From contig BPKO01000009.1 in assembly GCA_026005175.1 (NCBI GenBank), forward strand, positions 62,001 to 126,000: a stretch of DNA of 64,000 nt, written 5' to 3'. The stretch's first letter is position 1. Every line of letters starts with the position of its first letter. A program made the translations under genes and the position numbers. The notes under the pieces were generated by a model. It ran no database searches and was not told the origin of the DNA. It saw only the letters and a program-made list of their open reading frames with translations. Source of the stretch: Candidatus Tectimicrobiota bacterium (GTDB lineage Bacteria > Tectomicrobia > Entotheonellia > Entotheonellales > Entotheonellaceae). Positions 1 through 64,000 of the stretch are shown here, piece after piece.

Positions 1-604
1 CAAGACCACGGTGTTTAACCTGATTACCGGGTTTCTGGCGCCCGACGGCGGGGACCTCACGTTTGCCGGCCGCCGTCTGGTGGGCCTCAAGCCGCACCAG
101 ATCTGCCGCCTTGGCGTTGGCCGCACTTTCCAGCTGGTGCAGCCCTTCCACCGCCTCAGCGTGCTCGACAACGTGCGCGTTGGCGCCTTTCGCGGCACCG
201 CCGACCCGCGGCAGGCCACGGCGGTGGCCGAAGCCATTCTGGAAGAGGTGGGGCTGGCCGCCAAAAAAGCCTTCTTGCCTCCCAGCCTCACCCTGGCCGA
301 GCGCAAACGGCTGGAGCTGGCGCGGGCGCTGGCCACCGGGCCGCGCCTGCTGCTACTCGACGAGGTCATGGCCGGCCTGACGCCGACGGAGACGGCGGAA
401 ATGATCGCCTTCATCCGCCGTCTGCACCGCCGCGGCCTGACCCTGCTCATCATCGAGCACGTCATGCAGGCAGTGATGGCCCTGTCGCAGCGCCTCGTGG
501 TGCTGCACCACGGCGAGAAGATCTGCGAGGGCCCGCCGCAAGAGGTGGCCCGTGATCCGCAAGTCATCCGGGCCTATCTGGGAGAGGAGGCGGCTTCTGC
601 TTGA
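1..604 (+). CDS. livG: Branched-chain amino acid-type ABC transporter ATP-binding protein (LivG), 5'-truncated by window edge
   Basis: This is the cytoplasmic ATPase of an importer in the branched-chain amino acid/amide family. The reading frame is already open at base 2 and begins inside the Walker A motif (KTT), so the start codon lies upstream of the window. Visible motifs are the Q-loop region (GRTFQLVQPF), a divergent signature (LTLAERKRLELARAL, where many LivG proteins have an LSGGQ-like motif), Walker B (LLLLDEVMAGL) and the H-loop (IIEHVM). The MAGLTPTE sequence after Walker B is typical of LivG. It overlaps or abuts livF, and the permease genes are presumably upstream. The substrate cannot be told from sequence. 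The family call is secure. Confidence 0.93.
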   Translation, partial: KTTVFNLITGFLAPDGGDLTFAGRRLVGLKPHQICRLGVGRTFQLVQPFHRLSVLDNVRVGAFRGTADPRQATAVAEAILEEVGLAAKKAFLPPSLTLAERKRLELARALATGPRLLLLDEVMAGLTPTETAEMIAFIRRLHRRGLTLLIIEHVMQAVMALSQRLVVLHHGEKICEGPPQEVARDPQVIRAYLGEEAASA

Positions 605-1301
605 GGTCCACCGCGTCTGTGCCGGCTACGGCGACCTGCAGGTGTTGTGGGAGGTCTCCCTGCACTTGCAGGCGGGGGAGATCGTGGCGGTGATCGGCGC
701 CAACGGAGCCGGCAAGACTACTCTGCTCAGAACTATTGCCGGCCTGCTGCGGCCCACCGCGGGCCACATCGCGCTGGCGGGCACGCGGCTCGAGCGCCTG
801 CCTCCCCACCGCATCGTGCAGGGCGGCGTGGTGCGCGTGCCGGAGGGGAGAAAGATCTTTCCCCGCCTGACGGTGCTGGAGAACCTGGAGCTGGGGGCTT
901 ACTTGCCGGCGGCCAAGCGGCAGCGGCGCCAGAGCCTCGAGTGGGTCTTTGGGCTCTTCCCGCGCCTTAAGGAGCGCCGGCGGCAGCTGGCCGGCACCCT
1001 GAGTGGCGGCGAGCAGCAGATGCTGGCCATTGGCCGCGCGCTGATGGCGCGCCCCCGGCTGCTCATGCTCGACGAGCCCTCCCTGGGCCTGGCCCCGTTG
1101 CTCGTGCAGGAGATTTTTGCCATTATCAGGGACATCAACCGCGACGGCGTGACCATCCTGCTCGTTGAGCAGCACGTGTTTCACGCTTTGCGCCTGGCGC
1201 ACCGCGGCTACGTGCTGGAAAACGGCAGGATCGTGCTGGAAGGGAAAGCCGAGGCGCTGCTCGCCAACGAGCACGTCAAAACGGCGTACCTGGGGCTGTA
1301 A
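597..1301 (+). CDS. livF: Branched-chain amino acid-type ABC transporter ATP-binding protein (LivF)
   Basis: This is the second ATPase of the same importer, forming the heterodimer with LivG. It has Walker A GANGAGKTT, signature LSGGEQQML, Walker B LLMLDEPSLGL and switch His in LLVEQHVF, and about 234 residues, the normal LivF length. The start is unusual. The only other upstream candidate is a GTG at 552 inside livG, which would add a 15-residue leader unlike the family. LivF proteins normally begin M-L-E-V, and here a CTG at 597 follows a strong GGAGAGGAGG (581-590) by 6 nt and would give M-L-E-V-H-R. I prefer the CTG start, which overlaps livG by 8 nt. The binding-protein gene follows after 24 nt. 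Confidence 0.92.
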   Translation: MLEVHRVCAGYGDLQVLWEVSLHLQAGEIVAVIGANGAGKTTLLRTIAGLLRPTAGHIALAGTRLERLPPHRIVQGGVVRVPEGRKIFPRLTVLENLELGAYLPAAKRQRRQSLEWVFGLFPRLKERRRQLAGTLSGGEQQMLAIGRALMARPRLLMLDEPSLGLAPLLVQEIFAIIRDINRDGVTILLVEQHVFHALRLAHRGYVLENGRIVLEGKAEALLANEHVKTAYLGL

Positions 1302-1325
1302 CCCCGTAACCGAGGAGAGCATACG

Positions 1326-2564
1326 ATGCGGCAGCCCAGAACGTATACACGCCGGACTTTGTTGCAGCAGGCCGTAGGGGCCATGGCGCTGGGCGTGCCG
1401 GCCCTGCTGCGGGCGGCGCCGCCGGAGATCCTGGTAGGGGCCATTCATCCCCTCACCGGCCCGCTGGCCCCCGACGGCCACTCGGTAGCCAACGGCTGCT
1501 TGCTGGCCATCGAGCAGAAAAACGCCGCCGGCGGCATCCAGGCGCTGGGGGGGGCCAAGGTGCGCCTGATCAACGCCGACCACCAGTTCAAGCCGCAAGT
1601 CGGCGCCGCCGAGGCCGAGCGCCTCATCCGCCAGGGCGCGGTGGCCCTGCTGGGAACTTTCTCGAGCGCCGTGACCATGCAGACCACGCAGATTGCCGAG
1701 CGCCACGGCGTGCCGCACTTGGTCACCGTGGCGGTAGCCGACGAAATCACCGAGCGGGGCTTTCGCTACACCTTCCGCGTGCAGCCCAACGCCACGCACA
1801 TGGCCAGCCAGGGCGTGCAGTACGTGCGCCAGCTGTGCACCCTGAAAGGCGTCGACTTCAGGACCGTAGCCGTGCTACACGAAAACACCTTCGGTGCCGC
1901 CCTCTACACGCGCATCGCCAAATTTGCGCCCCAGCATGGCTTCGACATCGTCGGCCACATCCCCTACTCGGCCCGCGCCAGCGACCTCACCACCGAGGTG
2001 TCGAAGATCAAGGCCATGGACGCCGATCTCATCTTCGACTCGGGGTACCTCAACGATGGCCTGCTCAAGATGCGCACTTACCGCGACCTGCGGGTCGAAC
2101 CCCGGGGTGGCATCATCGGTATTGCCAACGGCTGTTACAGCAACCCGCTTTTCATCAAGGAGCTCGGCCGCGTCAGCGAGTACATCATGGACGCCAACTA
2201 CTGGCATAACCCCGTCAGCCCCTTTGCCCGCGAGGTGATCCAGCAGTACGAGGCGCGCTTCCAGGCCCCCTTCCAGTCCCACACCGTGTGGGGCTACAAC
2301 GCCACCCTGGTGCTCCTCGATGCCCTGGAGCGGGCCGCCTCGACCGAACCGGAAAAGCTGCGCGAGGCCATTGCCCGCACCCGCCTGGCGCGGCACATCG
2401 CCCCCGGCGGACCCATCGTCTTTGACGACAAGGGGCAGAACGTCAACGCCACGGTGACCCTGCAGCAGATCCAAAACGGCGCCATCCGCGTCGTGCTGCC
2501 GCAAGCCTACGCCGACGCCGAGCCGGTGTTTCCCATTCCCGGCTGGGACAAGCTGAAAGGCTAA
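1326..2564 (+). CDS. Amino acid/amide-type ABC transporter substrate-binding protein
   Basis: This is the periplasmic binding protein of the livGF importer (Peripla_BP_6/LivK-like). Its 412 residues begin with a twin-arginine-like leader (RRTLLQQAVGAMALG, Ala-rich up to about residue 26). The mature chain opens with ILVGAIHPLTGPLAPDG, the usual start of this family, and continues with GTFSSAVTMQ and the conserved inter-lobe regions. It lies 24 nt after livF and 43 nt before the LarA-like gene, so one mRNA is likely. The closest functional groups bind amides, aromatic acids or branched-chain amino acids; the sequence alone does not decide. Confidence 0.92.
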   Translation: MRQPRTYTRRTLLQQAVGAMALGVPALLRAAPPEILVGAIHPLTGPLAPDGHSVANGCLLAIEQKNAAGGIQALGGAKVRLINADHQFKPQVGAAEAERLIRQGAVALLGTFSSAVTMQTTQIAERHGVPHLVTVAVADEITERGFRYTFRVQPNATHMASQGVQYVRQLCTLKGVDFRTVAVLHENTFGAALYTRIAKFAPQHGFDIVGHIPYSARASDLTTEVSKIKAMDADLIFDSGYLNDGLLKMRTYRDLRVEPRGGIIGIANGCYSNPLFIKELGRVSEYIMDANYWHNPVSPFAREVIQQYEARFQAPFQSHTVWGYNATLVLLDALERAASTEPEKLREAIARTRLARHIAPGGPIVFDDKGQNVNATVTLQQIQNGAIRVVLPQAYADAEPVFPIPGWDKLKG

Positions 2565-2607
2565 GCGCTTCGCAAGCGGCTGGTTCCCTTACAAAGGAGG
2601 ACGCCTT

Positions 2608-4068
2608 ATGGCACGCACCAAGGAGTTTTTGGTCAGCTGTGGTACCGGCAAGATCCCGGCGCGCCTGCCGGTGGATCGCACCCGTATTATCCCCGGCCCG
2701 CCTCCCTCGGCACCGCCCCTGCCCGATGCCGAGGCGGCGTTTCGCCATGCCCTCGAGCACCCGGTGGGCATGCCGCCCCTGAAGAAGCTGGTGGGCAAAG
2801 GGGCCAAAGTGACCATTGGCATCCAGGACGGCCGCGCGGCCGACTACCATCCCGAAGACCAGGACTTGCGCCTGCTGGGCCTGCCCATCCTGCTGCAGCT
2901 GCTGCAAGACTACGGGGTAAAGCCCGAAGACATCCACATCAAAGTGGCCAACGCCCTGCACCGCATGTGGACGCGCAAGGAGCTAACCCACATCCTGGGG
3001 CCGCGCCTGCCCTACACCCTGGGCGGCCGCCTTTCCTGCACCGACGCCTCGGACCCGAGCCAGTACGTGCACCTGGGCCTGACGCGCCGCGGCATGGAGG
3101 TGGCGGTGCACCGCTCGGTGTTCGAGTCCGATTTGTTCATTTTCATCTCCACCCCGGGCGGCTTCTTCCAGGGCGGCTGGAAGTCGATCCTGGTGGGCAT
3201 GGGCAACTGGGAGTCGATCCGCTACCACCACCGCCCCTGGCCTTTTGCTTCGGGCCACTCGGTGCAAGACCCGAAAAACAGCTCTTTTCACAAGCTGCTC
3301 AACGAGATGGGGGCGCTGGTGGACGCCGAGTTGGAGCGCCGCGGCCGGCCGCCGATCATGAAAATCGAAGGCATCCTCACCACGAGCAGGCCGCAGAAGT
3401 ATGCGGCAATCGACGCCGGGCTCATCACCCCGGTGCGCGAGATGCACCTTGACTTGCTCATCTCGCAGCTGGTCGTCGACGTGGAGGGGCAGACCGACGT
3501 GCTGCTGGTGGGCATGACCGACGGCGACGGCTACTCGCGCCTCTCGGTGTTCAACCCCATCCACTGCCGCAACAAGGCCCTCTCTGGCCTCTTCAATGCC
3601 TACCACGAGCGGCCGCTGGTGCGTCCGGGCGGCATCCTGATCGTGGCCAACCCCTTCGAGCCCAAGTTCAGCCTCCTCAACCACCCGTCGTACTACGCGC
3701 TGTACCACGAGGTGCTGCCCACCATGCAGGATCCGGTGGAAGTGTGGGACACGTACGCCGAGGAGTACGCCCACCGGCCGGAGTTCGTGCACAAGTACCG
3801 CAACGGCTTTGCCTTCCACGGCGCGCACCCCATCATCCTCTACGGCCAAGGCCTCTACGCCCTCAACTACCTGGGCGGCGTCTTTGCCGCCGGGGTGCCC
3901 AAGGAGCACGAGGACGTGGCGCGGCGCGTCGGCTTTGAGCCCTTCCCCACCATCGAGGCGGCGCTGGCCGAGGCCGAGGCGCGCCTGGGCAAAGGCTGCA
4001 CCATCACCTACCACCCCCACCTGGAGAAGCGGGGCTACTTTACCCGCGTGCACGCGGGCAATGGGTAA
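2608..4068 (+). CDS. LarA-like (DUF2088, lactate racemase-type) protein of unknown substrate
   Basis: The protein has 486 residues and resembles the nickel-pincer lactate racemase family, which racemises or epimerises alpha-hydroxy acids. A LarA-like block is visible near residues 110-135 (KVANALHRMWTRKELTHILG), and a later glycine-rich region (PGGFFQGGWKSI) corresponds to the family's pHffaGysGGxK region. In the latter the usual His appears to be Gly while the Lys is kept, so activity cannot be assumed. No larB, larC or larE is in the window. It has a good ribosome site (AAAGGAGG) and sits between two importer gene sets, suggesting that it acts on an imported hydroxy acid. That role is inference. 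Confidence 0.75.
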   Translation: MARTKEFLVSCGTGKIPARLPVDRTRIIPGPPPSAPPLPDAEAAFRHALEHPVGMPPLKKLVGKGAKVTIGIQDGRAADYHPEDQDLRLLGLPILLQLLQDYGVKPEDIHIKVANALHRMWTRKELTHILGPRLPYTLGGRLSCTDASDPSQYVHLGLTRRGMEVAVHRSVFESDLFIFISTPGGFFQGGWKSILVGMGNWESIRYHHRPWPFASGHSVQDPKNSSFHKLLNEMGALVDAELERRGRPPIMKIEGILTTSRPQKYAAIDAGLITPVREMHLDLLISQLVVDVEGQTDVLLVGMTDGDGYSRLSVFNPIHCRNKALSGLFNAYHERPLVRPGGILIVANPFEPKFSLLNHPSYYALYHEVLPTMQDPVEVWDTYAEEYAHRPEFVHKYRNGFAFHGAHPIILYGQGLYALNYLGGVFAAGVPKEHEDVARRVGFEPFPTIEAALAEAEARLGKGCTITYHPHLEKRGYFTRVHAGNG

Positions 4069-4078
4069 AGGCGGCCCG

Positions 4079-5326
4079 ATGCCGAAGTGGACGCGGCGCG
4101 GCAACCGGGAAGGAGCGGCGAGGGGCCGCGGGCCCTGGCGGCTGGGATGGGCCCTCGGCCTCCTGCTCCTGGCCGTGGCGGCGCAGGCCGCCACCCCGAC
4201 CCTTACCCTCACCATGCGTCTGGCTGAAGCCGAGTGGCAGGTGGTACGCCAGGAGCTGCTGCCGCGCTTTGAGGCCCGCTGCGGCTGCCGCGTGCGCGCC
4301 ATCGACGTGCCGCCGGAAGTGCTGCGGCAGCGGCTGAGCGCCATGCACCGGGCCGGCCGCATGCAAATCGACCTCTTTGCCCAGGACAACATGCGCCTGC
4401 GCGAGCTGGTCGATGCTGGCCTCGTCTCCCCCCTCAGCGCTGCCGAAGCGCAGATGGACCCGGCGATCTACCCAACGCTGCGGCAGGCCGGGGTGGTCGA
4501 TGGGGTGCGCTACTTCCTCCCCTTTCGCCCCAACGTGCAGATTGCCTACTACAACGCCGAGAAGTTCGCCCGCTACGGCCTCGAGCCGCCGCGCACCTGG
4601 CCGCAGCTGCTGCACGTGGCGCGCACCTTCTTCGCGCGCGAGGGAGTCGGCAGGGTGCTCTTCAAAGGGGCGGGCGGGGCGCCCACCACCACCCAGCTCT
4701 ACGAGTGGATCGTCTCTGCCGGCGGCGACCCCTTTGACTTTACCCATCCGGGCACGGTGGCCACTTTTCGCTTCCTGGCCGCCCTGCGCCCTTACCTGTC
4801 GCCGGAGTCGCGCCGTGCCAAGTGGGACACCACCAACGACGCCCTGGCCCAGGAAGCGGCGTATCTGGCACAGAACTGGCCGTTTGGCATCCGCCTGCTG
4901 ATCCGCGACTACGGCAAGACCCAGATCCGCACTTACAGCGGCTGGGCCGGGCCGGTGCGCGAGGCGCACGTCATCGGCGGCGACGTGCTCGGCATTCCCG
5001 TAGGCGCCCCGCACCGCGAGCTGGCGCTGGCGCTGGCGCGGTACTTGCAAAGCCACGAGGCGCAGGCCATCCTGGTGCGGCGGCTGGGGTGGCCGAGCCT
5101 GCGCGACGACGTGGCGGCGCAGGCCGAAGCGTGGCTGCGCCCGCACGTGGCGGCCATTGAGGCAGCACTGCGCCACGGGATCTTTCGCCGCCACGTCAGC
5201 TACTGGGCCGAGTACGAGCGCCTGGCCAACGAGGCGGTGCAGCGCATCTTGTGGCGGGAGGAAGACCCACAGGAGGTGTTGCCGCCGCTGGCCGCCCGCC
5301 TCGAGGCCCTGCGGGAGCCGCAGTGA
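4079..5326 (+). CDS. Carbohydrate-type ABC transporter extracellular solute-binding protein
   Basis: This is a periplasmic binding protein of the SBP_bac_1 superfamily, about 415 residues. An Arg-rich N terminus is followed by a hydrophobic segment (LGLLLLAVAAQAA), a Sec signal peptide with an AQA-A cleavage site. The mature part begins TPTLTLTMRLAEAEW and contains the FDLF/IDLFAQDN-type lobe motif and a typical hinge. I chose ATG 4079, which has AAAGGCGG 4 nt upstream. An in-frame ATG at 4061 overlapping the larA-like stop is the alternative. The stop overlaps the first permease by GTGA, showing tight coupling. The ligand is unknown, probably a sugar or polyol. Confidence 0.9.
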   Translation: MPKWTRRGNREGAARGRGPWRLGWALGLLLLAVAAQAATPTLTLTMRLAEAEWQVVRQELLPRFEARCGCRVRAIDVPPEVLRQRLSAMHRAGRMQIDLFAQDNMRLRELVDAGLVSPLSAAEAQMDPAIYPTLRQAGVVDGVRYFLPFRPNVQIAYYNAEKFARYGLEPPRTWPQLLHVARTFFAREGVGRVLFKGAGGAPTTTQLYEWIVSAGGDPFDFTHPGTVATFRFLAALRPYLSPESRRAKWDTTNDALAQEAAYLAQNWPFGIRLLIRDYGKTQIRTYSGWAGPVREAHVIGGDVLGIPVGAPHRELALALARYLQSHEAQAILVRRLGWPSLRDDVAAQAEAWLRPHVAAIEAALRHGIFRRHVSYWAEYERLANEAVQRILWREEDPQEVLPPLAARLEALREPQ

Positions 5327-6156
5327 GGCGACGCGTCCTGCTTGGCCTGGCGCCCCTGGTTCTGTACCTGGGGGCGCTGACCCTGGCCCCTGTGGTCTCG
5401 ACTCTGGTGCTCAGCCTACGCCATCCCGAGGGCGGCTGGGGCCTGGGGGCCTTCCGCGCCATTGCCGGCCACTACCAGTTTGCCGAAGCAGTGGTCAACA
5501 CCCTGGCTATCACCGGCATCAGCCTGGCCCTGGAGTTCTGCCTGGGGTTGGTGGCGGCCCTTAGCCTGGCCGGGCGCTTTCGCGCCCAAGGCGTGGTGCG
5601 GGTGCTGCTGCTGCTGCCCCTGGGCGTGCCTACCATCGTCGCCGCGGCGGCCATGCGCTACGTCTTTGGCACCGTGGGCTATCTCAACGAGCTCCTCTAC
5701 CGCCTGGGCCTGCTCAGCCTCCCCATCGACTGGACCGGCAGCCGCGGCCTGGCGCTGCTCACCGTGGCGGTGGCCGATGCCTGGAAAGTGACGCCGCTGG
5801 TGATGCTCATCCTGCTGGCCGGCCTGCAGGCCATTCCGCGCGAGGTATACGAAGCCGCGCGCACCGACGGCGCCGGGCCGTGGCAGCAGTTTGTGTGGAT
5901 CACCCTGCCGCTGCTGCGGCCGGCGCTGACGCTGGCCCTGATCGTGCGCGGGGTGGACGCCTTTCGCATTTTTGCGCTGCCCCTGGCTCTGGTGGGCCGC
6001 AACCTGCCGGTGCTCTCCACGTACGCTTACGTCGAGTACCTCGAGTACGGCAACCCGTACACGGCCGCGGCCAGCAGCACCATTTTGCTCTTGCTGATTC
6101 TTTTTACCGTAGGCGCGTACTTGCGCCTGGCCGGCCCGGAGGAGGTGCTGCGGTGA
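5323..6156 (+). CDS. ABC transporter permease (MalF/UgpA-like)
   Basis: This is an inner-membrane permease of a carbohydrate-type importer, 277 residues with about six hydrophobic segments. The cytoplasmic coupling helix is visible (EVYEAARTDGAGPWQQF...LPLL, the EAA motif). The GTG start overlaps the preceding stop as GTGA, and the next permease starts with the same overlap. It forms a heterodimer with the product of the following gene. No ATPase of the MalK/UgpC type is encoded nearby, so it probably borrows one encoded elsewhere. Confidence 0.93.
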   Translation: MRRRVLLGLAPLVLYLGALTLAPVVSTLVLSLRHPEGGWGLGAFRAIAGHYQFAEAVVNTLAITGISLALEFCLGLVAALSLAGRFRAQGVVRVLLLLPLGVPTIVAAAAMRYVFGTVGYLNELLYRLGLLSLPIDWTGSRGLALLTVAVADAWKVTPLVMLILLAGLQAIPREVYEAARTDGAGPWQQFVWITLPLLRPALTLALIVRGVDAFRIFALPLALVGRNLPVLSTYAYVEYLEYGNPYTAAASSTILLLLILFTVGAYLRLAGPEEVLR

Positions 6157-6950
6157 GGGCAGCGCGGGCCCTGGTGCTGGGCGTGCTGCTGCTGTTTGCC
6201 CTGGGGCCGATGTACTTGCTGGTGAAAGTCTCGCTCAGCCCGCCGGCGGAGGTGATGACCGCCCATCCCACCTTGCTGCCGCACGGCATCACCTGGCAGC
6301 ACTGGCAGCGGGTATTGGGCAGCGGGCAGCTGGCGGCGCCCCTGCGCAAGAGCCTGACAGTGGCCAGTGGCGTGGCCTTGGGTGCCTTGCTGCTGGTGGC
6401 GCCGGCAGCTTACAGCCTGGTGCAGCTGCCGCCGCGCTGGCGCTACGGTGTCCTGCTGGGGCTGTTTTTGTGCCGCATGCTGCCGGAAGTGAGCCTTGCC
6501 ATGCCCATTGCCGTGGTGTTCCTGCGCTGGGGATTGCTCGACACCGACGTGGGGCTCGTCCTGGCTCACCTCACCCTGGTGCTGCCGGTTACCGCCTGGG
6601 TGCTGACCACCACCTTTGGCACCCTCCCGCGCGACGTCGAAGAAGCCGCGGCCCTTGATGGCTGCGGCCCGCTGCGCACCCTGGTCTTTATCGTTTTGCC
6701 GCTGGCGCTGCCGGGGCTGGTGGTGGCGGCGCTGCTGGCCTGGCTCTTTTCCTGGGAGGAGTTTATTCTGGCGACGTACCTAACGCTGGGCGAAAAGACC
6801 CTGCCGCTGCAGGTTTACTATTACCTCTACCAGGGCAACTGGTTCGTTACGGCGGTGGCCGCCACCGTCATGACGTTGCCGGTGCTGGGATTGAGCGCGC
6901 TGCTGCAGCGCTACCTGCGCGAGACGCCGCTGGCCGGGGTGACGCGCTGA
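6153..6950 (+). CDS. ABC transporter permease (MalG/UgpE-like)
   Basis: This is the second inner-membrane subunit of the importer, 265 residues. Its start is a GTG overlapping the upstream stop by 4 nt, with GGAGGAG just upstream (6138-6145). The EAA motif is present (DVEEAAALDGCGPLRTL...LPLALPG) and the other hydrophobic segments fit a six-helix permease. It is the last gene of this run and converges on the mgtC-like gene 10 nt away, with a hairpin across both stop codons. Confidence 0.93.
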   Translation: MRAARALVLGVLLLFALGPMYLLVKVSLSPPAEVMTAHPTLLPHGITWQHWQRVLGSGQLAAPLRKSLTVASGVALGALLLVAPAAYSLVQLPPRWRYGVLLGLFLCRMLPEVSLAMPIAVVFLRWGLLDTDVGLVLAHLTLVLPVTAWVLTTTFGTLPRDVEEAAALDGCGPLRTLVFIVLPLALPGLVVAALLAWLFSWEEFILATYLTLGEKTLPLQVYYYLYQGNWFVTAVAATVMTLPVLGLSALLQRYLRETPLAGVTR

Positions 6951-6969
6951 GGCCGGGCGCTCAGGCCTC
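6949..6969. terminator. Hairpin across two converging stop codons
   Basis: GAGGCC (6949-6954) and GGCCTC (6964-6969) form a 6-bp GC stem with a 9-nt loop. It overlaps the TGA of the permease and the stop of the mgtC-like gene, which face each other. There is no T-run, so it is at best a weak bidirectional terminator. Confidence 0.4.
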
Positions 6970-7672
6970 GGCCGCTTTTGCGGGGGCTTCCACTTCGATC
7001 TGCTCTTGCTGCAGCAGCTGGCCGTACTGCACGTCGTCGCGTTGGAGCAGGGCGTCAAACGCCTCGACAAAGGCGTGGCGCCGCTTGCCGCGCAGCACGA
7101 AGGTATAGTGGGTGGTGTGCGTTTGCTTGTCGCGGTCGATGGTCACGCGCTCCAGGGCCAGGCGGTGGCGGCGGAAGAAGGCCTCGGCTTCGTCGAGGCG
7201 CATGCCGTTGCCTTGCATGCGCAGGAGAAGCTGGCGATAGTTTTCCCGCGGCAGCACCGGCTCGAGGTAACGCAGCAGCCACAGCGACCCCAGGGCGATG
7301 GCGTAGAGCGCCAGGGCCAGAGCGTAATTGCGCGAGCCCAGGGCCAGGCCGATGACGGCCACCGTCCAGATGCCGGCAGCGGTGGTGAGGCCAAAGACGG
7401 TGAAGCGGCTGCGCACGATCACCCCGGCGCCGAGAAAGCCAATGCCGGTAAGGCCGCCGGCCGCCAGGCGGGCCGGGTCGGGCTGCCAGCCGCCGGCGGC
7501 GGCCCGGTAGTGGCTTTCGGAGAGCAGGGCAATGACGGTGAAAGGAGACGCAAACCAGCAGGTAAGTGCGCAGTCCGGCGGGGCGGCCGCGCACCGAGCG
7601 CTCGATGCCGATGCTGAGGCCCACGATCACCGCCAGCCCCAGCGGGTAGAAGTACTCCTGAAGCACGGACAT
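6961..7672 (-). pseudogene. MgtC/SapB family membrane protein, frameshifted
   Basis: The N-terminal part (MSVLQEYFYPLGLAVIVGLS, then GIERSVRGRPAGLRTYLLVCVS) and the C-terminal part (GLTTAAGIW, TM helices, then a cytoplasmic ACT-like tail ending in PAKAAEA) of one MgtC-family protein lie in two frames. The switch maps to an AAA run at 7541-7543. Removing one base there restores LVCVSFTVIALLSES and joins the halves into about 236 residues, normal for the family. MgtC proteins modulate magnesium homeostasis and ATP synthase in other bacteria; the role here is unknown. It may be a pseudogene or a sequencing error. The whole span is one base too long for a single frame. Confidence 0.85.
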
Positions 7673-7716
7673 GGCGCCGCCTCGTCTGCAAGCCAGTAAA
7701 CCCCATTGTACCGCAT

Positions 7717-7731
7717 AATTGGGGTCAGAGT
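7717..7731 (+). repeat. Copy 1 of short intergenic motif AATTGGGGTCAGAGT
   Basis: This 15-bp sequence recurs exactly at 30084-30098. Both copies are followed by a T-run and a G-rich segment (TTTTTCTTGGGAGGCG here, TTTTTTCTGTGGCGG there). This copy lies just upstream of the HAD gene, and the G-rich end supplies its ribosome site. Confidence 0.7.
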
Positions 7732-7751
7732 CATTTTTCTTGGGAGGCGAG

Positions 7752-8369
7752 ATGGCTATCGCGGCGATCCTTTGCGACTACGGCAACGTCCTGGTGCACA
7801 CGCGCGACCCGCGGCCGCGGGCCGCCTGGGAACAGCGGCTGGGGCTGGCGCCAGGAGCCCTTACCCGCCTCGTGCACAACGACACCTCCTGGCTTGCCGC
7901 GCAGCGCGGGGACCTCACCGCCGAGGCGCACTGGCAGGCGGTGGGCCAGGCGCTTGCCCTCACCGCCGAGGAACTGGCCGCGCTGCGCCAGGATTTCTAC
8001 CGCGGCGATGCGGTCAACGAGGCCCTGCTGGCCCGCCTCATCGCCCTGCGCCAGGCCGGCTATCGCACCGCTATCCTCAGCAACTTCAGCACCGAGCTGC
8101 GCCAGCTGCTGGCGCGCCAGGGCCTATTGCCCCACTTCGAGGTCATTGCAGTTTCCGCCGAGCTGGGAGTGATGAAACCCGAGGCGGCAGCCTACACGGC
8201 TGCCTTGCGCCTGCTGGCCCTCCCCCCTGCGGCCTGCGTCTTTATCGACGACCAGCCCCTCAACGTCGCCGCTGCCCAACAGCAAGGCCTGCACGGAATA
8301 CTTTTCCGCGACACGGCGTTATGCCTCAAAGAACTCGACTGCCTGCTGCAGACAGATCTCACCCTGTGA
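7752..8369 (+). CDS. HAD-superfamily hydrolase (subfamily IA, YihX-like)
   Basis: This is a predicted cytoplasmic phosphatase of 205 residues. Motif I is CDYGNVLV (nucleophile Asp9, with Gly where many HAD enzymes have the second Asp, as in YihX-like sugar phosphatases). Motif II is ILSNFS, motif III is GVMKPEAAAY and motif IV is VFIDDQPLNV. The start at ATG 7752 has GGGAGGCG 5-6 nt upstream; a longer frame into the repeat motif has no support. The substrate is unknown; small sugar phosphates are the usual targets of this subgroup. Confidence 0.9.
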   Translation: MAIAAILCDYGNVLVHTRDPRPRAAWEQRLGLAPGALTRLVHNDTSWLAAQRGDLTAEAHWQAVGQALALTAEELAALRQDFYRGDAVNEALLARLIALRQAGYRTAILSNFSTELRQLLARQGLLPHFEVIAVSAELGVMKPEAAAYTAALRLLALPPAACVFIDDQPLNVAAAQQQGLHGILFRDTALCLKELDCLLQTDLTL

Positions 8370-8376
8370 AAAGTCC

Positions 8377-8405
8377 TTGCCAATCACCGCCGGCCGTGAC
8401 ATAAT
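8377..8405 (+). promoter_or_regulatory. Sigma70-type promoter for the receiver-domain gene
   Basis: TTGCCA (8377-8382), a 17-bp spacer and CATAAT (8400-8405) lie 37 nt upstream of the ATG at 8442. Confidence 0.6.
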
Positions 8406-8441
8406 GCAAGCTGCAATTAGACAGCGGACAGGAGGGCAGCG

Positions 8442-8858
8442 ATGCAGGAAGGACAACGCCAGGCGCTGCACGCCGTGGGCGCGCTGGCCGTAGCGGGGCG
8501 GCGGGGGCATATTTTGCTTGTCGATGACGAGGCCCTGGTCACCGAAGTGGGCCGCGAGATGCTTACTGACTTGGGCTACGAGGTAACCGCCTGCACGAGC
8601 GGGGCGCAGGCCCTGGAGGTGTTTCGGCGCACCCCGCACGCCTTTGTGCTGGCTATTGTGGATTATGCCCTGCCGGACCTGAGCGGAGCGGCCCTGGCGC
8701 AGGCGCTGCGGCAGCTGCGGCCGCACCTGCCCCTTATTTTGTGCACCAGCCAGGTGCAAACGCACGCCCAGGCGCACGCCCTTGGCTTCGACGCCCTCCT
8801 GCGCAAGCCGTTTCGCCTCGAGCACCTGGCGCTGACCCTCGACGTGGTGCTTGCTTAG
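8442..8858 (+). CDS. Stand-alone response regulator receiver protein
   Basis: The 138 residues consist of one CheY-like receiver domain with no output domain. The acidic pocket is LLVDDE (Asp28, Asp29), the phospho-acceptor is Asp74 in IVDYALP, the switch Thr is Thr102 in LCTS and the conserved Lys is Lys122 in RKPF. A 20-residue N-terminal extension precedes the domain. It resembles the C-terminal receiver of the hybrid kinase at 59665-62469 (both have ACT-G-ALE-F and LILCT/VILCT blocks), so it may belong to the same phosphorelay. It has its own promoter and ends 20 nt from the converging glpD. Confidence 0.93.
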   Translation: MQEGQRQALHAVGALAVAGRRGHILLVDDEALVTEVGREMLTDLGYEVTACTSGAQALEVFRRTPHAFVLAIVDYALPDLSGAALAQALRQLRPHLPLILCTSQVQTHAQAHALGFDALLRKPFRLEHLALTLDVVLA

Positions 8859-8878
8859 CGGCGCGTTGCCTTTCTGCC

Positions 8879-10534
8879 TCACGCGGGAAAGTGCGGGTTC
8901 CCCGCAGGAGGTGGTGCCTCCAGGCGCCGGCGGGCGCGATACTGCGCCAGCTGGCGGGCCACTTCTGCCTCGTCCCACCCCAGTTCCTTGGCCATCAGGA
9001 TAGCCAGCTGTGGCGCCACGGCATCTGCGGCGTTGGGGTCGAGCAGCGCCAGGCGCGTGCGCAGGAAGAGGCAATCGGCCAGAGAAACGAGCTGCTCGGC
9101 GCGGCAGCCGTAGACCACCTCGGCAGCAAGATGCGGGAGACCGGGGATGAGCGGCTGCAGGAGGCGTTCGTCCTCGCGGGCCAGGGCCACCACGTCGCGC
9201 GCCAGGCTGCCGTACGTCTCCAGCAGGTGGGTGCGCGACGCCGGCGCCAGGGGCGGCAAGGCGGCATCGGCCGCTTCCAGGCCGGCGGCGCCGGCCAGCG
9301 GCAGGCGGTGAGTGCGGCAGGGGCGCCTCCTGCCTTCCTGCCGCACCACGGCGTCCACGGCGTCCTGGGCCATGCGGCGGTAAGTGGCCAGCTTGCCGCC
9401 GGTGACCGTGATCAGCCCGCTGCCGGACACCACCACCACGTGGTCACGCGGCAGCGAGGCGGTAGGGCCCTGCGCGCGGCTCACCAGGGGCCGGATGCCG
9501 GCATAAGCGGCCACCACGTCCTGCGGCCGCAGCCCCGCGGTCAGGTAGCGGTTGGCGTGCTCTAGCAAGTAATCCACCTCAGCCTTTTCCACCCCCGGGG
9601 CATCGAGCTCGCCGTGGTACGGCGTGTCGGTGGTGCCCAGCACGAAGCGCTCACGCCACGGCACCACAAAGGCGAGGCGCCCGTCGTCGGTTTCGGGAAT
9701 CACCAGGGCAGCACTGGCCCGCACTGCACCTGGGCGCAGCACCAGGTGGACCCCTTTGCTGTGGCGCAGGTGAAAGGGCGGCGGGCCGCCCCAGGCCGCC
9801 ACTTGCTCGGCCCAGATGCCGGTGGCATTCACCACCGCGCGCGCCGGCACCTCCAGGCTGCGGCCGCTGAGGCGATCCACCACGCCTGCGCCGGCCACGC
9901 GGCCCTGGCGGTGCAAGAAGGCCGCGACTTCGGCGTAGTTGAGCGTCACTGCGCCATGCGCGCGCGCCGTCGCCAGCACCGCGTGGGTGAGCCGTACGTC
10001 GTCGGTGCGGGCGTCAAAGTACAGAAAGGCGCGCCGCAGCCCTTCCCGGCGCAAGTCCGGGGCCAGCTGGGCCAGTGCCTCGCCTTTAAGGACGCGGTGG
10101 CGCAGCCGGGGATCGCGGGCAAGCACGTCGTAGGCGAGTAGCCCCAGCCGCACTCCCAATGCGGCAAAGGGCTGCAGGAGGCGTGGCAGCTGTATCCCCA
10201 GCGGCCGGCGGGTCCCGGCGTACAGCGGCACCACAAACCCCAGAGGGTGCACCAGGTGCGGCGCCAGCCGCAGGAGCCGCTTGCGCTCCTGCAGCGCCTG
10301 AGACACCAAGTGCAGGTGGCCCTGGGGTAAGTAGCGGATGCCGCCGTGGATAAGGCGCGTGGAGCGGCTGCTGGTTCCCGAGGCGAAGTCCTGGCGCTCC
10401 ACCAGGCCGACGCGGTAGCCGCGGCTGGCGGCATCGAGCGCCACCCCGGCCCCGGTGATGCCCCCGCCCACCACCAGCACGTCCACGCCCCGGGCCAGGG
10501 CGGCCAGGGCCTCGGCGCGGCAAAGCGCGGCCAT
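8879..10534 (-). CDS. glpD: Glycerol-3-phosphate dehydrogenase, FAD-dependent
   Basis: This enzyme oxidises sn-glycerol 3-phosphate to dihydroxyacetone phosphate at the membrane and passes electrons to quinone. It has 551 residues. The Rossmann FAD motif is at about residues 18-40 (VLVVGGGITGAGVALDAASRG), followed by the family signature GTSSRSTRLIHGGIRYL. The C-terminal DAO_C-like helical domain is present. Its ATG lies one base after the glpK stop, so the two are co-translated in the ugp-glp operon. It is the last gene of that operon. A longer upstream frame through glpK is a shadow. Confidence 0.96.
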   Translation of the reverse strand: MAALCRAEALAALARGVDVLVVGGGITGAGVALDAASRGYRVGLVERQDFASGTSSRSTRLIHGGIRYLPQGHLHLVSQALQERKRLLRLAPHLVHPLGFVVPLYAGTRRPLGIQLPRLLQPFAALGVRLGLLAYDVLARDPRLRHRVLKGEALAQLAPDLRREGLRRAFLYFDARTDDVRLTHAVLATARAHGAVTLNYAEVAAFLHRQGRVAGAGVVDRLSGRSLEVPARAVVNATGIWAEQVAAWGGPPPFHLRHSKGVHLVLRPGAVRASAALVIPETDDGRLAFVVPWRERFVLGTTDTPYHGELDAPGVEKAEVDYLLEHANRYLTAGLRPQDVVAAYAGIRPLVSRAQGPTASLPRDHVVVVSGSGLITVTGGKLATYRRMAQDAVDAVVRQEGRRRPCRTHRLPLAGAAGLEAADAALPPLAPASRTHLLETYGSLARDVVALAREDERLLQPLIPGLPHLAAEVVYGCRAEQLVSLADCLFLRTRLALLDPNAADAVAPQLAILMAKELGWDEAEVARQLAQYRARRRLEAPPPAGNPHFPA

Positions 10535-10535
10535 C

Positions 10536-12044
10536 TTACGCGTCCAGCCAGTCAAAGGTGCGCTCGACAGCGCGCAGCCACTGCCGGTACAGCGCCTCGC
10601 GCTGGGCTGCCGGCAGGCGCGGCTGCCATTCCTGGTCTGCCGACCACAGGGATTTGAGTTCCTCCAGGTCCTGCCACACGCCGGTAGCCAGGCCGGCGGC
10701 ATAGGCGGCACCCAGGGCGGTGGTCTCGGCCACCGTGGCGCGCACCACCGGCAAGCCCAGGATGTCGGCCTGGATCTGCATGAGGAGGGCGTTGCGCACC
10801 ATGCCGCCGTCGACGCGCAGGGCCTCCACCGCCACCGCGGCGTCGCGGCGCATGGCGTCCAAGACCTCGCGGGTCTGGAAGGCGGTGGCTTCCAGGGCAG
10901 CCCGCGCCAGGTGGCCCTTGTGCACGTAGCGGGTCAGGCCCACGATCACGCCGCGGGCGTTGTGCTTCCAATAAGGCGCAAACAGGCCCGAAAAGGCAGG
11001 CACGATATACACGCCGCCGTTGTCGGCCACCGTCTGCGCCAGCGCCTCGACTTCGGCAGCGGTGCCAATCAGTCCCAGGTTGTCGCGCAGCCACTGCACC
11101 AGTGCCCCGGCGATGGCGATCGAGCCTTCCAGGGCATATACGGGCGGTGCGCTGCCCAGCTGGTAGGCCACAGTGGTCACCAGCCCGTGGCGAGACGGCA
11201 CCGGGGTGGCGCCGGTGTTGAGCAGGAGAAAGCAGCCGGTGCCGTAGGTATTCTTGGCCTGCCCAGGGGCAAAGCAGGCCTGCCCGAAGAGGGCAGCCTG
11301 CTGGTCGCCAAGGGCGGCGGCCACCGGCACCCCGGCCAGCGGGCCGCTGGCCACCGTGCCGTAGATCTCGCTGCTGGCGCGGATCTGCGGCAGCATGGCC
11401 GGTGGAATGTCGAGGAGGCCGCAGAGCCCCTCGTCCCACTGCAGGCGGCGCAGGTCCATGAGCAGGGTGCGGCTGGCGTTGGTAGGGTCGGTGACGTGCA
11501 CGCCGCCGCTGGGGCCGCCGGTGAGCCACCAAATGAGCCAGGTATCCATGGTCCCAAAGAGCAGCTCGCCGCGCTGTGCCGCTTTCCTGGCGCCGGGAAG
11601 GTGGTCAAGCAGCCAGCGAAGCTTTGGCCCGCTAAAGTAAGTGCTCAGGGGCAAGCCGGTGGTGGCGCGGAAGCGCTCCTGCAGGCCCTGCTGCTCGAGC
11701 GCCTGGCACAAGGCGGCGGTGCGCGTGTCTTGCCACACGATGGCGTGGCCGAGGGGGCGGCCCGTGCGCCGCTCCCATACCACCGTGGTTTCCCGCTGGT
11801 TGGTGATGCCAAGGGCAGCCACGGCCGCCGCGTCGATGCCGGCGTCGTGCAGGGCGGCGGCGATCACCTCCTGGGTGCGGTCCCAGATCTCCAGCGGGTC
11901 GTGCTCCACCCAGCCCGGCTGCGGATAGATCTGCCGGTGCTCGCGCTGCGCCATTGCCACCACCCGGCCCTGCGCCTCCAGGATCAGGCAGCGGGTGCTG
12001 GTGGTGCCTTGATCTACGGCCACGACGTACCGCTTCGGCCTCAT
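10536..12044 (-). CDS. glpK: Glycerol kinase
   Basis: It phosphorylates glycerol to glycerol 3-phosphate in the cytoplasm. The 502 residues are full length. The N terminus [19 protein letters not shown] is the phosphate-1 motif of the FGGY family. [13 protein letters not shown] and [15 protein letters not shown] match the conserved block of known GlpK proteins closely. The ATG overlaps the stop of the ugpE-like gene as ATGA. Its place between the glycerol-3-phosphate importer and glpD gives a complete glycerol/G3P utilisation operon, although no glpF facilitator is present. Confidence 0.97.
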
Positions 12045-12892
12045 TTCTCGGTCTCCGTCAGTCCCTGAACGAACCAGCGCTGCATGGTCACGATGACCAG
12101 CGTGGGCGGGAGCAACGCCAGCAGGGCGCTGGCCATGATCATCGGCCAGTCGACGAGGGCTTCGCCGGTGCCGATCATCTTGGTGATGGCCACCACCACC
12201 ACTTCTTTGCTCGCCGAGGTGGTGACCAGCAGCGGCCACAGGTACTGGTTCCAGCCGTAAATGAACAGTACCACGAAGAGGGCAGCGAGGGTGGGGCGCG
12301 ACACGGGAAGCAGCACGCTCCACAAAAAGCGCAGCGGCCCGGCGCCGTCGATTTTTGCCGCCTCCACCAGCTCGTCGGGCACGGTAAGGAAAAACTGCCG
12401 CAGCAGCAGGGTGCCGGTGGCCGACACGGTAAGGGGCAAGATGATGCCCGGGTAGGTGTCGACCAGGGCCAGGTCGGCAACCACTTTGTAGGTGGGAATG
12501 ATGCGCACCTCCACCGGCAGCATGAGGGTGAGGAAGATGGTCCAGAAAGCCAGGGTGCGGCCGCGGAAAGGGAGAAACACGATGGCGTAAGCCGACAGCA
12601 GCGACAGCACGATCTTCCCCACCGCAATGCCCAGCGCCACCCCCAGGCTGTTGAGCATGGCCCGCGCCATGGGGACGCTGCGCACGCGCTCCCCGCTGCC
12701 GGTGACCAGCGCCTTCCAGTAGTTTTCGCCGGCGTGCGGCCCCGGCAGCAGGCCCATGGTTCCCGCGGTCACCTCGGGCAAGTCGGCGGTGGAAGCCACA
12801 AACGCCACGTAGACGGGGAACGCAAAAAGGGCCACCCCGGCCAGGAGCACCGCGTGGGCAGGCAGGAAGCGCCCGTGGCGTCGCCACCTCAT
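12041..12892 (-). CDS. ugpE: sn-Glycerol-3-phosphate ABC transporter permease UgpE
   Basis: This inner-membrane permease has 283 residues. It shares with E. coli UgpE the blocks [22 protein letters not shown] and the C-terminal [12 protein letters not shown], and carries the EAA loop [16 protein letters not shown]. It is linked by 4-bp ATGA overlaps to ugpA upstream and glpK downstream. The ligand assignment (glycerol 3-phosphate or its diesters) rests on these matches and on the glpK-glpD context. Confidence 0.94.
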
Positions 12893-13770
12893 GCGTAGAA
12901 GACCCTCCGCTCGACAAACCGAAACTGAAAGGCCGTGAGGACCACGGCCAGAAAGAGCAAAATCACCGACTGGGCGCTGGAGGTGCCCAGGTTCAGGTTC
13001 ACCACGCCGTCGACGTACACCTTGTAGATCAGGGTCTCGGTGGCCTTTCCCGGACCGCCCCGGGTCAGGGCGTGAATCACCGCAAAGGTGTCAAAGAGGG
13101 CGTAGAGGGTATTCACCACCAGCAGGAAAAACGTGGTGGGGGCAAGCAGGGGCAAAGTAATCCTGCGGAAAGCCTGCCACCAGGTGGCACCGTCCACGCG
13201 GGCGGCCTCGAGCACGGTGCCGGGGATGGACTGCATGCCGGCCAGGAAGAAGACGAAGTTGTATGCCACGCGGGGCCACACCGAGGCCACCACCACCAGC
13301 GCCATGGCGTGCAGCGGGTTGAGGGTGTAGTCCCACTGCAGCCCCCAGCGCACCAGGGCCCGGCCCACAAGGCCCACGCTAGGATGGGCCAGGAACAGCC
13401 ACAGGGCCGCGGCCACCGCCGGAGCCACCGCGTAGGGCCACACCAGCAGGGTGCGGTAAAAGCGCAAGCCGCGCAGGGGCTGCGCCGCGGCGGCGGCCAA
13501 GGCCAGCCCCAGGAGCATGGCCGCCGCAACGACCAGCGCGGAGAAGATCAACGTGACTTTCACGGCATCGCGGTACAGGGGGTCGCCAAGCACCGCCACG
13601 AAGTTGCTCAGCCCGGCAAAAGACGTCCGCAGGCCGAAGGGGTCTTGCACCAGGAGCGACTGGTAGAGGCCCTGGAGCGCCGGCCAGTAGAAAAACACCG
13701 CAGTGGCCAGCAGCTGCGGACCCACCAGCAGGTAGGACAGAAGCGGGGCGCGAAACGTGGCGCGCCGCAC
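12889..13770 (-). CDS. ugpA: sn-Glycerol-3-phosphate ABC transporter permease UgpA
   Basis: This is the partner permease of UgpE, 293 residues. Matches to known UgpA include LLVGPQL at the first helix, [42 protein letters not shown] and [11 protein letters not shown] near the C terminus. The EAA loop is [17 protein letters not shown]. Its stop overlaps the ugpE start as ATGA, and it lies 47 nt downstream of ugpB. Confidence 0.95.
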
Positions 13771-13817
13771 CCCTTATCCTCCTGCCGTACCAGGGTCAGA
13801 GCGCACCGGGCGCTGCC

Positions 13818-15164
13818 TCACTGGCCAACGGTGCGCTGGAACTGGCGCAGCACCTCGTTGCCACGCCGCACCGCGGCGTCAAGGGCCGCCTTTGGCGTCT
13901 GCTGCCCTTGCAAGGCCTTTTCGATCTCCTCATAGAGGATGGTGCGGATCTCCGGCAAGTTGCCCAGCCGGAGCCCTTTGGAGTTCACCGTGGGCTGCGT
14001 GCGGGTCAGCTGCCGGATCGGGATCTCGGCCCACGGATGGCGCTCGTAGTAGCCCAGGGCGCGGGCCCGCTCGATGGCGCCAAAAGTAATGGGAAGGTAG
14101 CCGGTGTCCATGTGCCACTTGGCGGCCACCTCAGGGCTGCTCAGATAGCGGAAGAAGGCCGCCACCGCCTGATACTCCTCGCGCGAGCGCCGCGGCGCCG
14201 TCATCACCCACAGCGAGGCGCCGCCAATGATGGAGTTCTTGGGCGCCCCCGGAACGTCGTCGTAATAGGGCAGGAAGCCCACGCCCCAGGCAAAGCGGGC
14301 CTCGCGCTGGTAGCGGGCAAAGAGGGCCGAAGAGGCGGTAAGCATGGCGCACTCCCCGGAAGGCCCCAGGGCGTCGCCGGCGGCATCGCGGCCGCCGTAC
14401 TTGAAGGTGCCCTCGCGCTGCATGGCCACCAGCGTCTCGAGGTGGCGCACGTACAGCGGCGCATTGATCAGCAGCTCGGCGTCGGTGCCCTCAAACCCAT
14501 TGGCCCGCGTGGCAAACGGCACGTCGTGGATGGCGCCGAAGTTCTCGAAGTGCACCCAGGTAGGCCAGGCGGTAGAAAGCCCGCAAGGTGCGGCGTTGGT
14601 AGCTCGAATGCGCCGTGCTGCTTCCCGCACCTCTGCCCAGGTGCGCGGCGGCTGCTCGGGAGACAGGCCAGCGGTGCGAAAAGCGTCCTTGTTGTACCAC
14701 AGCACCGGGGTGGAGCTGTTAAAAGGCATAGAAAGCATGCGGCCGTCGGCTGTGGTGTAGTAAGCCTGTACCGCCGGGATGTAATGGCTCGGGTCAAACG
14801 GCGTCTCGGTCTCTGCCATCAGCGCGTAGACCGGCTTGATGGCGCCGCGTGCCGCCATCATCGTCGCGGTGCCCACTTCGAAGACCTGCACGATGTGAGG
14901 AGCGTTGCCGGCGCGGAAGGCCGCAATGGCTGCCACCATGGTCTCGGCGTAAGAGCCTTTGAAGGTGGCGTTGACGCGGTACTGGGACTGCGAGGCATTG
15001 AAGCCCGCCACGATCCCCTCCAGCACTTCGCCCAGCGGGCCGCGCATGGCGTGCCAGAACGCCACTTGCACCGGGGCGGGCTGGGCGCTGCCGGCTGCGG
15101 CTTGCAGTCCCACGGCCGCCGCGAGGACCACCCCATAGAGCCACAGGCACCGGATTCGCTTCAT
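13818..15164 (-). CDS. ugpB: sn-Glycerol-3-phosphate-binding periplasmic protein UgpB
   Basis: This is the periplasmic receptor of the Ugp importer, 448 residues with a Sec signal peptide (hydrophobic core VVLAAAVGLQAAAGSA). It shares long blocks with characterised UgpB: FWHAMRG-LGE, QVFEVGTATMM, LSMPFNSSTPVLWYNKDAF, IIGGASLWVMTA, TGYLPIT and KGLRLGNLPEIR. The start at 15164 has GGAGGGAG upstream; the in-frame extension to 15260 is unsupported. It is the first gene of the operon, about 100 nt downstream of the predicted transcription start. No UgpC ATPase is encoded here. Confidence 0.96.
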   Translation of the reverse strand: MKRIRCLWLYGVVLAAAVGLQAAAGSAQPAPVQVAFWHAMRGPLGEVLEGIVAGFNASQSQYRVNATFKGSYAETMVAAIAAFRAGNAPHIVQVFEVGTATMMAARGAIKPVYALMAETETPFDPSHYIPAVQAYYTTADGRMLSMPFNSSTPVLWYNKDAFRTAGLSPEQPPRTWAEVREAARRIRATNAAPCGLSTAWPTWVHFENFGAIHDVPFATRANGFEGTDAELLINAPLYVRHLETLVAMQREGTFKYGGRDAAGDALGPSGECAMLTASSALFARYQREARFAWGVGFLPYYDDVPGAPKNSIIGGASLWVMTAPRRSREEYQAVAAFFRYLSSPEVAAKWHMDTGYLPITFGAIERARALGYYERHPWAEIPIRQLTRTQPTVNSKGLRLGNLPEIRTILYEEIEKALQGQQTPKAALDAAVRRGNEVLRQFQRTVGQ

Positions 15165-15270
15165 GGGACTCCCTCCTCCCTGGCGTTGTTCTTTGGCAAC
15201 CGACTTCCCTGCAGGTTTGCGCCAACCACCGCGGCAGACATCCCCCTGGCCGTAAGCCAAAGGCAGCGTC

Positions 15271-15298
15271 AGTATAATTGCCGAGACACCCGAGTCAA
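15271..15298 (-). promoter_or_regulatory. Near-consensus sigma70 promoter of the ugpBAE-glpKD operon
   Basis: On the minus strand TTGACT (15298-15293), a 16-bp spacer and TATACT (15276-15271) precede ugpB. The predicted start near 15264 leaves a leader of about 100 nt, long enough for a regulatory site, but I found no clear operator in it. Confidence 0.75.
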
Positions 15299-15443
15299 GT
15301 TAGTAATGCGTTCATTTTTCTTCAATAACGCGATTCCGGAGACTTCCTGAGCGCCGTCATGGGCTTGTGCGCCCGCGGCGCAAGCGATCTGTCAGGACGC
15401 GTGCCGGCAAGCCACGGGAGAAGGCGGGCTGGCCTCATTTGGA

Positions 15444-15472
15444 TTGCGCGCCACCGCGGTCTTTGCTACAAC
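15444..15472 (+). promoter_or_regulatory. Possible promoter for the MaoC-like gene
   Basis: TTGCGC (15444-15449), a 17-bp spacer and TACAAC (15467-15472) lie 70 nt before the ATG. It is a modest match to sigma70 consensus. Confidence 0.35.
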
Positions 15473-15542
15473 GGACGGCGAGACCGCGGCCGGCCGTGGC
15501 CTGCCCGCAAGCCGTCTCCCCTTGCCATGAAAGGAACCGCAG

Positions 15543-16400
15543 ATGGCCGATGTTTACGTGGGGAAGGACCTGGGAACCCTGGAGCTGACTATCACCCAGG
15601 AGATGGTCGACCACTACCTCGACGGCCTGGAAGCCGACCATCCCTGGTATCGTGGCCCCTCCCCCTTTGGCGGACCGGTGGCCCCAGCGCTCATTTTCCA
15701 GGAGGTGAGCACCCGCTTCCAGGGCTGGTACCTGGACAACCTGGTCGGCAACTTGTGGATCCGCCAGGAGTGGGCCCTGGCCGCCCCGGTGCGCGTGGGG
15801 CAGACGCTGCGCTGCCACGCCCGCGTTGCCGACCGCTACGCCAAGCGGGGGCGCGAGGTGGTGGTGCAAGAAGTAACCCTCACCGACGAAGCCGGGCAGC
15901 CGGTGGCCTGGGGTCGCCACCACCAGAGCTTTTTGCCTTCGGATTATCAGGGGGAGGTGTCGCTACGCGACCCCAAGCACAAAGAAGGGGCGCGCGCCTT
16001 CACCCCGCCTGCCGGCGAGCCCCTGGCGCTAGAGCTCAAAAAGACCTTCACCGAAGCGATGTGCAACGCCTTTTTCTACACCGGCCGCAACTACCACAAC
16101 GACCGCGACGAGGCGCGCAAGCTCGGCTTTCCTGATATCGTTATTGGGGGCCGCATGACCCTGGCCTGCGTCTCGGAACTGCTCACCCACCACTTTGGCC
16201 GCGGCTGGTTCCTGGGCGGCCGCCTGGACGTGAAGTTCACCAATGTCCTCTGGGTCAACGAGCCCTTCACCACGCGCGGGGTGATTACCGGCCGCCAAAC
16301 CACGGCGCGCGGCAGCGAGGCGCAGGTGGCGGTGTGGAGCGAGAAAGCCGACGGTACCAAGGTCCTGGTCGGCACCGCCAGCGCCCTCGAAATGACCTGA
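15543..16400 (+). CDS. MaoC-like double hotdog-fold protein (putative acyl-CoA hydratase/dehydratase)
   Basis: The protein has 285 residues and appears to contain two hotdog halves. The first (about 1-140) has the VRVGQTLRCHARVADRYAKRGREVV strand pair typical of FAS1/MaoC-like dehydratases. The second (about 160-285) carries the helix region YHNDRDEARKLGFPDIVIGGRMT, where catalytic Asp and His of MaoC hydratases usually lie. Such proteins hydrate or dehydrate acyl-CoA or hydroxyacyl substrates in the cytoplasm. It is transcribed alone and converges on the aldolase/phosphatase gene. The exact substrate is unknown. Confidence 0.78.
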   Translation: MADVYVGKDLGTLELTITQEMVDHYLDGLEADHPWYRGPSPFGGPVAPALIFQEVSTRFQGWYLDNLVGNLWIRQEWALAAPVRVGQTLRCHARVADRYAKRGREVVVQEVTLTDEAGQPVAWGRHHQSFLPSDYQGEVSLRDPKHKEGARAFTPPAGEPLALELKKTFTEAMCNAFFYTGRNYHNDRDEARKLGFPDIVIGGRMTLACVSELLTHHFGRGWFLGGRLDVKFTNVLWVNEPFTTRGVITGRQTTARGSEAQVAVWSEKADGTKVLVGTASALEMT

Positions 16401-16482
16401 GCGTGAAGGCTTGCATGCGGCCGCGCAGGGAGCGCCGCTTCTTGCGCCGGCAGCCCCCGCGCGAGAGCAGCTGTCCAGGGGT

Positions 16483-16506
16483 GGGGCACCCCGCAAGAGG
16501 TGCCCC
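16483..16506. terminator. Bidirectional terminator-like hairpin
   Basis: GGGGCACC (16483-16490) pairs perfectly with GGTGCCCC (16499-16506) across an 8-nt loop. It sits between the converging MaoC-like gene and the aldolase/phosphatase gene. There is no T-run, so it may block both directions by stem strength alone. Confidence 0.55.
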
Positions 16507-16514
16507 ATGCCTTC

Positions 16515-17957
16515 TCAGGGCTTGGGCGAAGGCACGCCGTCGGTGTGCACGGGGCGGAACTCGAAGGCTTTCTCCAGGCGCCGCTTGCGCTCCTTCCAGC
16601 CTTCCTGGTACTCCAGCTCGTCCTCGTGCAGGGTAGCCGGCTGCCGCGTGCCGTGGGCGGTGCGAAACTGCACCATGCTCGCTGCCGCCTGCTGCCGCAC
16701 CCAGTCCCAAGGCGTGCCCAGGGCAAACTGGTCGGCAATGGCGCCGATGCGCCCGGTGTGGAGGTTGACGCTCAGAGTCACCGCCGAAATGATCGGCCCG
16801 GACCAGAAGGAAGTCTGCGAGTTGATGGGCACCGGGAAGATGTGCAAGCCGTGGCTGCCGCGGCAGTCTCCGGGCACGATGGGGACGTTGACAAACGGCG
16901 AAGTAATCTCCCCCGGCGCCGGCCAGTCCGACTGAGCCAAAGCGAGCAGGATGGGGTCGTCTTTGCCGCCGTAGACAAAGCCCTTGGCGGTTTTGATGTT
17001 GTGCAGCCGCTCCGCCGAGACGATGTAGCCCAGTTCGCCTTTCTCGTCGTTTTCGGTGCGGCTGTAAATTCGGGCCACCACGTAGCGGGAGCTCTTGGTG
17101 AGCGCTTCGAGGTCAAAGAGGTCCTCGGGGCTACGCAGGGTGATGACGCGCTCGCCGGCGGTGCCCAGCTCTTCCATCTTGGCCTCGAGGGCTTTGGTGT
17201 CGTTGGGGTGGATACCGCTCTCGATGGCCTGGGCGCGGGTGTCGAGGTCAACAACCTCAAAAATAAAGCCGCGCTTCATCTTCGAGGCGGCAATGAGCAG
17301 GCCGGTGTTAAAGCGCGGGTTGGCGTAGGCGCCGGTGGCGTAGTAGTTGAAAGCAAACGGCTCTGTCTTGTCGGCAAACGAAACGAACACCGTCTGCGAG
17401 GGGTTCTCCTTGCGCACCGGCAGTGGCAGCATCACCGAAGCCGGCCCCAGCCCTTTCAGGTTGCCGGTAAAGGAATCGGCCAGCAGGTCCTGGCCGGGGC
17501 CGTACAGCCCCAGCTCCCGCGCTTTGGCTGTGCCTTCCATGAAGGCGTCCCACATCAGCCCGTCGACGGCCTCGATGGGGATGTTCTCCGACATGATGCC
17601 GGTGACGGCGATGTCGTCGCCGGTGTGGGTGACGATGAAGCTGGTGAAGATCGGCTCGCCGTTGTAGCGGTTGTGCTCCAGGATGAACTTGGTGACCACC
17701 GCCTTGACTTCTTCAGCAGCCACCACGTGGCCGCCCACGCCGCCGATGTCGGCTTTGGTGGCTTTGACAAAGCGCCGCACCAGTTCCGGATGCTTGACAA
17801 AGACGTACGACTTGTACGAGAAAATGTTGGGCATGTTGGTCACCGGGATCTTCTCCAGCGTGGTCACCGGCATGCCCTCAAGGTTGGTGCGGCTTTCGTG
17901 GTACTCGCTCATCGGGATCTTGGCCGTTTTGTCGTAAGTGGGGATCGTCGTACCCAT
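16515..17957 (-). CDS. fbp: Fructose-1,6-bisphosphate aldolase/phosphatase (archaeal-type class V FBPase)
   Basis: This bifunctional gluconeogenic enzyme condenses DHAP and glyceraldehyde 3-phosphate and dephosphorylates the product to fructose 6-phosphate. Family motifs in order are ADIGGVGGH (about 69-77), THTGDD, GQDLLADSFTGN, ADKTEPFAFN, VYGGKDDP (Tyr and Lys of the aldolase site kept) and RGSHG. It is 480 residues, longer than the usual 360-400. About 60 extra residues precede ADIGG and there is an insertion near the middle. The start at 17957 has GGAGGAGGC 5 nt upstream. It is not in the ugp-glp operon but nearby, and its substrate DHAP is the product of GlpD. Confidence 0.92.
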   Translation of the reverse strand: MGTTIPTYDKTAKIPMSEYHESRTNLEGMPVTTLEKIPVTNMPNIFSYKSYVFVKHPELVRRFVKATKADIGGVGGHVVAAEEVKAVVTKFILEHNRYNGEPIFTSFIVTHTGDDIAVTGIMSENIPIEAVDGLMWDAFMEGTAKARELGLYGPGQDLLADSFTGNLKGLGPASVMLPLPVRKENPSQTVFVSFADKTEPFAFNYYATGAYANPRFNTGLLIAASKMKRGFIFEVVDLDTRAQAIESGIHPNDTKALEAKMEELGTAGERVITLRSPEDLFDLEALTKSSRYVVARIYSRTENDEKGELGYIVSAERLHNIKTAKGFVYGGKDDPILLALAQSDWPAPGEITSPFVNVPIVPGDCRGSHGLHIFPVPINSQTSFWSGPIISAVTLSVNLHTGRIGAIADQFALGTPWDWVRQQAAASMVQFRTAHGTRQPATLHEDELEYQEGWKERKRRLEKAFEFRPVHTDGVPSPKP

Positions 17958-18138
17958 GCTTGCCTCCTCCATGCTGTAGGGCGCGCTCACCACCAGGAGT
18001 TCCGGGTAAGAGGTATAGAGATGCGGGGGAGCAACATAAACATTATGGGGGGAAGGGCGCGCCATGACAAGCCTAATTTCGTCTCGCGCCCCGCACTGGC
18101 ATGGCCACGGCTGCAAAGGCGCCGCTACCCTGCCTTGC

Positions 18139-18168
18139 TTGCCAGGAGAGCCGCGGTGCTGGTACGAT
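18139..18168 (+). promoter_or_regulatory. Promoter for the TPR protein gene
   Basis: TTGCCA (18139-18144), an 18-bp spacer and TACGAT (18163-18168) lie 68 nt before the ATG at 18237. Confidence 0.45.
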
Positions 18169-18236
18169 GAGGCGGTCTGTGGTCCTCCGCGTCCTGGTGC
18201 GGGATGTCCAAGACCGGCAGCAAGGGAGGAAGAACC

Positions 18237-18707
18237 ATGCGCGCGTGCGGAGCAGCCTTGGTGGGGGCGATGCTGGTGCTTGCCGTGGCCGGCGGGTGGG
18301 CGGACATGGGCGGCAGCAGCGATACCCCCTGGAACCAGCAGGTCAATCCCCAGCAAGTGACGGCAGATTACGAAGCCGGCTACCGGCAGCTGCAGGCGGG
18401 CGACTACAAAGGGGCCATCAAAGCCTTCAAGCGCGTCCTCAAGGCCAATCCCCAGCACGCCATGGCATACACCAACCTGGCTTATGCCTACCGCCAGCTG
18501 GGCAAGTACAAAAAAGCCATCGAGCTGTACGAAGAGGCCCTGCGCCTTGACCCCAACCTGGCAGAAGCCCACGAGTACCTCGGCGAGGCCTGGCTGGCGC
18601 TGGGGAAAATCGACGAGGCCCGCAAGCACCTGGCCATTCTCGAAAAACTCAACCCGAAGCTGGCAGAGGAGCTGCGCACGGCCATTGCCCGCCACGAGCG
18701 CTCCTGA
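18237..18707 (+). CDS. Secreted tetratricopeptide-repeat protein
   Basis: The 156 residues begin with a signal peptide (core LVGAMLVLAVAGGW) followed by three TPR units spanning about residues 45-145 (Y-G-Y-LQAGDYKGAI, AMAYTNLAYAYRQLGKYKKAI, AEAHEYLGEAWLALGKIDEA). It probably acts as a periplasmic scaffold. The start at 18237 has AAGGGAGGA upstream; the in-frame ATG at 18204 gives a poor leader. It is 10 nt upstream of the LLM oxidoreductase gene. No partner can be deduced. Confidence 0.88.
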   Translation: MRACGAALVGAMLVLAVAGGWADMGGSSDTPWNQQVNPQQVTADYEAGYRQLQAGDYKGAIKAFKRVLKANPQHAMAYTNLAYAYRQLGKYKKAIELYEEALRLDPNLAEAHEYLGEAWLALGKIDEARKHLAILEKLNPKLAEELRTAIARHERS

Positions 18708-18717
18708 GGAGAGGAAC

Positions 18718-19668
18718 GTGAACGCCCCGCTACAAGTTGGCCTGACGCTGCCGCTGGTGGGCGACTTTGACCTGACCCAGGCGGAAATGGCGGAGGCGCT
18801 GGGCTACGACGCCCTCTGGGTGAGCGAGCACATTGCCTTCCACGTTCCCACGTTTGATGCCGTGACCACCATGGCGGCGCTGGCCGCCCGCACCCGGCGC
18901 CTGCGCATCGGCAGCGCCGTGCTGCTGCTGCCCCTGCGCCCGCCGGCGGCGGTGGCCAAGGCGGTGGCCACCCTCGACGTCATTTCGGGCGGGCGCGTCC
19001 TCCTGGGGGTTGGCGTAGGGGGTGAATACCCCAAGGAGTTTGAGGCCTGCGGCGTGCCGGTGAAGGAGCGCGGCCGCCGCACCGACGAGGCGATTGCCGT
19101 CTTGCGCGCCCTGTGGACGCAGGAAACGGCGAGCTTTGAGGGGCGCTACGTGCGCTTCCGCGACGTGGCCATGCGCCCCAAGCCGGTGCAGCCAGGCGGC
19201 CCGCCGATTATTGTGGGCGGCCGCTCGGAAGCGGCGATGCGGCGCGCGGCCCGCCTGGGCGACGGCTACATGCCCTACTTGTTTACCCCGCAGCAGTATG
19301 CCGAAGCCTTGCGCAAAATCGACGCCTTTGCCCGCGAGGCGGGACGCTCGCTGGCGGCGTTCCAGCCCATGCTGTACCAGTTCGTCTACGTCGCCGATAC
19401 CTACGAAGAGGCCTTCCAGCGGGCCAACGCCCGCCTGAGCACGAACTACAACCAGCCGTTTGACCGGCTCATCGACCGCTACTGCGTCGTCGGCCCTCCT
19501 GAAGCCTGTGTCGCCCGCCTGCAGGCGTACGTGGCCGCCGGGGCCCGCCACCTCATCTTGGTGCCCACGACGTTTGGTGCTGCCGAGTTTGCCCAACAGG
19601 CGCAGCGCCTGGCGCACGAGGTGGTGCCTCAGCTGCGCGCCGCCAGCAGCGGAAACTCGCAGCCCTGA
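18718..19668 (+). CDS. LLM-class flavin-dependent oxidoreductase (F420- or FMN-dependent)
   Basis: This is a luciferase-like TIM-barrel oxidoreductase of 316 residues. The N-terminal block ALGYDALWVSEHI, the middle RLRIGSAVLLLPLRPP and TLDVISGGRVLLGVGVGGEYPKEF, and PPIIVGGRSEAAMRRAARLGDGY fit the TIGR03619-type subgroup often predicted to use coenzyme F420. The GTG start follows GAGGAGAGG. Its last 40 nt overlap the 3' end of the opposite-strand DUF2851 gene. The substrate is unknown. Confidence 0.9.
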   Translation: MNAPLQVGLTLPLVGDFDLTQAEMAEALGYDALWVSEHIAFHVPTFDAVTTMAALAARTRRLRIGSAVLLLPLRPPAAVAKAVATLDVISGGRVLLGVGVGGEYPKEFEACGVPVKERGRRTDEAIAVLRALWTQETASFEGRYVRFRDVAMRPKPVQPGGPPIIVGGRSEAAMRRAARLGDGYMPYLFTPQQYAEALRKIDAFAREAGRSLAAFQPMLYQFVYVADTYEEAFQRANARLSTNYNQPFDRLIDRYCVVGPPEACVARLQAYVAAGARHLILVPTTFGAAEFAQQAQRLAHEVVPQLRAASSGNSQP

Positions 19669-21155
19669 CAGTCGCCTTCATCGTTGCCGCAGAAGTCGTG
19701 AAAGATCTGCAGCAGGCCCTGCTGCTGGCGTGCCCCGCGCACCAGCGCCAGCAAGGCCGGCTCGTCGCCAAGCAGGCGGCGGCGCATGTAGCGCAGCAGG
19801 TGGTTGTCGGGCAGGCGAGGCGCGGCGTGGTAGCAGGCCCAGACCCCCTCGGACAGGACCTCGTCGGCCTGGTGCTGGGCGTGCAGCAGCAACACCGGCA
19901 AGAGGGCATCGACGACCACGGTAAGGGCACGCTCGCGGCCGAGCAGGCGCTGGGCCGAGCCGCGGGCGCCGCCCAGTCGCAGGCGCCGGGTCCAGTACGA
20001 CTCGACGGGGAAAGACAGCATGGCGGTCAGCGCCCGGCACCCTGCCAGGCCGCGCGACGCTCCGGCGGCCGCGCGGCAGAGGGGCACGCTAAGGGCGAGC
20101 AAGTCGGTCGTGTGGTAGCGGGCCAGCAGCTGGGCCATGGCGGCCAGGCGCCGCCACGGCGTGTTGCTCGGGCGGCCGTGGGGCTGGCGCCAGGACATCC
20201 CCTGCCAGGCGCGCTGCCGGATCGCTGGCGGTATCCGGCGCCAGCTCTCGTGCAACGCCGCCACGTAGCGGCGCGTTTCGCTGTCGGCCGCCAAAGCGGC
20301 CGGGGGCAGCAAGCCGGCAAGCCCCAGCAAGAGCGCCTCGGCCGTGATCGCCCGCGCCGCGGCGGGGACGGCTTGCAGGCAGCCCTGCACCTCTGCCCAC
20401 GGCACGCGGGCGGCCAGGGCCTGAAAGGCGTGGCGGTGTCCCGCCACCCCCAGGGCGCGCATCACTGCCTCGTAGAGCACTTGCGACAGCGCCACTTCGC
20501 GGGCCCGCGGCTGCCAGCGCCAGGCGCGCTGCCACAGGCGCAGGTCGCCCGCCCGCGCCAGGAACTGCGCCACCTCGTGGTGTGGCAAGCGGCGCAGGGC
20601 CTCGTAGCAGCGGCCGGGCCGGGGCACGTGCCTGGCGGGGTACTCCTCGAGGGCGATGGCCGCCTGGTAGGCTGACAGGGGCTGGGGCAGCTGCGGCGCC
20701 AGCGCCACCTGGGGCACAAGGCGGCCGTCGGCGCGCCGCGCTTCTTGCTCTGCGCGGTCGTTCCAGAGAAAGACGTGCAGAATCACGTTGGCGTAGCGCG
20801 GGTCGGTGTGGTGGTGGTGGGCGGTCCAGCCCGAGGCATAGCAGTGCACTTCCACGTCGCCGCGACAGCGGCCGCGGCCGGCCAACTCGAGCACGGCGTG
20901 GCGAAAATCGGGGCCTGCCTGCGTGTTCCAGCGCCCCGGCGAGTGGACGACCACCGCTTCCCCGCGCAGGGTGTGTAGCACCGCCGGCCGCCAGCGCGCT
21001 TCGAACCACAGGCAGCGCACCAGCTTCTCCGGCACCGCCTGCGGCGGCCAGGCCGCGGTGCGGCGGTAGGCCTCTGCAGCACTTTCCGCCACCCAGGCGC
21101 GGGTGTCGGGCAGAAGGTAAAGGCGCTGCAGCCCTGCTGCCGGCCGCTGCTCCAT
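19629..21155 (-). CDS. DUF2851 family protein
   Basis: The 508-residue protein matches DUF2851 in its N-terminal third: LVRCLWFEARW, the PGRWNTQAGPDFRHAVLEL block and RGDVEVHCYASGWTAHHHH followed by YANVILHVFLWND. The acidic/His-rich pattern suggests a metal- or nucleic-acid-processing enzyme, but no activity is established for the family that I know of. The C terminus has CQGCEFP. It ends inside the 3' end of the converging LLM gene and diverges from the AsmA-like gene. Confidence 0.85.
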   Translation of the reverse strand: MEQRPAAGLQRLYLLPDTRAWVAESAAEAYRRTAAWPPQAVPEKLVRCLWFEARWRPAVLHTLRGEAVVVHSPGRWNTQAGPDFRHAVLELAGRGRCRGDVEVHCYASGWTAHHHHTDPRYANVILHVFLWNDRAEQEARRADGRLVPQVALAPQLPQPLSAYQAAIALEEYPARHVPRPGRCYEALRRLPHHEVAQFLARAGDLRLWQRAWRWQPRAREVALSQVLYEAVMRALGVAGHRHAFQALAARVPWAEVQGCLQAVPAAARAITAEALLLGLAGLLPPAALAADSETRRYVAALHESWRRIPPAIRQRAWQGMSWRQPHGRPSNTPWRRLAAMAQLLARYHTTDLLALSVPLCRAAAGASRGLAGCRALTAMLSFPVESYWTRRLRLGGARGSAQRLLGRERALTVVVDALLPVLLLHAQHQADEVLSEGVWACYHAAPRLPDNHLLRYMRRRLLGDEPALLALVRGARQQQGLLQIFHDFCGNDEGDCQGCEFPLLAARS

Positions 21156-21313
21156 GGGCGTGCCTCCTCAAGGCCCAGTGTACGCCGCGCTGCCAGCGCG
21201 TCAAGAAGCTCCGTGCACGCCAGTGCCACCTGTGGTAAAGTGTAGGGGCCTGCCGAAGGTTGCTCCTGTGCCGGAGTCCTCCGCGGCGCCTTTTTCACTT
21301 CAGGAGACCATCC

Positions 21314-23704
21314 ATGCATGCCCCTGCACGACGGCGCCGGTGGCGCACCGTGTTGCTGGCCGTTGCCGGCTTCTGCGCCCTCATCGTTGCCTTGCTTCTT
21401 GTCTTGCCTGCCCTCGTTTCGCTCGACAGCGTGAAGGCCAAGCTGGTGGCCCACGCCGAGCAGGCCTTGCAGCGCCAGGTGGAGGTTGGCCGTCTTCGCC
21501 TGCGCCTTCTTCCCTGGCTTGGCGCCAGCGTCGAAGGGCTCGCCGTGCACAACCCGCCCGGCTGGCAGCACCCCACCCTGGTCGAAGTGGACCGCGTGGC
21601 GATCCGCGTGGCGCTGCTGCCCCTGCTGCGCCGCACGGTCGAGGTCCGCAGCCTCGTCCTCAGCCGCGGGACCCTGGTGCTGGAGCGCGACGCGCGGGGG
21701 CGCACCAACTACGAGGACTTGCTGGCCCCGCCGCCGTCCCCGTCGCAGGCGCCCGGCACTTCGGCCCCTGCCGGCCTGCCGGCTGCCCTGCTGGTGTCGC
21801 AGCTGCTCCTGCGCGACGTCGACGTCACCTTCATCGATCGCCACACGGTGCCAGGGCAGGCGCTGACCACCACGGTGCGGGATGTGCAAGCCACGGTGAG
21901 CCAGCGGGCCGTGGATTTGCCGCTTGAGTTCGACCTCAGCGCGGCGGTGCTCAGCGAGGGCGAGCGGAACCTGCGCCTGCGCGGCCGCTTTGGTCCGCTT
22001 CCCCCGACGCTCGACGTGGCGCAGGTGCCGCTGCGCCTTGACGTGCAAGCCGAAGGCCTCGTGGTGGCCAAGCTGGCGCCCTATCTGGGGCCGTCGCTGC
22101 CCTTGCGCGACGGGCGCCTCTCTGTCGCTCTCCAAGTCACCGGCACCCTGGGCACGCGCCTGGAGGCAAGCGGGACGATCACCCTGGCGCAGGCCGTCTT
22201 TGGCGCTCCCGGCGAGGCGGCGCCGCCGCTTCCTCCCGTGCGGCTGGCGCTGGCAGCAGGGCTGGACCGTGCTCGCGCCCAGCTGGAGCTTACCCGGCTG
22301 CAGCTGGAGCTGGCACCGCTGCAGGCCACGCTCGCGGGTCGCGTGCAGCAGATCGAGACCGCGCCGCAGTTGGACGTGCGCCTGGAAACCAACCCAGTAG
22401 CCCTTGGCGAACTCTTCTCGCGCCTGCCGGCGCTTGCCGCTGCCTTGCCGCCGGCGGCCGAAGTCAAGGGCCAGGCCCAGCTGCAAGGCACGCTGCAAGG
22501 CACGCTGCAGCGCCTGCGAGCCGAAGCCGAGCTCCGCCTGCCGCACGTCTCCCTGCGCAGCGGCCCTTTCCGCGGGGCTGGCGAGGGGAGCGGGATGCGA
22601 CTAGAGGCCACTGCCGTGCAGGGGCGGGTGCAGGCACGGCTGGTGGCGGCGCAACCGCCGGAAGTGACGTTTGACGTGCAGGCGCAGCAGCTGCACTTTG
22701 ACCAGCAAGCGGCGGCAGGGGCCACGCCAGCGGCTGCCGCCCCTCCAACGCCGGCCACGCGCCCCGGCGTGCCCCCGTTGACCCTGCGCGGCACGGTGCG
22801 CGTCGAAGCGGCTCAGCTCAAACAGCTGCAGGTACAGCAGCTGGTGGCAGAGGTGGCGCTCGTCAACGGCAAGCTCCAGAGCACACAGCGCTTTGCTGCC
22901 TACGGCGGCACCTTTGCTGGCCAGCTGCAAGCCAACCTGGTGCCGGTTGAGCCCGACGTGGCTCTCGCAGTGCGCGTGGCCGACGTCAAGACCGCCGACT
23001 TGCTCAACGCGCTTACCCCGACAAAAAACCTCCTCTTGGGAACGCTAAGCAGCGAGGTGGTCTTTCGTGGCAAAGGGCTTGCCTGGGAAGCCCTCAGCCG
23101 CACCCTTACCGGCACGGGCAAGGTGCGCATCACCGGGGTGCAGCTCACCACCCTTGACCTGTTACCCAAGCTGGCCCTGGGCCTGCAGGGGGTAAGCCGG
23201 CTTGCCGGCTTTTCCGTGCCGCAAGCGCTGGCCGCGCAGTCCTTCGACACCCTGCAGGCGGCGGTCAACGTGGTGCAGGGAAAAATCCTCACCGACGCCT
23301 TGCGCCTGACCGGCAAGGACGTGGAGGTGGAAGCCAAGGGCGTGCTGGGGCTCGATGGCTCGCTTGCCTTTACAGGCCGGACGTTGCTGCGCGGTGAGCT
23401 GGCTCGCGCCTTTGGGCCGCGGGCGGCTTTCTTGCAGGACGGCGAGGGGCGCATCGCCCTTCCCTTCACCGTGGCGGGCACGGTCACCCAGCCGCGCGTT
23501 GCTCTCGACGAGGCGGCGCTTATGCAGCGGGCCAAAGCGGCGGTGGCGGAAAAAGTGCAGGAAAAAGCCGGCACCGCATTGCAAAAGCTGCTCGATAAGC
23601 CCTTGCCAGGGCTGACGCCAGAGCCGGCGCCACCGGCGGCGCCAGAAGAATCCAAGCCTCTGCAGCAGCTGCAACGGTCTTTGAAAGGGCTGTTCAAGCG
23701 CTGA
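21314..23704 (+). CDS. AsmA family outer-membrane/envelope biogenesis protein
   Basis: This is a large periplasmic protein (796 residues) anchored by one N-terminal helix (TVLLAVAGFCALIVALLLVLPALV). The AsmA N-terminal region follows (VGRLRLRLLPWLGASVEGLAVHNPPGW), with the AsmA C-terminal repeat region at about 520-760. The proteins form long beta-groove bridges linked to lipid transport and outer-membrane homeostasis, so this supports a diderm cell. A short in-frame tandem repeat (LQGTLQGTLQ, near 22480-22512) occurs in the middle. ATG 21314 has AGGAG upstream. The DUF4197 gene follows by 46 nt. Confidence 0.9.
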   Translation: MHAPARRRRWRTVLLAVAGFCALIVALLLVLPALVSLDSVKAKLVAHAEQALQRQVEVGRLRLRLLPWLGASVEGLAVHNPPGWQHPTLVEVDRVAIRVALLPLLRRTVEVRSLVLSRGTLVLERDARGRTNYEDLLAPPPSPSQAPGTSAPAGLPAALLVSQLLLRDVDVTFIDRHTVPGQALTTTVRDVQATVSQRAVDLPLEFDLSAAVLSEGERNLRLRGRFGPLPPTLDVAQVPLRLDVQAEGLVVAKLAPYLGPSLPLRDGRLSVALQVTGTLGTRLEASGTITLAQAVFGAPGEAAPPLPPVRLALAAGLDRARAQLELTRLQLELAPLQATLAGRVQQIETAPQLDVRLETNPVALGELFSRLPALAAALPPAAEVKGQAQLQGTLQGTLQRLRAEAELRLPHVSLRSGPFRGAGEGSGMRLEATAVQGRVQARLVAAQPPEVTFDVQAQQLHFDQQAAAGATPAAAAPPTPATRPGVPPLTLRGTVRVEAAQLKQLQVQQLVAEVALVNGKLQSTQRFAAYGGTFAGQLQANLVPVEPDVALAVRVADVKTADLLNALTPTKNLLLGTLSSEVVFRGKGLAWEALSRTLTGTGKVRITGVQLTTLDLLPKLALGLQGVSRLAGFSVPQALAAQSFDTLQAAVNVVQGKILTDALRLTGKDVEVEAKGVLGLDGSLAFTGRTLLRGELARAFGPRAAFLQDGEGRIALPFTVAGTVTQPRVALDEAALMQRAKAAVAEKVQEKAGTALQKLLDKPLPGLTPEPAPPAAPEESKPLQQLQRSLKGLFKR

Positions 23705-23750
23705 GGCAGCGGGCTGCCTCCCATCGTGTTCTCCTCAGGAAGGAGCCTTT

Positions 23751-24515
23751 ATGTACACACTTCTCCTCGTCCTTGGGCTTGCCGGCCCGCTGCTAAGCAC
23801 CGGGGTGGTCGGCGCGCAAGAGGCCATCCCACGCCTGTTTGAGCTTTTTGGCGGCGGCAAAGAGGCGGCGGCGCCGGCGCCGCTTCCTGCGTCGCAGCTG
23901 GCCGCAGGGCTCAAAGCGGCGCTGCGGCTCGGGACCGAGCTGGCCGTCAGCCGCTTGGGCCGGGAAGACGGCTTCCTGGGCGAGCCGCGGGTGAGAATTC
24001 CCCTTCCGCGCGCGCTGGAGCCGCTGGAGACGGGGTTGCGCCTCCTCGGGCAGGGCGAGCGGGTAAAGGCGCTGGAAGTGCAGATGAACCGGGCCGCGGA
24101 GCGGGCCGTGCCGGCGGCCAAGTCGCTTTTCTGGGACGCCATTGCCACCATGAGCTTTGCCGATGCGCGCCAGATCCTCGCAGGCGGCGACACCGCGGCC
24201 ACGGAATTCTTCAAGGCCAAAGCCGGTGACGGGCTTTACGCGGCCTTTCGCCCTACTGTCGACGAAACGCTGCGGCAGCTGGGCACGGTACAGGCATACC
24301 AGGCCCTTTTGGACTCCCTGCGGGCCCTGCCCTTCCTCAGGGTAGAGGCCATCGACCTGAGTGACTACGTCACGCGCAAAGCCCTCGACGGCCTTTTCCT
24401 GATGGTGGCCGAAGAGGAAAAGCGCCTGCGCCGCGACCCGGCGGCGCGCGTGACCGAGCTCTTGCGCCGCGTCTTTGGCCACCAGGCGCAGGCTGAGGAG
24501 GCCAGCGGGCGCTAG
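23751..24515 (+). CDS. DUF4197 family secreted protein
   Basis: This 254-residue protein has a signal peptide (LLLVLGLAGPLLSTGVVGAQ) and the DUF4197 pattern: GLKAALRLGTELAVSRLGREDGFLG, VRIPLPRALEPLETGLRLLG, MNRAAERAVPAAKSLFWDAI and a C-terminal YVTRKALDGLFLMVAEEEK. The family's function is unknown; the protein is probably periplasmic and helical. Ribosome site AAGGAG. Its TAG stop shares the CTAG palindrome with the stop of the converging molybdenum hydroxylase gene. Confidence 0.88.
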   Translation: MYTLLLVLGLAGPLLSTGVVGAQEAIPRLFELFGGGKEAAAPAPLPASQLAAGLKAALRLGTELAVSRLGREDGFLGEPRVRIPLPRALEPLETGLRLLGQGERVKALEVQMNRAAERAVPAAKSLFWDAIATMSFADARQILAGGDTAATEFFKAKAGDGLYAAFRPTVDETLRQLGTVQAYQALLDSLRALPFLRVEAIDLSDYVTRKALDGLFLMVAEEEKRLRRDPAARVTELLRRVFGHQAQAEEASGR

Positions 24516-26750
24516 CTGCGGGCTTGCCGCTGGCGCAGCGCCGCCAGCACCCGCTCAGGCGTGAGCGGCAGCTGGGTGACCCGCGCCCCCACCGCGTCGT
24601 CCACGGCGTTGGCAATGGCGGCGGCGGTGGCCACGATGGGCGGCTCGCCCACACCGCGGGCGCCGTAGACGGTGCCCTGGGCCGGCACTTCCACAATCAC
24701 CGACTTGATGCGGGGCACATCCAGGGCGCTGGGAATCTTGTAGTCGAGCAGGCCGGGGTTGAGGTTGCGGCCGCTGGCGCGGTCAAAGACCATCTGCTCG
24801 GCCAGCCCGTAGCCCAGGGCCTGGGTGGCGCCGCCCTCCATCTGCCCTTCCACCGACAGGGGGTTGAGGGCAAAGCCGGCATCCTGCACCACGGTGAGCG
24901 CCACCACCCGCACTTCGCCCGTCTCCGGGTCGACTTCTACCTCGGCCACCTGCGGCGCGTACTGCAAAGTGGTCACCTGCATGGGCGTCGAAGCGGCGGC
25001 CATGGGCGGGGCCGCCTTTGGTGGCAATGGCCGTTTTGTACACGTCGCGGAAGTGCAGGCCGCGATCTGGCGAGCCTTTGACGTAGACCCAGCCATCGCG
25101 GATCTCCAGGTCGTCGACATTGGCTTCCAGCTGGGCGGCGGTGATTTCCAGAATGAGCTGCCGCAGCTGCTCGGCGGCCGCGCGCACCGTCCAGCCCATG
25201 CTGCGCACGATGTTGCTGCCGGCGCTCAGCGGCGCCACCGGCGCCGTGTCGGTGTCGCCGGTGACGATACCGACTTGCTCCATAGAGAGGCCCAGTTCTT
25301 CGGCGGCGATTTGCTGCAGCGTGCTGTGGGTGCCGCTCAAGTCCACCGAACCGGTGGTGATGGTCACCGTGCCATCGGGGTTCATCTTGAGCACGTTGCT
25401 GCCGGGCATACCGCGCGACGCCCAGAAGCCCACCGCAAGGCCACGGCCGCGGTGAGGGGCTTTGGGGGCGTGCCAGTTGGCCTCGGCCGCCAGCCGGTCG
25501 AGCAGCTCTACGAGGTCGGCGGCGTTGGCCACGTCGCCAATGGCCGTCTGGTCGCCCGGCCGCAGGGCGTTTTTCTTGCGGATTTCCAGGGGGTCGAGCC
25601 CCAGGCGCCGGGCAATCATGTCCATTTGCGACTCGACGGCAAAGAGGACCTGCGGGCTGCCCGGGGCGCGGTAAGCGCCGCAAGGGGGCTGGTTGGTGTA
25701 GACGGTGCAGGAGAAAAGGTCCACGTGGGGAATGCGGTAGGGGCCGGTCAGGCGCCCCACCGTGCCCTCGCCAAAGTTGTACCCGGTGGCGATGTGGTAC
25801 GCGCCGTTGCCAAAGTAAGCCCGGGCTTGGCGGGCCACCAGGGTGCCGTCGCGCATCACTCCGGTTTTGAGCTCGATGATGGCCGGCCGCCGCGGCGTGG
25901 TGCTCAGGAAGTCCTCGTGCCGCGTGTAGGTCACTTTTACCGGCCGCCCCGTTTTTTGTGCCAGCAAGATGGCCACCGGCTCGGTCACTGGGGCGATCTT
26001 GCCCCCGAAGCCGCCACCGATTTCTGTGGGCACGACGCGCACTTTGGTGGCCGGCAGGCCGAAGATGAGGGCCAGATGATCGCGCAGCGGGAAGATGCCC
26101 TGCGTCGAAGTCCATACGGTGATGCGGCCGTCGGGCTCGACGCGCGCCATCGAAGCCCGCGGTTCGATATACATCTGGTGGGCCATAGCCACTTCAAAGC
26201 GGTCCTCAAAGACGTAGTCGGCCTGGGCAAAGCCGCGCGCCACGTCCCCCCACTGCACGCGTCCGGTGGAGGTGATGTTGCCCTGGCGGCCGAGGTTGGG
26301 GATGGCCGTGTAAGTCTCCCACTCGGGATGGATGAGCAGCGCGCTTTCGGCCGCTTCCTTGGGGTCGATGAGCACCGGCAGGGGCTCGATTTCCACCTCG
26401 ATGAGCTGCAGCGCCTCCTCGGCAATGTCGGCGTTCTCAGCAGCGACGGCGGCGATGGGGTCGCCGTGGTAGCGCACGCGGTCGGCAGCAAAAATGCACT
26501 TGTCGCGGATGATGCCGCCGTAGCGCGTCGGCGGGGCGTCCTGGGCGGTGACCACGGCGTGCACTCCTGGCAGACTCTGGGCTTTGCGGGTATCGAGGCG
26601 CCGGATGCGGCCGTGGGCCACAGGACTGCCGAGGATCTTGCCCACCAGCACCCCGGGGAGGGTCACGTCGTCGGCGTAAAGGACGCGTCCGGTAACGCGA
26701 CCCGTCGCATCGGGTTTCGGCAACCGCTTGCCAAGCAGGGTGTACGCCAT
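24512..26750 (-). pseudogene. Xanthine dehydrogenase-family molybdopterin-binding subunit, frameshifted
   Basis: This is the large (molybdopterin) subunit of a molybdenum hydroxylase, about 745 residues when repaired. The N-terminal domain starts MAYTLLGKRLPKPDATGRVTG. Mo-cofactor motifs include GGGFGGK and GAYRAPGSPQVLFAVESQMD. The catalytic Glu motif GVGEPP lies in the last 60 residues, beyond the break. The frame changes at a GGG run at 25004-25006; removing one G joins ATKGGP to MAAASTPMQ and restores the whole protein. The ATG at 26750 has AAAGGAGG upstream. No FAD or iron-sulfur subunit gene is adjacent, so it may pair with subunits encoded elsewhere or be a relic. Confidence 0.9.
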
Positions 26751-26869
26751 CGTCGGCCTCCTTTGCTGCACCACGGTGAGACGTTGTCGGAAACGCCCGA
26801 GGCTTGCGTCGGTTAAGCGCCGCAGGGGAGCAGGGTACCACGCGCCGCGTGCGCTTGTCAACGGCGCGC

Positions 26870-26898
26870 TTGCAACGGCGGTGCCGCTGCGCTAAGTT
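26870..26898 (+). promoter_or_regulatory. Promoter for the DUF3090 gene
   Basis: TTGCAA (26870-26875), a 17-bp spacer and TAAGTT (26893-26898) lie 34 nt before the ATG at 26933. Confidence 0.4.
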
Positions 26899-26932
26899 TA
26901 ACGACACCTCTCGCTGGCGGAGAAGTGCGCCC

Positions 26933-27469
26933 ATGGCCGAAGCCCAGTACGACTTTGCCGCCGTTGATGCCATCGACGCCGAGGCCATTGGCACGCCGGG
27001 TAAGCGGACCTTTCGGGTGCGCATCCTGCGCGGGACGCAGTCGGCGGCCTTGTGGGTAGAAAAGCAGCAGCTAGCGGCCCTGGGGGAGGCCATCCCGCGC
27101 TTGCTCGAGCAGCTGACGCTGCCGGATCGCCACGCCGGAGAGCCGGCAGCGCCCATTACCAGCTTTCCGGACGAGCCCACCGTGGAATTCAAAGTTGGGC
27201 GATTGGCGCTGGGCTACGCGGCGGCCGAGGACCGCCTGGTGCTGGTGGCCCACGCGCTCGAAGACGAAGAAGCCGGGGTGCGGGTGCCGACTTTTTCTTG
27301 CCGCTTCACCCGCGAGCAGGCGCGCGTGCTGAGCAAGGCCTGCGCCGACGCGGTGGCCGGCGGGCGGCCGCTCTGCGTGCTGTGCCATCGCCCCATTGAC
27401 CCCGAAGGCCACATGTGCCCGCGCGCCAACGGCCACCAGAAAGTGTCGCTTCCCCGCGGCGACGCCTGA
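26933..27469 (+). CDS. DUF3090 family protein with C-terminal zinc-binding motif
   Basis: The 178-residue protein matches DUF3090 (TIGR03847). It has an N-terminal beta-rich domain (GKRTFRVRI, SAALWVEKQQLAALGEAI) and the diagnostic tail CVLCHRPIDPEGHMCPRANGH, whose Cys and His residues probably bind zinc. The family is common in actinobacteria and chloroflexi, where it often neighbours thiol-metabolism genes; none is seen here. Function unknown. It has its own promoter and diverges from the Mo-hydroxylase gene. Confidence 0.88.
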   Translation: MAEAQYDFAAVDAIDAEAIGTPGKRTFRVRILRGTQSAALWVEKQQLAALGEAIPRLLEQLTLPDRHAGEPAAPITSFPDEPTVEFKVGRLALGYAAAEDRLVLVAHALEDEEAGVRVPTFSCRFTREQARVLSKACADAVAGGRPLCVLCHRPIDPEGHMCPRANGHQKVSLPRGDA

Positions 27470-27524
27470 AGCCCGCACGCGCATCCCCATCGCATTGCAG
27501 AAAACCCGTCCGGCATCTGAAGTC

Positions 27525-27554
27525 TTGACACCGCCGCGGCCGGCTCGCTATAGT
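27525..27554 (+). promoter_or_regulatory. Strong sigma70 promoter for trpB2
   Basis: A perfect TTGACA (27525-27530), an 18-bp spacer and TATAGT (27549-27554) end 43 nt before the ATG at 27598. Confidence 0.7.
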
Positions 27555-27597
27555 GGCCGGCGGCGTGCAGACTTTTTTCCAGCGTGAGGGGACGCCC

Positions 27598-28977
27598 ATG
27601 AGCCAAGCAGACGAGGCCCGCATTAAGTACACGCTCGACGAAAGCGAGCTGCCCACGCAGTGGTACAACCTGCTTGCCGACCTGGCGACGCCGCTGCCGC
27701 CGGTGCTCCACCCCGCCACCGGCCAGCCCATCGGCCCTCAGGACCTGGCCCCCCTCTTCCCCATGGCCCTCATCGCGCAAGAAGTCAGCCAGGAGCGCTG
27801 GATTCCCATTCCCGAGCCGGTGCGCCAGGTGCTGCGGCAGTGGCGGCCGACGCCGCTGTTTCGCGCCCGGCGCCTGGAGCGGGCCCTCGACACCCCGGCG
27901 CACATTTACTACAAGTACGAGGGCGTTAGCCCGGCGGGCAGCCACAAGCCCAACACCGCGGTGGCGCAGGCCTACTACAACAAGCAGGAAGGCGTGCGCC
28001 GTCTCACCACCGAGACCGGCGCCGGCCAGTGGGGCTCGGCCCTGGCCATGGCCTGCCGCTTTTTTGACCTCGAGTGCAAGGTCTACATGGTGCGGGTCTC
28101 GTACGAGCAGAAGCCTTACCGGCGGGTGATGATGGAGACCTGGGGGGCGCAGGTGGTGCCCAGCCCCAGCCCGGACACCGAAGCCGGCCGCAAGGTGCGC
28201 GCCGAAGACCCGCAGTCGCCCGGCAGCCTGGGCATTGCCATCAGCGAAGCGGTCGAAGATGCCGCCACCCACGACGACACCAAGTACTCCCTGGGCAGCG
28301 TGCTCAACCACGTGCTGCTGCACCAGACGGTGATCGGCCTGGAGGCCAAAAAGCAGCTCGCGCTGGCTGGCGACGAAGCCGACATCGTCATTGGCTGCGC
28401 CGGTGGGGGGTCCAACTTTGCCGGCCTTGCCTTTCCCTTTGTTGCCGACAAGCTGCGCGGCACCCGCCCTGCCCTGCGCGTCATCGCCGTCGAGCCCACC
28501 GCCTGCCCCAGCCTCACCAAGGGCAAGTACGTCTATGACTTCGGGGATACCGTGGGGCTGACGCCGCTCATCAAGATGTACACGCTTGGCCATTCCTTCG
28601 TGCCGGCGCCGCTGCACGCCGGCGGCCTGCGCTACCACGGCATGGCGCCCCTGGTGTGCAAGCTTTACGACGAGGGTGTCATCGAGGCGGTGGCGGTGCC
28701 GCAGCTGGCCACCTTTGAGGCGGCGGTGCAGTTTGCCCGCGCCGAAGGGATCATTCCGGCACCGGAGACGGCGCACGCGGTGCGCGTGGCCATCGATGAA
28801 GCCTTGCGCTGCAAGGCCGAGGGCACGCGGCGCACGATTCTCTTCAACCTCTCCGGCCACGGCCACTTCGACCTTGGGGCTTACGAGGCCTTTCTTGCCG
28901 GCAAGCTGCAAGACTACGCGTACCCGGAAGAAAAAGTCGCCGAGGCCCTGCAGCGGCTGCCCAAAGTGGGCGTGTAG
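27598..28977 (+). CDS. trpB: TrpB2-type tryptophan synthase beta chain-like PLP enzyme
   Basis: This PLP-dependent enzyme condenses indole with serine in characterised members; other TrpB2 forms use related substrates. It has 459 residues, the long TrpB2 form (TIGR01415). The PLP lysine is Lys117 in [19 protein letters not shown] contains the catalytic Glu, and the phosphate-binding loop is [10 protein letters not shown]. The N terminus (residues 1-90) is the TrpB2-specific extension. No trpA or other trp gene is near. The nitrilase-like gene follows by 36 nt, and the pair shares one promoter, hinting at a salvage or indole-derivative role rather than the main pathway (inference). Confidence 0.92.
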
Positions 28978-29013
28978 CGGCAAGCCGGCCTACGGCGCAG
29001 GAGGAGGCGTGCC

Positions 29014-30082
29014 ATGATCAAGCCTTACACCGCGGTTGGCCTGATTCCCACGGTGCGCGGCATTCGCAAGCGGGCCGATATTCGCATCAACCTCGAGCAC
29101 CTGGCCCACCTGGTGAAAGCCGCCGCCTGGCTTTCTAGCCTCGACTTGCCGGTGCGCCTGATCGCCATTCCCGAAGGGGCGCTGCAGGGCTTCAACGACG
29201 AGGTGCTCGACCTCGATCACGTCACGTTTGCGCGCGAGTGCGCCATCGACATTCCCGGCGAGGAAACCGAAGCGCTGGGCCGGCTGGCGCGCGAGTACGA
29301 CGTCTTCATCATGGCGCAGGCCAAGGCCCCGCCATCCCGACCTCAAAGACCGCTTCTTCAACGTGGGCTTCATCCTCAACCCCAAGGGCGAAGTCATCCT
29401 GCAGCACTACAAGGTGTCGCCGCTCTTTCCGGTAGAGCACTCGGTGTGCCCGCACGACGTCTACGACTGGTGGATCGAGAAGTACGGGCGCACCCTGGAC
29501 GCCTTCTGGCCGGTGGCCGACACCGAAATCGGCCGCCTGGGGATCATGATGGCCAACGAGGGCTCGTATCCGGAAAACGCCCGCGCCCTGGCGATGAACG
29601 GCGCCGAGGTGGTCTACCGCGCCTCTTACCCGCACCCGGCGACGGGCAACGAGATGTTCGAGATCCAGAGCCGAGCGCGGGCGCTGGACAACAACCTCTA
29701 TATCGTTGCGCCCAACATGGGCACGTATTATCTCTTCCCCGAAGAGACGACACCCATCGACACCTTTGGCGGCCGCTCGTTCATCATCGACTACAAGGGC
29801 CGCATCGTCGGCAAGCAGGAGTACGGCGCCGGCTCGACGTACGTGGCCGGGGTGATCGACATCGAGGCGCTGCGCGACCACCGTGCCCGGGCGCAGTGGG
29901 ACAACTGGCTCAAGGACCTGCGCACCGAGCTCTACCAGCTCGTCTACGAGCAGCCCATTTACCCCAAAAACCTCTACCTGCGGCGCAAGCCGATGAAGCA
30001 CGCCGAGTACCGCGAAAAAGTCATCAAGCGCCAGATCAAGCTCATGCACGACCGCGGCATCTGGGTCAAACCCGCCCGCTAG
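29014..30082 (+). pseudogene. Nitrilase-superfamily (carbon-nitrogen hydrolase) homologue, frameshifted and lacking the catalytic Cys
   Basis: This is a nitrilase-fold protein in two frames; a CCCC run at 29327-29330 holds one base too many. Repair joins MAQAKA to RHPDLKDRFFNVGFIL and gives about 355 residues. The Glu of the triad is present (Glu54 in IAIPEGALQGF) and so is the Lys (LQHYKVSP). The expected Cys is Ala: the sequence reads IMMANEGSYPE where active enzymes have C at the Ala position, five residues before the YPE aromatic. If the frameshift is an error, the product would still be a pseudo-enzyme or have a changed role. It follows trpB2 closely. Confidence 0.85.
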
Positions 30083-30083
30083 A

Positions 30084-30098
30084 AATTGGGGTCAGAGT
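30084..30098 (+). repeat. Copy 2 of short intergenic motif AATTGGGGTCAGAGT
   Basis: This is an exact 15-bp copy of the motif at 7717-7731. It begins one base after the stop of the nitrilase-like gene, and the following T-run leads into the 3' end of the SCO6745-like gene. Confidence 0.7.
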
Positions 30099-30116
30099 AC
30101 TTTTTTCTGTGGCGGT

Positions 30117-30851
30117 TCAGGGCTGGACCTCGAGGGCGGCGCCGATGGCCCGCACGCCGTCGAGAAATGCCGCCCTGGCCGTCTCGTCGAGGGCGCTGTA
30201 AGGCGGCACAAGCAAGGCGTTGGTTAGGGCTTCGGCGGCGTCGAGCTTGGCGCGGTCGGCTTCGGTGTAGGTGGGTGCCGGATCCCAGCCAAAGGTCTTG
30301 ACGTCATTGGGACGCCGGATGGCGTGTGCCACTTCGGGCGCCAGGCCCGAGGCGACCACCGCGACCAGGTGGAGGCTGCCGCGCAGCTCGCGCAGCACCG
30401 CCACCAGCTGCAAGGCGCGGCCCGGCAGGTCCTCGACACGGGGCTGGGCAGCGATACCGGCGTAGAGGGGGAGGCCGGCGGGGTTGGCAGCGGCAATCAC
30501 CTTTTCGGCGGCGGCGCAGAAGGCCTCCAGCCCCTCGACCTGAGCCAGCTTTACCCGCCCCAGGTGGGCGCAGCACTGAAAGTAGACGCGGGCCGCCTCC
30601 CGCGGCGCCACCCGCTCGCGGGCCGAGTTCCACATGCGGGCCACCAAAGCCGGGTGGAAGTAGCCAAAGGCGCTGGCCACCACCTCGGCTTCGGCGTCGC
30701 CAAGGACGCCACCCCGCCCGAGCATGTAGAAGCGAAAGCCGTCGAGGCCGATTTCCCGGCCGCGGGCCAGGGTGTCGGGGTGAAAGTAAAAAGCCGCCCC
30801 CGCCTTGCCGATGATGGGACTGGTTTCCTTGATGAGCTCCAAGACGTGCAT
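30117..30851 (-). CDS. SCO6745 family protein
   Basis: This 244-residue, mostly helical cytoplasmic protein resembles the SCO6745 family: FYFHPDTLARGREIGLDGFRFYMLGRG, AEVVASAFGYFHPALVARMW, LPLYAGIAAQP and LRELRGSLHLVAVVASGL. Members are common in actinobacteria and are predicted to contain a helix-turn-helix-like fold, but their function is not known to me. ATG 30851 has GGAGGAA upstream. It stands alone, converging on the trpB2-nitrilase unit. Confidence 0.75.
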   Translation of the reverse strand: MHVLELIKETSPIIGKAGAAFYFHPDTLARGREIGLDGFRFYMLGRGGVLGDAEAEVVASAFGYFHPALVARMWNSARERVAPREAARVYFQCCAHLGRVKLAQVEGLEAFCAAAEKVIAAANPAGLPLYAGIAAQPRVEDLPGRALQLVAVLRELRGSLHLVAVVASGLAPEVAHAIRRPNDVKTFGWDPAPTYTEADRAKLDAAEALTNALLVPPYSALDETARAAFLDGVRAIGAALEVQP

Positions 30852-30994
30852 GGGACGTTCCTCCGCTTGCCACAAGTGGTGATTGCCGGCCAGGGGCGCG
30901 GCCGCGGGCTGGCACGCTTCCCGGCAGGGTTACCCTACTCTAGATGGCCTTGCCTGTCCAGGGGAGCTTGAGGGCCTCCCGCTCGCAGGCCACC

Positions 30995-32227
30995 TCAGCA
31001 GGCGTCGCGGCGCGCCAGGGCCACCAGGCGCAAGGCGTAAGCGAGGAAGACGTTGAGCAGGGCCACGGCGGTAAGAAACCCCAGCAGCCCTTCGGGCTGC
31101 GCCTCGGCCCAGGCGACGGCCACCAGGGTGGGGGCGATGGCCTGGGCCAGCAGCATCGGCAGGGCCAGGCGCCCCAGCAAGGTGGCATAGCCGGCGGCGC
31201 CAAACAGCGCCAGGGGCAAGGTGCCCTTGACGATGGTCTTGATGCCATTGCCGGCGCCGTACAGCACACACCCTGCGGCCATGACCGAGGGATGGGCGGT
31301 GAACAGGAGGCCAACGCCGGCAGTGACGAAGAGGCTGGCGGCAATCGCCGTTGATACCGGGTGGAAGCGGCGGCCCACCGCGGCTTCCAGCAGGCGGCCG
31401 CCCACCTGGGAAGGCCCCACCAGGGTGCCCAGGGCCACCGCCGCGGTCAGGTCGAGCCCCAGGCGCTGCAGCAGCACCAGGAGGTGCACCGAGAGCACCG
31501 ACGAAATCACCACCTGCAGCGTGAACTGCACGCCCAGGAGCCACACCAGCAGCACCTGCCGGCGCTTTGCCGCTGCGGGCGCTGCTGGTGTGGCCGCTGG
31601 CGGCGGTGCGGCAAGCGGCGCCTGTTTCTCCCGCGGCAGCAGGAAAAGGTGCAGGGGCAAGCCCAGGGCCAGGTGCAGCCCGGCATAGGCAAAGCAAGCG
31701 CCGCGCCAGCCCCAGGTGGCTACTAAAAAGGCGCTCAGCGGCCAGGCCGCGGTGCTGGCAAAGCCGCCGATCAACGTCAGGTTGGTGATCAGCCCGCGCG
31801 CCTGGGTGCCGTAGAGCCGCCCCAGGGTGGCAAACGCGGCGTCGTAGAGCCCCAGCGCCATCCCCAGGCCCAAGACGGCCCAGGCCAGAAAGTAGCCCGG
31901 CAGCGTCTGCGCCAGCCCCAGGCCGGCAAGGCCCAGAGCGAAGACGGCGGAGCCAGCCGCCAGCACCGGCCGCCCGCCGCGGCGCTCCACGGCGCGGCCC
32001 ATGGCCGGCGAGGCCAGCCCGGCCACCAGCAGGCCCAGCGACAGGCCGGCCACCACGTGGGGCAGCGACCAGCCGGTGTCGGCGGCAATGGGCTTGGCAA
32101 GGACGGCCAGGAGGTAGTAAGACGACCCCCAGGCCAGGCACTGCGTGATGCCCAGCAGGGCCACCACCGCCCCCCGCCCGCCCTGGCGTGGCGACCAGGC
32201 AGGGCGCCGGGGCGGAGCGTCACGCAT
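30995..32227 (-). CDS. MFS transporter
   Basis: This is a twelve-helix major facilitator exporter or importer of 410 residues in the inner membrane. It shows the loop 2-3 motif (GRAVERRGGRPVLAAG), a central Pro/Ala-rich loop at about 195-215 and two six-helix halves. The lack of substrate-specific motifs leaves the cargo open. Its ATG overlaps the padR stop by 8 nt (ATGCGTGA), so it is translated with the PadR repressor and is the likely target of that regulator, as in drug- or phenolic-responsive PadR-MFS pairs. Confidence 0.9.
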   Translation of the reverse strand: MRDAPPRRPAWSPRQGGRGAVVALLGITQCLAWGSSYYLLAVLAKPIAADTGWSLPHVVAGLSLGLLVAGLASPAMGRAVERRGGRPVLAAGSAVFALGLAGLGLAQTLPGYFLAWAVLGLGMALGLYDAAFATLGRLYGTQARGLITNLTLIGGFASTAAWPLSAFLVATWGWRGACFAYAGLHLALGLPLHLFLLPREKQAPLAAPPPAATPAAPAAAKRRQVLLVWLLGVQFTLQVVISSVLSVHLLVLLQRLGLDLTAAVALGTLVGPSQVGGRLLEAAVGRRFHPVSTAIAASLFVTAGVGLLFTAHPSVMAAGCVLYGAGNGIKTIVKGTLPLALFGAAGYATLLGRLALPMLLAQAIAPTLVAVAWAEAQPEGLLGFLTAVALLNVFLAYALRLVALARRDAC

Positions 32228-32645
32228 GGCCGGTGTCCTCGGCGCCGGCTGGGCCAGCAGGGGCGGGCGGCACCTGTTGCAGGCAGCGCGCCACCTCCAT
32301 CCACGCTTCGATGGCCACTTGCAACGCGGCACGGCCGCGATCAGTCAGGGCATAGACACGGCGCCGCCGGCCGCCGACCACCTCGTTGCGTGCGGTGAGG
32401 TAGCCCCCTTGGGCCAGCTCCTGCAACACTGGGTAAATCGCGCCGGCAGTCGGGGAACAGCAGCCACGCGTGGTAGAGGCCACGGCGCGGGCAATGGCGT
32501 AGCCGTGCATGGGGCGACGCTGGAGCACGCAGAGGATGAAGAATCTGGACAGGCTCATCTTGATGAGTCCGTTCCAGTAAGCACGGTCGGTGTAATCCAC
32601 CGTGCGGCGAGCAGGCGAGCGAGAGACAGAAGACCGCGACCCCAT
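32220..32645 (-). CDS. PadR family transcriptional regulator
   Basis: This winged-helix repressor carries the PadR core (ILCVLQRRPMHGYAIARAV, GAIYPVLQELAQGGYL, GRRRRVYALTDRGRAAL). Two starts compete. ATG 32645 lies 6 nt after a perfect-looking -10, so the mRNA would be leaderless (141 residues). A GTG at 32600 gives VDYTDRAYWNGLIKMSLSRFF, closer to the family's usual N terminus, but has no ribosome site. I chose the ATG because of the promoter geometry. It overlaps the MFS gene and probably represses its own operon through the inverted repeat in its promoter. Confidence 0.88.
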   Translation of the reverse strand: MGSRSSVSRSPARRTVDYTDRAYWNGLIKMSLSRFFILCVLQRRPMHGYAIARAVASTTRGCCSPTAGAIYPVLQELAQGGYLTARNEVVGGRRRRVYALTDRGRAALQVAIEAWMEVARCLQQVPPAPAGPAGAEDTGHA

Positions 32646-32651
32646 GCCCGG

Positions 32652-32682
32652 AATATATGTCTTGAGGGGTGATACGTCAAGA
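32652..32682 (-). promoter_or_regulatory. Promoter and operator of padR-MFS
   Basis: On the minus strand TTGACG (32680-32675), a 17-bp spacer and TATATT (32657-32652) end 6 nt before ATG 32645. An inverted repeat TCTTGA (32660-32665)/TCAAGA (32677-32682), 11 bp apart, spans the spacer and the -35 element. It is a likely PadR operator. Confidence 0.65.
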
Positions 32683-32812
32683 ACCCCAAATCCTGACCAG
32701 CGCCTCGCCCTTGACTTCTTCAGATTGCGGCCTTATAAGAAGGGAAGACCGCATACATAATCTTGCTGGCTCTGTGCCTGCAACGACGGACTGCATGATG
32801 AGGACCACAGCG

Positions 32813-34397
32813 ATGCCGCTGACCCGACGAGCGTTCCTTCTCGGTGCCCTGGGGGCGCCAACACTTTCCCTCGCAGGAAGCGGATGGCGCCGGCTGCTGA
32901 CCCTTCCCCGAGCCGAAGCGGCTAAAGTGGAGCCGCGGGGGCGGGTGGTGCTCGGCTGGCATACCGGCATTTCCTCGGCGTGGCTCGATCCGCAAGAGCA
33001 GCCGGCCATGCTTACCCCCACCAACTTTCAGTACGCCGTCCACGATGCCCTCATCAAAAACTATCACGGGCAAATTGCCCAGCCGGCTTTGGCCGAGCGG
33101 TGGGAAATGGCCCCCGACTTCCGCAGTGCCACCTTCTGGCTCCGGCCTGGCATCAAGTTTCACAACGGTGATCCCGTCACCCCTGAAGACGTGAAGTTTA
33201 CTTATGAAAACTACCGGGGGGCGCAGGCCGACGTCTTTAAAGCCAAAACCGAGCGCGTCGAGATTGTCGATGACCGCACCGTTCGCTTTCACTTCAAAGC
33301 CCCCTTCCTCGATTTCCCCATCCTCTTTGGCACCGGCGCAAGTGGGGCCGCCTGGGTCGTGCCGGCCAAGTACTACCAGCAAGTGGGGCCAGACGGCTTT
33401 AAGCGGCAGCCCATCGGGGCAGGTCCTTACCGCCTGGTGCGTCAAGAGCCGGGCGTGAAGCTGGAATTTGAGGCGTTTCCCGACTATTACCGGCCGGTGC
33501 ACGTCAAGCAGCTGGTCATGGTGGGTGTGACCGAGCCCTTCACCCGGGTGGCGATGCTGGAGCGTGGCGAGGCGGACATCATTTACCTCGTGCCCGGGGA
33601 GCTCATCGCGCGGGTGCGCAGCCTGCCGGGGGTGCTGCTGGCGCCCACGCTGGCCGGGCCGTTCTGGATGGAGATGCCGGGCTTTGAAGACCCGGCAAGT
33701 CCCTTCCACGACCGGCGCGTGCGCCAGGCAATCAGCCTGGCCCTCAACCGCCGGGCCCTCAGCGAGGCAGAAACTGCCGGCTTCGCGCCGCCGCTGGGCA
33801 ACTGGATTCCCCACAACTGGCCAGGGGCCATCGAATGGCCGGAGTTCCCCTACGATCCGCAGCAGGCCAAGCAGCTGCTGGCTGACGCGGGGTATGCCAA
33901 CGGCCTCGACCTCGACTGGTTTGTACCTTTTCCGCCCTATTTTTCGCTTGGCGAGCGCATCATCAGCCAGCTGCGCGAGGTGGGAATCCGCACCAAAATG
34001 CGCACCATGGAGCGCGGCACGTTCTTTAGCTTGCTACGGGGAGGCCCGGCAGGCGTTTCCGGGTACCCAGCTGGTGCTGATCGTCTCGGGGACCCCAGGA
34101 GATTGGGCGGGGCGCTACCGGGCGTTTTTCCAATGCGGCGGGTCGTTTTCGCTGTCGTGCGTGCCAGAGCTGGACGCCAAGTTCGAGCGCTACGAGGCCT
34201 CGGCCGACCCTGCCGAGCGCCAGCGCCTGGCCGCCGACATCCAGCGGACGATTCTGGAAAACTACTACGTTATTCCCGTATACCGGCTGGCGTTTATCAA
34301 CGCCATCGGCCCACGTATTGCGGCGCAGAAGTGGCAGGACGTCTTTTCTACTGACATCTACGCCTATCCCTGGGAAGACATCAAGCTCAAAGGCTGA
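32813..34397 (+). pseudogene. Oligopeptide-type ABC transporter substrate-binding protein, frameshifted
   Basis: This is a family-5 binding protein (DppA/OppA type), about 527 residues when repaired, with a Tat leader (LTRRAFLLGALGAPTLSLAG). Conserved blocks include FWLRPGIKFHNGDPVTPEDVKFTYENY and RRVRQAISLALNRRAL. The frame shifts at a GGGG run, 34038-34041. One base less continues FSLL into REARQAFPGTQL and then to the C terminus (YPWEDIKLKG). It begins the transporter operon that continues to 38686. The four intact partner genes argue that the break is a sequence error or very recent. Confidence 0.88.
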
Positions 34398-34453
34398 GGG
34401 TTGCTGGCGTGCGAGCGGGCGGTAGCCCATGGAAGGGGAGGTGTGCAGAGGCG

Positions 34454-34870
34454 ATGCAGCGGACGCGAAGAATCGTTTGGTGGGGATTCGTGGGGATCCT
34501 CGTCACGGTGCTGGCCGCCACTGCCGCAGAGCTGGCGGTAGAGAAGGTTGACCCCGACGATCTTGCCCGCGTGGAAGCCTTTGTGCGCGGCGCGCCGACG
34601 TTTCGCTTTGATGGTATTGAGGAGAGCCTGCGCCTGGAAGCGGTGCGTCGCCTGGCCTTCTGTCCGGGCTGCTATGAATACACGCTGTACTTCGAAAGCC
34701 GCTTCCCCGGTTACGGCGACCGCCGCGGCGATCTCCTCTCTCCTGCCCGCACGCCGCACCGGGCCAAAGTGCTGCTGGTGAACCGGCAGGTGGTCAGCGG
34801 CCTCCTGGATGGGGCGTGGGATATGGTGCACCAGCTGATCGTTGACTACGAGTGCACGTATCAGCCCTGA
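34454..34870 (+). CDS. Small secreted or membrane-anchored protein with CPGC motif
   Basis: I do not recognise this 138-residue protein. It has an N-terminal hydrophobic segment (VWWGFVGILVTVLAATAAEL) serving as signal or anchor, then an acidic stretch, a CxxC motif (Cys70-Pro-Gly-Cys73), a third Cys near the end (YEC), and aromatic-rich beta-like strands (YEYTLYFESRF). It lies inside the peptide-type importer operon between binding protein and permease and is co-directional, so it may be an accessory envelope factor. The CxxC could be redox-active or bind metal; this is speculation. Confidence 0.65.
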   Translation: MQRTRRIVWWGFVGILVTVLAATAAELAVEKVDPDDLARVEAFVRGAPTFRFDGIEESLRLEAVRRLAFCPGCYEYTLYFESRFPGYGDRRGDLLSPARTPHRAKVLLVNRQVVSGLLDGAWDMVHQLIVDYECTYQP

Positions 34871-34892
34871 AGAGCCGCAGAGGAAACGAGGC

Positions 34893-35813
34893 ATGCCGCG
34901 GTTTATCGCCCAGCGGGTGGCTTACAGTCTGGTGACGTTGTTCCTTCTCAGCATGACGATCTTTGTCATCGTCCGGCTCACGGGAGACCCTGCCCTGCTG
35001 ATGGCCGAACCGGGCGCGCGCCCCGAGGACTTGGCCCGCATCCGGGCGCAGTGGGGGCTGGATCGCCCCTGGCCGGTGCAGTACGTCAGCTTTATTCGCA
35101 ACGTGGTACGCGGCGAGCTGGGCCGCTCGTTCAACTACCGCTTGCCGGTGAGCGAGCTGTACTTCCAGCGCCTGGGCAACTCCCTGCAGCTGGCCCTGGC
35201 GGCCACGCTGATTTCTGTCTGCATTGGGGTGCCGGCGGGCATTGTCTCGGCGGTGCGCGTCAACAGCTGGTGGGACAACCTGGGCAAGGCGGTGGCCCTG
35301 CTGGGGTTGTCTATTCCCGGCTTCTGGCTTGGCCTGGTGCTGATCCTGGTGTTTGCCGTCTGGCTGCGCTGGCTGCCCACCTCGGGGGCGGGCGACTGGC
35401 GGCACCTAATCCTGCCCGCGGTGTCCCTGGGCTGGTACTTTGCCGCCTCTTTGCTGCGGCTGACGCGCTCGAGCATGCTCGAAGTGCTGGGTAGCGAGTA
35501 CATCAAGCTCGCCCGGCTCAAAGGGCTGCCCGAAGCGGTGGTCATCGGCCTGCATGCCTTCAAAAATGCCCTGATTCCTGTCTTTACCCTGACCGGCGTC
35601 AACCTGGTCATCATGGTCAATGCAGCGGTGGTGATCGAGGTGATTTTTGCCTGGCCGGGTATTGGCCGCCTCCTCTTTGAGGGCATTTTCCAGCGTGACT
35701 TCCCCTTGGTGCAGGGGGTGGTGCTGATGGCTGGCTTCATGATCGTGCTGGTCAATCTCGTGGTCGATATCCTGTACGCGCTCATCGATCCCCGCATTCG
35801 CTTGACGAGGTAA
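34893..35813 (+). CDS. Peptide-type ABC transporter permease (DppB-like)
   Basis: This inner-membrane permease has 306 residues. It starts MPRFIAQRVAYSLVTLFLLS and has the GLDRPWPVQYVSF and GRSFNYRLPV periplasmic-loop blocks of the DppB family, then the EAA loop (YIKLARLKGLPE...NALIPVF) and the terminal VDILYALIDPRIRLT. GAGGAAACGAGGC precedes the ATG. It pairs with the DppC-like product encoded 7 nt downstream. Confidence 0.95.
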   Translation: MPRFIAQRVAYSLVTLFLLSMTIFVIVRLTGDPALLMAEPGARPEDLARIRAQWGLDRPWPVQYVSFIRNVVRGELGRSFNYRLPVSELYFQRLGNSLQLALAATLISVCIGVPAGIVSAVRVNSWWDNLGKAVALLGLSIPGFWLGLVLILVFAVWLRWLPTSGAGDWRHLILPAVSLGWYFAASLLRLTRSSMLEVLGSEYIKLARLKGLPEAVVIGLHAFKNALIPVFTLTGVNLVIMVNAAVVIEVIFAWPGIGRLLFEGIFQRDFPLVQGVVLMAGFMIVLVNLVVDILYALIDPRIRLTR

Positions 35814-35820
35814 GCGCGCG

Positions 35821-36726
35821 ATGGCGACGACTGCTCCAACGGCCCGTACAGCGCTGCCCCCGGTGGTGAGGGGCTTGCGCCGCGGTGTGCAACGGGTGCG
35901 AGAAGTGCCGCTGCTGGCGGTGATGATTCTGGCCGCCCTGGTGGTGGTGGCTGTCTTTGCCGAGCTCCTTGCCCCCCACGACCCCACCTTGCCGGTGCGG
36001 GGCGCACGCTACTTTGCCCCGCCTTTCTGGATGGCCGGTGGCAGCCTGGAGACGCCGCTAGGGACCGACTTCCAGGGGCGCGACGTGCTCAGCCGCCTCA
36101 TCTTTGGCGCCCGCGTGTCGCTGCTGGTGGGGCTCATGGGCACTTTGGTGGCCGGCAGCCTTGGCACCGCCATGGGAATCCTTTCCGGCTACCTGGGCGG
36201 CTGGGTGGACCAGGTGATCATGCGGCTCACCGACGCCTGGCTCGCCCTGCCCTCGCTGGTCTTCGCCATTTTCCTGGCCACCATGGTGGGGCCGAGCATG
36301 TGGAACATCATCATCATCCTGGGGCTGGTGTACTGGACGCGCTACGCGCGGGTCATTCGCGGCGAGGTGCTGAGCCTCAGGGAGCGGGAGTTCGTGAAGC
36401 TGGCGGAGATTGCCGGTGCCAGCAAGCTGCGCGTCATCCGCCGCCACATCCTGCCCAACGTCCTCAACACCACCATGGTGCTGGCCAGCCTCACCATCGG
36501 CGTGGTGATCATTGCCGAGGCCTCCCTCAGCTTTCTGGGCGTCGGCGTGCCGCCACCCCAGCCGGCCTGGGGACTGATGCTTTCTGAAGCGCGGCCGACG
36601 CTGATGGCCGGCCAGTGGTGGCTCACCGTCTTCCCAGGCGTCTGCATCCTCCTGGTGGTGCTGGCCACCCAGCTCTTTGGCGACTGGCTGCGGGTGCGCC
36701 TCGACCCCCAGCTGCGCAACCTCTAG
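35821..36726 (+). CDS. Peptide-type ABC transporter permease (DppC-like)
   Basis: This second permease has 301 residues. It has the OppC N-terminal helix, the LGTDFQGRDVLSRLIFGARVSL block, the EAA loop (FVKLAEIAGASKLRVIRRHILPN) and the EASLSFLGVGVPPPQPAWG motif typical of DppC. The C terminus LFGDWLRVRLDPQL is standard. It is co-directional in the operon, 12 nt before the first ATPase gene. Confidence 0.95.
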   Translation: MATTAPTARTALPPVVRGLRRGVQRVREVPLLAVMILAALVVVAVFAELLAPHDPTLPVRGARYFAPPFWMAGGSLETPLGTDFQGRDVLSRLIFGARVSLLVGLMGTLVAGSLGTAMGILSGYLGGWVDQVIMRLTDAWLALPSLVFAIFLATMVGPSMWNIIIILGLVYWTRYARVIRGEVLSLREREFVKLAEIAGASKLRVIRRHILPNVLNTTMVLASLTIGVVIIAEASLSFLGVGVPPPQPAWGLMLSEARPTLMAGQWWLTVFPGVCILLVVLATQLFGDWLRVRLDPQLRNL

Positions 36727-36738
36727 CCGGAGGCCAGC

Positions 36739-37740
36739 ATGGCACCCTTGCTGCACGTTTCGGACCTGCGCACCTATTTCTTTACTTTCGGCGGCACGCG
36801 GGTGGTCAAGGCGGTGGACGGGGTGAGCTTTACCCTGGAAGCCGGGGAGACCCTGGGGCTGGTAGGGGAATCGGGCTGCGGCAAGACCACCACCTGCCTG
36901 TCGCTGGTGGGGCTCTTGCCGCCTGCTGCCCGCATCGTGGGCGGCAGCATCCGCTTTGCCGGCGAAGAGCTCACCGGCAAAAGCCCGCGCGAGCTGCGCC
37001 GCCTGCGCGGCCGCCGCATCGCCATGATCCTCCAGGATCCCATGGCGTCGCTCAACCCGCTGCTCACCATTGCCCGGCAAGTGGGAGAGCCGGCTCACTT
37101 TCACTTGAGGCTGCGCGGCCGCCCCCTGCGCGAGCGGGTGCTGGGGCTGCTGCGGGCGGTGCGCATCCCGTCGCCCGAAGTGCGCTGTCGCGAGTATCCC
37201 CACCAGATGAGCGGCGGCATGCGCCAGCGCATCGTTGGCGCCATCGCCCTGGCGGCCGAGCCACAGCTGATCATTGCCGACGAGCCCACCACCAACCTCG
37301 ACGTCACCATCCAGGCACAGTACCTGAACCTGCTCAAAGAGATCCAGCAGCAGACCGGGGTGGCGCTGATTTTTGTCACCCACAACCTGGGTATTGTGGC
37401 CAAGATGTGCGACAAAGTCGCCGTCATGTACGCCGGCAAGATCGTCGAGCAGAGCCCGGTGCGCGAGCTGTTCAACGCCCCTCAGCACCCTTATACCCGG
37501 GCCCTACTGGGCGCCATGCCCAAGCTGGGCCGCCGCGAACCCCTGTACGCCATCCCCGGGCAACCCCCTAACCTGGCCGACCCGCCCTCAGGCTGTGCCT
37601 TCCACCCGCGCTGCCCTGAGGTGATCCCCCGCTGTGTGAGCGAGTCCCCGGAGGAAGTGGTCGCTGGCAACGGCCACACGGCCCGCTGCTGGCTCGTGCA
37701 ACCCGATGTGGAGGTGTCGCGTGGCCGTCCCTCTGCTTGA
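36739..37740 (+). CDS. Peptide-type ABC transporter ATP-binding protein (DppD-like)
   Basis: This cytoplasmic ATPase has 333 residues. It has Walker [10 protein letters not shown], signature MSGGMRQRI, Walker [14 protein letters not shown]-loop FVTHNLG and the C-terminal oligopeptide extension with three Cys ([14 protein letters not shown]), which in relatives binds an iron-sulfur cluster. Its end overlaps the start of the second ATPase gene by 20 nt. Confidence 0.96.
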
Positions 37741-38686
37741 CGTGCAAGACCTGCGCAAGTATTTCCCGGTGCGGCGTGGCCTGCTTCGCCGCGGGCACAG
37801 CTGGATCAAAGCCGTCGACGGCGTGACGTTTGCCATCGGCGCCGGGGAGACCCTGGGGCTTATCGGCGAGTCGGGCTGCGGCAAGACCACCACTGCCAAG
37901 CTCATCTTGCTGCAAGAGACGCCCACCGCAGGCAGCATCCGCTTTGAAGGGCAGGACGTTGCAGGGCTGCGCGGGCCGGCACTGCTGGCATACCGGCGGG
38001 CAGTGCAGGTGGTGTTTCAGGACCCTTACAGCTCGCTCAGTCCGCGCATGCGGGTGGGCGACATCATCGCCGAGCCGCTCGAAATTCAGACCAACCTCTC
38101 GCGCCAGGCCATCCGGGCGCGGGTGCAGGAAGTCCTCGAGCTGGTGGGCTTGCAGCCTGAGATGGCCCGCCTTTTCCCGCACGAATTCAGCGGCGGCCAG
38201 CGCCAGCGCATCGCCATTGCCCGGGCGCTGGCCGCCAACGCCCGCCTCCTGGTGCTCGACGAGCCGGTCTCGGCGCTCGACGTGTCGATCCGGGCCCAGA
38301 TCATCAACCAGCTCGAGCACCTGCAGCAGACCCTGGGGGTGAGCTACCTCTTCATCGGCCACGATCTGGCCACCGTGGCCCACATCAGCCACCGCATCGC
38401 CGTCATGTACCTGGGTCAGATCGTGGAAAGCGCTGACAGCGACGCGCTGTGCACGCGCCCCCAGCATCCCTATACGCGGGCGCTGTTTGCTGCTGCCTTG
38501 CCCGATCACCCCGACGACACGCGCGAGGCGCTGGTGATCACCGGCGAGGTGCCCTCGGCCCTCAACCCGCCTTCCGGATGTCGCTTTCACCCCCGCTGCC
38601 CCTACGCCACTTCCCGCTGTGCCGAGGAAGCGCCGCCGCTCAAGTTCATCGACACCCACCACCAAGTGGCCTGCCACCTCTTCTGA
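37721..38686 (+). CDS. Peptide-type ABC transporter ATP-binding protein (DppF-like)
   Basis: This partner ATPase has 321 residues. The GTG at 37721 has GGAGG 6 nt upstream, inside the previous gene. It has Walker [10 protein letters not shown], the dipeptide-family block VVFQDPYSSLSPRM, signature FSGGQRQRI, Walker B LLVLDEPVSALD and the tail CRFHPRCPYATSRC. The operon ends here, three bases from the converging M23 peptidase gene. Confidence 0.96.
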   Translation: MAVPLLDVQDLRKYFPVRRGLLRRGHSWIKAVDGVTFAIGAGETLGLIGESGCGKTTTAKLILLQETPTAGSIRFEGQDVAGLRGPALLAYRRAVQVVFQDPYSSLSPRMRVGDIIAEPLEIQTNLSRQAIRARVQEVLELVGLQPEMARLFPHEFSGGQRQRIAIARALAANARLLVLDEPVSALDVSIRAQIINQLEHLQQTLGVSYLFIGHDLATVAHISHRIAVMYLGQIVESADSDALCTRPQHPYTRALFAAALPDHPDDTREALVITGEVPSALNPPSGCRFHPRCPYATSRCAEEAPPLKFIDTHHQVACHLF

Positions 38687-38689
38687 GGC

Positions 38690-39469
38690 TCAGGGGCGGC
38701 CTTGTCCGCTTCCGGCAGCGGAGCCGGCGGCCTGATGCCGGGCCCGCTGCAAGGCTTGCTGGAGGAGGTCCCACACCGGTACCCCCGCCAGCCGGCCGTC
38801 CGGGCCTTCCTCGCGAATGACAAAGTGCAAGTGGGGCGGGCGGCCAAGGGCGTTGCCCACGAGCGCCTCGTCGCCGGCGGCGATAAAGCCCACCACCGTT
38901 CCCGCTTCCACCACCTCGCCCACCTTCGCCTTGGCCGGCGAGGCGTCAAGGTGGACGAGAACGAGGTAGCGGGCGCGGGGCTGAGCGGGGGCCGGGGGCA
39001 CGAAGCCGACGACCGCCTCGCCCGCCGTCTTGGAGAGGTAGCCGGCGTGGACGATGAGCATCGTCGCCGGAGCCACCACCTGGCTGCCCGGCGGGGCAAA
39101 GAGGTCTTCGGCGCGGTGGCCAGGCGTGTAGCCCGACCTTGCCGGCAGCCAGCCGCCCACGACGGGAAAAACGTAGGCGGCCTCCGGCGTTCGCGGCCGC
39201 TGGCCAAAGCGCGCCGTCCACAGGGCTTCGTGCCGGCGCCGCAGGCGAATTCCTGCCTCCACTTCAAAGGCGGTGGGCGGCCGGCCCTGCTTGCCGTGGA
39301 GCCGTCCCTCTTGGGTAAGCATGCGGTAGAAGGCGTGGGTTTCGGCAGGGATGCGGAGGGTTCGCCCGTCTTCGAGCCGCACCCGCGTCGGCCCAAACGG
39401 CCCCGCGTCAATCAGGAAACTCCCTGCCACCAGCACCGGTCCCACGAGCCCGAAAAGGGTTTTCCCCAT
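38690..39469 (-). CDS. M23 family (LytM-type) metallopeptidase
   Basis: This is a secreted peptidoglycan endopeptidase candidate of 259 residues. The N-terminal hydrophobic stretch (FGLVGPVLVAGSFLI) may be a signal or anchor. The LytM zinc-site pattern is visible: GHRAEDLFAPPGSQV (His and Asp), a central VLVHLD strand and the HxH motif in PPHLHFVI. The spacing fits M23 enzymes that cleave or regulate peptide cross-links. It is a single gene with no visible divisome or amidase partner. Confidence 0.82.
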   Translation of the reverse strand: MGKTLFGLVGPVLVAGSFLIDAGPFGPTRVRLEDGRTLRIPAETHAFYRMLTQEGRLHGKQGRPPTAFEVEAGIRLRRRHEALWTARFGQRPRTPEAAYVFPVVGGWLPARSGYTPGHRAEDLFAPPGSQVVAPATMLIVHAGYLSKTAGEAVVGFVPPAPAQPRARYLVLVHLDASPAKAKVGEVVEAGTVVGFIAAGDEALVGNALGRPPHLHFVIREEGPDGRLAGVPVWDLLQQALQRARHQAAGSAAGSGQGRP

Positions 39470-39517
39470 CCTGCTTCCCCTCCCACACCTGGTACCCCCG
39501 CACCAGAAGACTTTCGC

Positions 39518-39546
39518 TTGACAGGTTAGACCTTTCCTGCTGTAAT
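39518..39546 (+). promoter_or_regulatory. Sigma70 promoter of the TRAP binding-protein gene
   Basis: A perfect TTGACA (39518-39523), a 17-bp spacer and TGTAAT (39541-39546) lie 38 nt before ATG 39585, followed by an A-rich run. Confidence 0.65.
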
Positions 39547-39584
39547 CACAAAAAAAACTTTACCTACCGAAGGGAGGGCGCCGG

Positions 39585-40736
39585 ATGCGAAACAAGCTGG
39601 TCCTTCCGCTCCTTGGGCTCCTGCTGGGGGCCCTTATCGTTGGCCTTGCCTATCAGGCTTGGCAGGCCGCGCCGGCGGCCGCCCAGACGCGGCCGATCGT
39701 CTGGAAAATGCAAACCTCGTTTGCGGCGGGCACGCCGCTGGATCTTTCTTTTAGCGCCCTGGCCAAGAAAGTCGAGGAGATGTCCGGTGGCCGGCTGAAG
39801 TGGGAGGTGTTGCCCGCCGGCGCCATTGTGGCCGCCTTTGAGGTGCTCGATGCGGTCAACCGCGGCATCCTCGACGGCGGCGGTACCGTCCCCGCCTACT
39901 GGGTGGGCAAGAGTCGCGCCATCAGCCTCTTTGGCACTGGCCCCTCGTATGGCCTCAACGCCAACGAGCTTCTGGCCTGGGAGTGGTACGGCGGCGGCCA
40001 GCAGCTTTACAACGACTTGCTCCAGAAAAAGCTGGGCTTCAACGTCGTCGCCTTCCACTTTGGCCCTATGCCTACCCAGCCTCTGGGCTGGTTCCGCAAG
40101 CCGGTGCGTAGCCTGGCAGACATCAAAGGGATCAAGTACCGCACCGTGGGGCTGGCGGCCGACATGTACAAGGCCATGGGCCTGGCGGTGGTGACCCTGC
40201 CCGGAGGAGAGATCATCCCTGCGCTGGAGCGGGGGGTCATTGACGCCGCCGAGTTCAACAACCCCACCGACGACAAGCGCCTGGGCTTTGCCGACGTGGC
40301 CAGCTACTACGTCACCCGCAGCTTCCACCAGCCGGTGGAGTATCTGGAGGTGATCATCAACAAGAGCAAGTGGGATGCCTTGCCCGCTGATCTCCAGGCG
40401 GTGGTCCGCTACGCGGTGATGGCCGAGTCGGCAGATTTCACCTGGCGCCTCCTGCACTCCAACGCCCAGGACTTTGACGAGCTCGTCAACCAGCGCGGGG
40501 TCAAGGTCATTTGGGCGCCGGAGGACATCCTGCGGGCCCAGCTGGACGCCTGGGATCAGGTGGTGGCGCGCTACTCCGCCGAGGATCCCGAGTTTGCCCG
40601 CATTGCCGGAGAGATCCGCAAGTGGGCAAGCAAGGTGGTGCCGCTGCGGGTGTCCATCCAGGTGGATAACCGCATTGCTTACGAGAAGTACTGGAAGAAG
40701 GAGTGGGAAGGGAAGATCTTCGAGACCTTTCCCTAA
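39585..40736 (+). CDS. TRAP transporter substrate-binding protein (DctP family)
   Basis: This is the periplasmic receptor of a tripartite ATP-independent transporter, 383 residues. A signal peptide ends near AAPAAAQ. The mature chain begins with VWKMQTSFAAGTPLDL, typical of the subgroup for lactate, pyruvate or other carboxylates. The conserved Arg that clamps a carboxylate is probably in IKYRTVGLAADMYKAMG. No dctQ/dctM permease gene lies nearby. It is 104 nt upstream of an aldehyde dehydrogenase gene, so a carboxylate or its aldehyde precursor is a reasonable guess. Confidence 0.92.
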   Translation: MRNKLVLPLLGLLLGALIVGLAYQAWQAAPAAAQTRPIVWKMQTSFAAGTPLDLSFSALAKKVEEMSGGRLKWEVLPAGAIVAAFEVLDAVNRGILDGGGTVPAYWVGKSRAISLFGTGPSYGLNANELLAWEWYGGGQQLYNDLLQKKLGFNVVAFHFGPMPTQPLGWFRKPVRSLADIKGIKYRTVGLAADMYKAMGLAVVTLPGGEIIPALERGVIDAAEFNNPTDDKRLGFADVASYYVTRSFHQPVEYLEVIINKSKWDALPADLQAVVRYAVMAESADFTWRLLHSNAQDFDELVNQRGVKVIWAPEDILRAQLDAWDQVVARYSAEDPEFARIAGEIRKWASKVVPLRVSIQVDNRIAYEKYWKKEWEGKIFETFP

Positions 40737-40840
40737 TCGCCGCTGAGGCGGGACGGCGGCCGTGGGGGCGGCCGCTGTCCCTGCGGCAGCAGAGAGGGCA
40801 AGAGGCCGTCCAGGGCAGGGATGCGGCAGGAGAATGAGAG

Positions 40841-42355
40841 ATGGCGCATGAAATCCGGATCCCGATCGCGGTGCCGCTTTTCATCGCGGGAGAGGAAGGA
40901 AAGAGCGCTGCCGGGCGCCGCTTCCAGCGAGAAAACCCGACGACTCCCGAGCAGGTGGTGTCGATCAGCGAGGCGGCTTCTCCCGAGGAGGTGGCGGCGG
41001 CAGTGGCCGCCGCCCGGGAGGCCTTTGACCGGGACGTGCAGGGGTGGGTGAGCAACTACAAGCTGCGCGAGCAAGTGCTTTACCGCACCGCTGCCCTCCT
41101 GCGCGAGCACGCCCCCGCCCTGGAGACCCTCCTGGGCCTGGAGGTGGGCATGCCCCGCCGCCAGGCGCGGCCTCACGTGCTTGCTGCTGCCGAGGTTTTT
41201 GAGTTCTACGCCGGCTATGCCTCCAAGCTTTACGGCCACGCCCTGGTGCTGCCCAACGGCTCCCTCATCACCCTGCTTAAGGAGCCGGTGGGGGTGGTGG
41301 GGGCCATCACCCCCTGGAATTTCCCCTTGACCCAGGCGGCTCGCAAGCTGGCCCCAGCCCTCGCTGTGGGCTGCACGCTGGTGGTGAAGCCGGCCAGCTA
41401 TACCCCTGCCGTGACTTACCACTTGCTCCGGCTCCTGCACCAGGCCGGTGCCCCGCCCGGGGTGGTCAACTTCGTCCCCGGCCCCGGCCCGGTGGTGGGC
41501 AAGGCCCTCGTCGAGGACCCCCGTGTGGACAAGATCTCCTTTACCGGGGAAACGGAGACCGGCAGAGAGATTCTGGCCGGCGCCGCCCGCACCCTCAAGC
41601 GGGTAAGCCTGGAGCTGGGCGGCAAAAACCCCTTCCTCCTCTTTGCCGACGCTCCCCTGGAGGCGGCAGCGCGTAGCCTCGTCTTTGGCGCCTTCCGCAA
41701 CAGCGGCCAGGCCTGCGGGGCCACTTCCCGCCTGCTGGTGGCAGAGGCGGTGCACGACGCCTTCCTGGAAGTGATGCTTCCCCTGGTGCGCGCCCTGCGC
41801 CTGGGCCCACCCCTGGACGAAGCAACCGACCTTGGCCCCCTCATCTCCCGCGCGCAGCAGGAAAAGGTGCTGGCGTATATCGCGCTGGGCACCGAAGGCG
41901 GCTTTCGCCTGCTGGCAGGCGGCCGCGCTCCCCAGGAAGCGCCGCTGCGGCAGGGCTACTTCGTGGAGCCTACTGTGTTTGACGGCGTGGACCACGCCTC
42001 GCGCCTGGCTCAGGAGGAAATCTTCGGGCCGGTGCTGACCATCCACCCCTTCCGCGAAGAAGAGGAAGCGGTGGCCCTGGCCAACGGCGTGACGTATGGC
42101 CTCACGGCCAGCGTCTGGACGGCAGACATGGCCCGGGCCCAGCGCGTGGCGCGGCGCCTGAAGGCAGGGACGGTGTGGATCAACGACGCCTACACCCAGC
42201 CTCCCGAGGGCATCTGGGGCGGCTACAAGCAAAGCGGCATCGGCCGCGAGCTGGGCCCTTACGGCATCGAAGACTTCGTGGAAGTAAAACAAGTCTATAC
42301 CGACGGCACAGGCCTGGTCCAAAAACCGCACTACCGCCAGCTCCTGGCAGAATGA
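40841..42355 (+). CDS. NAD(P)-dependent aldehyde dehydrogenase
   Basis: It oxidises an aldehyde to the acid. The 504 residues carry the full ALDH pattern: ITPWNFPL (Asn160), ELGGKNP (general base Glu258), FTGETETGR and the nucleophile Cys292 in NSGQACGATSR. PQEEIFGPVL is represented by LAQEEIFGPVLTI. The overall pattern is closest to betaine-aldehyde or aromatic-aldehyde dehydrogenases, but the substrate is not fixed. Ribosome site GGAGAATGAGAG. It may be read from the TRAP gene promoter. Confidence 0.94.
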   Translation: MAHEIRIPIAVPLFIAGEEGKSAAGRRFQRENPTTPEQVVSISEAASPEEVAAAVAAAREAFDRDVQGWVSNYKLREQVLYRTAALLREHAPALETLLGLEVGMPRRQARPHVLAAAEVFEFYAGYASKLYGHALVLPNGSLITLLKEPVGVVGAITPWNFPLTQAARKLAPALAVGCTLVVKPASYTPAVTYHLLRLLHQAGAPPGVVNFVPGPGPVVGKALVEDPRVDKISFTGETETGREILAGAARTLKRVSLELGGKNPFLLFADAPLEAAARSLVFGAFRNSGQACGATSRLLVAEAVHDAFLEVMLPLVRALRLGPPLDEATDLGPLISRAQQEKVLAYIALGTEGGFRLLAGGRAPQEAPLRQGYFVEPTVFDGVDHASRLAQEEIFGPVLTIHPFREEEEAVALANGVTYGLTASVWTADMARAQRVARRLKAGTVWINDAYTQPPEGIWGGYKQSGIGRELGPYGIEDFVEVKQVYTDGTGLVQKPHYRQLLAE

Positions 42356-42477
42356 GGAGACGGCTGGCCTGTAAGCTCAAGCGCGCTTTCAAGACCCTCC
42401 CTTACAGAGAAGCGCCTCGGGCGAGGCCCTCCGCTCCGCACCAGCAAAAAGCGTCCGGAGATTCACGGCGGTCCTGT

Positions 42478-42509
42478 TTGACTTGGTCCTAGACTTAGTC
42501 CATACTAAG
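42478..42509 (+). promoter_or_regulatory. Promoter and operator of the toxin-antitoxin pair
   Basis: TTGACT (42478-42483), a 17-bp spacer and CATACT (42501-42506) form the promoter. Overlapping it are a direct repeat GACTTRGTCC (42480-42489 and 42492-42501) and an inverted repeat CTTAGT-CCAT-ACTAAG (42494-42509). This is the usual layout for autoregulation by the antitoxin complex. Confidence 0.6.
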
Positions 42510-42545
42510 CCGGCAAAAGAGCGCGGCGAAAGGGAGGGAGAGGGG

Positions 42546-42782
42546 ATGGCCTATCAGGTGAACGTCCACGAGGCGAAGACGCACTTTTCTAAACTCCTGG
42601 CGCGGGTGAGTGCGGGTGAGGAAGTCATCATTGCCAAGGCCGGAAAGCCCATTGCTCGACTCGTGCCGATTCTCGAACGTCCCGTGCGGCGCGTTCCTGG
42701 GAGTGCCAAAGGCAAGGTAGTGATCTCTCCCGATTTTGACGCGCCACTGCCTGCCTCGGTTCTGCGCGCTTTCGAGTCGTGA
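42546..42782 (+). CDS. Type II antitoxin, Phd/YefM family
   Basis: The 78-residue protein has the Phd/YefM DNA-binding N-terminal domain (VNVHEAKTHFSKLLARVSAGEEVIIAKAGKPIARLVP) and a short C-terminal tail that should wrap the toxin. It is predicted to neutralise the adjacent PIN toxin and repress its own promoter through the repeats just upstream. ATG 42546 has a GGGAGGGAGAGG site. The last 4 nt overlap the toxin GTG start (GTGA). Confidence 0.93.
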   Translation: MAYQVNVHEAKTHFSKLLARVSAGEEVIIAKAGKPIARLVPILERPVRRVPGSAKGKVVISPDFDAPLPASVLRAFES

Positions 42783-43165
42783 GAGCCCTGCTAGATACGC
42801 ACGCTTTCTTGTGGTGGATCATGGATGACCCGCGTTTGTCTCGCCGGGCGCGGGAGCTCATTGCTGACGGAGCGAACCAGCTCTTCTTCAGTGCCGCCAG
42901 TGGTTGGGAAATCGCGATCAAAGCTCAGCTTGGTCGATTACAGCTGACCGATACCCCTGCACGCTTTATTCCCGAGCAGTTGGCCGTAAATGCCATTGAG
43001 GTCCTGCCGGTGCAGCTGAGCCATGCGCTCCGCGTTTTCAGTCTCCCACCCCACCACCGAGATCCTTTCGATCGGCTGCTTGTGGCCCAGGCCCAACTGG
43101 AAGTCCTGCCTATTCTGACTGCCGATCCACAGCTTGCCCGCTATGCGGTGCGGGTGATTTGGTAA
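42779..43165 (+). CDS. PIN-domain toxin (VapC family ribonuclease)
   Basis: This Mg-dependent endoribonuclease has 128 residues. The acidic active site is complete: Asp6 in LLDTHAF, Glu44 in WEIAIK, Asp95/Asp98 in RDPFDRLL and Asp116 in LTADP. HRDPFDRLL is typical of the subgroup paired with Phd-type antitoxins. The GTG start overlaps the antitoxin stop, making translation of the toxin dependent on the antitoxin. Confidence 0.94.
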   Translation: MRALLDTHAFLWWIMDDPRLSRRARELIADGANQLFFSAASGWEIAIKAQLGRLQLTDTPARFIPEQLAVNAIEVLPVQLSHALRVFSLPPHHRDPFDRLLVAQAQLEVLPILTADPQLARYAVRVIW

Positions 43166-43215
43166 GGGGGATGGGCTCTGGGACAAGCAAGCACTGGCGA
43201 AGCAGAAAGCCCTAC

Positions 43216-44541
43216 CTAAGCCATGACCTCGCTGAGGGCCTCGTCGATGATGGCCACGCCGCGGTCGATTTCCTCATAGGTAATGGTCAGGGGCGGCGCC
43301 AGGCGCCAGACGGTGTGCACGCCCCGGTGCGAGGCCACCTGCACCACCAGCCCCTTTTCCAGGCAGCGCTGGGTAAGGGCCAGCGCCTCGGCTTCCGCCG
43401 GGGTCTTGCGCACCGGGTCGCGGACGAACTCCACCCCCAGCAGCAGCCCCCGGCCGCGCACGTCGCCAATCAGCGGGTGGCGCGCCTGCAGCTCGAGAAG
43501 CTGGCTTTTGAGGTACTCCCCCTTGGCGCGCGCCGCCCCCACCAGGTCCTCTTTTTCCAGCACCTCCAGCACCGCCAGCCCCACCGCTGCCGGCAGTGGG
43601 TCGCTCATGTGGGAAGAGAGAAAGCCAAAGCCGCGTGCCACCACCACCTCCTCCACGGCGCGGCTGGTCACCGTGGCCGCCAGGGGCACGCCGGCGCCCA
43701 GGGTCTTGGAGAGGGCCAGGATGTCGGGGACGATGCCGTCCTGCTCGAAAGCAAACATCGCCCCCAGGCGTCCCAGGCCGGTCTGGGCTTCATCAGAAAT
43801 AAAGAGCATACCCCGCTCCTGGCAGCGCCGCTTCAGCTCGGGGAAGTAGCCTGGCGGCGGCTCGATGATGCCACCACCGCTGAGAATGGGCTCGGCGATG
43901 CAGGCGGCGAGGGCGCCCACAGACTGGGCATCAATCAGCTCGAAGCCCACGTCGAGGCAGGCGTACTGGCACTGCGGGAACGTGAGGCCCAGCGGGCAGC
44001 GATAACAGTACGGCGCCGGGATGGCATAGGCGCCGGCCTGCCAGGGGCCAAAGCCCGCCCGCCGCGGCAGAAAGGTGACCGCCATGGCGCCGCCGGTGTG
44101 GCCGTGATAAGCGCGGGCGATGCCCACCACTTCCCACTTGCCGGTGTACATCTTGGCCAGCTTGAGGGCGACTTCCGTCGATTCGCCGCCGGTGCTCAGA
44201 AGCAGGGTCTTTTTCAGGGGCTCGGGGAGAAGATCGGCCAGCTTTTTGGCCAGCAGCACCACTTCCTCGCTGATGAGGTGGCTGTTGAGGTGGATGACCC
44301 GCTCGCCGCTCTGCCGCAAGGCCTCCAGGATGCGAGGGTGGTTGTGGCCAATGGTGGCGCACATCTGCCCCGAGCTAAAGTCGAGGTACTCCCGCCCGTC
44401 GCGGTCCCACAGCGTTGCCCCCTGCGCCCGCGCAATCAGGGGCGCGGTGAACGCCTCCTGGTAGCGAAAGAGGTGCTCGCGGGCTAAGGCCAGAAGCTCC
44501 TCGGTGGTGGCGGTGCTGAGCTTCAGGTCTTCAGGCTCCAT
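43216..44541 (-). CDS. dgdA: 2,2-Dialkylglycine decarboxylase-like class III aminotransferase
   Basis: This PLP enzyme of 441 residues matches known dialkylglycine decarboxylase through most of its length: FSSGQMCATIGHNHP (Gln59, corresponding to the Gln that promotes decarboxylation), LLSTGGESTEVALKLAK, AIPAPYCYRC, IAEPILSGGGIIE, DEAQTG (Asp250) and ALSKTLGAG-PLAA with the PLP Lys279, then HMSDPLPAAVGL. Such enzymes decarboxylate 2-aminoisobutyrate-type amino acids to ketones and pass the amino group to pyruvate. It is the third gene of the hyuA-hyuB operon, 10 nt after hyuB. A plain aminotransferase role is the alternative. Confidence 0.85.
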   Translation of the reverse strand: MEPEDLKLSTATTEELLALAREHLFRYQEAFTAPLIARAQGATLWDRDGREYLDFSSGQMCATIGHNHPRILEALRQSGERVIHLNSHLISEEVVLLAKKLADLLPEPLKKTLLLSTGGESTEVALKLAKMYTGKWEVVGIARAYHGHTGGAMAVTFLPRRAGFGPWQAGAYAIPAPYCYRCPLGLTFPQCQYACLDVGFELIDAQSVGALAACIAEPILSGGGIIEPPPGYFPELKRRCQERGMLFISDEAQTGLGRLGAMFAFEQDGIVPDILALSKTLGAGVPLAATVTSRAVEEVVVARGFGFLSSHMSDPLPAAVGLAVLEVLEKEDLVGAARAKGEYLKSQLLELQARHPLIGDVRGRGLLLGVEFVRDPVRKTPAEAEALALTQRCLEKGLVVQVASHRGVHTVWRLAPPLTITYEEIDRGVAIIDEALSEVMA

Positions 44542-44551
44542 AGGCTCTCCT

Positions 44552-46249
44552 TTACCCTTGCGGGCGGGTGGCAACACGCCTGCCCTGCCAGCGGGTGGTG
44601 TCGACTTCCACGCCGTAATCGCGCAGGGCCGCTTCGGGCGAGACGTAGCCGGCGCGCACGTCGGCTACCACCGCCTCGACCGGGCGCGCCAAGGGATCGC
44701 CAAAGCCGCCCCCGCCGGCGTCAAGAAGGGTGAGGGTCTGCCCGGGCAAAAGCAGTTGCTCGCCCGGATAGAGGAGGTGGCGTCCTTTGGGGTGCACGAG
44801 TTTGCCCTCGATGCGGATCTCCCGCCGCGCTCCCGGCTTGCCGCCCAGGTAGCCCGCCGCCGGAAAGGCGGTGCGGTTGCCAAAGCAGGCCACGGTGATG
44901 GGCCAAGCCGAGCGGTTCTGAAACGTCAGGCGCTGCCCCAGCCCGCCGCGGAACTGCCCGGGGCCGCCCGAGTCCTGGCGGAGCTCTTTGCACCCTACCA
45001 GGATGCCGGTGGTGCTCTCCAGGGCTTCCACCGAAGTGACGGCCACGTTGGAAGGCCCCATGGTGGTGTGGAGGCCGTCCTTTGTCGCCCGGGCGCCAAA
45101 GCCCCCGGCGGAGAAGCAGATGTTGGCAAAGGGCCGCCCCCGCAAGTCGCGCCCCGTAAAGTTGAGGAGGTTCATCATGCCCGTTTCGGCCGCCAGGCGT
45201 TCGGGCACCACCTGAGCCAGGGCGCCCCACACGGCAAAGGGCACGAAGTGGCCTACGGCGTGGCGGCCGCCGGTGGCTGCCGGAGGGGTGGCGTTGAGGA
45301 TGCATCCCGGCGGCGCCGTGACGTGCACCGGCCGCAGGCTGCCGTCGTTGTTGGGGAGCTCAGGGGTGGTGAGGCACTTGATGGCGTAAGCGCAAAAAGC
45401 ATACGTATAGCAGAAAGGAACGTTCACTCCGGCAGGCACGGTGGGGCTGGTGCCGGCAAAGTCGATGAATACCTCGTCGCCGCGCACCTCGACACAGCAG
45501 GCAATGGTGATGGCGCTGTCGAAGCCTTCGAGCTGGAGCTGGTGGCGGTAGCGCCCGTCGGGAATGCGCCGGATCTCCTGGCGCATGGCCGCTTCCGAGC
45601 GGGTGCGCAGGGCGGCCGAGAGGGCGTCGAGGCGTTTGAGGTCGTACTCCTCCATCAGCGCCAGCAGCAGGCGGGCGCCGGTCTGGTTGGCGGCGAGGTT
45701 GGCGTGCAGGTCGCCCAGGGTCTGCTCCGGCACCCGCACGTTTTCCCGGATGAGGTGGAGGAGCGTCTCGTTGAGGCGCCCGGCCTCGGCCAGCTTCATG
45801 GGCGGAATGCGCAGCCCTTCTTCGTAAACTTCCCGCGCCACGGCGGAAAACCCCAGGCCGCCGATGTCGGGCAGGTGGGTGACGGTACCGGTAAAGGCCA
45901 CCAGCTCGTCACCACGGAAGACCGGGCAGATGACGCTGACGTCGTAGAGGTGCCCCGTCCCCAGCCACGGGTCGTTGGTGATGAGGGCATCCCCGGGGTG
46001 CAGGGTCTCGGGGGGAAAGCGCCGCAGGAGGTGCTGCATGGTCTGGGGCAGGGTGCCGATGAACGAAGGGGCGCTCTGCGTGGCCTGGGCCAGCAGCAGG
46101 CCTTGGCGGTCGAAAATGCAGCAGCAAAGATCATAGGCCTCCCGCACGATGGTGGAAAACGAGGTGCGGATGAGGGAAAGGAAGATCTCGTCGACAATGG
46201 AGACCAGGCGGTCCCACTGCATGGTCAGGGTGACTTCGTCGTCGAGCAT
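44552..46249 (-). CDS. hyuB: Hydantoinase B/oxoprolinase family protein
   Basis: This is the catalytic partner subunit of an ATP-dependent hydantoinase, oxoprolinase or acetone-carboxylase-like enzyme, 565 residues. It has the HyuB N-terminal block (IVDEIFLSLIRTSFSTIVREAYDL), LITNDPWLGTGHLYDV with the metal-binding Asp and His, and C-terminal GGPGQFRGGLGQ and DAGGGGFGDPLARP. It lies 30 nt after hyuA and 10 nt before the dialkylglycine decarboxylase-like gene. Whether it opens hydantoins or carboxylates ketones is undecided. Confidence 0.93.
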   Translation of the reverse strand: MLDDEVTLTMQWDRLVSIVDEIFLSLIRTSFSTIVREAYDLCCCIFDRQGLLLAQATQSAPSFIGTLPQTMQHLLRRFPPETLHPGDALITNDPWLGTGHLYDVSVICPVFRGDELVAFTGTVTHLPDIGGLGFSAVAREVYEEGLRIPPMKLAEAGRLNETLLHLIRENVRVPEQTLGDLHANLAANQTGARLLLALMEEYDLKRLDALSAALRTRSEAAMRQEIRRIPDGRYRHQLQLEGFDSAITIACCVEVRGDEVFIDFAGTSPTVPAGVNVPFCYTYAFCAYAIKCLTTPELPNNDGSLRPVHVTAPPGCILNATPPAATGGRHAVGHFVPFAVWGALAQVVPERLAAETGMMNLLNFTGRDLRGRPFANICFSAGGFGARATKDGLHTTMGPSNVAVTSVEALESTTGILVGCKELRQDSGGPGQFRGGLGQRLTFQNRSAWPITVACFGNRTAFPAAGYLGGKPGARREIRIEGKLVHPKGRHLLYPGEQLLLPGQTLTLLDAGGGGFGDPLARPVEAVVADVRAGYVSPEAALRDYGVEVDTTRWQGRRVATRPQG

Positions 46250-46279
46250 CGCGCGTTTCCTCCGCAGCGGCCTGCCTTT

Positions 46280-48367
46280 TCACGAGGCTCGAGGGGTAAC
46301 AACCAGGGTGAAGTGCGCGTCCACCCGCGCCACGTCGCCCGTAAAGAGAACCAAAGAGGATTCGCGTTCTTCCACCACCGCAGGCCCGACCACCGTCTCG
46401 CCAGGGGCCAGGCGCGCGCGATCGTAGAGGGGGCAGGGGCGAAAGCCACCGGCTTCGGGGAGGTAGACGTCGCGGTATCCCTTCAGCGCCGGCGCCCCTG
46501 CCACCGGTGCCTCCTCCCGCGCCAGGCGCAGGTCCAGAGGCTCTGCCGGGCCGCTCCCCGTTACTTTCCAGTGCACGCCTTCGAGCGGGGCGTCGCGCGG
46601 TGCCACCCCGTAGAGGCGAGTATACGCCTGCACAAAGCGCCGTTCCAGCTCCCGCACCGGGTCGGTGGCGTCGAGGCCGTCGGCCGGCACTTCCACGGTG
46701 TAGCCCTGCCCCTGGTAGCGCAAGTCGGCAGCCCGCGCCAGGGTGACCTCGTGGGGGGCCAGGCGGGCCCGCCGCAGCATGTCCAGAACGCGCCCCTCGA
46801 GGGCGGCAAAGCGCGCCTCCAGGGCGTCGGCCGACAGCTCGCCAAGCGGCGTCAGGGCGGTCTGCGCCACGTCAAAACCCAGGGGGCTGATGAGCAGGCC
46901 GAAGGCCGAAAAGACCCCGGCGCCCCAGGGGACGAGGATGCGGCGCACCGCCAGCCGCCGCGCCACGCCCAGGGCGTGCACTGGGCCGGCGCCGCCAAAG
47001 GCCACCAGGTCGTGGCCGCGAATATCCACCCCTGCCTCCGCCGCGTGCAGCCGAAAGGCCTGCGCCATGTGTTCGTTGGCCACCTCGTGGATGCCCAGCG
47101 CGGCTTCTGTCACCCCGATGCCCAGTGGCGCGGCCACTCCGCGCTGCACGGCCTGGCGGGCCGCTTCGACGTCTAGCGGCATCTCGCCGCCTAGGAAAAA
47201 CTCGGGGTTGATGTACCCCAGCAGCACGTTGGCGTCGGTCACCGTTGGCCGCGTCCCGCCCCGGCCGTAACAGGCAGGGCCGGGGTCGGCGCCGGCGCTT
47301 TCCGGCCCCACGCGCAGGCGGCGCAGGGCATCCACGCTGGCGATGCTGCCGCCGCCGGCGCCGATCTCGATCAGCTCGACGGCAGGAATCAGCAGCGGCA
47401 AGCCGCTGCCTTTCTTGTAGCGGTAGGCCCGCGCCACTTCGATGCTGTAGGCCTTGCGCAGGGCACCGCCGCGGATCACGCACCCCTTTGCCGTGGTGCC
47501 GCCCATGTCGAAGGCCAGGAGGTTGGGCACCCCCGCCAGGCGGCCCAAGTACTGGCTCATGAGGGCCCCGGCCACCGGTCCCGACTCCAGCAAGAGAACC
47601 GGGTACTGCGCCGCCGTCTCCGCGGTCATGGTGCCGCCGGCCGAGCTCATCAGAAAAAAGTCGCCCTGGAAGCCCCGCGCCTGCAATCCCTCCTGCAGGT
47701 GCCGCAGGTACTGCTCAACCAGGGGCTGCACGTAGGCGTTGGCCACCGTGGTGGAGGTGCGCTCGTACTCCCCCATGGTGGGGGCGATTTCCGAAGAGAT
47801 GGAGACGTAGAGGTGGGGGAAGTGCTGGTGGAGAAACGCCTTGATGCGCTGCTCGTGGGTGGGGTTGACGTAGCTGTGCAGCAGCACCACCGCCAGGGAA
47901 ATTACCCCTTCTGCTTGCAGCGCCAGAACTTGCTCCCGCACCTGCTCGAGGTCCAGCGCCTGCAGCACCTCCCCGTAAGGGTTGAGGCGCTCCTGCACTT
48001 CCCGGCGCAGGTGGCGGGGCACCAGCGGCTCGGGGAACTCGATTCCCAAATCGTACATGTCAAAGCGCACCTCCCGCCGGATCTCCAGGGCATCCCGGAA
48101 GCCGGCGGTGGCCAGAAGCCCTACCCGCGCCCCCTTGCGCTCGATAAGGGCGTTGGCCACCAGGGTGGTGCCGTGCACCACCTGCGTCACCTCCTGGAGG
48201 GAAAGCCCCTGCCGTTGCAGCAGCAGCTCCAGGCCGGTCAATACCCCCACCGCCGGGTCTTGTGGCGTGGTAGGATACTTCTCTTTGGCAAGGCGCCCGC
48301 GCCGGCGATCGAGCAGGACAAAGTCAGTAAACGTGCCCCCCACGTCAATGCCCACGCGGATGCTCAC
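46280..48367 (-). CDS. hyuA: Hydantoinase A/oxoprolinase family protein
   Basis: This is the ATP-using subunit of the enzyme, 695 residues. It has the actin-like nucleotide-binding start IRVGIDVGGTFTDFVLLDR, the STTVANA-QPL block, SAGGTMT, LLESGPVAGALMSQYLG, AFDMGGTTAKG, IEIGAGGGSIA and GPACYGRGGT, all typical of HyuA. The GTG start at 48367 follows GAGGAAAGAGGTG; the in-frame extension to 48529 lacks a site and overlaps the divergent selenoprotein promoter. It leads the three-gene operon. Confidence 0.94.
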   Translation of the reverse strand: MSIRVGIDVGGTFTDFVLLDRRRGRLAKEKYPTTPQDPAVGVLTGLELLLQRQGLSLQEVTQVVHGTTLVANALIERKGARVGLLATAGFRDALEIRREVRFDMYDLGIEFPEPLVPRHLRREVQERLNPYGEVLQALDLEQVREQVLALQAEGVISLAVVLLHSYVNPTHEQRIKAFLHQHFPHLYVSISSEIAPTMGEYERTSTTVANAYVQPLVEQYLRHLQEGLQARGFQGDFFLMSSAGGTMTAETAAQYPVLLLESGPVAGALMSQYLGRLAGVPNLLAFDMGGTTAKGCVIRGGALRKAYSIEVARAYRYKKGSGLPLLIPAVELIEIGAGGGSIASVDALRRLRVGPESAGADPGPACYGRGGTRPTVTDANVLLGYINPEFFLGGEMPLDVEAARQAVQRGVAAPLGIGVTEAALGIHEVANEHMAQAFRLHAAEAGVDIRGHDLVAFGGAGPVHALGVARRLAVRRILVPWGAGVFSAFGLLISPLGFDVAQTALTPLGELSADALEARFAALEGRVLDMLRRARLAPHEVTLARAADLRYQGQGYTVEVPADGLDATDPVRELERRFVQAYTRLYGVAPRDAPLEGVHWKVTGSGPAEPLDLRLAREEAPVAGAPALKGYRDVYLPEAGGFRPCPLYDRARLAPGETVVGPAVVEERESSLVLFTGDVARVDAHFTLVVTPRAS

Positions 48368-48527
48368 CTCTCTTTCCTCCTCTGCGGCGGTGCCGGCGGC
48401 CGGCGCGCCTTTGCCCTTGCGCGTCCCCGCCGGCTGCCCTATCCTAGCGCAAGCTGCCTTTCTTGCAAAGGCCAGACTTTCCCTGGCGCGAAAAAAGTAG
48501 CCTGTCCCCTTTTTGGAGGAGCGGCGC

Positions 48528-50264
48528 ATGAGGCAGGCAGGACCCTATGCGGTGGTGTGGCCGCGCGGCAAGAAGGCCGTGGCCTTGCGGCCGCTGGCCC
48601 GGCGTCTTGACACCCTGGCCGGCAAGACCATTGGCCAGCTCTGGGACTACCTCTTTCGCGGCGACGAGATCTTCCCCTTGCTGGAAGAGGGGCTCTCGGC
48701 CCGCTTCCCCGGCGTGCGCTTCGTGCGCTACGACGTCTTTGGCTCTACGCACGGTGCCGAGGAACACCGGGTGCTGGCCGAGCTGCCGGCCAAGCTCAAA
48801 GCGTACGGCGTGGATGCCGTGATTTCCGGCATGGCTTGCTGAGGCAGCTGCACGCCCGCCGTGCTGCGGGCCAGCGCCGTGGCCGAGGCGGCCGGGGTGC
48901 CCACTTCTTCCCTGGTCTGCGAGGGCTTCCTGCAGCAGGCCGCCACCACCGCCGCCGGCCTGGGCATGCCCACTTTGCCCACCGCCCTGGTGCCGGGCCA
49001 CGTCGACGTGCAGACGCCAGAAGAGCTGCGCCGGCACGTGCTCACCGTGACTCTCGAGGAGGTGGTGCGCAACCTCACCACCGCGCCGGCCGAGGCCCAC
49101 GCCGAAGCCGAGCCGCCGCCGCAGGAAGTCATCTTTCGCGGCAGCTTCGAGGAAGTTAACCGCTTCTTTTACGAGCAGGGCTGGAGCGACGGCCTGCCCA
49201 TCGTGCCCCCCACGCGAGACAAAGTAGAAGCCTTCCTGCGCTTTACCGACCGCGACGCCGCGGAAGTGCTCGGAGTGCTGCTGCCCGACAACCGCCAGGC
49301 CACGGTGTGGAACGTGGCGGTCAACGGCGTCATGGCCGGCTGCCGCCCGGAGTACATGCCGGTGCTGGTGGCCCTGGCCGAAGCCATGGCCGACCCGACT
49401 TACGGCGTCGAGCACAGCGGCAACACCCCGGGCTCGGAGACCCTCATTATCCTCAACGGCCCCATTATCAAAGAGCTCGGCTTTAACTACACCCAGGGGG
49501 CCCTGCGCGACGGCTTTCAGGCCAACACCAGCATCGGCCGCTTCTGGCGCCTCTACTTGCGCAACGTCGCCGGCTTCCTGCCCCACCGCACCGACAAGGC
49601 CACCTTTGGCAACACCTGGCGCGTGGTGCTGGCCGAAAACGAGGAGGCCTTAGCCCGCATTGGCTGGCCGCCGCTGAGCGTCGAGCGCGGCTTTGCCGCC
49701 GGCGACAACGTGGTGACCATTGCCCGCTACACCGGCGGCACGGTGCTGGCTTCGGCATTTGGCAGCACGGCGCAGGAGATTCTGCCTTACCTCGCCGACG
49801 GCCTGGCGCGCCTGGTGGCCTGGGAGCTGTGCTTCACCGTGGGGCTGGCCACCGGCACCCAGAAGCCGCTGCTCCTTCTCACTCCGGTGCTGGCCGAGAC
49901 GATTGCCCGCTCGGGGTTTTCCAAGCAGGACGTGAAGCGTTTCCTGTACGAGCACGCGCGCCTTCCTGCCTGGAAGTTCGAGCGCTACGTGGGCGAGTGG
50001 ACGAACCTGCTGCCGGGCCACCCGACGCTGGCCGAGCTGGTGGCGCGGGGCCAGGCGCCGCCGCAGTTTGCCACTTCGAGCGATCCCGAGCGGCTGGTGC
50101 CCATTGTCTGCGAGCCCGACGACTTCCAGGTGGTGGTGAGCGGCGATCCCCTGCGCACCAACGCCTACGTCTTTGCCCACAACGGCCTTTTGGGCTTTCC
50201 CACCAGCAAGGCGATCCGCCTGCCGGCCGCCTGGAAGCGCTTGCTGGATGAAGCAAGGAAGTAG
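48528..50264 (+). CDS. UGSC family selenoprotein with in-frame UGA (Sec105)
   Basis: ATG 48528 has GGAGGAG 6 nt upstream. The frame meets a TGA at 48840-48842 and continues open to 50264, giving 578 residues if the TGA is read as selenocysteine. Around it the sequence is SGMAC-U-GSCTPAVLRA, the signature of the UGSC (seleno)protein family known from metagenomic selenoproteome surveys. The N-terminal part (about 1-185) is the UGSC domain (LAGKTIGQLW, FPGVRFV, VPTSSLVCEGF). The rest (about 205-578) starts FYEQGWSDGLPIVPPT, a block seen with this family; its function is unknown. U-G-S-C is a CxxC-like redox motif, so a thiol/selenol redox role is likely. A GC hairpin begins 11 nt after the UGA. 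selD is in the same window. Confidence 0.9.
48854..48871 (+). promoter_or_regulatory. Candidate bacterial SECIS element of the UGSC gene
   Basis: GCCCGC (48854-48859) pairs with GCGGGC (48866-48871) around the loop CGUGCU. The loop begins 17 nt after the UGA and has a G at its second position, which fits the bacterial SECIS rules I know. The loop ends in GUGCU, as in the hairpin after the selD UGA. Confidence 0.7.
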
Positions 50265-50415
50265 GGGTTCTGCAAAGACGGCCATGTCGCACGAGGCGCT
50301 GCGCCACGTTGCCGCTTGTCTTCTGGCGGTGCTCGACAAGGAGAAATCGGTCTGCCGCATCCCGGTGACCCTTTAGTAAAGGTGTCCTTAAACCAAGATA
50401 CAAGGAGCGCACGGC

Positions 50416-51546
50416 ATGAAAGGTCGAGTGGCAGTGCTGCGAGAGTACGGCGGCGACTTTGAGCTGCGCGAGTATCCCTTGCCGGAGGTGGAGCCGGGAG
50501 CCATCCTGGTGCGGCTGACGCGTGCCGGCATCTGCGGCTCCGACCTCCACATCTGGCGCGGGGAGATGAAAGCCGTCTACGGCGAGACGCCCCGCGATCT
50601 TACCTTTGGCCACGAGATGTGCGGCCGCGTGGCGCGCCTTGGCGCCGGCGTCCACACCGACTCCATGGGGCAGCCGCTGCGCGAGGGCGACCGCATCACC
50701 TTTGCCTACTTCTTCCCCTGCGGCCGCTGCCGCGTCTGCCTGCAGGACGAGCTGGGCAACTGCCCGCGCAAGGGGCGCCCCAACCGCGTGGCCGGCACGC
50801 CGCCTTATTTCAACAACGCTTACGCCGACTACTACTACCTGCGGCCCAACCACTACGTCTTCAAGATTCCCGACGAGATCTCCGACGACATGGCCACCCC
50901 GGTCAACTGCGCCCTGGCGCAGGTGGTGTACGGCTTGCAGCGCGCCGGCCTGCGTTTTGGCCAGACCGTGGTCATTCAGGGCGCCGGCGGCCTGGGGCTC
51001 AACGCGGTGGCCGTGGCGCGCGACATGGGCGCCGATCGCATCATTGTCTTTGACCGCATCCCGGCACGGCTGGAGCTGGCCCGCGCCTTTGGCGCCGACC
51101 ACGCCCTTAGCCTCGCCGACTTGCCCACCCCGGAAGCGCGCATCGAGGCGGTGCGGGAGCTCACCGACGGCTTTGGCGCCGACGTGGTGGCCGACTTGGT
51201 GGGCTACCCGGAAGTCATTCCCGAAGGGCTGCGCATGCTGCGCAGCGGCGGCTGCTACCTGGAAGTGGGCAACATCGCGCCGGGCAACGTCTTTAGCTAC
51301 GACGCCACGGCGCTGGTGCGGGGCAACACGCGCCTGGTGGGCACCTCCAACTACTCGCCCTGGGCCATTCCCCAGGCCCTGGCCTTTATGCGCCGCAACC
51401 TCAAGCGCTTTCCATTCGAGCGCCTCATTTCCCACACCTTTCCGCTGGAGCGCATCGGCGAGGCCTTTCGCCAGGCCGAGTGGCAGCGCCGCGAGGGCGA
51501 CCCGCTGCGCCTCTCCCGCGCTGCCCTGCGCATGGACGGCGACTAG
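50416..51546 (+). CDS. Zinc-dependent medium-chain alcohol dehydrogenase
   Basis: This NAD(P)-dependent MDR dehydrogenase has 376 residues. The catalytic zinc site is CGSDLH and GHEMCG. The structural zinc site CGRCRVC-x7-C is complete (CGRCRVCLQDELGNC). The Rossmann motif is GAGGLGLNAV. It resembles threonine/sorbitol-type dehydrogenases, but the substrate is unknown. It follows the UGSC gene by 151 nt with its own AAGGAG site, and ends overlapping the converging acidic-protein gene by 4 nt. Confidence 0.92.
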   Translation: MKGRVAVLREYGGDFELREYPLPEVEPGAILVRLTRAGICGSDLHIWRGEMKAVYGETPRDLTFGHEMCGRVARLGAGVHTDSMGQPLREGDRITFAYFFPCGRCRVCLQDELGNCPRKGRPNRVAGTPPYFNNAYADYYYLRPNHYVFKIPDEISDDMATPVNCALAQVVYGLQRAGLRFGQTVVIQGAGGLGLNAVAVARDMGADRIIVFDRIPARLELARAFGADHALSLADLPTPEARIEAVRELTDGFGADVVADLVGYPEVIPEGLRMLRSGGCYLEVGNIAPGNVFSYDATALVRGNTRLVGTSNYSPWAIPQALAFMRRNLKRFPFERLISHTFPLERIGEAFRQAEWQRREGDPLRLSRAALRMDGD

Positions 51547-52166
51547 AGCAGCAGGCGCAGGTGCTCCCAGCCCGGCCCGTAGAGGTCGTCTTCGGAGAGG
51601 CCGTCTTCGGCGCTGCCGGGCACCACGTAGGCGGCGTCGGCCTGAATGGTGCGGGGGTCAAGGCGGGTGAGCCCCTGCACCAGGGCCACAAATGTCTCTT
51701 TGTGGTAGGCCTCGTCCTCGCTCTCCACCGCCTCTGCCGGCGGGTAAGGCTCGTCAAGAAGGAAGAGCAGGGTCACCACCACGTAGTCTTTGCGCTTGGA
51801 GGTGCGGCGCACCTCGTCGATGTCTTCACCCAGCTCTTCTTCCTCGGTGGCCAGGCCGCTTTCGATCTCGTCTACCCAGGTGTTGAACTCTTCAACCGCG
51901 GCATCGGGGTCGTCAAGGTACTCCCAGTAGCCATAAGTCCAAAAAAGCTCCGACTCTTCGAGGAGGGCGACGAAGCGCTTGAGAAAGCGGCGCTTTTCCT
52001 GCACCGTCTCGTCGGCGGTGCGCGACTCTTCCAGGATGCGGGCAAAGCGCGCGCGCAGGGTGTCCTCGCCAAAGCACTTGATGGCCAGCTGCAAGCCGAA
52101 GAAGTACGTATCCGAAGGGCCACCGAACCAGCGGCTCAGCTTGCCCAGAAAGCCCCGTCTGGCCAT
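51543..52166 (-). CDS. Acidic cytoplasmic protein of unknown function in the ATP-grasp/DUF350 cluster
   Basis: This 207-residue protein is strongly acidic from about residue 85 to 125 (EEFNTWVDEIESGLATEEEELGEDIDE in part) and has no signal peptide or membrane helix. The N terminus is basic and aromatic (GKLSRWFGGPSDTYFFGLQLAIKCFGEDTLRARF). I do not recognise it; its place matches that of YjfK/DUF2491-like partners in related gene clusters, but I cannot confirm homology. It is the last gene of the cluster, 10 nt after the lipoprotein gene, with an in-frame GGAGAAGC site. Confidence 0.7.
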   Translation of the reverse strand: MARRGFLGKLSRWFGGPSDTYFFGLQLAIKCFGEDTLRARFARILEESRTADETVQEKRRFLKRFVALLEESELFWTYGYWEYLDDPDAAVEEFNTWVDEIESGLATEEEELGEDIDEVRRTSKRKDYVVVTLLFLLDEPYPPAEAVESEDEAYHKETFVALVQGLTRLDPRTIQADAAYVVPGSAEDGLSEDDLYGPGWEHLRLLL

Positions 52167-52176
52167 GGTGCTTCTC

Positions 52177-53514
52177 CTAGCCGCCAAAGGACCAGCCGCG
52201 GCCAAAGGAGCCGGAGCGGCCAAAAGGCACGCGCCCGCGGCGTGCCGTGGTGCCCAACCTCCCCCGCCCCAGACCGGTGACGCGGCCGCCGCTGGTGCGC
52301 ACGGTGACGCGGCCAAAGCCCGAGGGCTTTCGCCGCCCTACCCCAGGGCGGCCGCCCACGCGGGTGCCGCTAAACACCGTGGGGCGCGGGCGCGGCTGGT
52401 AGCGCGGGGGACGAAAGGGCGGCGGCGAAGTGCGCCCCAAGGTGATGGGCTCGCCGTAGCCCGGATAATACGAAGCCGTCGGCCGCGGCGCCAGGAAAGA
52501 ATACAGCAGCAAGAAGGCCAGGTGCGACTGCAAATCGCCGCCGTAGTAGTAGTGCACCTCGCGCGCCGGGCGCGGGGTGCCGTCGGGCCCTTCCCGGGTC
52601 ACTGTCTGCACCACCCGGCGCAAGTCGCTCAGCGGCAGCATGGCCACTTGCAAGCCGGCCTCGCGGTACTCGACAAACTCATCGTTAATGTCGTCGCTTT
52701 CTTCTTTCTGGGAGCGGTCGGGCACGATGTAGAGAACGTGCTTGATGCCGCGCTGCTGCAGCGCCGGAGCGCGCGGGATGCTCGCCAGGTAGCGGTTGTC
52801 GAACTGCCGGCCGTCGTCGGTGTAGGGGCTCAGGCGCTGGTTGTCGAGCAGCATTAGCCCCGGGGCCTCTGGTGGCAGGTTGGCCTGCTGCTGCTCGACG
52901 TAGGCCGCATAGTAAAGCAGTGCCCCCAGCGTTTCGTGGCTGCGCACCACCCCGTAGGGGTGGGGCCAGTTGTCAAAGCCCAGGATGAGGTCGGCCCACC
53001 CTGCCAGCCCGGCGCCAAAGGCCACCGCCTCGGGGCCGGGCAAGTCGGCAATGAAGAACGTCTCGCGGCCGCGGGTCACCTGGCTCAGAAGGTCGCGGCG
53101 CAGGGTCTCGCCGCGGGCAAAGGCTTCGGCCATGGCGCTGGTGAAGACCGGCCGCACCTGCTGGCGCAGGCTGCTCGCCTGCAGGGCCTGCACCAGGGTG
53201 GGAAGCATGAAAGGCTGCCAGGTCTCGGTGCGCGGCCGCCAGGCAGCCAGCAGGCGGGTGGGGTCGGTGTAGCGCCGCCACTGCTCGGAACCGGTGGCGT
53301 CGTGCCCCGTAGCGCCAAGGAAAAAGAGGCGGCTGCTTTCGGCCCCCACGTTCCAGCCGTGCTGCTGCTGCACCGCCAGCGCCTCGGCGCTTATTTCTTC
53401 TTCCCGGCTGCAGCCGTTCAGGCTCAGCAGCGCCGCAAAGGCCAGCGCCCCCTTGCTGAAGGTGCGGCGGTCCATGGCTTGCCACCACTGCCACGGCGGG
53501 GTCGCCTGCGCCAT
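52177..53514 (-). CDS. Tat-exported lipoprotein with RG-rich C-terminal tail, unknown function
   Basis: This 445-residue protein has a twin-arginine signal (DRRTFSKGALAF, Arg16-Arg17) running into a lipobox-like LSLNGC (Cys35). The central domain (about 40-345) is unrecognised but contains ordered blocks such as RLFFLGATGHDATG, FIADLPGPEAVAFGAGLAGWADLILGF and a DLRRVVQ region. The tail (about 370-445) is low-complexity, rich in Arg, Gly, Pro and Thr (for example GLGRGRLGTTARRG and FGRSGSFGRGWSFGG) and strongly basic. That suggests binding to an anionic polymer, lipopolysaccharide or the acidic partner protein encoded next. It begins 2 nt after the ligase gene stop. Confidence 0.75.
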   Translation of the reverse strand: MAQATPPWQWWQAMDRRTFSKGALAFAALLSLNGCSREEEISAEALAVQQQHGWNVGAESSRLFFLGATGHDATGSEQWRRYTDPTRLLAAWRPRTETWQPFMLPTLVQALQASSLRQQVRPVFTSAMAEAFARGETLRRDLLSQVTRGRETFFIADLPGPEAVAFGAGLAGWADLILGFDNWPHPYGVVRSHETLGALLYYAAYVEQQQANLPPEAPGLMLLDNQRLSPYTDDGRQFDNRYLASIPRAPALQQRGIKHVLYIVPDRSQKEESDDINDEFVEYREAGLQVAMLPLSDLRRVVQTVTREGPDGTPRPAREVHYYYGGDLQSHLAFLLLYSFLAPRPTASYYPGYGEPITLGRTSPPPFRPPRYQPRPRPTVFSGTRVGGRPGVGRRKPSGFGRVTVRTSGGRVTGLGRGRLGTTARRGRVPFGRSGSFGRGWSFGG

Positions 53515-53516
53515 CT

Positions 53517-54728
53517 TTACCTCCGCGCAACGAACGTCGGGGCCGTCAGCGCCGTCTCGTCGGTGGTGCCGCGCGCCAGCCGCGTGAAGAAGCCGGCGCT
53601 GCGGCCACCCACAAGGAAGACGCCGAAGTTGGGCAAAGTGCCGTCGGGCTCGGGCTGCACCTCGAAGAAGCGCTGGCACACCCAGGCCTCGGGCCGCGCG
53701 CTGGCCACCGCTTCTTGCCACTCGGCTTCGCTGACAAACGGCCCGCACACCGTTTCTTCCCCTTCGCAGCCGTAAGCCGACTTGAGTACCCAGCGGTGGC
53801 GCTGCCGGCGCAGCACCTCGCGGGGAACCTGCTCCAGGCGGTACGTCTCGGGCAGATAGCGGCGGATCCAGCGCCGCGCCCGGGGCGAAAAGCGCTGCTG
53901 CTCCTCCCACAGGAAGGCCAGCGCGCGTTTGTTCTGGGTGAGCACCGCGCCAAAGGGGTTGACCACCGTCACCTTGCCCGCGTAGGCGGCCTCCAGCAGC
54001 AGCCGCAGTGGCGCCACCAGCGGCTCGGGGTCGGGATAAGGCGGGGCGTGGCGCCACACCGCCTGCCGCTCTCCCCACCAGTCGGTCTTGTAGTGGCGAA
54101 GCACCAGCTCCACCGGCTCGCCAAACAGCCCCACCCCCTCGCCGCAGGGGTGCAGGTTGTAAGGAGAGCCAAGGACCACGTGGCAGCCGCGCGCCGCGAG
54201 CCAGCGCCGGTAAAGGGTGATCATCCCCAGGTCTTCGGTGAACTCGGTGGGGTAGACGATCCCCACCCGCCGGGGGGCGCGGCCGCCGTGGGCGGCCACC
54301 AGCATGCGCCAGAAGGCCTGGGGCAGGCCGCGGTTGGGGTCGCGCACCGCGCCGTGGTAAGGGCGCAGCAGGCGATTGAGGAGCACCGCCTCGGGCTGGC
54401 CGCTGGGGGTGTCGCTGTTGACTTCGGCGCAGCGGAGGCGACCGTCGCGGCAAAAAAAGAGGTCGGCGCGGGCAATGCCGTGCCATTCCCCCTGTGCGGC
54501 AAACCACATCAGCTTCTGGTACGGGGTAAGGTGAAAGAAGGTGTCGAGCCAGCGCGGCTGCGCCCACACCAGGCTGACCAGCTCCTGGTAGAGGGCACCG
54601 AGGCGCTCGGCGGCCCGCCGCAGGGCGCGCGCTTGGGCCGGAGACAACACCACCCCCTCTAGGCGAAAGCGCGGCTCACCGTCGCTCCAAGCGTCGGTGA
54701 GCACCCCCTGGCTGTAGAGCACCTGCAC
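53517..54728 (-). CDS. Glutathionylspermidine synthase-like ATP-grasp ligase (YgiC/YjfC type)
   Basis: This cytoplasmic ATP-grasp amidoligase has about 403 residues. GSP-synthetase motifs are visible: ADLFFCRDGRLRCAEVNSDTPSG, VNPFGAVLTQNKRALAFLWEE, LKSAYGCEGEETVCGPFV and a C-terminal FEVQPEPDGTLPNFGVFLVGGR. It lacks the amidase domain of true glutathionylspermidine synthetase, as do YgiC and YjfC. The GTG at 54728 has no good ribosome site; a CTG start 21 nt upstream (LPRYGDFVQV) is possible. It follows the DUF350 gene and precedes the Tat lipoprotein, which may be its substrate or partner (inference). Confidence 0.88.
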   Translation of the reverse strand: MQVLYSQGVLTDAWSDGEPRFRLEGVVLSPAQARALRRAAERLGALYQELVSLVWAQPRWLDTFFHLTPYQKLMWFAAQGEWHGIARADLFFCRDGRLRCAEVNSDTPSGQPEAVLLNRLLRPYHGAVRDPNRGLPQAFWRMLVAAHGGRAPRRVGIVYPTEFTEDLGMITLYRRWLAARGCHVVLGSPYNLHPCGEGVGLFGEPVELVLRHYKTDWWGERQAVWRHAPPYPDPEPLVAPLRLLLEAAYAGKVTVVNPFGAVLTQNKRALAFLWEEQQRFSPRARRWIRRYLPETYRLEQVPREVLRRQRHRWVLKSAYGCEGEETVCGPFVSEAEWQEAVASARPEAWVCQRFFEVQPEPDGTLPNFGVFLVGGRSAGFFTRLARGTTDETALTAPTFVARR

Positions 54729-54804
54729 GAAGTCGCCGTAGCGCGGCAGGGAAGCCGCCCGCGTGCCGGGGCGCCTGCACGGCCACTGCCACCGCCACTT
54801 CCCC

Positions 54805-55644
54805 CTAAAACATGAACGTCAGAAACAGCGCGGTGGCCACGTAGGCCACCGCCTCCATGAAGCCGGCAGCCACGTTGCGGTCTCGCGCCACCTCCTCGTC
54901 GAGCAGGCTGCCGCGCCAGCGCAGCGGGCCACCCAGCAGCAGCGTCTGCACCACCACCTGCCGCACCGGGTAAAACAGCGCCACAAACGCCAGGGCCAGG
55001 AGGAAATGAAGAAGCGACTCCCCCAGCCCCAGGTAATCCCCGGAAACGGCCCAGGCCACCACGATGCCCACCCCCACCAGCAGCCCGGCCAGGGCCAGGC
55101 CGGTGGCCAGGTTGCCGGCAGCGATCTCGCGCACGTCGTCGTAGCCGGTAAGCCAGCGAAAGACGTACGTCACGCCCAGCAGCGCCAGCTGCCCGAGGAC
55201 AAAGAAAAGCAGCAGGATCCCGAAGCCACCCCCTTCCCCGCTCAAGGCGCCGCTGTAGGTCAAGCTGGTGGCGGCGTAAACGGCGGCCACCACCACCGCG
55301 GCAGCCACGTTGCGCGCTTCTAGCTGCGGCCGCACCGGCATGCCCAAGAACACGCGGCAAGTGCCCAGGGCCACGGCGGTAAGCAGCACGATGCCCACCC
55401 CGCCGTAAAGCAGCACGTCGAGCACGTCCTGCCACAGGCCGCGGCTTGGGGCGCTGAGCAGCACGGCGATGGTCCACACCACGCCAAAGAGGTAGCCGGC
55501 CACGGCCAGGCCAATGGCGGGATTGTCGTGGTCGGTCAGCAAGTCGCGCAGGGTATGGCCGTAGAGCCACTGCAGCACCCAGCGGGCCACCGCGGTAAGA
55601 AAAAGCGCCGCCAGGATGACAAAGAGCGCCTCGAGGGGACTCAC
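54805..55644 (-). CDS. DUF350 family membrane protein, two DUF350 units (YjfL-like)
   Basis: This 279-residue inner-membrane protein has about eight hydrophobic helices arranged as two DUF350 halves (the first around 5-135, with DNPAIGLAVAGYLFGVVWTIAVLL; the second around 140-279, with REIAAGNLATGLALAGLLVGVGIVVAWAVSG). Each half carries the family's N/G-x-A-x-G-L-A-x-A-G motif. The GTG start overlaps the stop of the epoxide hydrolase gene by 4 nt. DUF350 genes recur next to YgiC/YjfC-type ligases in other bacteria, sometimes with envelope-stress genes. Confidence 0.87.
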   Translation of the reverse strand: MSPLEALFVILAALFLTAVARWVLQWLYGHTLRDLLTDHDNPAIGLAVAGYLFGVVWTIAVLLSAPSRGLWQDVLDVLLYGGVGIVLLTAVALGTCRVFLGMPVRPQLEARNVAAAVVVAAVYAATSLTYSGALSGEGGGFGILLLFFVLGQLALLGVTYVFRWLTGYDDVREIAAGNLATGLALAGLLVGVGIVVAWAVSGDYLGLGESLLHFLLALAFVALFYPVRQVVVQTLLLGGPLRWRGSLLDEEVARDRNVAAGFMEAVAYVATALFLTFMF

Positions 55645-56810
55645 GGCGGGGCCCCTCCGCTGCGCAGGGTGCGGAAAAAGGCGCGCAGGTCGGCCACCAG
55701 GGCGGCAGGCTCTTCCAGGGCGGCAAAGTGGCCGCCGGCCGGCATGGGCGTCCAGCGCTGCAGGTTGCACACCCGCGCCGCCCACTCCCGCGGGGGGCGC
55801 AGGATTTCGCGGGGAAAGGCGGCCACCGCGGTGGGCACGGCGATGCGCTCGCCGCGGCCCAGGCGCCAGGGGTGGTGGTAGAGCTGGTAGTAAAGCCAGA
55901 AGGAGCTGTTGATGCTCTGCGTTACCCAGTAAAGCATGATGGTGGTAAGCAGGGCGTCCTTGCTCACCCGGCGCTCCAGGTCGCCGCCGCAGTCGGTCCA
56001 GGCGTAGAACTTCTCGGTGATCCACGCCGCCAGGCCCACCGGCGAGTCGGTGAGGGCGTAGGCCAGCGTTTGCGGCTTGGTGCCCTGGATCCACTGGTAG
56101 CCTGCCTCTTCGCGGCGAAAGGCCTCGGCCTCTTTGAGAAACGCCGCTTCTGCCGGGGACAGGTCGGTGCGCTCGCTGGGGTGCGGGGCCACCGGCACCA
56201 TGGTGAGGTGGATGCCGAGGAGGTGCTCGGGGTAGGCATAGCCCAGCCGCGCCGCCAGAAAGGCGCCCCAGTCGCCGCCGTGGGCGGCAAAGCGCGAATA
56301 GCCCAGCACCTCTACCATCAGCCGCTGCAGCAGGGCTGCCATTTCTTCTAGATCGAGGCGGCGCTGGTGGGGGACGTGTGAAAAGGCGTAGCCTGGCAGC
56401 GAAGGCACCACCACGGAAAAGGCGTCGGCGGCGTCGCCGCCGTGGGCCGCCGGGTTGGTAAGGGGTTCGATGACGGAGAGGAACTCGTAAACCGAGCTCG
56501 GCCAGCCGTGCAGGAGAAGCAGCGGCAGCGGCGCCGGCCCCTGCCCCGGCTGGTGAATGAAGTGCAGGGTGACGTCGCCGAGCTGCACGCGGTACTGCGG
56601 GAAGCGGTTGAGCAGCCGCTCCTGGGCGCGCCAGTCGTACGTGTGTTGCCAGTAGGCCACCAGCGCTTGCAAGTAGGCCAGATTGGTGCCGTACTGCCAG
56701 CCCGAATGCGGGATCTCGTCAGGCCAGCGGGTGCGCGCCAGCCGCTGGCGCAGGTCTTCCAGCACCGCCTCGGGCACGTCGATGGTAAAAGGTTGCGGCA
56801 GCGGTGGCAT
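55641..56810 (-). CDS. Epoxide hydrolase-type alpha/beta hydrolase
   Basis: This 389-residue hydrolase has the epoxide hydrolase N-terminal domain (FTIDVPEAVLEDLRQRLARTRWP). The oxyanion motif is HGWP (101-104), the nucleophile is Asp180 in GGDWGAF and the catalytic His is about His361 in PAGGHFAALEEP. It probably opens epoxides, or acts as a juvenile-hormone-type or other ester/epoxide hydrolase. Its end overlaps the DUF350 gene start as GTGA, so it is cotranscribed with the ATP-grasp cluster, although a functional link is unclear. Confidence 0.92.
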   Translation of the reverse strand: MPPLPQPFTIDVPEAVLEDLRQRLARTRWPDEIPHSGWQYGTNLAYLQALVAYWQHTYDWRAQERLLNRFPQYRVQLGDVTLHFIHQPGQGPAPLPLLLLHGWPSSVYEFLSVIEPLTNPAAHGGDAADAFSVVVPSLPGYAFSHVPHQRRLDLEEMAALLQRLMVEVLGYSRFAAHGGDWGAFLAARLGYAYPEHLLGIHLTMVPVAPHPSERTDLSPAEAAFLKEAEAFRREEAGYQWIQGTKPQTLAYALTDSPVGLAAWITEKFYAWTDCGGDLERRVSKDALLTTIMLYWVTQSINSSFWLYYQLYHHPWRLGRGERIAVPTAVAAFPREILRPPREWAARVCNLQRWTPMPAGGHFAALEEPAALVADLRAFFRTLRSGGAPP

Positions 56811-56816
56811 GGCGGC

Positions 56817-57095
56817 TCATTCCTCGGCGGCGTCCACGGGCAGGGCCTCTTCGAGCGCTTCTGGGGTCAGCAGCTTGCGCGCCAGGAGGGCCTTTTCCAA
56901 GGACAGCAGGGCCTTCTTGAGCTCGGGGTAGAGGCCCACGGCCAGCGACACCCCCTTGCGCGTGGGGCGGTACTGGCCCTCGTCGTCGCTATAGTAAACG
57001 CGGATGTCGAGCAGCTTGTGGCCGCGGTACTCGGTTAGCGACACGCGCACCACTTCGGTGGCATTCTTCTCAAACTGGGCAATGAGCTCGTCCAT
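56817..57095 (-). CDS. PC4/p15-like single-stranded DNA-binding transcriptional cofactor
   Basis: The 92 residues match the PC4 (transcriptional coactivator p15) domain: LLDIRVYYSDDEGQYRPTRKGVSL followed by the long helix VGLYPELKKALLSLEKAL. Bacterial members dimerise and bind single-stranded DNA or bulk nucleic acid. The gene lies 6 nt upstream of the epoxide hydrolase, so it may lead that transcription unit. Confidence 0.85.
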   Translation of the reverse strand: MDELIAQFEKNATEVVRVSLTEYRGHKLLDIRVYYSDDEGQYRPTRKGVSLAVGLYPELKKALLSLEKALLARKLLTPEALEEALPVDAAEE

Positions 57096-57135
57096 AGGCT
57101 TCCTTTTTTGCGCCTTTGGGGGCGTCGCGCTTCCC

Positions 57136-58326
57136 TTACAGGCACACTTTGAGCGCCTGTTCCACGTCGGCCAGTACGTCCTCGGTGTCCTCGATGCCGG
57201 CGGCGTAGCGCACCAGGGAGTCGCTGATGCCCAGGCGCTGGCGCTCTTCTGGCGTCAGCTCGTAGTACGACATGAGGGCTGGCTGCTCCACCAGGCTTTC
57301 TACGCCGCCCAGGCTCGGCGCGATGTAGGGCAGGCGCAAGGCGTCGATAAAGGCGCTGGTCTGACGCAAGTCGCCGGCCACTTCGAAGCTGACCACGCCG
57401 CCAAAGCCGCGCATCTGGCGGCTGGCGATGGCGTGGCTGGGATGGCTTTCGAGTCCCGGGTAGTAGACGCGCCGCACTTTGGGATGGCTCTCGAGGAAGC
57501 GGGCCAGGGCCATGCCGTTGGCGTTGTGGCGCTGCATGCGCAGGGCAAACGTCTTCAGGCCGCGCAGCAGCAAGTAGGCGGTGTGGGGATCGGTAATGCC
57601 GCCGAGTACCCCTTGCGCTTCGCGCAGGGCGGCGATGAGGCTGGCGCTGCCGGCCACCACCCCGGCCAGCAGGTCGTTGTGGCCGCCCAGGTACTTGGTG
57701 GCGCTGTGCATCACCAAGTCGATGCCGTAGTCAAGGGGGTTCTGGTTGTAAGGGGTGGCAAAGGTGCTGTCGATCATGGTGCGCAGGCGGTGGCGGCGGG
57801 CGATGTCCGCCAGGCGCTCCAGGTCGACCACGTAGAGGTAGGGGTTGGTCGGCGACTCGGAAAACAGCAGCCGCGTGTTTTTCTGGATCGCTGCCTCCAA
57901 GGCGGCCATGTCCGCTGGCGGCACCACCGTCACTTCCACGCCCCAGCGCCGCAGCATCGTGTCGCAGAACTGCCGCGTGCGCCGGTAGACATCGGCGGTG
58001 ATGATCATGTGCTGGCCGGGCCGCAACATGGTGAGCAGCACCGAGGTGATGGCGCACATGCCCGAAGCCCACAGCAGCGCGTCATCGGCGTGCTCGAGCT
58101 CGGCCAGCTTGCGCTCGGCCGCCTGCACCGTGGGATTGCCGTAGCGGCCGTACTCGCCTTTTTCGATGCGCCCTTCTTTGAAGTCGATGAGCTCGGCGGT
58201 GTTGCGAAACACGTACGTTGAGGTCTGGTAAATGGGCACGGTGAGCGCGTCGCCAAGGCGCTGCCGGCGCTCGCCACCGTGCACGGCGCGGGTGCTGATC
58301 CCTTGCGGTGGTTTCCCTTGCGACAC
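57136..58326 (-). CDS. Cys/Met metabolism PLP-dependent enzyme (cystathionine gamma-synthase-like)
   Basis: This enzyme has 396 residues. The PLP lysine is Lys211 in [30 protein letters not shown] and [16 protein letters not shown] are the trans-sulfuration family blocks, and the C-terminal [17 protein letters not shown] is typical of cystathionine gamma-synthase/lyase. The GTG at 58326 has GGAGGG 7 nt upstream; the longer frame is unsupported. It may make cystathionine, homocysteine or selenocystathionine. Its position beside selD is noted, but selenium specificity is not shown. Confidence 0.93.
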
Positions 58327-58415
58327 CAGCCAACCCTCCAAAAAGAGGCCTCTCCCCTTCCCTGGCAGTGCGGTTGTGGCGGTATTGACGTGTGCTGGAA
58401 AACACGGGGAAGCGG

Positions 58416-58431
58416 AAAAGCCCCGGCTTTT
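58416..58431. terminator. Intrinsic terminator-like hairpin between selD and the PLP enzyme gene
   Basis: AAAAGCC (58416-58422) pairs with GGCTTTT (58425-58431). It lies downstream of selD on the minus strand with a short T-run; on the plus strand a T-rich stretch follows as well, so it could act in both directions. Confidence 0.5.
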
Positions 58432-58528
58432 TAGCACTTTTTTTAAGTGGTTGCAATACGCCACAAATCAATCCACTGTCCGCTACGGCCGGACCCTCCC
58501 CGACGCCGCGGCGGCTCGAGGGCGCAGG

Positions 58529-59578
58529 CTACGGCAGCACGACGAGCTCGGCCGGCCCGGCCTCCACTTCGCCCACCACCGCTGCGGCGGAGACGCCGCG
58601 CGCCTGCAAGGTGGCCACCAGCGCCTCGGCCTGCGCCGGGGGCAAGGCGATGAGCAGCCCGCCGGAGGTTTGCGGGTCGAACAGCACCCGCACCTGCTCC
58701 GGGCTCAGGCGGGGATCGAGCTGCACGTGCCCCTGCGTGTACTCCCGGTTGCTCACGTCGCCGCGGGTGAGGTAGCCCCGCCTGGCAAAGTAGAGGGCCT
58801 CCTCGAAAACGGGGATGGCGGTGGCGCGCAGGCGCAGGCGCACGCCGCTGGCGCGGGCCATCTCCCAGGCGTGGCCGAGCAGGCCGTTGCCGGTGATGTC
58901 GGTGGCCGCATGCACCCCGTGCGCCAGCATCGCCTCGGCTGCCACGTCGTTGAGAGTCCACATGCTTTCGGCCACCCGCGCCACCAGCTCCGGGGTGCCC
59001 TTGCCGGCTTTGAAGGCGGTGGTCAGAATGCCCGTGCCCAGCGGCTTGGTGAGCACCAGCCAATCGCCAGGGCGGGCGCCGGCGTTGGTGACCACGCGCT
59101 CGGGGTGCACAATGCCCGTCACCGCCATGCCGTACTTGAGCTCTTTGTCGGTCACCGTATGGCCGCCGATGACCGCCACCCCGGCGGCGGTGGCGCGCTC
59201 CTGGCCGCCTTGCAGGATGAGGGCCAGCCCTTCGGGGTCGAGCTTTTCCGGGTAGCAGACGATGTTGAGCGCCGTGAGGGGCTTGGCCCCCATGGCGTAG
59301 ACGTCGCTCAAGGCGTTGGCCGCGGCGATGCGCCCGTAAGTATATGGGTCATCGACGATGGGGGTAAAAAAGTCCACCGTCTGCACCAGGGCGAGCTCGT
59401 CGCTGAGCCGGTAGACCCCAGCGTCGTCGGCGGTCGACGTCCCCACCAGCACACGCGGGTCGTGCTGCGGTGGCAACGAAGCCAGCGCTTGCCCCAGCAC
59501 CGCGGGGCTCATTTTCGAGGCTCAACCCGCACAGGCCACGAGGCTCGTTAGCTTCCACTGCTTGGCTTTGGCGCGCAT
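58529..59578 (-). CDS. selD: Selenide, water dikinase SelD, itself a selenoprotein (Sec19)
   Basis: SelD makes selenophosphate from selenide and ATP for selenocysteine and selenouridine synthesis. ATG 59578 has AAGGAG 5 nt upstream. The frame meets a TGA at 59524-59522 and continues to 58529, 349 residues in all, the normal SelD length. The residues around it are VACAG-U-ASKMSPAVL; Sec19 aligns with the catalytic Cys17 of E. coli SelD and Lys22 with Lys20. Downstream motifs include TADDAGVYRL, VDFFTPIVDDPYTYGRIAAANALSDVYAMG, GGHTVTD and FDPQTSGGLL. A GC hairpin follows the UGA by 13 nt. No selA, selB or selC is in the window. Confidence 0.96.
59491..59508 (-). promoter_or_regulatory. Candidate bacterial SECIS element of selD
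   Basis: GCCCC (59508-59504) pairs with GGGGC (59495-59491) around the loop GCGGUGCU on the minus strand. The loop begins 18 nt after the UGA and starts with G, meeting the bacterial SECIS rules I know. It shares GUGCU at the loop's 3' side with the UGSC gene hairpin. Confidence 0.72.
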
Positions 59579-59605
59579 AGCATCTCCTTGCGTCGGTAGC
59601 ACTTC

Positions 59606-59611
59606 ATTATA
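59606..59611 (-). promoter_or_regulatory. -10 box (TATAAT) for selD
   Basis: A perfect TATAAT on the minus strand ends 27 nt before the selD ATG, which would give a short leader containing the AAGGAG site. No convincing -35 hexamer is at 17 bp; the match is to the -10 only. Confidence 0.4.
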
Positions 59612-59664
59612 CAGTCCCCGGCGCAAAACATCACCCCTGCGGCGGGCGGGGCCGTGGCAACGCT

Positions 59665-62469
59665 TCAGGAAGAGGGCTGGCCGGCGGCGGGGCGCCGCGC
59701 GGCCAGCACGTAGCGCACCGCGTCGGCAAGTTCCTGGGCGGTAAGGGGCTTGTAGAGGAAGGCGTCGATGCCCAGTTCCCGGGCGGCCTCGGCGTCGAGG
59801 CGGTGGCTGAAGCCGGTGCACAGAATGACCGGAATATCGTGGCGCAGGCGCCGCAGCGCCTGCACCAGACGGTCGCCGGTGAGCTGCGGCATGGTCTGGT
59901 CGGTGATCACCAGGTCAAAGCGCTGCGGCGCGGCGCTAAAAGCCTCGAGGGCTTCCTGGCCGCCGGTGCAGGCAACGACCTCAAATCCCAGCCGCGTCAG
60001 GACTTTTTGCCCCCACTGCACCAGGGCCGGCTCGTCGTCAACAAAGAGGAGGCAGCCGGCCTGAGGGGAGGAGGCTTCTTGAGGGGACGCCTCTTCAGGG
60101 GGAGCGGCCAGCAGGCGGGGCAAGTAAATGGTAAACGTGGTTCCCTGCCCCGGAGCGCTGTCGACGCGGATGGCACCACCGTGGGCGGCCACGATGCCGT
60201 GGACCACCGCCAGCCCCATGCCGGTGCCTTCGCCTACCCCCTTGGTGGTGAAAAAGGGGTCGAAGATGCGCTCTTGCACGTGGGGCGGCATTCCCACCCC
60301 GGTGTCGCGCACCGTCAGGCGCACGTAGGGCCCGGGCGAGAGCTCCGGGGGGCGGGCGGTGTCGCTGGCGGTGAGTTCCACCGGGCAAGCGGCGATCTCC
60401 AGCAGGCCGCCGCGCTCGCGCATGGCGTATTCGGCATTGGCGCAGAGGTTCATCAGCACCTGGTGCAGCTGCGTGGCGTCGGCCAGCACCGTGTCTGCTT
60501 TGGTGTCGAGCTGCGTGCGCAGGGTGATGGTGGCGGGAAGAGAGGCACGCAGCAGGGAGAGGACCTCCTGCACCACCTGGTGCAGCTGCACCGGGCGGCG
60601 CTCCGGCGGCCGCTGGCGGCTAAAGGCCAGGATCTGCTGCACCAAGTCGCGGGCCCGGTAGGCGGCGGTGAGCACTTCCTGAAGGTGCGCCTGGGCGGTG
60701 CTGCTTGGGGGCAGCTCGGCCAGGGCCAGCTCCGTATAGCCGAGCATGGCTGCCAGCAGGTTGTTGAAGTCGTGGGCAATGCCGCCGGCCAGGGTGCCGA
60801 TAGCTTGCATTTTTTGTGCCTGGCGCAGCTGCGCCTCCAGCCGCTTTTGCTCCGTAATGTCGCGCTGCGTGCCCCAGGTGCGCAGCAGCTTGCCGTCCTC
60901 GACGATACCCACGATGCTGTTGACAAAGATGCGCACCTGGCCGTGGGCATCCAGCTCGTGTGACTCGGCGGCCACCAGGCGGTAGCCCGAGCGAATGAAC
61001 GCCTGCAGCATGGCCAGGTTGTCAGGGTCGTTGCGCACCAGCAGCTCGCCCAGGCGCTTGCCCACCAGCTCTTCGGCACGCTGGTAGCCGTACATGCGCG
61101 CCATGGCATCGTTGCACTCGGCCAGGTAGGCGTGGCGGTAGAAGCGCTCGATTTGCTCGGCTTCGGGCAGATCGATGGGCACCGGCGCCTCGTGCTCGAT
61201 GCGCCACACCCCTTCCGAGCTGTGGGCGATAAAGGCGCGGTAGCGTGCCTCGCTTTCCTGCAAGGCGGCAAAGAGGCGGGCATTTTCCAGGGCAATGGCT
61301 GCCTGGGCGGCAAAGAGGCTGAGAAGTTCGCGGTCTTGCTCGGTAAAGGGCTGCCCGGTGGCTTCGTTGCCCAGGGTGATTACCCCCAGCAGGCGCTGGC
61401 GGTACAGCAGCGGTTCGGCCAGCACCGCCGTGTGGCCCACCCGCGGCACCAGCTCAGGGATGGCATAAGGCGAGCGGGCGTAGTCGTTGACCAGCAGGCC
61501 GCAGCGGCGCTGCGCCACGGTGCCGGTAAGCCCCTCGCCCAGCCGGAAGCGCACCTTGCCGATCCAGCGGCCAAGGCCGTGCCAGGCCCGCGGCACCAGG
61601 GTCTGGCTGTCTTCGTCCCAGAAGGAGATGAAGCCAGAGCTGGCCGGCGCGACGAGCTCGACCACCCGCTGCACGATGAGCTGCAAGACGGTCGTTGGCT
61701 CGAGCTCGCGGGTAATTTCCAGGCTCACCGCCCGCACCGCTTCGAGCTGCTGCATGCGCTGTGCCAGGGCGGCTTCGGCCTGCTTGCGGGCGCTGATGTC
61801 GACGGCCGTCGACTGCACGGCCGGACGCCCTTCCCACCTCACCGGGCGCACGCGGTTTTCCAGCCACACCGGCGAGCCGTCCTTGCGCAGGGCCTGGAAC
61901 TCGTAGTGGGCAGGCGCCGCTTCGCCGCGCTGCCGCGCCTTGTGGTACTGGAGAAGCCGCGGGCGCTCGTGTGGCGCCACCAGGGCGAGCAGCGAGGGCA
62001 GGCGCAGGATCTCTTCGCGGGTGTAGCCCAGCATGTCGGCATAGGCCTGATTGACAAAGAGGGCTTTGTCGTCGGCATGGATGAGGATGCCTTGCACCGA
62101 GCCGGCCACCAGGTCTCGGAACTGGGCTTCGGCGGCGTGCAGCTTGGCCGTGACCTGGTGCTGCTGCAAGAGAAGGGCGGCGGTCACCCAGAGCACCAGC
62201 AGCGCCAGCAGGCGGTTGCCCAGCTCTGGCCCCAACCCCGGCGCCCCGCCGACGGCAAACCCCAGCACCACGCAGGCCGAGCAGAGCAGCGTCACGGCCA
62301 GCGTGTGCCCGCAGCGCGAAGACCACAGGGAGAGCAGCACCGGCGTCAGGTAGAGGACTTCCACGGCTATCCCGGGAGGCAGGGAGAGGTCGGCCACCAG
62401 GACGCCGCCGGTGAGGAGGAGGCTGGCGAGGATGGCGCGAAGGCCGGTCAAGTCGGCGCGGTGCGGCAT
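59665..62469 (-). CDS. Hybrid sensor histidine kinase (membrane, PAS-GAF-PAS-HisKA-HATPase-REC)
   Basis: This 934-residue kinase has four N-terminal hydrophobic segments (about 8-102), a PAS domain (about 112-230), a GAF domain (about 250-400), a second PAS (about 405-540), HisKA with phospho-acceptor His566 in [12 protein letters not shown], an HATPase domain (N-box [12 protein letters not shown]1 DTGVGMP, G2 GEGTGMGL) and a C-terminal receiver (acidic pair DD about 811-812, Asp857, Thr885, Lys907). The dimerisation block is of the NtrB-like family. ATG 62469 has GAGGAAAG upstream. It may relay to the stand-alone receiver at 8442. The signal is unknown; the GAF domain suggests a small ligand or redox cue. 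Confidence 0.95.
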
Positions 62470-62553
62470 GGCGTCGTCTTTCCTCGCGGCAGAGCGACGT
62501 TTTTCCTCCCTATCGGCAGCCCCTGGCGAGAACATGAGCCCGGCGGCCCTCTC

Positions 62554-62582
62554 TTGACAATTTGCCACGGCGCTTTTACTTA
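62554..62582 (+). promoter_or_regulatory. Sigma70 promoter of the mini-DnaJ gene
   Basis: A perfect TTGACA (62554-62559), a 17-bp spacer and TACTTA (62577-62582) lie 28 nt before the ATG, with GAGGAGACGAGAG between. Confidence 0.6.
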
Positions 62583-62610
62583 ATTGAGAAGAGGAGACGA
62601 GAGCGCAGGT

Positions 62611-63246
62611 ATGGCAGAGCGAGACTACTACGCCATCCTGGGCGTGCCGCGCAGCGCCAAAGCCGAAGAAATCCGCGACGCCTTTCGCGAGCTGGCCAAA
62701 AAGTACCATCCCGATCGCGTTGGCCCCGAGGGCACGGCGTTTTTCCAGGACATCGTCCAGGCCTACGAAGTGCTCTCCGATCCCCAGAAGCGCCGCGAGT
62801 ACAATCAGCGCCTGCAGCGGGCCGAGCAACGTCGTGCCGCCCCAGCAGCCTGGCACCCTGGCCCCGAGCCGCTGATTCCCCGTTCTTCTCCCTTTTCGGC
62901 TGCTGCCTTTTCGCCGCTGGCCGAGATGCTGCGGCGATTTTGGGGCGGCGAGGCGGTGGCTCCTGACCTGCACGTCGAGATTACCCTTTCGCCAGAGGAA
63001 GCCGCGCGGGGCGGCACCCTGCCCCTGGAGGTGCCGGTGGCTGCCGTGTGCGCGGCCTGTGGTGGCAGCGGCCGGGGCTGGTACGCCCTCTGCCCGGGCT
63101 GCCACGGCCGGGGCACGCGGCCCGTGCCGCGCACCTTGCACCTGCGCGTGCCGCCGGGGGTATCGGACGGCACGGTGCTACGGCTTTCCCTGCACGGGCT
63201 CGGCGTGCCGCAGGTCCTGCGCGTCTTGTTCCGCGTTCAGGCTTAG
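62611..63246 (+). CDS. J-domain protein with shortened zinc centre (CbpA/DnaJ-like)
   Basis: This is a 211-residue co-chaperone. The J-domain occupies residues 1-70 with the HPD motif at 33-35 (KKYHPDRVG). A linker follows, then a DnaJ C-terminal-like beta region beginning PDLHVEITLSPEEAARGGTLPLEVPV, a reduced zinc-binding segment with two CxxCxGxG-type motifs (CAACGGSGRG and CPGCHGRG, where full DnaJ has four) and a final beta domain. It is far shorter than DnaJ (about 370) and lacks the second beta domain. It should stimulate DnaK; clients are unknown. It diverges from the kinase. Confidence 0.88.
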   Translation: MAERDYYAILGVPRSAKAEEIRDAFRELAKKYHPDRVGPEGTAFFQDIVQAYEVLSDPQKRREYNQRLQRAEQRRAAPAAWHPGPEPLIPRSSPFSAAAFSPLAEMLRRFWGGEAVAPDLHVEITLSPEEAARGGTLPLEVPVAAVCAACGGSGRGWYALCPGCHGRGTRPVPRTLHLRVPPGVSDGTVLRLSLHGLGVPQVLRVLFRVQA

Positions 63247-63455
63247 AGCCGCCTTCTGCCCTGGCTGCCTATCTGGGAAAGGCAACGGGAGGGGGCTTCA
63301 CGACCATGGCTAAGGAACTCCAGGTGGGCGGGGGAAGGAGCGACTGGATGCAAAGCACCTGCATGTGGCGGCATCCGTCTGGAGACCGTAGCCGACCACC
63401 GACGGCCGCAAAGCAACGCGCGGCGCCGCGCGGGGAATCGTTCGGTGAACGAGCG

Positions 63456-64000
63456 GTGAGAACGCTCTGCTTTGTGGCGGGGATGGCTGCAATTCTCTTC
63501 CCGAGCTTTGCCCATGCCGGCGGGGCCACACTGCCCACCTCCCGGCAAGATGGCCTTTTTGCGGTACAGACCACGGTTGTTGCGGTCGATCTCTATACGT
63601 CTCCCCACCCCAGCAGGCCGCAGACAGCCGGAGAATTACGCTTTCTCTCCGGCTTGCAGCTCCGCGGCCATGATGATCGCTTTGGAGGCTTTTCGGGGAT
63701 GCTCCTTGAGCCAGCGGGAGATGGCTTACTTGCCGTTTCAGACCACGGCTGGTGGATGTGGGGCGAGCTCGTTCGCGATGCCCAGGGCGTTCCCCGGGGT
63801 CTGCAGAAGGTAAGCATGGCACCGATCCTGGATATTGACGGAGCCCGGCTGCCCCCAATAGGCAGGGATGCAGAAGCGCTGACCCTCGTCCACAGTCATC
63901 TAGGGCCGCGTGTTCTCGTGGCCTTCGAGCGCTGGCATCGGGTGTGGACCTATCCCCTCGGAAGGAAGCCCCCTGTCTTTGTGCCGACGATGCTTGCTGC
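63456..64000 (+). CDS. Phytase-like esterase-family protein, 3'-truncated by window edge
   Basis: The frame is open to the window end. A GTG at 63456 gives a clear Sec signal peptide (VRTLCFVAGMAAILFPSFAHA, cut after AHA); the in-frame ATG at 63306 would add 50 basic residues and is less likely. The mature part (ELRFLSGLQLRGHDDRFGGFSGMLLEPAGDGLLAVSDHGWW in part) fits the family of esterase-like proteins with a phytase-type beta-propeller, which often start with an SG/FSG strand and an AVSDHG/AVSDRG turn. The substrate is unknown. The C-terminal half lies outside the window. Confidence 0.75.
   Translation, partial: MRTLCFVAGMAAILFPSFAHAGGATLPTSRQDGLFAVQTTVVAVDLYTSPHPSRPQTAGELRFLSGLQLRGHDDRFGGFSGMLLEPAGDGLLAVSDHGWWMWGELVRDAQGVPRGLQKVSMAPILDIDGARLPPIGRDAEALTLVHSHLGPRVLVAFERWHRVWTYPLGRKPPVFVPTMLA

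Follow-up and report, generated by a model that had tools for sequence, protein, structure and literature searches.

A reading frame on the forward strand of a 64,000-nucleotide stretch of DNA from a Candidatus Tectimicrobiota bacterium (the window) is interrupted by one TGA codon, raising the questions of whether it encodes a single selenoprotein, as the first-pass annotation had claimed, and what such a protein would do. The frame started with an ATG at 48528 and ended with a TAG at 50262-50264, giving 578 residues with the sole in-frame TGA at 48840-48842 (Table 1). When this TGA was read as selenocysteine (Sec), the UGSC signature claimed for the junction, AC-U-GSCTP, was recovered, and the ribosome site described for the gene was located as GGAGGAG ahead of the ATG. 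A scan of named prokaryotic genomes detected 79 homologous loci, 58-68% identical along practically the entire protein, mainly in betaproteobacterial metagenome-assembled genomes (MAGs), along with some Chloroflexi, Acidimicrobiales and others. As the search patterns had back-translated residue 105 as Cys, the scan itself did not favour TGA. Nevertheless, TGA was present at the codon equivalent to 105 in all of the 79, with the alignment extending on both sides. Homologues ending at residue 104, named by the annotation as evidence against its reading, were not seen.

Table 1. Features of the UGSC-PPT locus in the window (PPT, family name coined in this study)
Feature	Position	Strand	Remarks
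UGSC-PPT selenoprotein gene, 578 residues	48528..50264	+	reading frame and homologue comparison
Shine-Dalgarno-like GGAGGAG	48515..48521	+	6 bases 5' of ATG; seen in sequence
UGSC domain PF24696, residues 9-184; predicted Rossmann-like alpha/beta fold	48552..49079	+	
UGA codon 105, read as Sec; in the model between strand 97-101 and helix 109-121	48840..48842	+	
Putative SECIS-type hairpin, 13 pairs	48847..48880	+	48854-48859 pairs with 48866-48871 as inner stem; apical loop at 48860-48865 contains G
Cys108, invariant second residue of U-G-x-C; proposed resolving Cys	48849..48851	+	
C-terminal PPT domain, residues 196-578, opening with motif GWSDGLPIVPPT	49113..50261	+	unmatched in Pfam, NCBIfam and PDB
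Cys272, invariant Cys of the PPT family (VMAGC)	49341..49343	+	
selD with its own in-frame UGA at 59522-59524 (VACAG-U-ASK)	58529..59578	-	Sec machinery of the genome

The 34 bases from 48847 were able to form a hairpin of 13 pairs 3' of the UGA. In 62 aligned sequences, 93.7% of the cells were paired, compared with 21-50% when the partners were slid, and three of the pairs varied on both sides. The covariation in this alignment was modest, with a small excess over shuffles because the stem was nearly invariant. The synonymous constraint provided a stronger test. Among 193 conserved degenerate codons, the lowest synonymous entropy fell on exactly six consecutive codons, 109-114, all within the hairpin and including TTG for Leu, for which CTG was the commonest codon across these genes. 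Most paralogues with other peptide sequences also had a G-containing apical loop approximately 20 bases 3' of the UGA. Taken by itself, the window sequence had an unremarkable RNA fold z-score, as the whole region is GC-rich, and the assignment of a putative SECIS element rests on the comparative constraint.

The genome was found to possess the machinery for Sec insertion, the lack of which had been the other observation named against the reading: tRNA-Sec (76.5 bits), SelB (391 bits), SelA (638 bits, in tandem with SelB) and SelD (379 bits) were all detected. That the UGA is a genuine stop giving two separate proteins, or that the gene is a decayed pseudogene, has practically no likelihood: the table 11 annotation does split the gene at 48842, but the same UGA and both halves are retained in every one of the 79 relatives, the codons of the hairpin are the most constrained of the gene, and the Sec machinery is encoded in the genome. 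Sequence comparison confirmed the gene as a single 578-residue frame and gave good support for reading its UGA as Sec; the gene is genuine and typical of a selenoprotein family that is already known.

SelB was over the cut-off in 13 of the 15 UGSC carrier genomes tested; it was split across contigs in a genome with 35 copies and without a clear copy in one 2.0 Mb genome. The window carries two selenoprotein genes approximately 8 kb apart, the UGSC-PPT gene and selD. A SAM-II riboswitch at 58421-58482 on the reverse strand, scored at 45 bits and barely over the gathering score of 44, precedes a gene at 57136-58464 for a PLP enzyme of Cys/Met metabolism.

The N-terminal residues 9-184 matched the Pfam UGSC family PF24696 with an E-value of 1.3e-29 (103.9 bits against a cut-off of 25), whereas the NCBIfam equivalog NF041046 gave 50 bits, below its cut-off of 125 bits. 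Judging from these profile scores, the protein belongs to the broad Pfam family and not to NF041046, and it is considered to represent a divergent subfamily: it has the same UGSC motif with Sec and 176 N-terminal residues matching PF24696, but carries AC-U-GSCTP instead of GD-U-GSC and has the PPT domain. The PF24696 match, along with the UGA in all relatives and the constrained hairpin codons, upheld the family and the Sec reading given by the first-pass annotation, while the Cys forms that it expected to align at position 105 did not appear, every copy seen in the listed genomes being a Sec form. In marine metagenomes, 21 Cys and 255 Sec forms of UGSC have been reported (PMC2398784).

Seven UGSC genes over the Pfam cut-off, with one TGA each, were found in the same assembly, and four other genomes of the same small phylum had 4-7 matches each, with TGA in every full-length one. 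The 15 genomes behind the named loci had 2-35 matches each and 187 in total, numbers that may be too high owing to strain mixture or misbinning, as the carriers are MAGs. The matches listed in these 15 genomes had one TGA each and included no Cys form. Some genomes contained 25-35 copies, the 35 matches being in one betaproteobacterial genome. In contrast, the family occurred in only 3 of 274 genomes evenly drawn from the class, one of which was the centre of the draw. The UGSC family is rare, but it is strongly expanded in the genomes that have it. In a published survey of 5200 genomes, 26 organisms had a total of 33 UGSC genes (PMC5029168); the record selenogenome has 46 genes of all families (PMC12013277). 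The numbers found here are large when compared to both, and would rank some Betaproteobacteria among the most selenoprotein-rich bacteria. As standard gene calling splits every such gene at the UGA, the system is easily missed.

The first-pass annotation had described the large C-terminal region as being without known function. Residues 196-578 indeed matched no sequence family in Pfam, NCBIfam or PDB, and the PPT profile gave nothing credible against PDB. The region is now recognizable as a near-constant companion of UGSC. In seven genomes, 64 of the 68 UGSC copies had a PPT domain or gene no more than 2 kb away on the same strand, mostly within 100 bases; it was fused or downstream in 37 cases and upstream in 27. 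These results showed that PPT is a near-obligate partner of UGSC, either fused or encoded by a neighbouring gene, which defines the co-expression needed to see activity. As early as 2008, UGSC was noted to occur fused to a conserved domain without a name of its own, listed as 'Unknown_1' (PMC2398784). Nineteen diverse PPT members had invariant residues in common, one of which was a Cys (Cys272 here). The structure of PPT modelled alone (pLDDT 84.1) gave no confident fold match; the top weak ones were class I fumarase, chorismate mutase and Toblerone folds with Z of about 5 or below, the values for class I fumarase being a Foldseek E-value of 9e-3, TM of about 0.3 and VIA Z of 4.8. On the basis of this model, neither a known nor a new fold is claimed for PPT.

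The UGSC domain itself showed a relationship to selenoproteins of known chemistry. The GrdB model TIGR01917 was matched weakly by 14 of 27 UGSC members (best, 1.4e-7). True GrdB and PrdB-like genes were taken from genomes of the phylum of one Chloroflexi locus (L033), and hhalign aligned UGSC to the C-terminal Sec domain of GrdB (96%, 2.2e-9) as well as to PrdB-like (90%, 1.5e-6), placing Sec on Sec and GxC on GxC in both. The controls with reversed or column-shuffled GrdB gave at most 1.6%, and the same alignment was still obtained with 87% when four motif columns were masked in both profiles. The pattern common to UGSC and GrdB/PrdB was DAVxxxxxU-G-x-C...ExxGIP. Sec was located at 346-347 in the GrdB genes fetched here, in agreement with position 350 of 436 in GrdB of Clostridium sticklandii (PMC3091704). 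These profile comparisons supported a remote homology between the UGSC domain and the Sec domain of GrdB/PrdB, which narrowed the statement that no function was known.

The UGSC protein and GrdB (glycine/betaine/sarcosine reductase selenoprotein B; TIGR01917, TIGR01918) have in common the Sec domain, with U-G-x-C followed by a helix ending in ExxGIP, but the UGSC protein lacks the N-terminal region of approximately 310 residues of GrdB, and its partner is PPT, not GrdE. PrdB of D-proline reductase (TIGR04483) is likewise short, contains Sec and has the same local pattern, but only about 55 columns align. As a single sequence, the UGSC-PPT protein scored 14.9 and 11.7 bits against the GrdB and PrdB families, respectively, below their cut-offs of 65 and 300. 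PPT as a GrdE homologue was rejected at the sequence level (0.1% between PPT and the GrdE profile), and the NCBIfam family scan, by which PPT was compared with PrdA, gave no match. As PPT had no detectable relation to GrdE, classical pyruvoyl chemistry was not supported.

Since the nucleophile of PrdB/GrdB is retained in the UGSC domain together with the second Cys and the sequence pattern around them, we propose that the protein may be a substrate-specific reductive-cleavage selenoenzyme of two domains, with PPT as the substrate-side partner; the probability of this reading is estimated to be roughly 0.5. The link to GrdB/PrdB was not found in the literature searched, which does not prove that it has never been described; as far as this literature goes, three points are new: the link, the near-obligate partner missing from the catalogues, and how far the family has expanded with Sec forms only. 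For UGSC, a family known since 2008 without function, the tie of its catalytic domain to GrdB/PrdB supplies a concrete, testable chemistry.

The genes around the 79 loci bear on this proposal. A thioredoxin-reductase (TrxR)-like gene with a CAxC motif was located downstream on the same strand of the fusion gene in eight loci of several lineages, with an extra PPT gene intervening in one of them, and members of this TrxR-like cluster were found nowhere else in the 79 loci. Its paralogues were directly beside selB in three betaproteobacterial genomes (G009, G010 and G018), a possible sign that they serve selenium metabolism in a dedicated role. No such gene was found beside the gene in the window, whose genome has only a 35% identical relative elsewhere. 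By sequence inspection, BUG/TctC-type solute receptors were named in 62 of the loci, a weak enrichment because such receptors are abundant in Burkholderiales generally, and the other neighbours included genes for CoA-transferase, PrpD, enoyl-CoA hydratase, acyl-CoA dehydrogenase and similar proteins. The gene in the window is divergent from hydantoinase A/B genes and lies near those for a class III aminotransferase, an aldehyde dehydrogenase, a TRAP receptor and a zinc alcohol dehydrogenase. Reductive cleavage is favoured by the neighbours for transport and catabolism, the TrxR-like redox donor, the PPT partner and the homology to GrdB/PrdB, whereas the absence of the TrxR-like gene from most loci and the lack of a detectable relation between PPT and GrdE argue against it.

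The structure of the protein was predicted by AlphaFold2 (pLDDT 87.7, pTM 0.87). In the model, strands and helices of the UGSC domain alternate to give a Rossmann-like fold, and Sec105 lies in a strand-to-helix turn; the fold search gave generic Rossmann domains, including PurE, as the closest solved folds. The single-sequence search of PDB returned zero matches, and the UGSC profile gave nothing credible against PDB. GrdB was absent from the structure match lists for the UGSC domain, which does not exclude the likeness to GrdB. The predicted fold would argue against a Trx fold of the UxxC domain and disagrees with the Trx-like fold proposed for UGSC in 2008 (PMC2398784). This has a consequence for the idea of a generic thiol-redox protein of the peroxidase, disulfide or methionine-sulfoxide type, in which a Trx-like fold is combined with PPT as an accessory reductase or docking domain. 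Such a protein would be in line with the UxxC motif, the 2008 proposal and the TrxR-like neighbours in some loci, but is unlikely given that the predicted fold is closest to PurE and other Rossmann domains, that the profile matched GrdB/PrdB and not thioredoxins, and that the occurrence of tens of paralogues in a genome, next to catabolic genes, better suits substrate diversity than housekeeping redox.

The position of the nucleophile at the strand-to-helix turn of a Rossmann-like domain would also suit an isomerase, lyase or racemase-type enzyme, in which a covalent Se adduct is released by elimination with no net reduction. The catabolic neighbours are rich in isomerases and lyases (HyuA/B, PrpD, enoyl-CoA hydratase and the mandelate racemase family), and PPT has the resemblance to class I fumarases mentioned above. 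As this resemblance is weak, and the invariant second Cys of GxC together with the TrxR-like neighbours points to a redox cycle, we regard an enzyme of this type as doubtful.

For reductive cleavage, the following course can be drawn. SelB and tRNA-Sec would read the UGA as Sec under the direction of the hairpin, a well supported step. The profile comparison and the predicted model support a UGSC domain in which the nucleophile would stand at the start of the helix with the second Cys three residues on. By analogy, Sec may attack a substrate carbon that carries a leaving group, the substrate being small and probably of the carboxylate type; the selenoether would be resolved by Cys108 to a selenyl-sulfide, which could be re-reduced by a TrxR-like flavoprotein or thioredoxin. 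A corresponding mechanism has been proposed for PrdB, in which Sec attacks the substrate carbon to give a selenoether, a Cys of the same protein converts it to a selenyl-sulfide, and an electron-transfer protein reduces the latter; glycine reductase uses thioredoxin reductase and thioredoxin (PMC3091704). C-F cleavage has been proposed for a relative of GrdB (PMC10838667). PPT may bind or activate the substrate, taking the role of GrdE/PrdA, and the many UGSC-PPT pairs per genome would correspond to many different substrates.

The UGSC-PPT protein probably belongs to a large family of selenium enzymes that cleave bonds in small molecules. More tentatively, UGSC-PPT might constitute another reductive-cleavage system dependent on selenium, one that has so far escaped recognition, alongside the glycine and proline reductases. 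Such a system would combine one catalytic Sec scaffold with a diversifying substrate domain, would reach up to 35 Sec genes in one betaproteobacterial genome, and would probably have many small acids, natural or xenobiotic, as its substrates.

Several irregular copies of the two genes were also observed. In the same assembly, the UGSC gene on contig 6 (86441-86949) had an apparent frameshift at around position 111 of the family model besides the UGA, with the adjoining PPT gene open, and on contig 2 (L025, 8872-9919, reverse strand) the PPT gene beside one UGSC paralogue was apparently split in two frames. A few PPT genes had no listed UGSC nearby, as seen in two related genomes at C1:270669-271664 (G001) and C1:2482848-2483846 (G002).

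Follow-up and report, generated by a model that had tools for sequence, protein, structure and literature searches.

In the bacterial SECIS (bSECIS) model set out in the legend to Fig. 2 of PMC13188914, the element lies inside the coding sequence and consists of a 4–16 bp stem and a 3–9 nt loop. As the model is given there, a G stands in the first two loop positions, the loop is 16–37 nt from the UGA, and what the loops share in general is a G with U or G after it (PMC13188914). Two selenoprotein families are relevant here. For the UGSC family (NF041046, PF24696) the GOS study reported 255 Sec sequences and 21 Cys homologues (PMC2398784), and a bacterial SECIS has previously been described for Sec-containing selD genes (PMC4561486).

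The stretch of DNA analysed (the window) is 64,000 nt of contig BPKO01000009.1 from Candidatus Tectimicrobiota bacterium (GCA_026005175.1), and includes a gene from each of these families. An earlier note, made from the sequence alone, had proposed that the hairpins following the two UGA codons share a GUGCU loop end that represents a lineage-specific SelB recognition motif. From the analyses reported below, it is very likely that both features are canonical bSECIS elements and that probably one SelB reads all of the loop types.

The UGSC gene and its hairpin

The window gene at 48528..50264 (+) is predicted to encode a UGSC-family selenoprotein, with TGA read as Sec at residue 105 (PF24696, E 1.3e-29). 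The protein scores 103.9 bits against PF24696, where the cut-off is 25, and is thus a match to this curated family, but its 50.1 bits against NF041046 fall under the cut-off of 125. It shares the UGSC motif and the Sec form with the family as described in PMC2398784, but differs in having a second domain fused to it and a SECIS that falls outside the AGUNU type. The UGSC domain occupies residues 9–184 approximately, and the C-terminal part (49150–50264, +; about residues 200–578) has zero Pfam matches. Near most other UGSC copies, sequence related to this C-terminal part is found as a separate reading frame and, hence, the partner domain appears to have been fused in the window copy. An AlphaFold model of the fusion has a mean pLDDT of 87, and in this model the UGSC domain looks Rossmann-like. 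The structural matches are generic (best Foldseek E 2.6e-3; VIA Z 10.6, 138 residues, rmsd 3.0), and a PDB sequence search with the fusion found nothing better than E 0.1.

Counting the Sec UGA codon (48840..48842, +) as nt 1–3, the candidate UGSC SECIS (48852..48871, +) covers nt 13–32. Its 6 bp stem is formed by GCCCGC (48854–48859) and GCGGGC (48866–48871) and encloses the hexaloop CGUGCU (48860–48865), which is 17 nt from the UGA, 6 nt long and has G in the second position. Its loop, written C-G-U-G-N-U, is without the N1-N2 pair that most loops of the model in PMC13188914 have. E. coli fdhF also has a hexaloop (nt 21–26, closed by C20-G27), but there the loop is AGGUCU rather than CGUGCU and the stem is a different one. 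The hairpin is present in the minimum-energy fold of 41 nt (−22.3 kcal/mol) but not in that of 61 nt, which pairs differently.

The selD gene and its hairpin

The window selD gene (58529..59578, −), encoding selenide water dikinase with Sec as residue 19, scores 385.2 bits against TIGR00476 (cut-off 125; E 2.2e-115). Like the Sec-containing SelD described in PMC4561486, it has a TGA near the N-terminus (59522..59524, −) followed by a hairpin. A SAM-II riboswitch is also found at 58421–58482 (−) in the window (RF01726, 45 bits, gathering score 44), and by eye the gene just downstream of the riboswitch looks like a PLP-dependent sulfur amino acid enzyme.

In the candidate selD SECIS (59491..59508, −), GCCCC (59508–59504) pairs with GGGGC (59495–59491) around GCGGUGCU, which begins 18 nt after the UGA. 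The letters that had been read as the loop are right, but they fold as a GGU triloop with two extra pairs, G22-C28 and C23-G27, and a bulged U29, not as an open loop of 8 nt. The element can therefore be described either as 3 nt closed by 2+5 pairs with a bulge or as 8 nt on 5 bp, and the distance from UGA to loop is 18 or 20 nt accordingly; the first loop base is G in both GGU and GCGGUGCU. The bulged U is a difference from the bSECIS model. The 41 nt fold has an energy of −11.5 kcal/mol.

The stems, loops and coordinates in the earlier note thus agree with the letters at both sites, and the rules it applied (a loop G, 16–37 nt from the UGA) hold for both hairpins, at 17 nt for UGSC and 18 or 20 nt for selD. 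Both window elements conform to the geometric rules given in PMC13188914. They lie directly after the Sec UGA and inside the coding sequence, and the energies of both 41 nt folds are below −7.5 kcal/mol, the maximum used in the bSECIS test.

Comparison with chance

A chance level was obtained by synonymous recoding of each gene with local codon usage. Hairpins with bSECIS spacing, a loop G and at least 5 Watson-Crick pairs arose in 42 % of the UGSC recodings and 54 % of the selD recodings, and 13 % of the UGSC recodings had at least 6 pairs. The exact stem was regained in 1.7 % (UGSC) and 4.9 % (selD). The folding energies of the UGSC and selD stretches were also compared with those of shuffles, and none was clearly better folded (z from −1.18 to +0.61). 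From the window alone, the match between the two hairpins is not beyond chance.

Both segments encode Pro-Ala-Val-Leu, as had been pointed out, and the frequency of comparable hairpins on codon resampling, together with shuffles that fold equally well, would fit hairpins that are by-products of GC-rich coding for this peptide and not SECIS elements. GTGCT itself was retained at its place in 65 % of the UGSC and 64 % of the selD recodings, and Val-Leu is written GTGCTG at 11 of its 14 occurrences in the two genes. The shared GUGCU thus follows from Val-Leu and codon usage, and the coincidence through codon choice that the earlier note had allowed for is what the recodings produce.

Codons under the hairpins in relatives

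One scan of the genome collection yielded 79 loci related to the window UGSC gene (58–68 % identity), mostly from Betaproteobacteria MAGs with others from Chloroflexi, Acidimicrobiales and further groups, using the taxon labels of the records. Fused UGSC genes (L072–L150) are common in Betaproteobacteria MAGs and some loci have two copies (L079, L119). When the window is included, TGA is present at 82 of 82 sites examined and a Cys codon at none of them. Codons were aligned for 77 genes, and stem and loop counts refer to the 82 sites; the UGSC set and the selD set described below both include related sequences, so that counts are not independent.

Synonymous heterozygosity at codons +4 to +9 (nt 13–30) is 0.077, 0.075, 0, 0, 0.10 and 0, whereas the mean over 273 conserved columns of the gene is 0.47 (77 genes), and each of these codons is the lowest among all columns of its own amino acid. 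Synonymous variation at codons +1, +2 and +10 is ordinary, and the 9 lowest of the 159 seven-codon windows in the gene all overlap the +4 to +9 block. Leu at +8 is TTG in 72 of 76 genes and Arg at +9 is CGG in 77 of 77, whereas elsewhere in these genes TTG makes up 15 % of Leu codons and CGG 16 % of Arg codons. The stem pairs 16-31, 17-30, 19-28 and 20-27 are invariant at all 82 sites, pair 18-29 is C-G at 79 and U-G at 3, and pair 15-32 is G-C at 77, A-U at 2, G-U at 1 and broken at 2. Only pair 15-32 has changed on both sides (2 of 82 sites) and, hence, the case for the UGSC stem is based mostly on frozen codons and not on covariation.

At the threshold used, SelD was found in 45 of the 48 genomes with a fused UGSC gene, and pooling with five genes of the window's group gave 39 Sec and 11 Cys genes (L070 counted as Cys). 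In the window's group, TGA is present in the selD genes of G003 (76 % identical) and G004 (partial), and Cys in G001 and G002. Nucleotides 22–29 are GCGGUGCU in the window's genome and in G004, and AUGGUGUU in G003; the register of the lower stem is shifted between G004 and the other two. The proteobacterial Sec-selD genes follow a pattern of C20-G30, A/G21-U29, G22-C28 and C23-G27 around a G(U/G)U triloop, a pattern that is lacking in two non-betaproteobacterial Sec-selD genes, L151 and L163. Compared with this pattern, the lower stem of the window element is displaced by one base, and this is why U29 is bulged.

In 34 proteobacterial Sec-selD genes the frozen block covers codons +5 to +10, with zero synonymous variation within the majority residue at +5 and +7 to +10, and codons +4 and +13 vary freely. 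Codon +7 is GCG in 36 of 39 Sec genes but 2 of 11 Cys genes, and codon +9 is CTG in 38 of 39 Sec genes but 1 of 11 Cys genes, the Cys genes being few and partly from one clade. A Cys SelD was seen alongside a TGA-bearing UGSC gene in several genomes (L161, L162, L164, L167, L177, L178 and L189), indicating that Sec was lost from, or never gained in, their SelD and is still used elsewhere.

For UGSC and selD alike, the RNA is therefore conserved beyond the level of the protein, and the hairpins can be considered real SECIS elements because synonymous sites are conserved among relatives. That they are by-products of coding is now very improbable: the synonymous freeze falls exactly over the hairpins with free codons on both sides (77 UGSC and 34 selD genes), Cys-selD genes use other codons at these positions, and the elements of paralogous genes covary (see below). 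A synonymous freeze by itself names no RNA reader, and the frozen codons could in principle reflect some other signal, such as a site for a regulatory protein or ribosome pausing, instead of SelB recognition. However, the location directly after a Sec UGA, the fit to the bSECIS model and the weak constraint on Cys-selD genes at the same place speak for Sec insertion, and this alternative is very improbable.

The proposed GUGCU motif

The UGSC loop is CGUGUU at 74 of the 82 sites, CGUGCU at 6 and CGUGAU at 2, so that base 25 is the sole free position and the window has a minority form. Five of the six CGUGCU loops are from other organisms (L072, L104, L119, L120 and L125), with Proteobacteria MAGs among them, and selD has GCGGTGCTG in L157, L169 and L174; GUGCU is thus not confined to the lineage. 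Nor are the two stretches equivalent, as all five letters are unpaired in the window UGSC element, but in selD the GCU that follows GU consists of two paired bases and the bulge and belongs mostly to the stem's 3' strand. The selD gene of G003 has GUGUU.

Other Sec genes in the genome

The window's genome includes a tRNA-Sec (76.5 bits) and one SelB that scores over the curated cut-off (391.5 bits). Seven UGSC genes, all with TGA, were found together with selD and a SelW-like gene, giving nine Sec sites; the genome is 77 % complete and sites were sought in these families only, and it may hold more. Formate dehydrogenase gave 19 matched pieces in this genome, with an in-frame TGA in none.

The pentaloop (nt 22–26) of the six other UGSC copies is AGUGU in four, AGUUU in one and CUUGU in one. 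AGUCU, found in some UGSC paralogues, is present at nt 22–26 in E. coli fdnG and fdoG. One of the UGSC copies (L006 and L008, G000:C6:86513-86946) is split over two frames at about 86767, and this is a frameshift or a sequencing error. Four relatives supplied further copies, for a set of 24 sequences (21 distinct). In this set the stem 16-21/27-32 is paired in 95.2 % of cells; 15 cells have changed on both sides, a number reached by 0 of 500 shuffles, and slid registers gave 0–3. The covariation is largely synonymous, TGC going with GTG or CTG and TGG with GTC or CTC, and in a second case TCG with CAC and TCA with CAT. The Ser codon in the loop is AGT in 17 of 17, whereas further downstream in these frames AGT accounts for 17 of 148 Ser codons; one false antisense row (L005-) is excluded from the first count and included in the second.

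An RNA model of this short UGSC type (R1) found exactly the six short-type sites in the genome (E 1.7e-11 or better) and matched neither window element; hence, the two window elements are set apart from the other Sec elements of the genome. The seven weaker R1 matches have E values of 0.14–9.6, and two of them start with TGA, neither in an open frame.

The SelW-like gene L256 (G000:C6:33554-33754) has a TGA and an AGUU(U) loop at nt 25–29, and its paralogue L243 has Cys. We examined 13 of the 15 SelW-like TGA matches (L253 and L262 were left out), and two of these 13, L244 and L258, are without a clear AGUNU or CGNGU loop. A 3' strand that always starts from nt 27, as in UGSC, selD and E. coli fdhF, was considered as a general rule and rejected, since it lies three bases later in most SelW-like elements.

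GUGCU is therefore absent from other Sec genes of the genome (the six other UGSC copies and the SelW-like gene), an outcome that the earlier note itself had named as refuting its reading. That both window genes carry it at nearly equal distance from the UGA is what spoke for a SelB recognition motif common to the Sec genes of this organism, but with GUGCU lacking from seven out of nine identified Sec sites, CGUGCU at only 6 of 82 sites in the UGSC clade, GCU mainly paired in selD and GTGCT surviving most synonymous recodings, such a motif is very unlikely. The SECIS-like character of the hairpins stands; the step from similar distance, stem and loop to a special motif does not.

Origin of the fused gene

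Among five genomes of its phylum, no gene other than the window UGSC gene matches at E 1e-62. In a tree it pairs with that of an Acidimicrobiales MAG, near those of Proteobacteria and Chloroflexi MAGs, though the tree (77 rows) is midpoint-rooted with long branches and the placement is unsure. Horizontal transfer of the fused gene appears likely from these comparisons. A contaminating contig is disfavoured because selD, about 8 kb away, is closest to that of a relative in the same family.

Discussion

Judged on the sequences, both window elements appear to be ordinary bSECIS elements in genes of selenoprotein families already known. One SelB presumably recognizes them, and GUGCU is not a special code. 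From the known pathway we infer that SelB binds the hairpins and that Sec is inserted at the UGA. When a ribosome arrives at the in-frame UGA, SelB carrying Sec-tRNA-Sec and GTP would bind, through its C-terminal domain, the hairpin that follows closely within the coding sequence, and Sec would be inserted so that translation is not ended. What the elements have in common would be the general bSECIS pattern of a small loop with G within two bases, mostly followed by U or G. The loop types would be a CGUGNU hexaloop in the fused UGSC gene, a G(G/U)U triloop in selD, and mostly AGUNU in the other UGSC and SelW-like genes, and the single SelB found in the genome would read all three.

We tentatively raise, as a possibility that falls short of even chances, that the element of the fused UGSC genes (GCCCGC-CGUGNU-GCGGGC) is a distinct bSECIS subclass. 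It would be almost invariant in sequence across 20 nt, loop base 25 alone being free to vary, and would have passed from one phylum to another along with its gene (labels in the records: Pseudomonadota, Chloroflexota, Actinomycetota and the small phylum of the window). The SelBs reading it would also accept AGUNU and G(G/U)U loops. If this were so, a SelB would have to accommodate three or more loop shapes within a cell.

When coding DNA is GC-rich, codon usage can make two hairpins look alike. A sharply delimited run of frozen synonymous codons after the UGA makes a strong case for a SECIS without experiment, and on this basis two more bSECIS elements are confirmed. With nine Sec sites, at least three loop types and one SelB found, this single genome offers a natural test set for the requirements of SelB.
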